A stretch of DNA of 34,349 nucleotides. Source: Armatimonadota bacterium. Its GTDB lineage: Bacteria > Armatimonadota > Fimbriimonadia > Fimbriimonadales > Fimbriimonadaceae. This document shows, piece by piece, positions 1 to 34,349 of the stretch (positions within the stretch are counted from its first letter, which is position 1; the number at the start of each line of letters is the position of its first letter). The notes beneath the pieces were generated by a model. That model saw only the letters and a list, made by a program, of their open reading frames with translations, ran no database searches and was not told where the DNA came from. The position numbers and the translations under genes are program-made. The DNA lies in assembly GCA_029781035.1 (NCBI GenBank), contig JAKOXK010000059.1:1-34349 (forward strand), given 5' to 3'.

Positions 1-396
1 GGCGGGGTGATGAACGAGTACATGCAGATGCAGGCGGGCGAGGCTATGGTGAAAGGCGCCGAGAACCCCGGCGGGATGGGAGGCATCGGCGCACAGATCG
101 CGGCGGGTCAGATGATGGGCCAGGTCGTGCAGAACATGAACCAGCCACAGCAGGGCGGAGCCCCTGCTGCCGCGCCGCCGCCGGTCCCCCAGGCCAAGCA
201 CTTCCACATTGCGGTGAACGGGCAACAACAGGGACCCTTCGACATGGCGGCGCTGCAGGGAATGGCTGCCAGCGGGCACCTGACCAAGGACACACTGGTC
301 TGGTCTCAAGGCATGGCCGGCTGGGAAAAGGCTGGTGACGTGGCCGAGTTGGCCGCCGTTTTTGGCTCTGTGCCTCCGCCTGTGCCCGGTGCGTGA
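1..396 (+). CDS. SPFH-type (YdjI-like) protein, C-terminal part with GYF_2 domain (5' truncated)
   Basis: The reading frame is open to the left edge, so this is the C-terminal 131 residues of a longer protein and the GTG/ATG codons at 7-12 are probably internal. The visible part has a Gly/Met/Gln-rich linker, a Pro-rich stretch and then a GYF_2-like domain (core 'VNGQQQGPF' and 'LVWSQGMAGW', ending near the C-terminus). In known families such a Gly/Met-rich linker followed by GYF_2 or a zinc ribbon forms the tail of YdjI-like SPFH proteins, which are membrane-associated scaffolds. The SPFH domain itself would lie outside the window, so that part is inference. The next gene, a zinc-ribbon membrane protein, is the type of partner seen beside ydjI in Bacillus (ydjFGHI). 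Alternative: another GYF_2-containing membrane protein. Confidence 0.6.
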   Translation, partial: GGVMNEYMQMQAGEAMVKGAENPGGMGGIGAQIAAGQMMGQVVQNMNQPQQGGAPAAAPPPVPQAKHFHIAVNGQQQGPFDMAALQGMAASGHLTKDTLVWSQGMAGWEKAGDVAELAAVFGSVPPPVPGA

Positions 397-420
397 CGGT
401 ACTCCATACCGGCCCTCACC

Positions 421-450
421 TTGCAAAGGGTGCGGGCCGGATAGCACAAT
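421..450 (+). promoter_or_regulatory. possible sigma-70-like promoter for the zinc-ribbon gene
   Basis: TTGCAA at 421-426 and CACAAT at 445-450 are separated by 18 bp, about 48 bp before the ATG at 499. The match is moderate and transcription could also come from the upstream gene. Confidence 0.25.
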
Positions 451-498
451 GTAACTGGTTTGAGCGGCGCGGTCACACGCGCTTCGCACGTCACGTCC

Positions 499-1587
499 AT
501 GGCCCAAGTTCTCCGCTATCCCTGTCAGCAGTGCGGCGCCAAGCTGGAGTTCGCTCCTGGCACCACGCATTTGAAGTGCCCTTACTGCGGGTTTGAGCAG
601 GACATCGACGAAAGTCAAGACGCTCCCGTGCAGGAACTGGACATCCAGCAGTTCCTGGATCGCGCCCACTTGGACGCGACGCTCGAGAAGGAGCAGGTGC
701 TGCACTGCAACCAGTGTGCGGCCGAGTTCACGATCCCGCCGACCGAGGAATCGGCCCGGTGCCCGTTCTGCGGCAGCAACGTCGTTGTGCCGACCCAGCC
801 GGAGACTCGCATTCCTCCGAACGGAGTCCTTCCCTTTCAGATCGACGCCAAGGCCGCCCGCAGCAAGTACCAGCAGTGGGTCACGAGCCGTTTCTGGGCT
901 CCCAACGACCTGAAGAAGCTGGCCATGGCCCACCACGGCCTGGGTGGGATCTATATCCCTTACTGGACCTACGATTCCCAGACGACGACGCATTACACCG
1001 GTCAACGCGGTGAGCACTACTACGAGACCGAGACATACACGGACTCAGACGGCAACACGCAGACTCGCGAAGTCCAGAAGACGGCCTGGTACCCGGCGTC
1101 AGGTGTCGTGGACGTTCCCTTTGACGACATCCTCGTTTTGGGCAGTACCAAGCTGCCAACCATGTACGCCCAGGCCATGTCCTCGTGGAATCTGGCCGAG
1201 ACCAAGGGTTACGACCCGGCGTTCCTTAGCGGATTCCAGGCGATGCGCTACGACCTGGACCTGGCCACTTGCTGGGGAACGGCCCAAGAGATGATGCAGC
1301 CCGAAATCGACAGCGCCATCCGGAGTGATATTGGTGGCGACGAGCAGATCATCAACAGCAAAAGCACCGACTACTTCGACGTGACTTTCAAGCAGTTGCT
1401 GCTCCCGATCTGGTCGGGTGCCTACCGCTATCGAAACCGCTCGTGGCGCTTCCTGGTCAATGGGCAGACAGGCGAAGTTCGGGGAGAGGCTCCCGTGAGC
1501 TTCTGGAAGGTTTTCTTCGCCGTGCTCCTGGGACTGATCGTTCTGGGTGGCATTGCGTACCTTTACTTGAAAAACAAGCACGGATAG
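499..1587 (+). CDS. double zinc-ribbon protein with C-terminal membrane anchor (YdjG-like)
   Basis: 362 residues from the ATG at 499; a TTG at 460 would add 13 residues that do not look like part of the domain. Two zinc ribbons are visible: C9xxC12 with C27xxC30, and C70xxC73 with C88xxC91. A long middle region with many Trp and Tyr follows ('YIPYWTYDSQTTTHYTG' and further), and a hydrophobic segment at about 337-357 ends in a short basic tail, so the protein is probably tail-anchored with its ribbons in the cytoplasm. Proteins of this type are often mislabelled as helicase- or TFIIB-like because of the ribbons; nothing here suggests an ATPase. Location after an SPFH/GYF protein matches the B. 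subtilis YdjG/YdjI pair, which recruits a PspA-like protein to the membrane. Membrane-stress scaffold function is inferred. Confidence 0.75.
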   Translation: MAQVLRYPCQQCGAKLEFAPGTTHLKCPYCGFEQDIDESQDAPVQELDIQQFLDRAHLDATLEKEQVLHCNQCAAEFTIPPTEESARCPFCGSNVVVPTQPETRIPPNGVLPFQIDAKAARSKYQQWVTSRFWAPNDLKKLAMAHHGLGGIYIPYWTYDSQTTTHYTGQRGEHYYETETYTDSDGNTQTREVQKTAWYPASGVVDVPFDDILVLGSTKLPTMYAQAMSSWNLAETKGYDPAFLSGFQAMRYDLDLATCWGTAQEMMQPEIDSAIRSDIGGDEQIINSKSTDYFDVTFKQLLLPIWSGAYRYRNRSWRFLVNGQTGEVRGEAPVSFWKVFFAVLLGLIVLGGIAYLYLKNKHG

Positions 1588-1620
1588 CCCCGTTGCCACT
1601 TTGCCAGGCGTAGAAACGAG

Positions 1621-1643
1621 TAAGGCCCGTCACCTCGGCCTTA
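1621..1643. other. intergenic hairpin after the zinc-ribbon gene
   Basis: TAAGGCC (1621-1627) pairs with GGCCTTA (1637-1643), a perfect 7-bp stem with a 9-nt loop. There is no T-run, so termination is only a possibility. Confidence 0.35.
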
Positions 1644-1691
1644 TGGCGTGTCGAAGTCCGGGTCAGCTCAGAGACAGGAGAGGCTCTTGCA

Positions 1692-2807
1692 ATGAAACGC
1701 ACAATTGTCGGCCACTTGGCCTGTGTTGTCGGTGTTCTCACGTCTGGCGCCACCAACGCGTTCGGCGCCACGACTGGAGACGATTTCAACGATGGCGTGA
1801 CCAATCCGCTCGTATGGCGGATAGAAACTTCTGGTGGCCCAATGGTCCAAGAGAGAGCGGGTGGGGTCGTGGTCGATGTGCCGAGCACTGCGGCTGGCGA
1901 TCTCTTCTACGGACGTTATGTCGGTCTTCCGACGCTCGTCGGCGACTTCGACATGCAGGTCGAATACCACCTTGATCAGTGGCCTCCCTACAACGGACTT
2001 CGGACTGGCCTGTCGTTTGAATGGTCCGGTCACGGAGTCGCGATGGAACGAACGTGTCTCTCCACTGGCGGCGGAGAGGTGTACTTGGCCGACTACGGCG
2101 CCGACCTCACTTATTTCGGGACTACCGACACCGAGGGCATTCTCCGATTGATCCGGACCGGATCCGTCATCACCTGCCTCTGCTTCACGAACGGCCAATG
2201 GTACGGGTTGGCAAGCAAGCCTGTCACAACCTCTCCGGGGCGTTTCACGGTCTGGGTGTGGTCGAGTGACGCGTACTTTGGCCATCAGAACGCGAGCGTG
2301 CGGTTCGACAACTTTCAAGCAAGTGACCAGGGACAACGAGCGACTCTGGCTCCGGTGTCACAGAACGTGGGGCTCGGCCGCGTTACGGGAGGGGACCTGC
2401 AAAGTCTGGCCTTTGACGATGGCAATGCCGAACAGATCTGCAAGTTCGTCGTGCCGAGCAACTCGGCTCCGATCGTGCGACTCGATCTCGGTTTTGACTG
2501 TCCGTTCACGGAACCTGCAGCCATCGATCTCGTGGTCAAGCTGAAGTGGCTCAACGCAGGCCTGTACACGGCGCGGCTCTCGCAGTACGACTTTCTCGCA
2601 GGCCAGTTCGACCAGTGCCTCGCCGACACGGTCGTGTCCGGTTCGTACCAAGTGCTCTACGGCCAGAGCACGAGCCAACCGGAACGGTTCGTGGAAGTAG
2701 GAACGCAGCGCACCTTGGGACGGGTTGAGATACGGTCTACGGGCCCCACCACCGCCGTCGCTCCCTGCGTAGCTTTCGAGTTCGCGAACCAGGTCGTGAC
2801 CGGCTAG
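1692..2807 (+). CDS. exported protein of unknown function
   Basis: 371 residues. An N-terminal signal peptide is clear: MKRT, a hydrophobic core and 'NAFGATT' with likely cleavage near residue 25. The start is supported by an AGGAGAGG-type ribosome-binding sequence about 10 bp upstream. Residues from about 28 to 210 ('DDFNDG..NPLVW', 'FDMQVEYHLDQWPP', 'VRFDNFQ') look like a concanavalin/LamG-type beta-sandwich of the DUF1349/laminin-like kind, often seen in Planctomycetes and Armatimonadetes extracellular proteins. The rest has no family I can name. It stands alone between the zinc-ribbon gene and a DUF1800 gene. A carbohydrate- or surface-binding role is a guess from the fold resemblance. 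Confidence 0.7.
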   Translation: MKRTIVGHLACVVGVLTSGATNAFGATTGDDFNDGVTNPLVWRIETSGGPMVQERAGGVVVDVPSTAAGDLFYGRYVGLPTLVGDFDMQVEYHLDQWPPYNGLRTGLSFEWSGHGVAMERTCLSTGGGEVYLADYGADLTYFGTTDTEGILRLIRTGSVITCLCFTNGQWYGLASKPVTTSPGRFTVWVWSSDAYFGHQNASVRFDNFQASDQGQRATLAPVSQNVGLGRVTGGDLQSLAFDDGNAEQICKFVVPSNSAPIVRLDLGFDCPFTEPAAIDLVVKLKWLNAGLYTARLSQYDFLAGQFDQCLADTVVSGSYQVLYGQSTSQPERFVEVGTQRTLGRVEIRSTGPTTAVAPCVAFEFANQVVTG

Positions 2808-2866
2808 CAAGATTCAGAAACTCTATCCGTGTTTGGCGACCCTTTCGTTGTACGCTTAACCGCGGC

Positions 2867-4318
2867 ATGACAGAGCGAGAGAGGGTCGCCCACCTCTTGA
2901 GGAGGTTTGGGCTCGGCGCTGGACAGGTCGAACTGGAGCGATACGAGAAACTGGGGTGGAAGAAGGCCCTGGAAGCACTCCTGAACGACGACCAGACCGA
3001 CGAGAAATTCCCCATCAGCCACTACGAGTTCGTCGTGGACAACAAGGGCAACTACCAAATGGGGTCCAACCTTGTCGCCAACTGGTGGGCACTCAGAATG
3101 GCGGTGACGAACCGGCCGTTCCAGGAAAAACTGACCCTGTTTTGGCACAACCACTTCGCCCTTGACGCCGAGAAGGTCGGCGAGTGTCCCACGATGCTGG
3201 GATACCTGGACGTCCTTCGCCAATATGGGCGCGGGAGGTTCCGCGACCTGCTGAAGGCCGTGATCCACCAAGGGGGGATGCTCTTGTACCTCGACAACGT
3301 ATCGAGCAACCGGATCCATCCCAACGAGAACTTGGCGCGAGAACTGTTCGAACTCTTCACCCTTGGGGTCGGAAACTACACCGAGACGGACATCAAGGAG
3401 ACGGCCCGTGCACTGACGGGGCTCTCGATGCACTATTTGGGGACGGGGCTGCCCTACAAGTACGACGAGTTGCGCAAGCGGGCCTCTGAGAACAAACTCT
3501 CCCTGCTGAACGCCTGCTATGCACCCGGCATCCACGATGATGGCGTCAAGACGGTCTTGGGCAAAACGGGCCGACTCATGCCTGACGACGTGCTCGACCT
3601 TGCCGCCAACGAACCCGCCTGCGCCCTCTTCATCTGCAAGAAGCTGTGGTCGTGGTTCGCCTACGAGAAGCCCGAGCCAAAGGTCGTCGAAAACTTGACC
3701 AAGGTCTGGAAGAAGACGGACGGCGACATCAAGTCCGTCCTGCGCGCCATCGCCAACTCACCGGAGTTCTGGTCGCCTCAGTGTGTGAGGTCCATGCCGA
3801 AGAGCCCAGTGGACTTCACTGTAGCGCTCGTCCGGGCGCTTGACCTCAATGAGGAGGTCCTGAAAGAAAGAGGTCCGGTCGCCGATGAGTTCAAACCCTT
3901 GGCCGCGCCGGTCAAGCAGTTGGCCAATTCGGTCAGCTTCCTGCTCCGTCGGCAAGGTCTGGCTCTGCTCTATCCGCCGAACGTCAGCGGCTGGAAGTGG
4001 GGGACGGCCTGGATCACGGCTCAAAACGTCGCCTATCGTTTGGAACAAGGAGCGCAGCTCTTTGCTGGGGGCAAAAACCGGGCGGTCGCTGTCAAGCTGA
4101 TGGCTCCGGCCAAGTCTGCAAAGTCGCCCGAAGACGTGGTGGACGCCCTGGCTCGTGCACTCGACGTACCTTTGCCGGCGGCCGCCAAACCTGAGCTCGT
4201 AGCCATCTGCACGAAATTGGGAGGGGTCGAAGCCTTGAAGAAGCCTCAGACCACCTTTGAGCTCGTCGCAGGATTGACCAAGCTCATGTTCGCCGTGCCC
4301 GACTTCCAGCTCTGCTAA
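2867..4318 (+). CDS. DUF1800 family protein (paralogue 1)
   Basis: 483 residues. It begins at the domain itself (MTERERVAHLLRRFGLGAG) with no signal peptide. DUF1800 landmarks are visible: 'LTLFWHNHFA', 'NENLARELFELFTLGVGNYTE', 'ETARALTG', 'LFICKKLWSWF', 'LAGP/PPNVSGW'-type block 'LYPPNVSGWKWG', and a C-terminal 'MFAVPDFQLC' that ends exactly like its paralogue at 4767-6230. The molecular function of DUF1800 is unknown; members usually pair with a DUF1501 protein and many are exported, neither of which is seen here. A TACGCT hexamer ends 10 bp before the ATG, so the leader is probably only a few bases. The small gene at 4333 follows by 14 bp. Confidence 0.9.
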   Translation: MTERERVAHLLRRFGLGAGQVELERYEKLGWKKALEALLNDDQTDEKFPISHYEFVVDNKGNYQMGSNLVANWWALRMAVTNRPFQEKLTLFWHNHFALDAEKVGECPTMLGYLDVLRQYGRGRFRDLLKAVIHQGGMLLYLDNVSSNRIHPNENLARELFELFTLGVGNYTETDIKETARALTGLSMHYLGTGLPYKYDELRKRASENKLSLLNACYAPGIHDDGVKTVLGKTGRLMPDDVLDLAANEPACALFICKKLWSWFAYEKPEPKVVENLTKVWKKTDGDIKSVLRAIANSPEFWSPQCVRSMPKSPVDFTVALVRALDLNEEVLKERGPVADEFKPLAAPVKQLANSVSFLLRRQGLALLYPPNVSGWKWGTAWITAQNVAYRLEQGAQLFAGGKNRAVAVKLMAPAKSAKSPEDVVDALARALDVPLPAAAKPELVAICTKLGGVEALKKPQTTFELVAGLTKLMFAVPDFQLC

Positions 4319-4332
4319 GATCAGTTCCACAC

Positions 4333-4770
4333 ATGGAGCCAGTGCGGGACACAGGCCAAGAAGAAGCGTTTGTACGGGCATTCATCCAGCGCACCAAGCG
4401 TGACCGGTACCTGGAAGCGCTCGCACACCCCAAGCGGCGGAACAAAATCCTGAACCGACTCAATCATTCCTGGGACTTCGACGATCGCTTCGTCGAACTC
4501 ATCGACAAGCGAGACGATTGTCCGGAAGGGCTCCTGCAGGTGCTCCTCCGCAAGGGAGCCAAGGCATCTGCCAGCACCTACATGTTCGCCGACGAGCCGG
4601 AATTCGACCAACACACCTTGCCGTTAGACCAAGCCGTCGAAGCGGTTTACGAAGCCTGTTTCGGTGTGGTTCTCTGCGTCGTTCCTGGCAAGCTTGCTTT
4701 CGTTCGCCAAGAGGAGCCCGGCCCAGGGTTTCTGCTCGTTCGCCCGTCTCCGGTTCCCGAGTGTTCCTAG
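4333..4770 (+). CDS. small soluble protein of unknown function
   Basis: 145 residues, no signal or membrane segment. The first 60 residues are charged and helical ('FVRAFIQRTKRDRYLEAL', 'AHPKRRNKILNRLNH', 'WDFDDRFV'); a stretch around 75-110 is mixed alpha/beta ('STYMFADEPEFDQHTLPL', 'VLCVVPGKLAFV'). I have an impression of similar unnamed proteins in other bacteria but cannot name a family. It begins 14 bp after the DUF1800 stop, so it is likely co-transcribed. Its TAG stop lies inside a CTAG shared with the stop of the convergent DUF1800 gene. Confidence 0.7.
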   Translation: MEPVRDTGQEEAFVRAFIQRTKRDRYLEALAHPKRRNKILNRLNHSWDFDDRFVELIDKRDDCPEGLLQVLLRKGAKASASTYMFADEPEFDQHTLPLDQAVEAVYEACFGVVLCVVPGKLAFVRQEEPGPGFLLVRPSPVPECS

Positions 4771-6230
4771 CACAACTGGAAACCAGGCATCGCAAAGAGG
4801 AGCTTGCCGACCTCGGCCAGCATCTTCGACGCGCTCTCCTTGTCGCCGAATGCCCCGACGCCGCCAGCTCTGTCGCACGCCTGAGCCAACAACGTCCTGT
4901 CCGTCGGTGTCAATTCCGCGTCAAAGATGTCGGCCAGGGCATCGATCACCGCGCCGGAATTCGCGACGTGATCCTCGCTCTTGAGCTTTTGCCCAAGCAT
5001 GACGGCCACAAAGCGGTTCGGATCGTCCCCTACAAACAGCAACTGAGCGTGATTGACCCTGACCACGGTGTTGTTCGAGGTGATCCAAGCCGTCCCCCAA
5101 TCCCAACCTCCCACGTTGGGTGGGAATAAGAGCGTCAGCCCTTGCTGCGACATCAGGTAGAAGACTCCACTTCCGATCTTCCTCAGATCCTCCTTGACAG
5201 GTTCGTAGGGATCCGATGGGATGCCTCCAAGAGTCAGGAAGATGTCGCTCACCCCCAAGCAACGGAAGAGGGCGACCGTGAAGTCTAGGGGACTCTTCGG
5301 CATGGTCCGAACGGCCTTGAATGAGTAGAACTCTGGACGGCCCACCATGGTCCTCAAGACTGAGGCGATGTCTCCGTCCGTAGCTTGCCACGTGCCGGTC
5401 AAAGCTGTCATCACCTCCGGCTCCGGATCCTTATAGGCAAAGAACTCCCAGAGCTTCCTGCATATCAGGGACGCCGTCTCCGGCATCGCAGCGAGCATGT
5501 CGAGCAGGTCATCACCGTCAAGGTTTCCTTTCTTCCCGAGGATTGATTTCGTGCCTCCGTCATGCTGTGCCGGCACGACACAGAAGTTGAAAACGGACAT
5601 TCCCTGTCGGGCAGCCCTCTCGGCCTGCTCGGGAAATGGCGTGTCGTCTCCTAACCCGCTATAGTGAACGGCCCAGCCTGTCAGAGCCCGCGCCGACTCC
5701 TTGACGTCGGCTTCCGAGTAGTTGCCGACGCCGAGTGTGAAGAGCTCGAACATCTCCCGTGCCAGGTTCTCATTGGGATGCAGCTTCGTGCTCGTGTTGT
5801 TGTCGAGATAGCTGACCAATGCGGCGTGTTTGGTCACGGCCCTCAAGAGGTCGCGGAACTTGCCCTTGCCGTGTCGTCGCAGGATGTCCGTGTACTCGAG
5901 CATGGTGGGCCCTTCGAAAACCTTCTCGCCACTCACGGCAAAGTGATCGTGCCAGAACAGGGTCAACTTCTCCTGAAGGGGCCGCCGCGTCATCAAGAAG
6001 CGGAGACCCCACCAACCCGCTATCTGGTACGGGTCGGTATAGAGCTTCCTGTCTTGTTGGACCGCAAACGACCATGGGCTGTACGGAAACTTCTCATCGA
6101 CCCGATCGAACCCGATCAAGCGTTCGATCGTCCCCTGCAAGCCAAGCCGTTCATATTGCGTTCGCTCGTAGCGGCCGGCTCCAAGCCCAAGTCTACGAAG
6201 TACGTGGGAGATCTTCTCGCGTTCAGTCAT
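4767..6230 (-). CDS. DUF1800 family protein (paralogue 2)
   Basis: 487 residues from the ATG at 6230 (an upstream GTG at 6308 would add 26 unrelated residues). It aligns by eye along its whole length with the gene at 2867-4318: MTEREKISHVLRRLGLGAG, 'LTLFWHDHFAVSGEKV', 'NENLAREMFELFTLGVGNYSE', 'SARALTGWAVHY', 'LICRKLWEFFAYKDPEPEV', 'LLFPPNVGGWDWGTAWIT', ending 'LFAMPGFQLC'. No signal peptide. The pair was probably formed by an inverted duplication around the small gene at 4333, or brought together by rearrangement. Function unknown; no DUF1501 partner nearby. Confidence 0.9.
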   Translation of the reverse strand: MTEREKISHVLRRLGLGAGRYERTQYERLGLQGTIERLIGFDRVDEKFPYSPWSFAVQQDRKLYTDPYQIAGWWGLRFLMTRRPLQEKLTLFWHDHFAVSGEKVFEGPTMLEYTDILRRHGKGKFRDLLRAVTKHAALVSYLDNNTSTKLHPNENLAREMFELFTLGVGNYSEADVKESARALTGWAVHYSGLGDDTPFPEQAERAARQGMSVFNFCVVPAQHDGGTKSILGKKGNLDGDDLLDMLAAMPETASLICRKLWEFFAYKDPEPEVMTALTGTWQATDGDIASVLRTMVGRPEFYSFKAVRTMPKSPLDFTVALFRCLGVSDIFLTLGGIPSDPYEPVKEDLRKIGSGVFYLMSQQGLTLLFPPNVGGWDWGTAWITSNNTVVRVNHAQLLFVGDDPNRFVAVMLGQKLKSEDHVANSGAVIDALADIFDAELTPTDRTLLAQACDRAGGVGAFGDKESASKMLAEVGKLLFAMPGFQLC

Positions 6231-6365
6231 GTCCGTAACTCTCAGCGCTGACGCCCCTACGGCCGGAGCCTGACACAAGCAACGACGCTCGGCAACGACA
6301 GGTTGCACCGACTTCAGTCAGAGGGCGCGGCGAGGGTCGGACAGCGCGTTCAGCCCTCCCCAGGA

Positions 6366-7259
6366 TCACGCCGGCCAGAGCTTGATGGATCCGTCAGCAT
6401 GCCCCGTCCAAAGTTGTCCCTTACTGTCAAAGGAAAGTGTCACCAGGCGGGGCTGAGACCCGTCGAGCAGATACGTCTGACCCGTAGACAAGTCCCTCAA
6501 GGCGACTTCGGATCCACTGGCATAGGCGAGCCGTGTGCCCAGCTCGTCAAAGGTGACGAGAGGCGGGCCCGGTGCGACCGTGATCTGCTCTCCGGACTCG
6601 GTTCCGAGAAGGTTCCAGACCGAGACCGTCCCTGCGTCACGGATCGCCGCCAAACCCGTAGCGGAGCAGTAAGCGAAGGCAAAGGCGTGCCCTTCCACGG
6701 GAACGCGAGACACCTTGTGCCCGCTCTCCATGTTCCAGACACAAATGTGGTAACCGTCACACCCGACAATCTTGCGTGCCTGCTGATCCAGCGAAAACCA
6801 CACGGGGCTGTCGTTGTCTTTGTGACGATAGACCCTTCTGAACCCGGGCGAGAACCGTTCGAAGCTCCCGTTGTCGAAGCTGACGACGTAGTAGCCCTGA
6901 TTGTCCACGGCGATGGATTGCGGCGACGCCACCATGAACGGCCACCACTCCGGGGCGCTGTAGCGCCACACTTCCCTTCCGTCAGAAGCGTCGATAGCCA
7001 ACAAGCGGGAGCCACAGGCGAGGAACAAGGTTCTTCCATCCGGCGCGAACGCTGCCGAGCGGAGCCGGTCGAGGGGCCGGTGCCGCGGATTGGGAGACCG
7101 GTAGTCCAGTTTCACGACTGGAGCCCTGTCGGCCCAGACCACGGTCTGCATGTCGACATCGGCAGTCACCATCTTGCCCTGGCGGTCGAACGCAATCAGC
7201 CGCACCGGGCTCTCGTGCGCCGTCAACGACAGGCTGGGTTTGAGGCGTGTGGCAGTCAT
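6366..7259 (-). CDS. WD40/beta-propeller repeat protein
   Basis: 297 residues from the ATG at 7259; a TTG two codons earlier is less likely. Repeats of about 40 residues recur with the WD40 style: 'SLTAHESPVRLIAFDRQGKMV', 'LRSAAFAPDGRTLFLACGS', 'GYHICVWNMESGHKV', 'TLSFDSKGQLWTGHADG' ending 'SIKLWPA'. About seven blades fit the length, enough for one propeller. There is no signal peptide, so it is probably cytoplasmic and may be a protein-interaction platform. It is divergent from the GNAT gene (42 bp between starts). A TAGTAT hexamer ends 9 bp before the ATG and no Shine-Dalgarno is seen, so the leader is probably very short. Confidence 0.8.
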   Translation of the reverse strand: MTATRLKPSLSLTAHESPVRLIAFDRQGKMVTADVDMQTVVWADRAPVVKLDYRSPNPRHRPLDRLRSAAFAPDGRTLFLACGSRLLAIDASDGREVWRYSAPEWWPFMVASPQSIAVDNQGYYVVSFDNGSFERFSPGFRRVYRHKDNDSPVWFSLDQQARKIVGCDGYHICVWNMESGHKVSRVPVEGHAFAFAYCSATGLAAIRDAGTVSVWNLLGTESGEQITVAPGPPLVTFDELGTRLAYASGSEVALRDLSTGQTYLLDGSQPRLVTLSFDSKGQLWTGHADGSIKLWPA

Positions 7260-7301
7260 GGTCAATCCATACTACGGCAACTAGGGTCTTGGCGGTTTCG
7301 G

Positions 7302-7931
7302 ATGCAGAATGGGAAAGTGGAAGTCCTAACTATGGAGCAGGACCATGTCAGTGGGGTCGTTGCCCTCCAGCGGGCCTGCTTCCCACCGCCGTTTCCCGAC
7401 AGCCTGCTTTGGCGACAGGAAGACCTCATGAACCACTTAGCGCGCTTCCCTGAAGGACAGTTCGTTGTGGTCAGTGACGGGCAGGTCATCGGAAGCGCGA
7501 GCAACCTGATCGTCAACGAGGACGTTTGGATCGCTCATGCCGACTGGCGGTCGACCACCGGAGGGCCAGCCTTTCTGGGTCACCTGGAAACCGGAACCAC
7601 TCTCTATGGTGCCGACATCAGTGTGCACCCTGAACATCGATTCAAAGGAGTGGGCCGTTCTCTGTATGGGGCGCGGTTCTCACTTGTGCGCACTCTGGGC
7701 CTCAACCGGTTCGGTACAGCTTGTCGAATCCCGGACTGGCGGGAATGGATGATCGTCCATAGGAACTCAGACAAGGACACCTATTGCCGGGCCGTGTTCA
7801 GTGGTGAGGCCCGAGATCGGACGCTGAGCCCCCTGCTGCGGATCGGGTTGCAGTACCGCGGAGTCATCGAGTCCTACATGAGCGATGAGGAGTCTGGCGA
7901 TGCTGCCGCGCTGTTGGAGTGGCTCCCGTGA
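7302..7931 (+). CDS. GNAT family N-acetyltransferase, coupled to a nitrilase
   Basis: 209 residues from the ATG at 7302. The frame is open much further upstream, but that part is antisense to the propeller gene. The GNAT fold is visible: beta1/alpha1 'VEVLTMEQDHVSGVVALQR', the PP-loop 'CFPPPFP', and the acetyl-CoA loop 'DISVHPEHRFKGVGRSLY' (motif A, with a degenerate R/QxxGxG/A as 'RFKGVG'). Its stop overlaps the GTG start of the next gene as GTGA (7928-7931). In other bacteria the same two domains occur fused as a bifunctional GNAT/carbon-nitrogen hydrolase, so they likely act on one substrate, which is unknown. Confidence 0.85.
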   Translation: MQNGKVEVLTMEQDHVSGVVALQRACFPPPFPDSLLWRQEDLMNHLARFPEGQFVVVSDGQVIGSASNLIVNEDVWIAHADWRSTTGGPAFLGHLETGTTLYGADISVHPEHRFKGVGRSLYGARFSLVRTLGLNRFGTACRIPDWREWMIVHRNSDKDTYCRAVFSGEARDRTLSPLLRIGLQYRGVIESYMSDEESGDAAALLEWLP

Positions 7932-8773
7932 GAGTGGCTGCTGTCAACTGGCAGGTTCGAGACTGCCAAGATCTTGACGGATTCTTCGGCCATGTTGAGG
8001 AACTCGTGGCGGCTTGCCACGGCGCTGAACTGATCGTGATGCCAGAGCTGACCAGTCTCGAACTCCTGAGCCGGCAACCTGATATCGATCCGGACGAAAC
8101 GCCTGCCTACCTGGCGGACCTTCTCCAGCCAAGCTTTGCTCGGTTTGGCGACGTGTCGGCGCGCTACGCCACGACCCTGGTTGCTGGGACCCACTTCGCC
8201 CGAACAGACGAAGGGATCGTGAACACAGCCGTCATTGGACTCCCCTCTGGAGCCGTGCTCGCGGACATACCCAAAGTGGTTTTGACCCAGTACGAGTCGA
8301 GGGAGTGGAGGATCGAGCCCGGTCGGGGCCTCAGGACACTGCCTGACAGAAGAGTCGGAGTGACGGTCTGTTACGACGTCGAGTTCCCGGAGTCCGGCCG
8401 AGCCTTGGCCGAGGCGGGCGTTCTCGTTCAGTGTGTGCCGGCTTTCACTGAAAAGGCGTATGGCTTCCAGCGCGTTCGATGGGCGTGCCGGGCCCGGTCG
8501 GTCGAGAATCAGATCTATGTCATCCACGCGTCGCTAGTGGGTAATCTCGGCAAGGAGCCGATCCCGGCCACGGTCGGAACGTCTGCGGTGTTGTCACCCA
8601 GCACCGAGCCGTTTCCCGTAAGCGCTGTCCTGGCGGAGACAAAGCCCGACGTCGAAGCGGTGGCCCTGGCCGACCTGGACTTACAACTCTTGGAAGCCGC
8701 TCGCGTCAGAGGCGACGTGAGGAACTGGGAAGACCGTTATCGAGGCGATTGGACCGTTTGGCCAGCTACTTGA
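7928..8773 (+). CDS. carbon-nitrogen hydrolase (nitrilase superfamily)
   Basis: 281 residues from the GTG at 7928, chosen because it makes a GTGA overlap with the GNAT stop and has GGAG 8 bp upstream; a GTG at 7919 would add three residues. The catalytic triad is complete: E40 in 'VMPELTS', K116 in 'IPKVVLTQYE', C148 in 'VTVCYDVEFPE'. These enzymes hydrolyse amides or nitriles through a cysteine acyl-enzyme in the cytoplasm. Coupling to a GNAT gene argues for a two-step acyl/amide modification of the same metabolite. The stop overlaps the convergent lipoprotein gene by 8 bp. Confidence 0.9.
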   Translation: MRVAAVNWQVRDCQDLDGFFGHVEELVAACHGAELIVMPELTSLELLSRQPDIDPDETPAYLADLLQPSFARFGDVSARYATTLVAGTHFARTDEGIVNTAVIGLPSGAVLADIPKVVLTQYESREWRIEPGRGLRTLPDRRVGVTVCYDVEFPESGRALAEAGVLVQCVPAFTEKAYGFQRVRWACRARSVENQIYVIHASLVGNLGKEPIPATVGTSAVLSPSTEPFPVSAVLAETKPDVEAVALADLDLQLLEAARVRGDVRNWEDRYRGDWTVWPAT

Positions 8774-9233
8774 GTTGCGTGACCCACGCCATGACCAAGG
8801 TCTTCGAGTGGTCTGCGGCCGGACCCAGACGGAATTCGATCTCATCACCCATGTCCGTCTTGGCCGTAATTCGCGTGTAGTCCGTACCGCCCGAGTTGGC
8901 CGCATTCTTGAGCGCCTTGATGAGGTTGGCAGCAACCTCGTCCAGCTTGGCTGGTGCGAACATCTTTAGCTCGTAGACTCGGCTGAACGAACCGTCGGTC
9001 AGGCTGCTTGCCCCTTCACCTTCAGCCATGACTGTCCCGGGGTAGACAGGCACGCCTAGCTTGACGACGTCGTCGATCGTCTTCGGAGCAGGCGCGACTG
9101 GCCTCTTCTTGGCCTGTGCGATCGTCCGCGCGTCGGCCAGAGTCGGCCCTTCATGGGGACCTTCACAGCCCAGAACGGTAAGCAGAACGAGGGCCGCCGG
9201 GATCAGCAGCGGGCTAAGTGCGGACAAGCGCAT
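8766..9233 (-). CDS. putative lipoprotein of unknown function
   Basis: 155 residues. A type II signal peptide is visible: a hydrophobic core and 'LTVLGCEGP' with the lipidated Cys at 23. The mature part has an Ala/Lys/Pro linker and a small alpha/beta domain ('VPVYPGTVMAEGEG', 'VYELKMFAPAKLDEVAANLI', 'YTRITAKTDMGDEIEFRLG'), reminiscent of small periplasmic domains that read 'GVPVYPGA..' in other proteins; I cannot name the family. A TATCCT box lies 16 bp before the ATG. The L,D-transpeptidase lies upstream on the same strand, 27 bp away, so they could share a transcript. Confidence 0.75.
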   Translation of the reverse strand: MRLSALSPLLIPAALVLLTVLGCEGPHEGPTLADARTIAQAKKRPVAPAPKTIDDVVKLGVPVYPGTVMAEGEGASSLTDGSFSRVYELKMFAPAKLDEVAANLIKALKNAANSGGTDYTRITAKTDMGDEIEFRLGPAADHSKTLVMAWVTQLK

Positions 9234-9260
9234 GGTGGCACCAAGGAACAGGATAGCGCG

Positions 9261-10001
9261 TTATTGACCGCCATTGGAAGTACTGGCTGCCGCCGAGAAT
9301 TCGTGAACGATCGCGACAGGAGTGCCGATGTCCACCCAATCATAGAACCACTTCGCGGCGTTCTTCCCGGTCAAGGGCATCCGGATGCAGCCGTGCGATG
9401 CCGGCCTTCGGGGAACGGTCGAATAGCCGTGGATGAAAACGTCTCCGCTCACCTGTACGCTCCAAGGCATCGGCGCATTGTCATAGAGCCGGGAGTAGTG
9501 CATTTGCGTCTTCACCGGCCCGGCCTTGAAGCTGCCAAGAGGCGTTTCGTGCCCTTTCCGGCCACTGCTGATGTGGGTGGCCATGATGAGCCGATTGCCC
9601 TGCCAGGCCTTCAGTTCCTGGTCGGCGATGCTGACCTCGACTTTCTTGGGCGCGTTCGCTACTTGGACTTCACGACCGTAAAGGCTGATGGTGACCAGGC
9701 TCGCGTCGGGATCCTGGGTTACGGTTCCTCCAGCTTTCGCAAAGAACTGCACGGGTAAGAGGCGCGTGTCGTCAAAGAGAAAGACACAGTCTTGGTCTGT
9801 CACTGGGATATCGCCAATGGCGATCTGCCTCGTGCTGACGTCATACGTCACATCGAGGCCGAGGCTGCCAGCCACCTCTCGCAACGGCACGTAAAGAGTG
9901 CCGGGTTGCGACGAGAAGGTCACGCCGTCAAGGGGGTCTGCGGTAGCCAAGGCGGCACCTAAGAGCCCAGTCAATAAGAGCGCAATTCGAAAAGCTGTCA
10001 T
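9261..10001 (-). CDS. L,D-transpeptidase (YkuD domain) with N-terminal copper-amine-oxidase-like domain
   Basis: 246 residues. A signal peptide covers about residues 1-21. Residues about 30-115 resemble the copper amine oxidase N-terminal-like (stalk) domain: 'LYVPLREVAGSLGLDVTYD', then 'LLPVQFFAKAGGTV'. A YkuD catalytic domain follows at about 120-235, with H191 in 'FIHGYS' and the signature 'SHGCIRMP' carrying the nucleophile C205. Such enzymes make 3-3 cross-links in peptidoglycan or attach proteins to it, acting outside the membrane. A CATAAT hexamer ends 10 bp before the ATG. It is divergent from the M24 peptidase and 27 bp upstream of the lipoprotein gene. Confidence 0.9.
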   Translation of the reverse strand: MTAFRIALLLTGLLGAALATADPLDGVTFSSQPGTLYVPLREVAGSLGLDVTYDVSTRQIAIGDIPVTDQDCVFLFDDTRLLPVQFFAKAGGTVTQDPDASLVTISLYGREVQVANAPKKVEVSIADQELKAWQGNRLIMATHISSGRKGHETPLGSFKAGPVKTQMHYSRLYDNAPMPWSVQVSGDVFIHGYSTVPRRPASHGCIRMPLTGKNAAKWFYDWVDIGTPVAIVHEFSAAASTSNGGQ

Positions 10002-10113
10002 CTGCTAATGGATTATGGTGGGATCACCTGCACTGTTCAGGGGAAGGTCCGCACGAAATGAAGTCCGTCTCAAGGGAATAATGGTCGAGGGGAGTGTTGG
10101 GAACGGTGCCCGC

Positions 10114-11295
10114 ATGACTCTCACTCACGAAAAACTAGAACAAGCCAGCCGTATTGTCCGTTCCAGTGGAGTCGATGCGTGGGTTGTGTTGGTGCGCGAG
10201 ACGGCGACGGGATCAGACCCCGTCGTTCCACTGATCCTCGAAGGGGGATTGACTTGGATCAGCGCCCTCGTCTTCACGTCCAACGGAAACCGTCATGCGA
10301 TCGTAGGCAACTACGATGCAGAACCCCTGATCGCCTCAGGACAGTGGTCGACCGTTGTCTCCTATACCGAGGACTTCCGGCCATGCTTCGTGGAGGTCTT
10401 GAGGAACAACGTGCCGCCCAACGGCAAGATCGCGGTCAACTACTCAGTCAGTGACGACAAGTCGGATGGCCTGACTCACGGACTCTGGCTGCTGTTGACG
10501 GAGACGCTGCAGGAGGCCGGCGTTCAGGCGAGTGTCGTGAGTGCAGAGGAGCTTGCCCAAGAGCTTCGGTCCTGTAAGACCCCCGCCGAAGTCGGCCTGA
10601 TCCGCGATGCCATCGCCGAAGGAGACGATCTTTTCCATGCGATCAGCGAGTTCGCACAGATTGGAGTCTCGGAGCGGGCCGTCTTCAACCATGTTCACGG
10701 TCTCATGACGCAACGCGGATTGGGGTGGGCGTGGGACAAGTCCATGGATCCCATCGTGAACTCGGGCCCGGACTCGATGATCGGGCACGGATTGCCGTCT
10801 GACCACATCGCGCTGGAAGAAGGCCACGTGTTTCACGTTGATCTCGGAGTGATGAGGTTCGGGTATTGCTCGGACGTACAAAGGTGTTGGTTTGTCGGAC
10901 AGTACGTGCCCGACGACGTCCAGACCGCGTTAGCCGCTGTCAACGCATCGATCTCAGCCGCCGCCTCGGCGCTAGTACCGGGAGTCGAAGGTTGGCAGGT
11001 GGACGACGCTGCCCGGTCCACCCTGGCCCAACGTGGCTACGGAGAATATCACCATGCCACTGGTCACCAGGTCGGTCGGCTGGCGCACGATGGGGGCACA
11101 ATCCTCGGGCCGAGGTGGGCTCGTTATGGACGGACGCCCTACGGACACGTGAAGCCGGGGCAGGTCTACACGTTGGAGTTGGGAGTGCTGCTTCCCGGTC
11201 GGGGCTACTTGGGAATCGAGGAGATGGTCCTTGTCACCGATGACAGTTGTTGCTTCTTGACCGAGAGGCAGTTGTTTATGCCCGTCCTGTCGTAG
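10114..11295 (+). CDS. M24 family metallopeptidase (Xaa-Pro peptidase-like)
   Basis: 393 residues from the ATG at 10114; earlier in-frame starts at 10081 and 10015 add residues unlike the family. An N-terminal creatinase-like domain ('LEQASRIVRSSGVDAWVVL') is followed by a pita-bread domain. The five metal ligands of the family can be placed at D243 ('VFHVDLG'), D254 ('CSDVQR'), H318 ('ATGHQVG'), E355 ('YTLELG') and E369 ('GIEEMVLV'), so a two-metal aminopeptidase is expected. No signal peptide; cytoplasmic. Substrate preference cannot be read from the sequence; it may be a general Xaa-Pro or dipeptide hydrolase. It ends 4 bp before the convergent CBM9-like gene. Confidence 0.85.
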   Translation: MTLTHEKLEQASRIVRSSGVDAWVVLVRETATGSDPVVPLILEGGLTWISALVFTSNGNRHAIVGNYDAEPLIASGQWSTVVSYTEDFRPCFVEVLRNNVPPNGKIAVNYSVSDDKSDGLTHGLWLLLTETLQEAGVQASVVSAEELAQELRSCKTPAEVGLIRDAIAEGDDLFHAISEFAQIGVSERAVFNHVHGLMTQRGLGWAWDKSMDPIVNSGPDSMIGHGLPSDHIALEEGHVFHVDLGVMRFGYCSDVQRCWFVGQYVPDDVQTALAAVNASISAAASALVPGVEGWQVDDAARSTLAQRGYGEYHHATGHQVGRLAHDGGTILGPRWARYGRTPYGHVKPGQVYTLELGVLLPGRGYLGIEEMVLVTDDSCCFLTERQLFMPVLS

Positions 11296-11299
11296 CCGG

Positions 11300-12262
11300 T
11301 CAAGGCTTCAGGCTGATCAGCGAGTCCTGCCGTATGCTCAGCGTCCCCTTGTGTCCTCGGGCCCGTCCAACGTATCCGTCTGGAGTCAACTGGACTGCAA
11401 CACTCGTCTCTGACAGGTTCAGCTCAGAGATGCTGGCTGTGTAGACACCCCTCTTCTCGTGAAAGTCACGCTCGGCCCAGTAAAGCTCCATCAGGGCGCA
11501 ACGAACCTCCCAATCGGGGTCGGGTCGAAACGGCTTCGTGGTCTCCTCAAATTGCAGGTAGCCCCACATCTCTGGTCGATGCATGTCGATCGCCCCTTGC
11601 GGCGACCAGACCCAGTTGTGCTCGGGCCGGCCAGGCTCCTTTTCGTATTGGCCGTCCACGATCCGCAAGTCCCACTCGACGCGCGAGAAGTTGATCCTCC
11701 ACTGGTCACCGACTCGAGGTGGGCACGGACAATGGGCAAACTCACCCAAGACCTTCCACGGCAGTGCCAGTTCGAGCGACCAGCCCTGGTCGGTGTCGCG
11801 CGGATCGTTGATCGTGCCTTTTAGATGGACTGCCTTCTTCAGGCCCGGAATCTCCCACTCGTTCAGTGCCGGGCCGCCGTCCCGGTAAGGCTTGACCAGC
11901 CTCAGGTCCCAATCGGTGCCGAGTGCGTTGATCTCGTATTCGTAGTACTGGTGATTGTCACTATCGGGGTCCATGAAGACCTCGAAGTCGTGTTCGTGGA
12001 AGATAACGCAGTCGTGCTGCGTCTGAGTGGCCCAGAGGTGTGGCTCCTCGAGCTCGGCACCAATGTACAGGTACTGATCGTCCCAGAGCATCTTCACGCG
12101 GGTACGGAACCAGGGCCGGGGCCGGATGTCTCCTTCAATGTCCACGAAATCATCTGTGAACGGGGCTGCTGACCAAGCCGGATCGTCCAGGCGACCGGTC
12201 AACGCGAGTGGGTGGTGGGTCCGAACACAGACATATCCTTTGGGGTGAGGGGGAACCGTCAC
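11300..12262 (-). CDS. CBM9-like carbohydrate-binding family protein
   Basis: 320 residues from a GTG start at 12262. The 'LTGRLDDPAWSAAPFTDDFVD' opening, 'TRVKMLWDDQYLYIGAELEEP', 'FHEHDFEVFMDPDSDNHQYYEYEINALG' and 'WSLELALPWKVL' are typical of the family 9 carbohydrate-binding/DOMON-like fold in stand-alone 'carbohydrate-binding family 9-like' proteins. No signal peptide is evident, which is unusual for a sugar-binding protein. The start is probably leaderless: TAGATT ends 6 bp before the GTG (see separate entry). The gene is divergent from the polysaccharide deacetylase. The ligand is unknown. Confidence 0.85.
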   Translation of the reverse strand: MTVPPHPKGYVCVRTHHPLALTGRLDDPAWSAAPFTDDFVDIEGDIRPRPWFRTRVKMLWDDQYLYIGAELEEPHLWATQTQHDCVIFHEHDFEVFMDPDSDNHQYYEYEINALGTDWDLRLVKPYRDGGPALNEWEIPGLKKAVHLKGTINDPRDTDQGWSLELALPWKVLGEFAHCPCPPRVGDQWRINFSRVEWDLRIVDGQYEKEPGRPEHNWVWSPQGAIDMHRPEMWGYLQFEETTKPFRPDPDWEVRCALMELYWAERDFHEKRGVYTASISELNLSETSVAVQLTPDGYVGRARGHKGTLSIRQDSLISLKP

Positions 12263-12268
12263 GTGCCG

Positions 12269-12274
12269 AATCTA
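12269..12274 (-). promoter_or_regulatory. -10 element, leaderless start of the CBM9-like gene
   Basis: On the minus strand TAGATT, then six bases (CGGCAC), then the GTG start. Transcription would begin at or next to the start codon; no Shine-Dalgarno is present. Confidence 0.55.
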
Positions 12275-12331
12275 CCTGTGCCGGTATCCTCCCCGCTTGC
12301 GGGAGCACTGGCACGATGACGTCGCCAACTT

Positions 12332-13123
12332 GTGAGGACGACGAACCCGTCCGGGCCGCCCGCTCGACCCTATAGGACCGGACTGTTGAGCTGTCTGTCA
12401 GTGCCCATCCTGATGTACCACCGGATCGCCAAGCGGCCCAAGCAAGCCCTGGTGCCACACCACTACGTGTCCCCCCAGCGCTTCCAACGCCACGTCAGCG
12501 CTCTCTCGCGCTTTGGCTTTGAGAGCCTTCACTTGACAGCGCTGGCTGACCTGTTCTCCTTAGCCTCGCAGCCCGAAAAGAGACCCATCGCCCTCACCTT
12601 TGACGACGGGTACCTCAACTTTCGTGACCATGCCGCACCAGCACTGTTGCAGTTCAAGCAGACTGGGACAGTGTTCGTCGTCGCCGGACTGCTCGGTGGA
12701 ACCAACGAGTGGGATTGGAGGAACGGCGATGCCGTGGAAACCCTCCTCGACGCCGACGACCTCCAGATGCTCTCACAGTCCGGGTTCGAGATCGGTTCGC
12801 ACACCTGTCGTCACGCGCGGCTCACCGAAATCCCCACGGACCAAGCCAAAGGCGAAATAGAAGTCTCTAAGCGGATACTGACGCAGGTCCTTGACAAGGA
12901 CGTGGATGTCTTCTGTTATCCTTATGGCGCTCACAACGAGGGTGTCAGGCAGTTGGTCGCGGAAGGCGGATACAACGTGGCCTGCTCGGTAGAAAAAGGA
13001 TGGAACCAGCCAACAACCGACCGCTTCAGGTGGAAGAGGGTCAACGTGCGGAGCGACACCAGCACGCCAATCCTGTTCTGGAAGCTCTGGCGACAGAGCC
13101 GGATCGGGCTGAGCGGTCACTGA
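12332..13123 (+). CDS. polysaccharide deacetylase (NodB homology domain)
   Basis: 263 residues if the GTG at 12332 is used; the TTG at 12386 (after a TATAGG box ending 9 bp before it) or the GTG at 12401 would give a start closer to the conserved 'PILMYHRI'. The domain has 'ALTFDDGY' (D91 catalytic base, D92 metal), 'SHTCRHARL' (H157 and H161, metal) and 'CYPYGAHN'. These metal-dependent enzymes remove acetyl groups from N- or O-acetylated sugars. There is no signal peptide, so it would act inside the cell, or on a lipid-linked intermediate. Its stop overlaps the likely CTG start of the GT4 gene as CTGA, so the two probably work in one surface-glycan pathway. Confidence 0.85.
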   Translation: MRTTNPSGPPARPYRTGLLSCLSVPILMYHRIAKRPKQALVPHHYVSPQRFQRHVSALSRFGFESLHLTALADLFSLASQPEKRPIALTFDDGYLNFRDHAAPALLQFKQTGTVFVVAGLLGGTNEWDWRNGDAVETLLDADDLQMLSQSGFEIGSHTCRHARLTEIPTDQAKGEIEVSKRILTQVLDKDVDVFCYPYGAHNEGVRQLVAEGGYNVACSVEKGWNQPTTDRFRWKRVNVRSDTSTPILFWKLWRQSRIGLSGH

Positions 13124-14193
13124 GGATCCTTCAGGTCTGCAGTGCCAGGTCTGCGGTTTACGGCGCGGTCGCGAGCATGATGACGCTGGCGAACGAACTG
13201 AGGTCGCACGGCCAACACGTCGAGTTCGCCACCTTCAAAGGCCGTGGGCTCGGCGCGCATGTCGAGTCTGAGGGCTTCCTTAAGCTGGACTTCCGCGTGC
13301 GCACGAAGGTCGATCCGCTCGCGATCGCTCGGATGGCGCGCCACATCCGACGGCGCAAGATCGACATTGTTCACGGCCATCTGTCCACTTCGGTCGTCAA
13401 TGGCTGTTTGGCCGCCCGACTCGCCAAAGTGCCGAGCATTGCGACGGTACACGGCATGAGCGGCAGGCTCAGCTTTCTGCCCGCCCACCATTTGATCGCG
13501 GTCTCTTCTGAAGTCCGAAAGCACTTGATCGACCAGGGGGTTCATGAGTCCAAGATCTCCATCGTGCCAAATGGGATCCACTTCCCTACGTCGGATCCTT
13601 TGGCCCGATCCAGGGCCAGGGCCAGTTTGGGTTTGGACGAATCGGTTCCTGTCCTTGGCACGACCGCGCGGCTTACAGCTCTCAAGGGCATGGACCATGC
13701 GCTGTACGCCTTTTCCCGCGTGGTCGCCGACATCCCCGACGCCCACTACATCGTGATGGGGGACGGCGACGAAACACAAACCTTGGTGGATCTAGCCAAG
13801 TCCCTGGGCATCCAGGACAGGGTGCGCTGGCTTGGTTACAGACCAGACGTCGCGGAACTGCTCCCAGCCTTGGACGTTTTCGTATTCCCTTCCCTGCGGG
13901 AGGCCATGGGAATTGCGGTCGTTGAAGCCATGGCGGCCGGAGTGCCCAGCGTCGCCTCGAGGATCGGGGGCATCCCCGAAGTGCTCGCTGACGAGTCGGG
14001 CATCCTCGTGCCGCCTGCCGACCCAGTCGCCATGTCGGACGCGATCCTCGAGCTCTTGCGGGACTCTGAGCGACGCGTGGCCATGGGCATGGCGGCTCAG
14101 ACCAGAGCGCGTACTGAGTACAGCGCACAACGGATGGCGGCGCGGACAATCGGCGTCTACACCGCCACCTTGGCCCGCTTCCACCGCGTCTAG
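13120..14193 (+). CDS. family 4 glycosyltransferase, probable CTG start
   Basis: 357 residues from CTG at 13120. The GT-B fold is evident: N-terminal 'RILQVCSARSAVYGAVASM' then 'IVHGHLS', and the C-terminal domain with 'VPNGIHFP', 'LGTTARLTALKG', 'YIVMGDGDE' and the EX7E motif 'EAMGIAVVEAMAAG'. It transfers a sugar from an NDP- or GDP-sugar with retention. Start choice: the family begins just before 'RILxVCSA'; the nearest standard in-frame starts, ATG 13000 and GTG 13030, would prepend 30-40 residues that are only an off-frame translation of the deacetylase. The next one, ATG 13177, would remove beta-1. CTG gives a 4-bp CTGA overlap with the deacetylase stop. Its own stop shares a CTAG with the M14 gene. 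Confidence 0.85.
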   Translation: MRILQVCSARSAVYGAVASMMTLANELRSHGQHVEFATFKGRGLGAHVESEGFLKLDFRVRTKVDPLAIARMARHIRRRKIDIVHGHLSTSVVNGCLAARLAKVPSIATVHGMSGRLSFLPAHHLIAVSSEVRKHLIDQGVHESKISIVPNGIHFPTSDPLARSRARASLGLDESVPVLGTTARLTALKGMDHALYAFSRVVADIPDAHYIVMGDGDETQTLVDLAKSLGIQDRVRWLGYRPDVAELLPALDVFVFPSLREAMGIAVVEAMAAGVPSVASRIGGIPEVLADESGILVPPADPVAMSDAILELLRDSERRVAMGMAAQTRARTEYSAQRMAARTIGVYTATLARFHRV

Positions 14194-15398
14194 GACGGAA
14201 TGTAGCTCAGGTACTTCCTGAACCCAGCCCATACCTCATCCTGAGTCGCGTAAATCTCGGTTTCCGGCAGTTCGAAGCCGTACTGGCCTGTGTCGCGGAG
14301 CTCGGCCGACATTCCCGGTATCCCGTAGACGTCGTAGAAGTAGTCATTCGAGACGCCGGACGCAATATACAGGATGCGAGAAGTCTGCCCCTGGTCGTAC
14401 GTGGCACCAAAGGCGCTCATTGCCGTCTTCATCGCGTCACCGATCGTGTTGAACATCGCCGCGTCTGGCGGAGCGGTCGTCGTGTAACCCCAAGGCCACA
14501 TGACCAGCTGTGCGAAGCTGTGATAGTCCAGAAAACCACCGACGCGCGGCAATCCTGCGATGAAATCACGCACGGCCACGGTCTCGGGTTCACTGAAAGG
14601 TGCCGTTCCTCGATAGGTTTCAGAACTCGGATTCGAACTCGATCCGCCGTTCATGCCCCATCCGGTCGAGTAGTTCCGGTTCAGGTCGACTCCATAGGAG
14701 CCGCCCCCGTTGTTGCGCCGGTTCTTACGCCAAAGCCGATAACTAGACCAGGAGTACCGGTAGCCGTCGGGGTTGGCCATGGGGACCACCCACACCGCCT
14801 GATTTGGCAGAAAGACCGTCGTTTGCGGTGTGGTCAAGCCGTCGACCGTCTTCTTGGCAATGTGCATCATGACGCTGCCCGCGATCCACTCGCGCGCGTG
14901 GATCATCCCCTCCACGACGATGTTGTTGACAGCTCGGTGCGACTGTTGGACGGGGCGACCGATCCGGTAAGCCCACATCGTTTCATTGTTGATCGTGAGG
15001 CCGATCGCCTTGCGCGTCACGTAGGTGGGGTACTGAGTGCGGAGGGCCTCGAAGAACGAAAGAATCTGGTCAGCCGTGAAGTAGTGCAGACGGTAGTCGT
15101 CCGACATCGGCCGTACGTTCGACACGTGTGTCCGGTCCCATCCATGGGGATCCTCGAGGGGCCGGACAAACCAGTAAGTGAACCCTCCTTGAATCAGCCG
15201 TGCGTACCCACCCGGCTCAACTGCAACATCGGCCGAACCCAGGTGCAGCACGCAATCGAGCACCTCCAAGTCAGAATCTTGCAGGCGCTCCAGCGTCGCC
15301 ACGTCGGGAATGTCCACTTTGACCTGAACCCACGTGGACTGCCCGTTCGCGACGCACGCTGAACAGACCGACAGCAAGAGAAGCGTCTTCTTAAGCAT
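14190..15398 (-). CDS. M14 family zinc carboxypeptidase
   Basis: 402 residues with a signal peptide (MLKKTLLLLSVCSACVANGQ, cleavage near 20). An N-terminal activation-like region (about 22-100) is followed by the peptidase domain: zinc ligands H167 and E170 in 'GMIHAREWI' and H293 in 'LDYHSF'; substrate-binding 'GVDLNRNY' (N240, R241); catalytic E366 in 'SAELRDTGQYGF'. This pattern is the carboxypeptidase A/B type rather than the D,D/L,D-endopeptidase type. Extracellular or periplasmic protein degradation is expected. An AAGGATCGG sequence lies upstream of the ATG, and TACGAT on the minus strand near 15423-15428 may be its -10 box. Confidence 0.92.
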   Translation of the reverse strand: MLKKTLLLLSVCSACVANGQSTWVQVKVDIPDVATLERLQDSDLEVLDCVLHLGSADVAVEPGGYARLIQGGFTYWFVRPLEDPHGWDRTHVSNVRPMSDDYRLHYFTADQILSFFEALRTQYPTYVTRKAIGLTINNETMWAYRIGRPVQQSHRAVNNIVVEGMIHAREWIAGSVMMHIAKKTVDGLTTPQTTVFLPNQAVWVVPMANPDGYRYSWSSYRLWRKNRRNNGGGSYGVDLNRNYSTGWGMNGGSSSNPSSETYRGTAPFSEPETVAVRDFIAGLPRVGGFLDYHSFAQLVMWPWGYTTTAPPDAAMFNTIGDAMKTAMSAFGATYDQGQTSRILYIASGVSNDYFYDVYGIPGMSAELRDTGQYGFELPETEIYATQDEVWAGFRKYLSYIPS

Positions 15399-15770
15399 AT
15401 TCTCACCGATCCTTCAGTGGAATCGTATCACAGGCTGGTCTCGGGGTGGTCAAGTTCACCACGAATTCCGGAATCACTCATCAGACGGTGCCGTGATCAG
15501 CGCGAAAACCGTTCCCGCCTCGTCGTCTACGACGCAGACGTCAGCTCCAGCTGGCGAGGGGCATAAACGAGCCGGCACCCGGCTCAGGGTGCTTCGACCA
15601 CGTCCCCCACACCGGAGTCCACCCAACCACCGTGGCGCAAAAATCCCGCTACTCCTCCGTGTTCGAGACAGTCAGTTCGGACCCGCAGACGTGCCCGGCT
15701 TACTTTGTGGGTGCGGCTATCAGGCCAGCGGTAAGATGGGTTCGCAGTTTTGTACTGCCGAGGTCAGACC
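15399..15770. other. 372-bp intergenic stretch between the M14 gene and the exported-protein gene
   Basis: No coding sequence with family features is seen here; the open frame running from 15334 to 15774 overlaps the M14 gene antisense and resembles no known family. The stretch holds the M14 promoter region and one clear hairpin, GAGCCGG (15569-15575) pairing with CCGGCTC (15579-15585) across a 3-nt loop, without a T-run. Nothing else stands out. Confidence 0.5.
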
Positions 15771-16385
15771 GTGAAGACAATGAAAGTCCTGATGTTCGCG
15801 ATTGCCGTCCTTGGGACGACGAACCTGTTCGCACAATCCAGTACCAAAGGAGTCGCTGTCTCCTACCCTTGGGCGTTCAACAACGGGACGGACACGTCCC
15901 GCAAGACAGCCATCGATACGGCAGGCGAGATCGCACAAAAGGCCGGCTTCGCAGTGGTGTCGCAGTCGCTGGCGATCAAGGCTTGGGACAACACGGGGTT
16001 CGCACTGCCCACACCGAAGAAACTGCCCAGTTTGAAGCAGCTCAGAGCCTTCGCGAAAGAGGCAAAGGCTGACCGGGTCCTCTATGGCACGGTTTCGTGG
16101 CACACTCGGAGCATTTGGGTGGGTACGGGCCCCAAGACCATCTCCACCGCCACCGTCTCGGTGTACGCGTACGATGCCAAGCAGAACAAGGTGGTCTACA
16201 AGAGTTCGTCCGTTTCAGGCCGGAGCGACGAGAAAGAGGACACACTCAAGGTCGTGGGTGCCGTGCTCGTGACGCCGTTGGTGACGGCGGTCAGTGGCGG
16301 GCCAGCGACCCCGCGCGAGCAACGAGCCGTGAGGATCGCTCTCGCCCGTGCCTATCACGACTGGGTGACGCCCAAGAAGAAGTGA
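15771..16385 (+). CDS. small exported protein of unknown function
   Basis: 204 residues from the GTG at 15771, which has GAGGTC 6 bp upstream; the ATG at 15780 is the alternative. A signal peptide is clear ('MKVLMFAIAVLGTTNLFAQ'). The rest is an alpha/beta domain ('GVAVSYPWAFNNG', 'IAQKAGFAVVSQSLAIKAW', 'LRAFAKEAKADRVLYGTVSW', 'TATVSVYAYDAKQNKVVY') that looks like the outer-membrane 'FlgO/CsgG-type' sugar-of-beta-alpha folds in which 'AxxxxAxRVLYGTVS' is common. I would not name a family. It is transcribed alone and ends 3 bp before ispG, which is convergent. Confidence 0.75.
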   Translation: MKTMKVLMFAIAVLGTTNLFAQSSTKGVAVSYPWAFNNGTDTSRKTAIDTAGEIAQKAGFAVVSQSLAIKAWDNTGFALPTPKKLPSLKQLRAFAKEAKADRVLYGTVSWHTRSIWVGTGPKTISTATVSVYAYDAKQNKVVYKSSSVSGRSDEKEDTLKVVGAVLVTPLVTAVSGGPATPREQRAVRIALARAYHDWVTPKKK

Positions 16386-16388
16386 TGG

Positions 16389-17699
16389 CTAGACGACGCG
16401 CAGGGGCTCAAGGGGAGTCGCGGTTTCGCTCGGCTCGATCCAGACGCCGTCCCCCTTGAGAAGGGCGATCAGTTCTTCGACGCCCCTTTCCTGGGGAATC
16501 CCGTGCTTGACGGCTTCCCGCTTGCGGTAGAGGGTGATCTTGCCCCCGGCGGCCCCAACGTAACCGTAGTCCGCATCGGCCATTTCGCCAGGGCCGTTGA
16601 CAATACATCCCATGACCGCGATGTCCAGACCCACCAGGTGACGCGTGGCCTCGCGAACCTCTCGAAGCACCGTCGGTAGGTTGAACTTCGTCCGACCGCA
16701 ACTCGGACAAGCAATGTATTCCACCTGGGTCTTGCGGAGCCCGCACGCTTGCAGGATTTCATAGCAGACAGGAATCTCGTTGACGGGATCCTCAGCCAAG
16801 CTGACTCGGATCGTGTCCCCGATCCCCTCCATCAAGAGGGTGGCGATTCCCGCTGTGGACTTCACTCTGGCGTACTGTCCGTCACCGGCTTCTGTCACAC
16901 CAAGGTGCAGTGGGTACGGCATGCCCTCGCGGTCGAGCCGGTCCGCCATCAATCGATTCGCGGCCACCATCACCGCGACCCGACTTGCCTTGGCGCTGAT
17001 GTTCACATTCTCGAAGCCGTGTTTCTCGCAGAGTCGGACGTACTCCAATGCACTCTCCACCATGCCTAATGGCGTGTCGCCATAGGTGACGAGCATCCGT
17101 TCGCTCAGTGACCCGTGGTTGACGCCGACCCGCATTGCCCGGCCATGCTTCAGACAAGCTTCGATGACGGGCACAAAGCTCTCCTCGATCGCTTGGGTCT
17201 CAGCCTTCCACTCGGCCTGACCATAAGCCAGTTCAGCCCGGAGACGGTCAATTTCCTCTTCATCGCGCCCTCTCAGGTCAACGGCCCCTTCTGTCGGGGC
17301 TTCGCTCTTCACTAGCTCTTGCGACCGGCTTCCATGCCGCTTGAACACAAAGAGGCCTGGGTTCACCCGGATTTCGTCCACGTGACGGGCAGCCTCGACC
17401 GCGATGGCCGTGCCTTGGTGGTGAACATCGGCAGTCATTGGCACGGGCCGATAAATCTCGGCCACTTTGGCCGCAATCTCCTCGAGGCATTGCGCTTCGC
17501 CCAGCGTCGGCGTCGTTACGCGGACGATCTCGGACCCAGCGCGGTGGAGGGCAATGATCTGCTCGACACAGGAGTCGACATTGCGCGTCTCCTCGGTGAT
17601 CATGCTTTGAACAACGACCGGGTGGCCGTCGCCCATCGTGACCGATCCGATCCGGCACGGCTTGGTCTTCCGTCGTGGGTACGTGGCTTCAAGGCTCAT
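16389..17699 (-). CDS. ispG: 4-hydroxy-3-methylbut-2-enyl-diphosphate synthase IspG (inserted form)
   Basis: 436 residues from the ATG at 17699. IspG (GcpE) converts methylerythritol cyclodiphosphate to HMBPP, the penultimate step of the MEP isoprenoid pathway, using a [4Fe-4S] cluster and reducing partner. TIM barrel: '[14 protein letters not shown]', 'VPMTADVHH', 'EIRVNPG'. Cluster ligands: C331 and C334 in '[11 protein letters not shown]', C365 and E372 in '[16 protein letters not shown]'. Between 'RVNPG' and '[13 protein letters not shown]' there are about 45 extra residues relative to the E. coli enzyme, a feature of the Chlamydia/Bacteroidetes/plant-type enzyme, but the large extra domain of that type is absent. 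TAGAAT ends 9 bp before the ATG. It is the only MEP gene in the window. Confidence 0.95.
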
Positions 17700-17749
17700 C
17701 TGCACTCGATTCTACGGAATCTTCCCGGCAAGACGTCCATAAGACCCGG

Positions 17750-17755
17750 TAACGT
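17750..17755 (+). promoter_or_regulatory. -10 element, leaderless start of the 17762 lipoprotein
   Basis: TAACGT, then six bases (CAGGAG), then ATG. The AGGAG touches the ATG with no spacer, so it cannot act as a normal Shine-Dalgarno; a leaderless start explains the spacing better. Confidence 0.5.
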
Positions 17756-17761
17756 CAGGAG

Positions 17762-18172
17762 ATGAAGTACCCGGTCGCACTGATTCTGGCCGTGGGCCTG
17801 CTCGCCGGATGTCAGCCCCAGTCGCGTTTGGTCGGTAAGTGGCGGGGCGACCTAGCTTTGTCAACTGCCACCATGCACATCGAGATCGAGCACAACGTTG
17901 ACCACACTTATGACGCCCGGACAGTCATCGGCCCCGTCACGATGAGGCAAAAAGGCACTTGGCGGCTTGAAGGAGACAATCTGACCACCAAGACGACTTG
18001 GACCGATGTCCAAGGGCCCGGCGTACCGTCCGAGCAACTGAGGTTGACGCGAGAGCACCTGGCCAAGTCTGTGGGAAAAGAAGCCCATGCGACGATCAAG
18101 TTCGAAGGGAACGACAAGATCGTGGAATCCGGCTCTCAGAACGGCCAGTTGACCCTTTCTAGAGTCAAGTAG
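17762..18172 (+). CDS. small lipocalin-like lipoprotein
   Basis: 136 residues with a lipobox 'LLAGCQ' and lipidated Cys at 17. After the signal the protein is beta-rich with a 'LVGKWRGDLAL' opening, then 'MHIEIEHNVDHTYDART', 'MRQKGTWRLEGDNLTTKT', which resembles lipocalin-like domains where 'GxWxG' starts strand A. Function and ligand are unknown. The gene is divergent from ispG (62 bp between starts) and ends with an 8-bp overlap with the convergent mrp gene. Confidence 0.75.
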   Translation: MKYPVALILAVGLLAGCQPQSRLVGKWRGDLALSTATMHIEIEHNVDHTYDARTVIGPVTMRQKGTWRLEGDNLTTKTTWTDVQGPGVPSEQLRLTREHLAKSVGKEAHATIKFEGNDKIVESGSQNGQLTLSRVK

Positions 18173-19238
18173 TCGCGGTTTGAAGGTCAGTCTGGGCGTG
18201 GGTCAGCACGCTCGACTGCGCCGCAATCTGTTTGGCGATCTCTTTGAAAGCCTCGGCTTGGGCACCCTCCGGATAAGCGATCAACGAAGGCAGCCCATCG
18301 TCGGAGGAAACGCTCACCTGACTGTCCAGGGGGATCGATCCCAAGTACTCGGTGTCAAGTACAGCCGCCAGCTCAGCACCGCTCATTCCCGAGAAGACGC
18401 GAGACGAAGTCCCACAGGTTGGGCAGACGAAGGTCGCCATGTTCTCGACCACACCCATGACTTGAACGTTCAGCCTCCTGAATAGCTGAGCTGCCTTGCC
18501 CGCAATGTTGGCAGCCACATTGTGGGGTGTCGTCACAAGTACAACGCCGGTCAGCGGGGCCAACTGGGCGAGGGACATCGGGGCGTCGCCGGTTCCCGGT
18601 GGCAGATCGACCAAGAGGTAGTCGAGCTCGCCCCAGTGAACGTCCTCCAGAAGCTGTTTGACAGTGCCAGCCACCATGGGTCCCCTCCAGAGGACGGCTT
18701 GACCGTCTTCCAACAGGAACCCGATCGACATCATTCTCACTCCAAAACGCTCGATGGGGATGATCTTCGCATCGCGCGTCAAGGGCCGTTCACTCGATAC
18801 GCCCATCATGAGGGGAACGCTCGGGCCGTAGACATCTGCATCCAGGATTCCTACAGTGGCACCCAGTTCTGACAGGGCGATGGCCAGGTTGACGGTGACT
18901 GTGCTCTTGCCAACCCCTCCCTTTCCGCTGGCGATCGCAATGCACTGCTTGACACCAGGAATGAGGTCTTGAGGTTCGGTCTGTCGGGCTCGCACCATCG
19001 CCGTCATAGAAACTTCGACTTCCTTGACTCCCGGCAACGCCGCCACGACCTCGTGGCATTGGTCCCGCAAGAGGTCTTTGACTGGACACGCGGGGGTCGT
19101 GAGCTCCACCTTGAATGACACGCGACCGTCCTCGATCGTGACGTCCTGGACAAATCCGAGGGTGACGATGTCGCGATGAAGGTCAGGGTCTTCCACTGAT
19201 CGAAGGGCGTTCAAGACATCGTCAACCGACAGACTCAT
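18165..19238 (-). CDS. mrp: Mrp/ApbC (NBP35-type) P-loop ATPase for Fe-S cluster transfer
   Basis: 357 residues from the ATG at 19238 (an upstream GTG adds six residues). N-terminal MIP18/DUF59 domain (about 3-85, 'VLNALRSVEDPDLHRDIVTL', with C51 in 'TTPACPVKD'), then a deviant Walker A 'SGKGGVGKST' (about 104-113), Walker B 'DYLLVDLPPGTGD', and the cluster-binding CxxC at C272/C275 ('FVCPTCGTSS'). Known family members carry [4Fe-4S] clusters to apoproteins in the cytoplasm; a client could be IspG or PurF in this window, but that is a guess. CATAAT ends 6 bp before the ATG (a near-TANNNT leaderless signal). Confidence 0.95.
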   Translation of the reverse strand: MSLSVDDVLNALRSVEDPDLHRDIVTLGFVQDVTIEDGRVSFKVELTTPACPVKDLLRDQCHEVVAALPGVKEVEVSMTAMVRARQTEPQDLIPGVKQCIAIASGKGGVGKSTVTVNLAIALSELGATVGILDADVYGPSVPLMMGVSSERPLTRDAKIIPIERFGVRMMSIGFLLEDGQAVLWRGPMVAGTVKQLLEDVHWGELDYLLVDLPPGTGDAPMSLAQLAPLTGVVLVTTPHNVAANIAGKAAQLFRRLNVQVMGVVENMATFVCPTCGTSSRVFSGMSGAELAAVLDTEYLGSIPLDSQVSVSSDDGLPSLIAYPEGAQAEAFKEIAKQIAAQSSVLTHAQTDLQTATT

Positions 19239-19244
19239 GGCTTG

Positions 19245-19250
19245 ATTATG
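19245..19250 (-). promoter_or_regulatory. -10-like element, leaderless start of mrp
   Basis: On the minus strand CATAAT, six bases (CAAGCC), then ATG at 19238. It differs from TANNNT in its first base, so it is a weaker case. Confidence 0.4.
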
Positions 19251-19289
19251 AGACACAGATCAAGAGGTACCTCGGGAAGTTAACGAACG

Positions 19290-19325
19290 GGCCGGAGGAT
19301 CGCCCTCTCGTCGAGTCCTCCGGCC
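19290..19325 (-). terminator. hairpin downstream of the ECF sigma gene (distal)
   Basis: GGCCGGAGGA (19290-19299) pairs with TCCTCCGGCC (19316-19325), a perfect 10-bp stem with a 16-nt loop. On the minus strand it follows the ECF sigma gene. A U-run is weak, so it may be a Rho-type or processing structure rather than an intrinsic terminator. Confidence 0.4.
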
Positions 19326-19343
19326 ACTTGAAACCGTCGAATC

Positions 19344-19361
19344 CGGGGGCCGTTGCCCCCG
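19344..19361 (-). terminator. hairpin downstream of the ECF sigma gene (proximal)
   Basis: CGGGGGC (19344-19350) and GCCCCCG (19355-19361) form a 7-bp stem with a 4-nt CGTT loop, 18 bp after the sigma-factor stop codon. There is no U-run on either strand. It is the first of two hairpins in the 3' region. Confidence 0.4.
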
Positions 19362-19378
19362 CCGAACCTCTGTTCCCC

Positions 19379-19954
19379 CTATACGCCCATCGCTACCGTC
19401 AGATCCTTCTTCAACAGGGCCCTCGCCCGGAACAACCAGGATTTGACGGTGCCCTCTGGCTTGTTCAACGCGCTCGCGATCTCGTTGACGTCCATGTGCC
19501 TGTAGTGGCGCATGACGATAATCTCGCGGTATCGGTCGGGCAATCGGGTAATCGCTTGCTGAACGACCGCGCCCTCTTGCCGGGCCTCCACACCTTCGCC
19601 CACGTCGGCCGACTCGTCGTAGAGCGAGTGTTCGTACTTTTCAATGCGGTCAGCCGAATGGCGCCGCTCACGGATCTGGTCGACGCAGCAGTTTGAACAA
19701 ATGCGCATCAACCAGGGCAGGAACGGTCGGTCCGCATCGAACGAGCCCAACGCTCGAAAGGCCTTGACAAAGGTCTCCTGCGTGGCGTCGTTTGCGTCGT
19801 CCACGTCTCGGAGCATGCGCAGGGCGTGAGCCCTGACTGCCGGTCGGTGTACGTCTACGAGCAGCTCCATCGCCACGCGTTCGCCGCGCTGCGCCCGGCG
19901 GACGAGGTGCTCTTCCCATTTCGGGACTCGGATGCTGAGATTCGTGCTTTGCAC
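19379..19954 (-). CDS. ECF-family RNA polymerase sigma factor (sigma 1)
   Basis: 191 residues from GTG 19954. Region 2: 'AHALRMLRDVDDANDATQETFVKAF' and 'FLPWLMRICSNCCVDQIRERR'; region 4: 'LPDRYREIIVMRHYRHMDVNEIASALN' then the helix-turn-helix 'PEGTVKSWLFRARALLKKDL'. It lacks an adjacent anti-sigma gene on its strand; the divergent gene at 20095 encodes an exported protein of unknown role. The start is probably leaderless (TATAGT six bases before GTG). Two 8-bp direct repeats lie upstream (19970-19977 and 19992-19999), possible operator sites. Envelope or extracytoplasmic stress response is inferred from the family. Confidence 0.92.
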   Translation of the reverse strand: MQSTNLSIRVPKWEEHLVRRAQRGERVAMELLVDVHRPAVRAHALRMLRDVDDANDATQETFVKAFRALGSFDADRPFLPWLMRICSNCCVDQIRERRHSADRIEKYEHSLYDESADVGEGVEARQEGAVVQQAITRLPDRYREIIVMRHYRHMDVNEIASALNKPEGTVKSWLFRARALLKKDLTVAMGV

Positions 19955-19960
19955 ACCTTC

Positions 19961-19966
19961 ACTATA
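19961..19966 (-). promoter_or_regulatory. -10 element, leaderless start of ECF sigma 1
   Basis: On the minus strand TATAGT, six bases (GAAGGT), then the GTG start codon. It fits TANNNT. Confidence 0.55.
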
Positions 19967-19969
19967 TGT

Positions 19970-19999
19970 CGAATTTCAAAGGTCAGTAGGCCGAATTTC
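19970..19999. repeat. pair of direct 8-bp repeats upstream of ECF sigma 1
   Basis: CGAATTTC occurs at 19970-19977 and 19992-19999, exactly 22 bp apart (about two helical turns), between the divergent sigma and exported-protein genes. Possible regulator binding sites. Confidence 0.35.
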
Positions 20000-20094
20000 T
20001 GAGTTTTGGGACCAGATGCCTACACAAGTCCTATTGCCGGACTTTATGATTCGGCCCTGGAGATTCGACTGGGTGCTGACCGACCATTTCACTT

Positions 20095-20973
20095 ATGTGG
20101 CACGGACGCCTGGTCTCGCAGATGATGCTGAGTGGGCCCATTGTGCTCTTAGGGGCGATTGCGATCAATGGAAGGGCCGGTGCTCCGCCTGATGACCGAC
20201 CCGCGTTTGGACCGACCGGACAGCAGCGGCTTCTGCAGTACGTCAAGCCGGTGAGGGACACACGGGTGCTTCTGAGCCTTCCTCCGAAGGAGATCTCGGG
20301 CCGGTTGTCGACGGTCGTGGCGGAATGGCTGGACCCCTACCACGCGGGAACGCTGATGCCCGTCTCACCCGTCGACTTCGACACGCCAAGCCAAGACACC
20401 GTGCTCGGTCAGATCCAAGACGCTCAGACACGCATCGTCTACGAGGTCAACGCACTCGCTGCCGACTATCGAGACAAACGGGACTACTCAAACGAGGCCC
20501 TGCTTCTGGCCCAATCGATCGAGCTCTCGAGCATCTGCAAGTACACCGAGTTTGCGACCGTACACAAGGGTGCTTACTCCCAGATTCGGTCTCTGAGGGA
20601 ACTGGTCAGGATCGCCCCGAACCTCGAACCTACAATCAGGCGGCAAGTAGCCAACGAGCTGTCGTTCGTTCGGAAGAAGGAAGGTCGCCTCGAGGCGGTG
20701 CTGCAACACGTTCGGGGCCTTCACACGACAAGCCTGGCTCGGCACGGCGAAACAGCGACGACGATCGAGATTTCGCAGAGTTATGGACTGCTGGCTGAAG
20801 CGATCGAGTCCCGAAAGCCGACGATGTTCAAGGAAGTCCGCGAGTCGAAGTTGATCGAAGACAACAGCGAGATGGCGACGGTCTGTTCCATCGCCAAGCT
20901 GGCGACGACTTCGGAAGCCGAGTACCACCAGGCCATGACGGCTGCGCTGGCTGAGTTTCAGTCGCCCAAGTAA
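20095..20973 (+). CDS. exported helical protein of unknown function
   Basis: 292 residues from the ATG at 20095; ATGs at 20122 and 20125 would give a tighter signal peptide ('MLSGPIVLLGAIAING'). After the signal the sequence is largely helical and charged, with no cysteine pair or known motif: 'IVYEVNALAADYRDKRDYSNEAL', 'SYGLLAEAIESRK'. It is divergent from ECF sigma 1 by 140 bp and has a 16-bp overlap at its end with the anti-sigma gene. Its place suggests it could belong to the sigma 1 regulon, but nothing in the sequence proves that. I do not recognise a family. Confidence 0.65.
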   Translation: MWHGRLVSQMMLSGPIVLLGAIAINGRAGAPPDDRPAFGPTGQQRLLQYVKPVRDTRVLLSLPPKEISGRLSTVVAEWLDPYHAGTLMPVSPVDFDTPSQDTVLGQIQDAQTRIVYEVNALAADYRDKRDYSNEALLLAQSIELSSICKYTEFATVHKGAYSQIRSLRELVRIAPNLEPTIRRQVANELSFVRKKEGRLEAVLQHVRGLHTTSLARHGETATTIEISQSYGLLAEAIESRKPTMFKEVRESKLIEDNSEMATVCSIAKLATTSEAEYHQAMTAALAEFQSPK

Positions 20974-21779
20974 AGGAGGCCGTCCATCCGGTCGAAGGAG
21001 AAGTGTCCTTCGACGGCTTTGGAATGAGCTGGATCGGCCGGGTTCAGCGTCCATGAAACCGGTGCGCCGGCATCGCTCACCTTCATGGCGACGGGTTCCC
21101 GGAACCTGTCCGCCGCAGCCTTCGCCAAGTCGCGGAGGGTGCCCTTGCCTTCCAAAGACGCGCTACCGAGCTTGCCCGGCACAGCGATCAAGACCGAATC
21201 TGAGCCCGACTCGATATCGAGCAGAACGGCCATGTCCTGGTCGTTGCTTAGAGCGCTGTCAAGGGATCGACCGCGAAGGTCGAACCGCTTCACAAGTTGG
21301 CCGGTCTCGACATCTTTCACATCGACGATGATGTTCGCTGGCCCGTGCTGAATCCTGGCCACGCCGTCTTTAGCCCGCAATGAAAGCCTCGACTCCTGAC
21401 TGACCGGAATCATGGGGGTGATGGCTTGCTTCGCGTTGTTCGACACGATCGAGACCACGGTGGAACCCACAACGAGGACGAACAGCCCACCAGCGAAGGC
21501 AAGTCTCCAGCCGGAAAGCCAACCCGCCGGTTGTCGGTGCTTCCTGTCAAGGACAGACCGGTCGATCCGCGCCATGATCCGCTCGTGCAAGTCGAAAGGT
21601 GCATCAATAGACCGTTGCCCCTCCAACTCGAGGGTACCGAGCAACTCGTCGAACTCCTTGTACTCAGTGGACAAGCGTGTGTCAGAACCCAGCGCCGTTT
21701 CAAGCGCTGTCCGTAGGCTGGGGCTCAGCGTCCCATCCCGGTACTCAGAGAAGAGTTCTCTTGCTTTCTCGGCCTTCAT
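20958..21779 (-). CDS. membrane-anchored anti-sigma factor, zinc-less
   Basis: 273 residues. The N-terminal 'ARELFSEYRDGTLSPSLRTALETAL' matches the anti-sigma domain helices, but lacks the HxxxCxxC ligands of the zinc-binding (zf-HC2) type. One membrane helix at about 91-112 ('WRLAFAGGLFVLVVGSTVV') separates it from an external domain of about 150 residues, mostly beta ('ANIIVDVKDVETGQLVKRFDL', 'MAVLLDIESGSDSVLIAV'). It lies 23 bp downstream of sigma 2 on the same strand, as anti-sigma genes usually do, so it likely holds sigma 2 at the membrane and responds to an envelope signal. AAGGA lies just before the ATG. Confidence 0.75.
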   Translation of the reverse strand: MKAEKARELFSEYRDGTLSPSLRTALETALGSDTRLSTEYKEFDELLGTLELEGQRSIDAPFDLHERIMARIDRSVLDRKHRQPAGWLSGWRLAFAGGLFVLVVGSTVVSIVSNNAKQAITPMIPVSQESRLSLRAKDGVARIQHGPANIIVDVKDVETGQLVKRFDLRGRSLDSALSNDQDMAVLLDIESGSDSVLIAVPGKLGSASLEGKGTLRDLAKAAADRFREPVAMKVSDAGAPVSWTLNPADPAHSKAVEGHFSFDRMDGLLYLGD

Positions 21780-21802
21780 TTCCTTGTCTGCCTCATTCGA
21801 CT

Positions 21803-22396
21803 TCAGCCCACTTGGAAAAGTTCCATGCTTCCCGCCAACAGGTCCCGAAGGGCCAACCGGGCCCGGTTCAAACGGCTCTTGACGGTTCCAAGGGGGAGGT
21901 CAAGCCGTTCGGCGATCTCTTCGTAAGTCAAGTTCTCCACGTGGTACATCACGAGCATCGCCTTCTGGTAATCGGGCATTTGGGACAGGGCGGACTGGAC
22001 GGCTGTCTCGCGCGCCGATCGCTCAGCTTCTTCGGCCGGGCCTGGCGAGAAATCCTGAACCTGGCGCTCGACTTCCCCGGTGTCCAGTTGGACTGAGCTC
22101 TCAAGGCTCGTGTGGAGCTTGCTCCGATCTTTCTTCTTGCGGTCCAAGTAGCAGTTGGTCAAGATACGGTAGAGCCAGGTGGCGAACGCGCTCTGGCTGC
22201 GGAAGTTCCCGATGGCATTGAACACGCGGACAAACGCTTCGGACACGATGTCAGCCGCCTCGTCGGGATCTCGCGTCAACCGAAAGGCGTACTGATACGC
22301 CTTTTGTTCGTACTGTCTGACGAGTGAGTCAAAGGCTGTCCGGTCTCCCCGTTGGCACTGCCGGATCAAGACGGCGTCGTCAATGGCCTGGCTCAT
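21803..22396 (-). CDS. ECF-family RNA polymerase sigma factor (sigma 2)
   Basis: 197 residues from the ATG at 22396, chosen because it gives an ATGA overlap with the DUF4446 stop and begins at the domain ('MSQAIDDAVLIRQCQRGDRTAFD'). An open frame continues upstream to 22513 but is antisense-like filler. Region 2: 'YAFRLTRDPDEAADIVSEAFVRVF', 'FATWLYRILTNCYLDRKKKD'; region 4: 'MPDYQKAMLVMYHVENLTYEEIAERL' with 'PLGTVKSRLNRARLALRDLL'. The anti-sigma factor follows by 23 bp, forming a sigma/anti-sigma pair regulated by an envelope signal. Confidence 0.95.
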   Translation of the reverse strand: MSQAIDDAVLIRQCQRGDRTAFDSLVRQYEQKAYQYAFRLTRDPDEAADIVSEAFVRVFNAIGNFRSQSAFATWLYRILTNCYLDRKKKDRSKLHTSLESSVQLDTGEVERQVQDFSPGPAEEAERSARETAVQSALSQMPDYQKAMLVMYHVENLTYEEIAERLDLPLGTVKSRLNRARLALRDLLAGSMELFQVG

Positions 22397-22914
22397 GGGC
22401 TGATCCGGGGCCTTGCCTTGGCCGAAGTCGCTTGCTCGATGGCCATCTCTTCCTCGGCCGTGAGGTGCCGTTCGGGCTTGCCGTTCACGAGTCCTTTTCC
22501 ATAGACGCGGCAACCTTCGCGGCCGACCAGGCTCGTCACAACCGCGCCGTTGCCCTCCTCGTCGTAGACGGCCAGCGAGAAGCTCTGGTTTCCTCCGACG
22601 TCGTCAAAGGCGTCAAACCGGACGAGGCCCACGTATCTCTTCGCTGAGCGCATTTTGCGTTCCAAAGTCTGGATCCGATCGTGGGCATCGTCCAATCTGC
22701 CCTGGTTCTCTAGGTGTTGCGTCATGTGCCGTTCCAACAAGCCCTCCAGGTTGTCGCTGTCGTTGCCTCGCAGAAGGCTCTGCCATTTGGCACGCATACG
22801 GCGGAACGCCAAGGTCTGCAACACCGACAGGACCGTCAGCGCGACCACCAGCACGCCCAGTAGAAGGAGGGCGCTGGCCGAGTTTTGGTTCAGGGACTGG
22901 AGTAACTGGGGCAT
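22393..22914 (-). CDS. DUF4446 family membrane protein
   Basis: 173 residues. A membrane helix at about 14-36 ('SALLLLGVLVVALTVLSVL') is followed by a charged helical stretch (about 40-90) and the DUF4446 core 'VGLVRFDAFDDVGGNQSFSLA', 'GNGAVVTSLVGREGCRVYGK' and 'ERHLTAEEEMAIEQA'. The family is common in Firmicutes, where it sits near sporulation or chromosome-partition genes; its activity is unknown. It is the first gene of a DUF4446-sigma-anti-sigma unit, with an ATGA start/stop overlap (22393-22396). Divergent from the signal peptidase gene. Confidence 0.88.
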   Translation of the reverse strand: MPQLLQSLNQNSASALLLLGVLVVALTVLSVLQTLAFRRMRAKWQSLLRGNDSDNLEGLLERHMTQHLENQGRLDDAHDRIQTLERKMRSAKRYVGLVRFDAFDDVGGNQSFSLAVYDEEGNGAVVTSLVGREGCRVYGKGLVNGKPERHLTAEEEMAIEQATSAKARPRISP

Positions 22915-22983
22915 GGAGGAAAGGAATAGCTTCCGATAGATGAAGTATAACCGGAGTGCTGTCCCGCTCTTCCTCTTCAGTCT

Positions 22984-23529
22984 ATGCCTAACCGTCGACG
23001 CGTCGCAATCACGAGCTTTGGCGCCTTCCTCCTAGGTGTCCTCGGGTTCCTTCTGTTCTTTAGAATGAACTTCAAAAGCGTCGAGGTGAGGGGGCAGAGC
23101 ATGGAGCCCACGTTCGAGTCAGGCCGTCGCTTGCTGATGAGCAGCGCCTATTGGCTGGTAGGTCCGATCCGCAAGAACGACATCGTCGTCCTCAAGGAAC
23201 CGGAGTCCGGCGACACCATCATCAAGAGGGTCAAGGGCTTGCCGGGGGACGTCATCGACTTTGCCGACATACCCATCTCTTGGAGTTTCAGCCAGGGCGA
23301 GTATCGGGTTCCTGAGGGCACTTACTATGTTCTTGGGGACAACCGAATGGTCTCACAGGACAGCCGCATGTATGGGCCCTTCGAGACTTCGGACGTCCTG
23401 GGCAAGGTCGTCATTTTTGGCCACGAGCCGTGGTTCTACGGCATCTTGGGCCTTGCTACCTTGGCCGTCGTCGCCTCGGGCATTGCCACGCTTTTGGAGG
23501 GCAAGGCAGCCGCGAGGGTAAAGAAATGA
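22984..23529 (+). CDS. lepB: signal peptidase I
   Basis: 181 residues. N-terminal membrane helix (about 7-26), then the S26 catalytic boxes: Ser39 in 'VRGQSMEPTF', 'NDIVVLKEPE', general base K81 in 'TIIKRVKGLPGD', and 'YYVLGDNRMVSQDSRMYGPF'. A second membrane helix follows near the C-terminus ('YGILGLATLAVVASGIATLL'), which is less usual for short forms. It cleaves signal peptides of exported proteins, several of which are encoded in this window. Its stop overlaps the Nudix gene start as ATGA. Confidence 0.95.
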   Translation: MPNRRRVAITSFGAFLLGVLGFLLFFRMNFKSVEVRGQSMEPTFESGRRLLMSSAYWLVGPIRKNDIVVLKEPESGDTIIKRVKGLPGDVIDFADIPISWSFSQGEYRVPEGTYYVLGDNRMVSQDSRMYGPFETSDVLGKVVIFGHEPWFYGILGLATLAVVASGIATLLEGKAAARVKK

Positions 23530-24019
23530 GCAAGTTCCCCTCTGGAAAGTACGGCCGTCAACGACTCGAGTTCTTCCCCGCCCCCTTTAGAGCCCCCCTC
23601 AGAGCCTTCGCTGCACTCGTCTTCCCCTGGCTCGAAGACAAAGTCCTCATTTGCAACATCGAAGACCGTGGCTGGTGCATTCCAAGCGGTCGGGTCGAGC
23701 CGAACGAGTCCTCGATCGAGGCTGCTGTCCGTGAGGCTAAGGAAGAGGCTGGCGCCATCCTCGAAGACGTCTTGTATCTCGGCTGTTACCGCATCACGGA
23801 GAGAGGCGAAGTCCGGTGGGCCGATGTCTACGCCGCCCGAGTCAAAGACTTGGTGGACATTCCCGAGGAGTTCGAATCGATGGGCGTCAGATCCTGCCCT
23901 TGGAGAAGCTGCCCCTGATCTACCACTTGTGGAATCCGCTCACCGAAGCGGTGTTCCACTATTCGGCCGAGGTTCTCAGAAGGCACGCCATCGCCCTCGA
24001 CATGCTCGACAAAAAGTGA
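23526..24019 (+). pseudogene. Nudix hydrolase interrupted by a -1 frameshift
   Basis: The ATG at 23526 overlaps the lepB stop (ATGA). In this frame about 130 residues are read, including the Nudix box 'GRVEPNESSIEAAVREAKEE' (box G55 to the REUxEExG motif, complete), then it ends at 23918 in an unrelated tail. In the other frame, from about 23881 to a TGA at 24017-24019, the sequence 'ILPLEKLPLIYHLWNPLTEAVFHYSAEVL' continues as a normal family C-terminus. Joining the two needs a one-base shift in the segment 23881-23895; a lost base near 23888-23891 would restore the frame. It may be a true pseudogene, a sequencing error or programmed -1 frameshifting. The substrate is unknown. It abuts purF end to end. 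Confidence 0.8.
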
Positions 24020-25495
24020 TCAGTCTTCGATCAGCTTCAGTTGGCCGCGAGTGACTGTCGCAAGCTGCCCGACACCAGGCGGCTCTTCAAACGCCATCTT
24101 CTCCATTTCAGCAGTCACTGGTACTGGATAGTCACCGTCAAAGCACGCCAGGCAGAACATCGGACGGTCCTTTCCGACCGACTTCAGCGTTCCTTCGATG
24201 CTGAGGTAACCCAGCGACGTCGCTCCGAGACGGTTCCGGATGGCTTCCACGTCCATCGTAGCGGCCGCCAATTCCCCTCGGCTCGCCATATCGATTCCGT
24301 AGAAGCAAGGATGCTTGATCGGAGGCGCCGTGATCCTCACGTGAACCTCTTTCGCCCCGCTGTCGAACAACAGCTTGACGATTTGGCTCGTCGTAGTGGC
24401 CCGCACGATCGAGTCGTCTACCAGCACGAGCCGCTTGCCCTTGACCTGTCCAAGCAGAGGTGCCAACTTCATCCGCACGCCCAACTCGCGCATGCGCTGG
24501 TCGGGTTGGATGAAGGTTCGGTGGATGTAGCGGCTCTTCATCATCACTTCGTGATAAGGGATGCCGCTCTGCTTGCTGTAGCCGTGAGCCGCCGGAATTC
24601 CGCTGTCGGGGACGGGTACGACCACATCGGCCTCGACCGGGTGCTCGATCGCCAGTTGCCTGCCCATGTTCTCTCGGACCGCGTACAACTCCCTTCCGTA
24701 CATGACCGAGTCGGGCCTGGCGAAATAGATGAATTCGAACATGCAGAGAGTCTCGCCAGCCCGAGGAACGGCTTGCTCGAAGCGCATTCCCTGGTGGTCG
24801 ATGATCACGACTTCACCGGGCCCGACTTCACGGTCTGAAACGCCTCCAACGGGCCAAAACGCACAACTCTCGCTGGCGACCATGAATCCATCGCCGACCC
24901 TTCCTGCAACGAGCGGCCTGATGCCATGAGGATCCCTGAACCCCAGAACCATGTTCGGAAGCAGAACGGTCACGCTGTAAGCACCCTGCAAGCGCTCCAT
25001 CGTCGCCGCCACAGCCCCCACTGGCCCTAGGTGCAGGTTTCGGACCAACAACCTGGCGATCACTTCACTGTCCGCCGTCGTATCCATGCTCTCTCCCGAC
25101 ATGAGCAACTCCTTCCGCAGGGCACCTGCGTTCACCAGATTGCCGTTGTGGGCTACAGCAATTTCGCCGACAGTGCTTGAGCAGTAAACCGGCTGAGCGT
25201 TCCGAAGCACACTGGCACCCGTCGTGCTGTACCGGGTGTGTCCGATGGCCATATGTCCCGGAAGCGTGGAGAGGATCTCCTCGTTGAAAACCTGGTTGAC
25301 CAGGCCCATGTCCCGATGCATGTGCACCCGGTGCCCGTCGCTGACGGCAAGCCCAGCCGACTCCTGACCGCGGTGTTGCAGTGAAAAAAGGGCGAAGAAC
25401 GCCAAGCGTGCGGCCTCACCTCCCGGGGTGTAGAGGCCAAGCACGCCGCACTCCTCCTTCGGCCGGTCGGCGTGCCACGCGTCTGCGTGGTTCAT
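24020..25495 (-). CDS. purF: amidophosphoribosyltransferase PurF
   Basis: 491 residues from the ATG at 25495. It makes phosphoribosylamine from PRPP and glutamine, the first step of purine synthesis. After a 15-residue leader the catalytic C16 begins 'CGVLGLYTPGGEA'; such propeptides are removed in the Bacillus-type enzyme. The glutaminase shows 'LQHRGQESAGL' and 'IGHTRYSTTG'; the transferase domain has the PRPP loop 'LVLVDDSIVRATTTSQI'. Cysteines in 'ETLCMFEF', 'KHPCFYGID' and 'FCLACFDGDYP' match the [4Fe-4S] ligands of that form. The start is likely leaderless (TATACT six bases upstream). It is alone and not in a pur operon; divergent from the TMEM14 gene. Confidence 0.96.
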   Translation of the reverse strand: MNHADAWHADRPKEECGVLGLYTPGGEAARLAFFALFSLQHRGQESAGLAVSDGHRVHMHRDMGLVNQVFNEEILSTLPGHMAIGHTRYSTTGASVLRNAQPVYCSSTVGEIAVAHNGNLVNAGALRKELLMSGESMDTTADSEVIARLLVRNLHLGPVGAVAATMERLQGAYSVTVLLPNMVLGFRDPHGIRPLVAGRVGDGFMVASESCAFWPVGGVSDREVGPGEVVIIDHQGMRFEQAVPRAGETLCMFEFIYFARPDSVMYGRELYAVRENMGRQLAIEHPVEADVVVPVPDSGIPAAHGYSKQSGIPYHEVMMKSRYIHRTFIQPDQRMRELGVRMKLAPLLGQVKGKRLVLVDDSIVRATTTSQIVKLLFDSGAKEVHVRITAPPIKHPCFYGIDMASRGELAAATMDVEAIRNRLGATSLGYLSIEGTLKSVGKDRPMFCLACFDGDYPVPVTAEMEKMAFEEPPGVGQLATVTRGQLKLIED

Positions 25496-25501
25496 CCGAC
25501 A

Positions 25502-25507
25502 AGTATA
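25502..25507 (-). promoter_or_regulatory. -10 element, leaderless start of purF
   Basis: On the minus strand TATACT, six bases (TGTCGG), then ATG at 25495. A palindrome ACACC-CC-GGTGT (25513-25524) lies just upstream and may be an operator. Confidence 0.6.
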
Positions 25508-25512
25508 ATCGC

Positions 25513-25524
25513 ACACCCCGGTGT
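25513..25524. promoter_or_regulatory. short palindrome between the purF and TMEM14 starts
   Basis: ACACC (25513-25517), two bases, GGTGT (25520-25524). It lies between the purF -10 box and where a -35 would be. Small, so it could be chance. Confidence 0.25.
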
Positions 25525-25549
25525 CCTGTATGACGAGCCGGGCCGCTGG

Positions 25550-25555
25550 TACCCT
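25550..25555 (+). promoter_or_regulatory. -10 element, leaderless start of the TMEM14-like gene
   Basis: TACCCT, six bases (CGCCAC), then ATG at 25562. Fits TANNNT. Confidence 0.45.
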
Positions 25556-25561
25556 CGCCAC

Positions 25562-25918
25562 ATGCTCTACCGCGTCGTGATAGGCCTATACGGACTCGTG
25601 AACATTGCTGGCGGCCTCATGGCGTTCCTCATGCCCAACGTGCGGAGCATCTGGTCCCTCATTGTTGGTGGGATTTCAGGAATCCTGTTCCTCGTTTTCG
25701 CAGCCATCGGCGGCAACAAACCAGGACTCGCGTTTCGCGGAGCCGCGGGACTGGCCTTTCTCCTGGCCCTGTTCTGGGTCTACCGGATCACCGAGATCGT
25801 CCGTGAGGGCAAGAGCCAGATGATGGCCGTCGGCAACTTGGCTCTCGCCATGGCCGTTGTCCTCTTCCTGGGTTTGGGACATTTGGTCTCCATGAGAAAG
25901 AAGACGGGCGGTCATTGA
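25562..25918 (+). CDS. small multi-pass membrane protein, TMEM14/UPF0136-like
   Basis: 118 residues with about four membrane helices ('VIGLYGLVNIAGGLMAFLM', 'SLIVGGISGILFLVFAAIG', 'LAFRGAAGLAFLLALFWVY' and 'GNLALAMAVVLFLGLGHLV') and Gly-rich packing typical of TMEM14. In bacteria the family has no assigned function. It is divergent from purF (66 bp between starts) and overlaps the end of ygfZ by 7 bp. The first ATG at 25562 is preceded by TACCCT six bases upstream; the open frame further upstream is not membrane-like and antisense to purF. Confidence 0.7.
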   Translation: MLYRVVIGLYGLVNIAGGLMAFLMPNVRSIWSLIVGGISGILFLVFAAIGGNKPGLAFRGAAGLAFLLALFWVYRITEIVREGKSQMMAVGNLALAMAVVLFLGLGHLVSMRKKTGGH

Positions 25919-26781
25919 TTCAACGGGAAGGCGCAAGCTACCACTTCCTCGGTTCCGATCAGGAGCCGTGATCCTGGTGCCGCATATTCGTTTTTCGCCA
26001 TCGCCCCGGCAAGATGCCCGAAGCGTGGGCTTGTGGCCGACCTGGTGACAGTTCCCACAGCTCGACCCTCAAGAGAGGTCACCGCCGATCCTGGCGTAGC
26101 CAGAGACCCGCATTTGAGCACAAACCACGATTTGTTCGTGTGGCCCCGACTGTGAATTCTTTGAAGGACTTCTTGGCCTTGGTAGCATCCCTTGTCGTAG
26201 GCCACATGGGAACGCTCAAAGCCTAGCCCGAGCTCTGGCGGGAGGGTGCGATCGTCGGAGTCCACGCCGACGAGCGGAATGCCCAACTCCAAACTGGCGC
26301 ACAGGAACGACTCAAAGGACGCCACTGAAACTTCCGTGGGGCAGCTTCCTGAAAGGTCAAGCCCCCCTTCGTAGAGCCTGTTCGCCGGCAACGCGCCCTC
26401 GACTTCGAGGCTCCCGACGTCAGGCCCTTGAATGGACCAGAGGCCTGACGACAACAGCTCCAGGCCAACGTCTTCCATGATCACGAAGTCGTCCGCACGG
26501 GCCTTCAGAACTTCGCCCGGCTCACAGACAACCCAAGTCACTTCGCCTCGGTCGTAGATTCGGCACTCCGCCTGTAGCTGTCCTGTCGGGGACACGAAGC
26601 AACCCAAAAGGGGCGATCCTGGGCCGAGCTTCCTGACGTCGCAGGTCGCTTGGCCCTGGAGCCACTCGAGGCGATCCACCCCCGACAAGCACCATAGCGT
26701 GGCCCGAGGCAGCCAAACTGCGGCGTAACGGGTCGTCAACTCGGCGTATCCACTCAGTTCGTCCACGGCAGACAAAACCAT
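25912..26781 (-). CDS. ygfZ: YgfZ/GcvT folate-binding family protein
   Basis: 289 residues from the ATG at 26781. The hallmark 'YDKGCYQGQEVLQRIHSRG' (C199) is the YgfZ signature, a K-G-C-Y-x-G-Q-E motif. The fold resembles aminomethyltransferase GcvT; YgfZ/IBA57-type proteins aid Fe-S cluster assembly or repair in a folate-dependent manner. Mrp/ApbC and several Fe-S enzymes (IspG, PurF) occur in this window, so a link is plausible but unproven. The start is 22 bp from the start of the divergent gene at 26804. TAGCAT ends 5 bp before the ATG. Confidence 0.88.
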   Translation of the reverse strand: MVLSAVDELSGYAELTTRYAAVWLPRATLWCLSGVDRLEWLQGQATCDVRKLGPGSPLLGCFVSPTGQLQAECRIYDRGEVTWVVCEPGEVLKARADDFVIMEDVGLELLSSGLWSIQGPDVGSLEVEGALPANRLYEGGLDLSGSCPTEVSVASFESFLCASLELGIPLVGVDSDDRTLPPELGLGFERSHVAYDKGCYQGQEVLQRIHSRGHTNKSWFVLKCGSLATPGSAVTSLEGRAVGTVTRSATSPRFGHLAGAMAKNEYAAPGSRLLIGTEEVVACAFPLNQ

Positions 26782-26786
26782 TCTGG

Positions 26787-26792
26787 ATGCTA
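26787..26792 (-). promoter_or_regulatory. -10 element, leaderless start of ygfZ
   Basis: On the minus strand TAGCAT, five bases (CCAGA), then ATG. It overlaps by two bases the plus-strand -10 box of the gene at 26804. Confidence 0.5.
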
Positions 26793-26796
26793 AAGT
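26791..26796 (+). promoter_or_regulatory. -10 element, leaderless start of the 26804 gene
   Basis: TAAAGT, seven bases (GCCAACC), then ATG at 26804. It overlaps the ygfZ -10 box at 26791-26792. Confidence 0.45.
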
Positions 26797-26803
26797 GCCA
26801 ACC

Positions 26804-27607
26804 ATGGGTCCGTTGCTGGCTATTGCTGCCTTTGGCCTTGCTGCCGGCTTTGGAGGTCGCGAGATCCATGTTTTCGAGCGGGCGGCGGCGAACGAGATTC
26901 GCGCGAACCTGAAGGGCGACTCGTCGGTAGTTTCGGTTTCCGTCATTCCGGACGGCCTGGGAGTCCTTTGGGGCGCCCTGGACCGAGCCACGATCTCAGC
27001 GGAACACTTCTCGGTCGAGGGTGTCCCTTTATTCGTGGACCCCGAACGATCAAAGGCTGGCCGTTGCGGCAACCTGACGATCGATCTACGAGACTTCCGC
27101 CTTCGCGGGCTTCGCGTGGACTCACTGCACGCGGAGATTCCAGCTTGCCGATACGACCGGGCTTTGGCTCTTCACGACAAGAAGTTCCGCCTCAGCCGGA
27201 GCGGTATTGGCCGAGGCACGGTCCGAGTCCTCGAACAGGATTTGGCGGCCTTCATCTTGCGCAAGTACCACGAGATCAAACGCGTCACCGTCAAGGTCGA
27301 TCGCGGTGTTGTCTGGGTCGAAGGTTTCGGTGAGTTCCTGATCGTCAAGTCGGACTTCGAAGTCATCGCCGATCTGACTCCCGTCAACGGCACGCAGTTA
27401 GCCCTTACGAACGCCAAAGTCTGGTTTGATTGGCGGCGGGCTGACAGTTTTGCGACCGATGCCCTTCTCAAGACACTCAACCCAGTCGTGGATCTTGACC
27501 GCGACCTCGGGTTGCTCGGTTCGATCCAAGTCGACAAGATCAAGCTCGAGGGCGGAGTGCTTGAAGCTTCGGGCAAGACCCAAATTCCGATCAAGCCCCG
27601 GTCGTGA
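26804..27607 (+). CDS. DUF2993/LmeA-like exported protein
   Basis: 267 residues from the ATG at 26804; the GTG at 26795 adds three. An N-terminal signal or membrane segment (about 1-18) is followed by 'HVFERAAANEIRANLKGDSSV', 'LGVLWGALDRATISAEHF', 'DFRLRGLRVDSLHAEI' and 'LTNAKVWFDW', with the alternating repeats of the DUF2993 family, whose mycobacterial member LmeA binds phospholipid and helps lipoarabinomannan assembly. This points to an envelope lipid- or glycan-related role. It is a family-level match by eye. The glycosyltransferase gene follows, convergent, 4 bp away. Confidence 0.65.
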   Translation: MGPLLAIAAFGLAAGFGGREIHVFERAAANEIRANLKGDSSVVSVSVIPDGLGVLWGALDRATISAEHFSVEGVPLFVDPERSKAGRCGNLTIDLRDFRLRGLRVDSLHAEIPACRYDRALALHDKKFRLSRSGIGRGTVRVLEQDLAAFILRKYHEIKRVTVKVDRGVVWVEGFGEFLIVKSDFEVIADLTPVNGTQLALTNAKVWFDWRRADSFATDALLKTLNPVVDLDRDLGLLGSIQVDKIKLEGGVLEASGKTQIPIKPRS

Positions 27608-27611
27608 GGTC

Positions 27612-28310
27612 CTAAGGGCGCCACGAGCGGTACCGGAGCAACGTCCAGAACGCTTCGGGAGCATCCGTCCACCGGATTTTCTTCCCTGCCGCCTTCGTGC
27701 GTGCCTCGTACCGGACAGGAACTTCGTGAATGGACTCGCCTAAACGAATGGCCTTGGCTGTGACTTCGGGACAGAACTCGAATCGTTCGCACTGAAGATC
27801 CATCTGGTCGAGCAGGTCACGGCGGAGGGCCTTATAGCAGGTGGCTTCGTCCGTGATCCCCATCCCAAACAAAAGGCGGACGGCCCACACCAAGAGTCGG
27901 TTCACGAGCCGGTTCGGCCAGGCCATACTCTTGGGGAAGCCTTGACTAAATCGGGTTCCGTAGACGACCCCGTGCTGGCCCGCCAGGATTGGCTCGACAA
28001 GCAGAGGCAGCTCCTCAGGAAAGTACTCCAGATCCGCGTCTTGGATCACGACGACTGTGCCCGTGGCATAGGACAAGCCGCGACGGATCGCGGCACCCTT
28101 CCCTCGTGAGACTTCGTTGCGGATCAGGGTCACTTCGTCGCCGAACGCCGCCACGATCGAGGCGGTCCGGTCACTGCTGCCGTCCTCGATCACGATCACC
28201 TGCTTGTCGAGGGGGACGGACAAAACCCGCTCCAACACCTCTCGAATGGTGTCCTCCTCGTTCTTTGCCGGGATCAAAATGGTGACGTCTGGCGCGTCGG
28301 GATCGACCAT
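27612..28310 (-). CDS. family 2 glycosyltransferase (DPM1-like)
   Basis: 232 residues from the ATG at 28310 (a TATCCT box lies 12 bp upstream). The GT-A domain has 'VTILIPAKNEEDTIREVL', 'VIEDGSSDRTASIV', the DXD motif as D91-A-D93 in 'VVVIQDADLEYFPEE', and 'FEFCPEVTAKAIRLG'. This resembles dolichyl/undecaprenyl-phosphate mannose or glucose transferases, which charge the polyprenyl carrier with a sugar. No membrane helix is seen, so it would be peripheral. It is divergent from the dihydroorotase gene (59 bp between starts). Confidence 0.85.
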   Translation of the reverse strand: MVDPDAPDVTILIPAKNEEDTIREVLERVLSVPLDKQVIVIEDGSSDRTASIVAAFGDEVTLIRNEVSRGKGAAIRRGLSYATGTVVVIQDADLEYFPEELPLLVEPILAGQHGVVYGTRFSQGFPKSMAWPNRLVNRLLVWAVRLLFGMGITDEATCYKALRRDLLDQMDLQCERFEFCPEVTAKAIRLGESIHEVPVRYEARTKAAGKKIRWTDAPEAFWTLLRYRSWRP

Positions 28311-28356
28311 GGACCGGGCCGTAGGATACCGACCCTGGCCCACCGTCTGCGCGGTA

Positions 28357-28362
28357 TAGACT
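28357..28362 (+). promoter_or_regulatory. -10 element, leaderless start of the dihydroorotase gene
   Basis: TAGACT, seven bases (TGCAGCG), then ATG at 28370. An overlapping TATAGA at 28355-28360 is the alternative. Confidence 0.45.
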
Positions 28363-28369
28363 TGCAGCG

Positions 28370-29707
28370 ATGTCCAGCCCCTTTGACCTGCTCTTGTGCA
28401 ACGGCACGGTCGTGACCTCGTCACGATCAGAAACGGCCGATATCGGAGTCAAAGACGGTCGGATCGCCGCCGTAGGCAGTCTCAAGGGAGCCAATGCTGC
28501 AGAAGTCCTTGATATCAGCGGCCTGACAGTGCTGCCTGGCGTCATCGATACACAGGTTCATTTCCGAGAACCCGGGTTGACTCACAAAGAAGACCTTGAG
28601 TCCGGGTCTCGATCCGCGGTCATGGGTGGCGTCACCTCGTTTTTTGACGAGCCGAACGTTCTCCCTACAACGACCACTCCCCAAGCCCTCGAGGAGAAAC
28701 TCGAACTGGCTCAGGGCCGCAGTTGGTGTGACTTCGCGTTCTGGATCGGCGCCGCAAACGACAATCTTGACGATCTGGCCCTTCTTGAGGCCCTCCCTGG
28801 AACTCCCGGAATCGGTGAGGTCTTCATGGGGAGTTCGACAGGGAATCTCCTGGTGCCAGACGATCCCTCCTTGCTCAAGGTGTTGCAGAACGGACGCCGT
28901 CCCGTCGCCATCCACGCAGAAGATGAGTTTCGGCTGCGCGACCGGAAGACCTTGCTCACTTCGCACCCCCATGTGCGCGAGCACCCCCACCTCCGTGACG
29001 TAGAATCGTCGCGACTGGCCACCGAGCGAATCTTGCGCCTTAGTGAAGAGACGGGCCGCCCCGTCCATGTCTTGCACGTGTCGACGGCCGAAGAGCTTCC
29101 GCTTCTGGCCGACGCGAAGCGGAAGGGACTCGGAACCACGTGTGAAGTGACGCCTCAGCACCTGACTTTCAACTCCGATGACTACGAACAGCTTGGATCC
29201 AAGATCCAGATGAACACGCCGATACGCCATGAGCGCCACCGTTGCGCGCTCTGGCAAGCTGTGAGAGAAGGGCTTTTCGACGTTTTCGGCAGTGACCACG
29301 CTCCGCACACGCTCGATGAAAAAGGAAAACCGTATCCTTTGTCGCCGAGTGGCATGCCCGGCGTGCAGACGATGTTGCCCGTTCTCCTTGACTGGGCCTC
29401 TCAAGGCGAAATCAGCCTTGGGCAGATCGTGAGGATGAGTTCGGAGAACCCGGCACGGATCTTTGGGGTCGAAGGAAAGGGACGGCTCGAGCCAGGGTTT
29501 GACGCAGACCTAGCGGTCGTAGATCTGGAAGCGAGATTTGAAGTGACGGGAACTTGGCTACAGAGCAAGTGCGGATGGTCGCCCTTCGAAGGAAGGGTGC
29601 TTCGCGGCAAGCCCGTGCACACCCTGGTCAGGGGTCGGTTTGCTGTCCGCGAGGGCCATTTGGATCAGAGCGGTCTTGGCCAAGTCGTTCGTTTTCACTG
29701 GAAGTAA
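28370..29707 (+). CDS. pyrC: dihydroorotase (amidohydrolase), variant metal site
   Basis: 445 residues. Dihydroorotase closes carbamoyl-aspartate to dihydroorotate in pyrimidine synthesis. Family landmarks: 'TVLPGVIDTQVHFREPGLTH', 'GGVTSFFDEPN' (N96), 'FMGSSTGNLLV', 'AIHAEDE' (H182), 'HVLHVSTAEE' (H236), 'FGSDHAPHT' (D309, H313), 'PSGMPGVQTMLPVLL'. Two positions differ from the usual binuclear site: the first His of the D-x-H-x-H motif is Gln62 and the carboxylated lysine before 'FMGSSTG' is Glu150. From memory, the Gln also occurs in Bacteroidetes enzymes ('DDQVHFREPG'). The overall match to dihydroorotase is good, but a related amidohydrolase is not excluded. It is alone, not in a pyr operon. 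Confidence 0.85.
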   Translation: MSSPFDLLLCNGTVVTSSRSETADIGVKDGRIAAVGSLKGANAAEVLDISGLTVLPGVIDTQVHFREPGLTHKEDLESGSRSAVMGGVTSFFDEPNVLPTTTTPQALEEKLELAQGRSWCDFAFWIGAANDNLDDLALLEALPGTPGIGEVFMGSSTGNLLVPDDPSLLKVLQNGRRPVAIHAEDEFRLRDRKTLLTSHPHVREHPHLRDVESSRLATERILRLSEETGRPVHVLHVSTAEELPLLADAKRKGLGTTCEVTPQHLTFNSDDYEQLGSKIQMNTPIRHERHRCALWQAVREGLFDVFGSDHAPHTLDEKGKPYPLSPSGMPGVQTMLPVLLDWASQGEISLGQIVRMSSENPARIFGVEGKGRLEPGFDADLAVVDLEARFEVTGTWLQSKCGWSPFEGRVLRGKPVHTLVRGRFAVREGHLDQSGLGQVVRFHWK

Positions 29708-29716
29708 ACCGAACGC

Positions 29717-29746
29717 AAAAAAAGGGCGGCCCAGCCAGGGCCGCCC
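29717..29746 (-). terminator. intrinsic terminator of hsp20 (minus strand)
   Basis: GGGCGGCCC (29724-29732) pairs with GGGCCGCCC (29738-29746), a perfect 9-bp stem with a 5-nt loop. A run of seven A at 29717-29723 becomes seven U in the minus-strand transcript, as expected for a terminator after hsp20. For the plus-strand dihydroorotase transcript the U-run is poor. Confidence 0.85.
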
Positions 29747-29761
29747 AGTCGTGCTTTCTTC

Positions 29762-30190
29762 CTAGTGATTGACCACCGGGATCTTCTTTGGTAAGACCGT
29801 CTGGGTGCGAGGCAGTGACAGCACAAGGACACCGTCCTTAAGGTCGGCGCGGATCTTGTCAAAGTTGTAGTCCCCGGTGACCGGGAACTTCCGAACAAAG
29901 GTTCCGTACTCGCGCTCTCGAAGGAGGTAGTGGAGTTCGCTCTTCTCATGGACCCTTTCGCGCGTGCCCTGAATCATGAGCACGTTTCCCGTGACTTGCA
30001 CGTCAATGTCGTCCTTTTTGAACCCCGGAACTTCCATCTCGATGACGAGTTCCTTGCTGGTTTCGCGAATGTCGACGCGCGGGTGCCAGAGCCAGGTCTT
30101 TTCAGCCTGTCCCCGGGTCACGTCGTCGATCATTTTCCCCAGACGGTCGAACTCTGATTGGAGATCGAGCGGCATGTACTTCATGAGCAT
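29762..30190 (-). CDS. Hsp20 family small heat-shock protein
   Basis: 142 residues. The alpha-crystallin domain is clear: 'WHPRVDIRETSKELVIEMEV', 'PGFKKDDIDVQVTGNVLMIQG', 'GTFVRKFPVTGDYNFDKI' and 'ADLKDGVLVLSLPR', with a C-terminal 'KKIPVVNH' whose I-P-V is the IXI-type motif. It holds unfolded proteins until refolding. An AGGAG lies about 11 bp before the ATG at 30190; the ATG at 30184 is an alternative. No CIRCE or other heat-shock operator is seen upstream. A canonical terminator follows the gene. Confidence 0.95.
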   Translation of the reverse strand: MLMKYMPLDLQSEFDRLGKMIDDVTRGQAEKTWLWHPRVDIRETSKELVIEMEVPGFKKDDIDVQVTGNVLMIQGTRERVHEKSELHYLLREREYGTFVRKFPVTGDYNFDKIRADLKDGVLVLSLPRTQTVLPKKIPVVNH

Positions 30191-30291
30191 CGCTCTTCAT
30201 TCTCCTGTCGTCATTGGGCCCGGCGTACGGGCCAATCCCTTCTACTCCCACCGTCCTGAGCACGCTCCCAACGAATCGCACGTCTTGGGTC

Positions 30292-30774
30292 ATGATTTCC
30301 TCGATGCACGATCTCCGCGCTCAACTGATACGAGGCTTCAACTACGATCTTTGGGCAAACCAGGCGTGGCTCAAGACCGCCCCAGACATGCCTGACCCGG
30401 ACAAGGCTATGGCTGTGCTGCGACACATCTTGGTCGCTCAGATGGCATGGCATGAACGGGCGGCGGGACGGGCCGACGTCTCGGTGGCCGACTTCGACGG
30501 TTGGGTCGCCACGGAAGAGGGATTCGTCAAGTCCTCGGCCGCCTGGAAAGCCGTCCTTGCTGAGACGCCTTTGGAGGCAAGTGTAAAGGCCGTGCGGTCC
30601 GACGGCACCGTTTGGGTGTTCCCGCTCGGTGAACTCGCCCAGCACGTGATCAACCACGGCACCTACCACCGCGGCCACTTGCGCGGGCTTGCAGACTCGG
30701 CAAGCTTCGAGGAGTTCGACGACACCGACTGGGTCGCCTGGCTACGGCTGACCGGCCAGGTGCCGCCCGCCTAG
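30292..30774 (+). CDS. DinB-family protein
   Basis: 160 residues from the ATG at 30292; an ATG at 30304 is equally possible. Four-helix DinB/YfiT-like fold with the metal-binding histidines H45 in 'LRHILVAQMAWHERA' and H122/H126 in 'HVINHGTYHRGHL'. Many members are metal-dependent thiol transferases using bacillithiol or mycothiol; the substrate is unknown. It shares its stop (CTAG) with the convergent gene at 30771. Confidence 0.85.
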   Translation: MISSMHDLRAQLIRGFNYDLWANQAWLKTAPDMPDPDKAMAVLRHILVAQMAWHERAAGRADVSVADFDGWVATEEGFVKSSAAWKAVLAETPLEASVKAVRSDGTVWVFPLGELAQHVINHGTYHRGHLRGLADSASFEEFDDTDWVAWLRLTGQVPPA

Positions 30775-31610
30775 CGGTCGCCGTTCTCGATCCGCTTCCA
30801 CACCCTTTCGATTTCCTTGCGCAGCTCGGGCGTGGCCTTGGCCATCTGGTCCCTCATATACGGGAACGCATACTTCCCCATCACAAGCAGGTCGCGCTCG
30901 GCCATCCGCCTGACGACCGGGTTCTCGTCAAGCAGGAGCGTGCACTGGCAGACAGGCCGGACTCCCGGCTTGATCGTGTCGGACTCAGTGATCTTGACGA
31001 GCTTGTATCGGCCACTCGTCCCGCCCGGCTGGAACGTCAGGGTCGCGGTCAGTACACCGGTGTCACCGCCTTTCTCAACGACGGGGGCCCTGGCCGTCAC
31101 GGTCATGCCGTTCGTCGTGACGTTCCTATCGTCGAAAACGAACTGGAAGAAGCCGTCCTGGTCGAATACTGTGGCGACTTTCAGCCACTCAAAGCCCATG
31201 TCCTTCATGCCCGACTTCGCGACTTCACGCACGAGCTTCGGAAAAGCGACTTCAAGTAAAGGTCGCGTCGACCAGAGGGTCATCTTCTTGGGTGCCGTAG
31301 GATTGGCTCGACCGCTGGCCGACAGTCCCTTGCTGACCGCAAAGACGTTGCGGCTCGTGAAGGGCTTGGGCGGAACCATTTGGAGCGGGAATTCACGGAA
31401 GTGCAGGCTGTGAAACGTCGTGCCCTTAGCGAGATCAACCAGCAAAGCGTCATCGATCGGCACAGGCAATTCGCTCCGACGGTCGGCAGGGACGTTCTTG
31501 TCGAGCCAACTGACGATGAGTTGGTTGTTGGCCTTGAGCTCCTGTTCCAATGGCGTTTGGCTGTCTGCTTGCAGCGAGGCAGCCAACAACCCGATGATCG
31601 CTAGTGTCAT
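30771..31610 (-). CDS. exported protein of unknown function
   Basis: 279 residues. A short signal-like N-terminus (MTLAIIGLLAASLQA) is followed by a long charged region, then 'KMTLWSTRPLLEVAFPKLV', 'WLKVATVFDQDGFFQFVFDD', 'GVLTATLTFQPGGTSGRYKLV' (a beta-rich stretch) and a C-terminal helical part ('VVRRMAERDLLVMGKYAFPYM') that resembles a single HEAT-type repeat. I do not recognise a family. It is convergent with DinB and transcribed in the same direction as the lyase upstream (37 bp gap). Confidence 0.65.
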   Translation of the reverse strand: MTLAIIGLLAASLQADSQTPLEQELKANNQLIVSWLDKNVPADRRSELPVPIDDALLVDLAKGTTFHSLHFREFPLQMVPPKPFTSRNVFAVSKGLSASGRANPTAPKKMTLWSTRPLLEVAFPKLVREVAKSGMKDMGFEWLKVATVFDQDGFFQFVFDDRNVTTNGMTVTARAPVVEKGGDTGVLTATLTFQPGGTSGRYKLVKITESDTIKPGVRPVCQCTLLLDENPVVRRMAERDLLVMGKYAFPYMRDQMAKATPELRKEIERVWKRIENGDR

Positions 31611-31647
31611 GAATTCTTAGACGTCCGACCTGGGGCGGGCGATCAGC

Positions 31648-33045
31648 TTATTTCCCCGGTATTCCCGGCTCCGTGAGCCCTGCCGGATCCAAAGCCTTTT
31701 TCAGCGTCTCCTCGTCAAGCAGCCCTTTCTCCCGCACCACCGCCGGGATGCTCTTCTTCTCCTTCAACGCCTGCTTGACCACCTCGGCCGCCGCCTTGTA
31801 GCCCACGAACGGGTTCAGAGCCGTCGCCAACGAAGGCGATGTTTCAGCGTAATGCCGACACGTGTCCTCGTTGGCGGTGATGCCGACGATGCAGTTGTCG
31901 ACATAGGTGTGCAGCGCGTTGGTGAGGATCTGGATCGCGAACTGGGCGCTGAAGGCCATCCCCGGCATCATCACGTTCAGCTCGAGCTGCCCCGCCTGCA
32001 CGCATTGGTCGATCGTCTGGCACTGCCCAAGCACCTGGTAGAGCACGATGTTCATGTTTTCGGCCATGCTCGGGTTGACCTTGCCCGGCATGATGCTGGA
32101 GCCCGGTTGCACGGGTGGCAGCACGATCTCGGCGATGCCGGTCAGCGGTCCGGAACACAGGATGCGCAGGTCGTTGGTGACGCGCGTGAGCTCGTTGCAG
32201 AACAGCCGCAGCCCCGCCGCCAGCGCCGCCATGCAGAACTGCGACTGCATCGCCTCGCGCATGTCGTCCGTCGTCCGGAACGGGATGCCCGTGTAGGCCT
32301 TGAGCTTTTCCACGACGATGAAGCGGTACTTCGGGTGGGTGTTGAGCCCCGTCCCCGCCGCGCTGCCGCCGATGCCGAGCTCCTCAAGTTCATGGGCCGC
32401 CTCGACCAGCCACCGCTTGGCCCGCCGCATCGCCACCGCGTACGCCGTGAACTCCTGCCCTAGCCGCACCGGTACCGCGTCCTGCAGGTGCGTGCGCCCC
32501 GACTTCAACACGTGGTCGAACTCCTTGCCCTTCGCGGCGAAGGCGTCGGCCAGGCGGTCGACCGCCGGCAACAAGTCCGCCAGCATCAGCCGCGCCATCA
32601 CGCGCATCGCGGTCGGGAAGGTGTCGTTGGTCGACTGCCCGTAGTTGACGTGGTCGTTGGGGTTGACCTTCTCGTACTTGCCAAGTGAGCCACCAAGGAT
32701 CTCTTCCGCCCGATTGGCGAGCACTTCGTTGCAGTTCATGTTGAAGCTGGTGCCCGCTCCCATGTGGAAGACGTCGACCGGAAACTGGTCACGCAGCTTG
32801 CCGCCGAGCACCTCGTCCGCCGCCTGCACGATCGCGTTGCCCTGCTCCGGCGTGATCAGGCCGAGCTCCTGGTTGGCCTCGGCGCAGGCCTTCTTGAGCA
32901 TGACGAAGGCGTCGATCATCTTCGGGTGCTCGGTGAGCCCGGAGATCTTGAAGAGGTGGCGGCTGCGCTCCGCTTGGCTCCCCCAATACGCTTGTTCTGG
33001 TACCTGCACGTCCCCTAACGAGTCCTTCTCAATGCGAAAGCTCAT
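31648..33045 (-). CDS. aspA: aspartase/fumarase superfamily lyase, probably aspartate ammonia-lyase
   Basis: 465 residues, the normal length. The superfamily signature 'GSSIMPGKVNPSMAE' (catalytic S317), 'SGRTHLQDAVPVRLGQEF' and 'NPNDHVNYGQSTNDTFPTA' are present. Features that favour aspartase over class II fumarase are 'DQFPVDVFHMGAGTS', 'AGQLELNV', 'GITANEDTC' and 'TALNPFVGYKAA'; fumarases read 'GGSNGHFELN' and 'TSNMNMNEV' at similar places. Aspartase releases ammonia from aspartate to give fumarate in the cytoplasm. The call between the two is not absolute, since 'PSMAE' also occurs in fumarases. The sequence is visibly richer in C-ending codons than its neighbours. A hairpin lies just 5 bp before the start codon. 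Confidence 0.9.
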   Translation of the reverse strand: MSFRIEKDSLGDVQVPEQAYWGSQAERSRHLFKISGLTEHPKMIDAFVMLKKACAEANQELGLITPEQGNAIVQAADEVLGGKLRDQFPVDVFHMGAGTSFNMNCNEVLANRAEEILGGSLGKYEKVNPNDHVNYGQSTNDTFPTAMRVMARLMLADLLPAVDRLADAFAAKGKEFDHVLKSGRTHLQDAVPVRLGQEFTAYAVAMRRAKRWLVEAAHELEELGIGGSAAGTGLNTHPKYRFIVVEKLKAYTGIPFRTTDDMREAMQSQFCMAALAAGLRLFCNELTRVTNDLRILCSGPLTGIAEIVLPPVQPGSSIMPGKVNPSMAENMNIVLYQVLGQCQTIDQCVQAGQLELNVMMPGMAFSAQFAIQILTNALHTYVDNCIVGITANEDTCRHYAETSPSLATALNPFVGYKAAAEVVKQALKEKKSIPAVVREKGLLDEETLKKALDPAGLTEPGIPGK

Positions 33046-33049
33046 GATG

Positions 33050-33067
33050 CCCGGAGGTTACTCCGGG
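33050..33067 (-). promoter_or_regulatory. hairpin immediately upstream of the lyase start
   Basis: CCCGGAG (33050-33056), loop GTTA, CTCCGGG (33061-33067): a perfect 7-bp stem. On the minus strand it ends 4 bp before the ATG and its upstream arm contains GGAG, the only Shine-Dalgarno-like sequence there. Confidence 0.45.
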
Positions 33068-33091
33068 TGTAGCTGTGGGCCTGAGGCATCA

Positions 33092-33485
33092 GAGAGGGCG
33101 AGCGTCCCCGCGAGCCGCAAGCACAAGGTTAGGCGAGATAAAGGAGGGCCTCCGGAACTTCCGTCGGGACCGTTCTTGCTCTCGTCAGGCATGCCTGAGG
33201 GTTCGTGCGCCCTGCAGGCACCGCCGTAGCCGTCGGTCTTCAGCCGACGGGCCAGGGGGCGCTTGTCGCTGCGTCGGCTAAAGACCGACGACTACGCCCC
33301 TGCACAAAACGCGGGGAGGCGAGCGCCCCGGAAAGCCGCTGTCCCTCCTGCCTTGCAGCGTGACTGGCGGCGACCCCGAGCGTGCGCCTAGCGATGCCAA
33401 TCCGGGCCACGGCTCCCCGTTCCTCGGATGCCAAGGCCCGTTTGTCGGACGGTACCGCCCGAGAGGGCGACCGTCCCCTCGAGCC
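33092..33485. repeat. three copies of a 25-bp GC-rich dispersed element
   Basis: Copies at 33092-33116, 33313-33337 and 33461-33485. The first and third agree at 23 of 25 positions by eye (core GAGAGGGCGA, then GTCCCC); the second is more diverged. It looks like an intergenic REP-like family. Confidence 0.6.
33226..33295. repeat. inverted pair of 24-bp repeats (core CGTCGGTCTT)
   Basis: 33226-33249 and 33272-33295 are reverse complements at 22 of 24 positions. Each half is itself a hairpin (CGTCGG and CCGACG with 'TCTTCAG' or 'CTAAAGA' between). This resembles REP/BIME-type elements moved by Y1-type RAYT transposases elsewhere; none is present here. Confidence 0.7.
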
Positions 33486-33579
33486 ACTCACGATCCCGGC
33501 TTGGCGGCGCGCATACAGCTGAAAATCGTACGCTCTTGACCATGCCGCCAGTCGTGTGCGGCGGGCTGCCCGTATCCTT

Positions 33580-33804
33580 GAAGGTCCCTCCACTCCTTGC
33601 CTACGGCGTTCGGTCGGGATGACGGGCCGGGACGAGCGATGACCGGCGAGCGCAGGTTATGGAAGGACACCTCTTGCCTTCGGACGTCATCCCGAGCGAA
33701 GGGCGCTAGCCCTGAGTCGAGGGACCTTGAAATCAGACGGACGATCCTCGAAGGTCCCTCCGCTCACCGCCGATGGCGTTCGGTCGGGATGACGGGCCGG
33801 GACG
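33580..33804. repeat. 55-bp direct repeat pair plus inverted copy
   Basis: 33580-33634 and 33750-33804 are direct repeats (49 of 55 identical by eye, ending GGGATGACGGGCCGGGACG). Between them 33686-33728 reads as a diverged inverted copy (GTCATCCC...GGGACCTT). A very similar sequence recurs as a dispersed repeat in many unrelated bacterial genomes in my experience; that is not shown here. Confidence 0.65.
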
Positions 33805-33898
33805 GGTGGTGAGGGTGGTGAAGATTGAGAGGATGGTCAGGGTTGTCAGGAGTGTCCAGACCCTTCACAACCCTGACAATCTTCACAACCCTTACCGT
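33805..33898. repeat. tandem nonamer array with inverted second half
   Basis: Six 9-bp units run from 33805 to 33858 (GGTGGTGAG, GGTGGTGAA, GATTGAGAG, GATGGTCAG, GGTTGTCAG, GAGTGTCCA), then four units of complementary type from 33863 to 33898 (CTTCACAAC, CCTGACAAT, CTTCACAAC, CCTTACCGT). GTCAGGGTTGT (33836-33846) is the exact reverse complement of ACAACCCTGAC (33867-33877), and GTGAAGATT (33818-33826) of AATCTTCAC (33878-33886), so the whole can fold into one large hairpin. Confidence 0.6.
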
Positions 33899-33913
33899 GC
33901 TTCCCTGATGCGC

Positions 33914-33919
33914 TAGCAT
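33914..33919 (+). promoter_or_regulatory. -10 element, leaderless start of the GH16 gene
   Basis: TAGCAT, six bases (AGAGTC), then ATG at 33926. The same hexamer is used at ygfZ. A weak TTACCG 16 bp upstream may be a -35 box. Confidence 0.55.
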
Positions 33920-33925
33920 AGAGTC

Positions 33926-34349
33926 ATGTTCCTCCCCGTCCTCCAGCAGATCGCACAGCCGCCGCTGCCGGGTTACCACCTCGCTTGGCACGACGAGTTC
34001 GACGGTAGCACGATCGACCCAAAGAAGTGGAAGCACTGGGCCCTGGGCGACCGAAGGGACGCGGTGAACACCGCCGACGCCGCCAAACTCGACGGCAAGG
34101 GACACCTCGTGATCACGACCTCGCGGCCGAAGATGACCGAGGACACGACCCGCGTGGAGACCGGTGGCGTCTGGACGGCGGGGCTGTACGAGCCTACCTT
34201 TGGCTACTTTGAGGCGCGGATCAAGTGGCAGTCGCAGCTCGGGCACTGGGGCGCGTTCTGGATGAACCGCAGCCCGATGGGCGACCCCGTCGGCGACCCT
34301 GCCAAGGGCGGCGTCGAGGTCGACTTTGTCGAATACCACCGCAACATGG
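33926..34349 (+). CDS. glycoside hydrolase family 16 protein (3' truncated)
   Basis: The first 141 residues; the gene runs off the right edge. The GH16 fold is evident: 'LAWHDEFDGSTIDPKKW', 'GYFEARIKWQ', 'GHWGAFWMN' and the catalytic block 'GVEVDFVEYH' giving E131-x-D133-x-x-E136 (nucleophile and acid/base). GH16 enzymes hydrolyse beta-1,3 or mixed-linkage glucans and galactans. No clear signal peptide precedes the domain (MFLPVLQQIAQPP only), which is unusual for GH16; an in-frame TAG in the -10 box rules out an upstream start. An unusual secretion route, or an intracellular enzyme, is possible. The start appears leaderless. Confidence 0.88.
   Translation, partial: MFLPVLQQIAQPPLPGYHLAWHDEFDGSTIDPKKWKHWALGDRRDAVNTADAAKLDGKGHLVITTSRPKMTEDTTRVETGGVWTAGLYEPTFGYFEARIKWQSQLGHWGAFWMNRSPMGDPVGDPAKGGVEVDFVEYHRNM

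Follow-up and report, generated by a model that had tools for sequence, protein, structure and literature searches.

A putative bidirectional promoter with a shared TA in the 22-bp gap between ygfZ and an LmeA-like gene of an Armatimonadota genome

Both bidirectional promoters, in which -10 elements overlap on the two strands, and leaderless genes preceded by a TANNNT box are established. The former are defined by opposite transcription starts 7-25 bp apart (Warman et al. 2021, as cited in the available parts of PMC12825309 and PMC10268837), with 18, 10 and 23 bp among the common start distances, and in E. coli 23 bp comes after 18 (PMC12825309, available part). According to the same part of that report, transcription in one direction had no effect on the other at any of the five E. 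coli bidirectional promoters tested, basal activity there being too low for competition, which appeared once one side was substantially activated. With reference to leaderless genes, the accessible portion of PMC3160421 relates phylogenetic distance to changes in initiation mode from one ortholog to another. A title and abstract-opening search found no paper combining leaderless and bidirectional promoters, and broader searches came no nearer, which, given the partial literature coverage, is weak evidence of absence; within the same partial coverage no paper on Fimbriimonas transcription start sites was found, and the sole match for leaderless and Armatimonadetes promoters concerned a mycobacterial chaperone.

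In this study, the window, that is the whole stretch of 34,349 nucleotides analysed, belongs to a 3.42-Mb draft genome. We observed that the start codons of the divergent ygfZ and LmeA-like genes are separated by 22 bp (in full, TCTGGATGCTAAAGTGCCAACC), exact to the base as in the original prediction, whose two candidate -10 boxes, with two bases in common, could also be confirmed in the sequence (Table 1). The gene names that it had given stood as well, since ygfZ scores above the TIGR03317 cut-off and the DUF2993-like assignment (LmeA, PF11209) is carried by 19 of 25 aligned family members, the window protein itself having no PF11209 match. The predicted fold of this protein (mean pLDDT 88) begins with a long N-terminal helix at residues 4-34, of low confidence to residue 16, and found no match in the PDB at E <= 0.001.

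Table 1. Features at the divergent ygfZ / LmeA-like start region (window positions).
Feature	Position	Strand	Basis
Gap between start codons, holding the proposed bidirectional promoter	26782..26803		sequence, 22 bp
ygfZ, CAF17-like Fe-S cluster protein	25912..26781	-	TIGR03317, 55.6 bits vs cut-off 49
LmeA/DUF2993-like gene, 267 aa	26804..27607	+	PF11209 in 19/25 aligned relatives
TAGCAT, candidate ygfZ -10 box	26787..26792	-	5 nt before ATG, leaderless-peak spacing, weak score
TAAAGT, candidate LmeA-like gene -10 box	26791..26796	+	7 nt before ATG, leaderless-peak spacing, weak score
Palindromic TA common to both boxes	26791..26792		T26791 and A26792 = -12/-11 of each box
TGC directly 5' of TAAAGT	26788..26790	+	read from sequence
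Further ATG in the ygfZ reading frame, overlapping that of the plus gene	26803..26805	-	read from sequence; judged an unlikely start

The two boxes form a combined element, ANNNTANNNT, reading ATGCTAAAGT here, which with its shared TA presents overlapping candidate -10 elements on opposite strands, as bidirectional promoters do (Warman et al. 2021). If each transcript begins at the A of its ATG, the predicted starts lie 23 bp apart, inside the range of 7-25 bp and equal to one of the common values in the available part of PMC12825309; by arithmetic, a shared TA also gives 23 bp if, in each box, the start follows the first T by 12 nt. Unlike the described bidirectional promoters, the starts at this locus are predicted from sequence, no -35 element accompanies them, and both products would be leaderless, so that the promoter would fill the whole gap between the starts. 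Compared with the leaderless TANNNT genes in the accessible portion of PMC3160421, the boxes likewise have their first T 11 and 13 nt ahead of the ATGs, a -35 is lacking and the host is of high GC, whereas two signals here overlap on opposite strands and this host group is not among the table entries in that portion. The original prediction had placed -35 regions inside the opposite coding sequences; no recognisable -35 boxes were found at this locus, the best TTGACA matches (4/6 on the plus and 2/6 on the minus strand) both being within random range.

During the analysis of the genome-wide signal, genes were called by a codon-score script blind to promoters in the window and the first 20 kb of contigs 1-31, and eight contigs reading N were dropped, leaving 24 sequences of 427,676 bases. 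Of the 301 genes sampled, 37 had a TANNNT ending 5-7 nt ahead of the start, as against about 4.5 on average for eight control triplets of positions farther from the gene; this gene count includes one target gene only, ygfZ having fallen just below the score cut-off after the all-N contigs were removed. The same test on genes of divergent pairs gave 19/106 against a background of 2.5. The peak is narrow and roughly eight-fold above background; its top falls on 6 and 7 nt, with 16 genes at either spacing, and six genes have 5 nt. The spacings of 5 and 7 nt at our locus fall within this enriched range, so that the leaderless geometry originally proposed for both boxes agrees with the genome-wide signal and, given the eight-fold enrichment, their position is meaningful. 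This signal resembles the account for high-GC bacteria given in the available part of PMC3160421. About one gene in eight of the genome has a leaderless-spaced TANNNT, usually as GTANNNT and with no -35 signal, and G precedes the TA in 62% of such boxes. Among 42 leaderless-spaced genes, no -35 signal was detected: TTGACA matches averaged 2.62, compared with 2.67-2.93 at shifted positions, and no column of the -35 region rose above the 99% null.

Our tentative reading, held at somewhat below an even chance, is that the gap is a minimal bidirectional promoter with a shared TA, in which both boxes are used and two leaderless mRNAs are made. The sigma-bearing RNA polymerase would bind the single palindromic TA in either orientation, using TAAAGT rightward and TAGCAT leftward, and would flip the -11 A of whichever strand is read as non-template, and transcription would begin on or directly beside the A of the start codon (26804 on the plus and 26781 on the minus strand). 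Going by established promoter geometry, the two bubbles would extend apart and abut rather than overlap. The original statement that both boxes cannot be melted at once is thus not supported, as the bubbles would barely touch; what would produce exclusion is that both orientations need the same TA for their sigma contact and cover a common footprint, rather than any need to melt the same bases. As the site would have room for one polymerase at a time, initiation in one direction would shut out the other for that event. With promoter activity at its ordinary weak level, the two genes would still be expressed side by side, and nothing in the sequence hints at strong activity, both boxes appearing weak and without a detectable -35. 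The claim that the two genes are mutually exclusive at initiation therefore goes too far: only exclusion per event is to be expected if both boxes are used, in line with the five E. coli promoters without competition at basal activity in the available part of PMC12825309.

With regard to box strength, both boxes rank 36th of 41 by score in a ranking that includes both target genes, and the plus box ranks 33rd of 37 in the 301-gene sample. The plus box scores 4.6 bits, while the median is 7.4 for other leaderless boxes and 4.8 for chance TANNNT inside genes; scores of 4-5.2 occur in 26% of chance boxes vs 6% of leaderless ones, being about five times commoner in chance. By our own arithmetic, spacing odds of about 6.6:1 for a divergent gene, multiplied by the score factor, leave each box slightly over even odds, and from these together with the non-independence of the boxes we judge the use of both to fall a little short of even.

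The first alternative, possible though rather doubtful, is that one box works and the other is a chance mirror image produced by the palindromic TA, its gene starting inside the opposite coding region or using another promoter type. A random genomic 22-mer holds both boxes in 0.15% of cases and one named box alone in 0.75%, and since the TA is palindromic, the opposite box arises by chance in about one in six 22-mers already holding the first. One-sided boxes are also observed in relatives, with a leaderless-spaced box for the LmeA-like gene only at 17 of 74 loci and for ygfZ only, at a GTG start, in G002 (LmeA-like protein 58% identical). The TGC in Table 1, which we take to be an extended -10 (TGn) match, favours the plus box alone. 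However, the two scores are alike and neither box stands out, and the nearest 100 nt on either side are free of further TANNNT: ygfZ has none in the 120 nt before it, and the plus gene's only other one in a 120-nt search is 103 nt away, whereas 91 of 122 divergent genes have a TANNNT at spacing 5-120.

The conservation of the arrangement bears on the second alternative, which we consider unlikely, namely that neither box is used, the transcripts being leadered and starting inside the opposite genes, and the overlap being coincidental. An LmeA-like protein match was present in 94 of 113 genomes of the order, and 74 loci were examined (34 first seen as divergent and 40 added); the 20 left unexamined comprise G012, G024, G028, G038 and 16 of family f2. 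The ygfZ and LmeA-like matches lie on different contigs in G024 and G012, and adjoin in G028, where they are too weak to align. The divergent pair was kept at all 74 loci, and the gap length varies widely across relatives, so this promoter is not what keeps the two genes together. A shared TA with both spacings of 5-7 was found at one locus out of 74, the window alone, rising to two with spacings of 5-9 and three with 5-12; the shared-TA box pair is thus not kept at orthologous loci. The original prediction had named boxes not conserved in close relatives despite a conserved gene order as the finding that would count against it, and this is largely what emerged.

Both boxes are absent in G003, G090 and G001, whose LmeA-like proteins are the most similar (69%, 65% and 63%). 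Other leaderless-spaced genes of the window keep their box in 7/10 comparisons with G001, G002, G003 or G007, and ygfZ and the LmeA-like gene do so in 1/8, these comparisons being few and non-independent. From the boxes missing at the closest loci and this lower retention, the promoter element looks young or fast-changing. The missing boxes in close relatives with a kept gene pair, together with scores typical of chance TANNNT, speak for the use of neither box. On the other hand, both boxes lie within the narrow leaderless peak, other TANNNT are lacking nearby, and neither ATG is preceded by a visible Shine-Dalgarno sequence. Moreover, as a change of initiation mode follows phylogenetic distance (PMC3160421, accessible portion), the absence of boxes at 58-69% identity does not disprove present use, and with the nearest ortholog only 69% identical in protein, non-conservation weighs on long-term keeping more than on present use. 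A contig scan for close relatives returned two loci, 69% and 49% identical; no relative above 85% identity was present in the collections searched, and the matching public records of relatives are Armatimonadetes and Fimbriimonadaceae MAGs.

A shared TA also lies between the starts in G040, which belongs to another family (spacings of 8 and 6 in a gap of 24), and in G007 (spacings of 9 and 12 in a gap of 31), giving 1/73 loci (5-9) and 2/73 (5-12) when the window is excluded. Shuffles reach at least one in 336/2000 and at least two in 95/2000, respectively, so this recurrence is at most suggestive. A whole-genome search for CAT-N5-7-ANNNTANNNT-N5-7-ATG returned five places, two of them true divergent gene pairs (this locus being one), while an AT-centred control layout gave seven places and no divergent pair; this counts in favour of the bidirectional reading. 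The second pair (L102, at G000:C58:90941-90968, with ORFs of 460 and 175 aa) resembles our locus in its shared TA between divergent ORFs, with spacings of 6 and 6, and differs in its genes, its lower plus box (3.7 bits) and its higher minus box (5.7 bits). Altogether 34 loci with the TA layout were read (five in this genome, 29 in relatives) and four passed the divergent-ORF-pair test, for which the gene-score table, built from the window's genome, is rough at the relatives' loci. A raw motif excess over a reversed-pattern control was discarded as evidence, as the AT-centred control was at least as frequent.

A third alternative, that ygfZ truly starts at the in-frame ATG at 26805 with TAGCAT inside its coding region, is very improbable even though the frame is open through the gap: the proteins of congeners start where ATG 26781 lies or slightly inside it, and the upstream ATG lacks both a Shine-Dalgarno sequence and a leaderless-spaced TANNNT. 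The sequence CCATGG (26802-26807), where the plus gene begins, holds an ATG on both strands, the minus one in frame with ygfZ.

The locus is best read as a compact case of a known promoter kind and not as a proven on/off switch, and by itself it establishes neither exclusion nor a switch. It illustrates the degree to which the space between divergent genes can be reduced in a leaderless-rich genome, where, without leader and -35, a single element of 10 bp can be enough for two start codons. As the two promoters would have two base pairs in common, it would be a clean test case for competition between opposed -10 boxes. The further idea that the shared TA is an allocation point, dividing initiation between two leaderless mRNAs, one for an Fe-S cluster protein and the other for a lipid-binding protein, whose expression would be anticorrelated when either side is activated, strikes us as very improbable.

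Two minor observations were also made. In G002 (L035, L062; G002:C44 near 15205), an ATC, with AAAGGAGG before it, stands in the LmeA-like frame in place of the ATG of the other species; this is either a draft-genome consensus error or an unusual start codon. In the window, the neighbouring divergent genes purF (minus) and a 118-aa ORF (plus), with a gap of 66 at 25496-25561, carry leaderless-spaced boxes on both sides that do not overlap, the only divergent pair so arranged among the 53 sampled.
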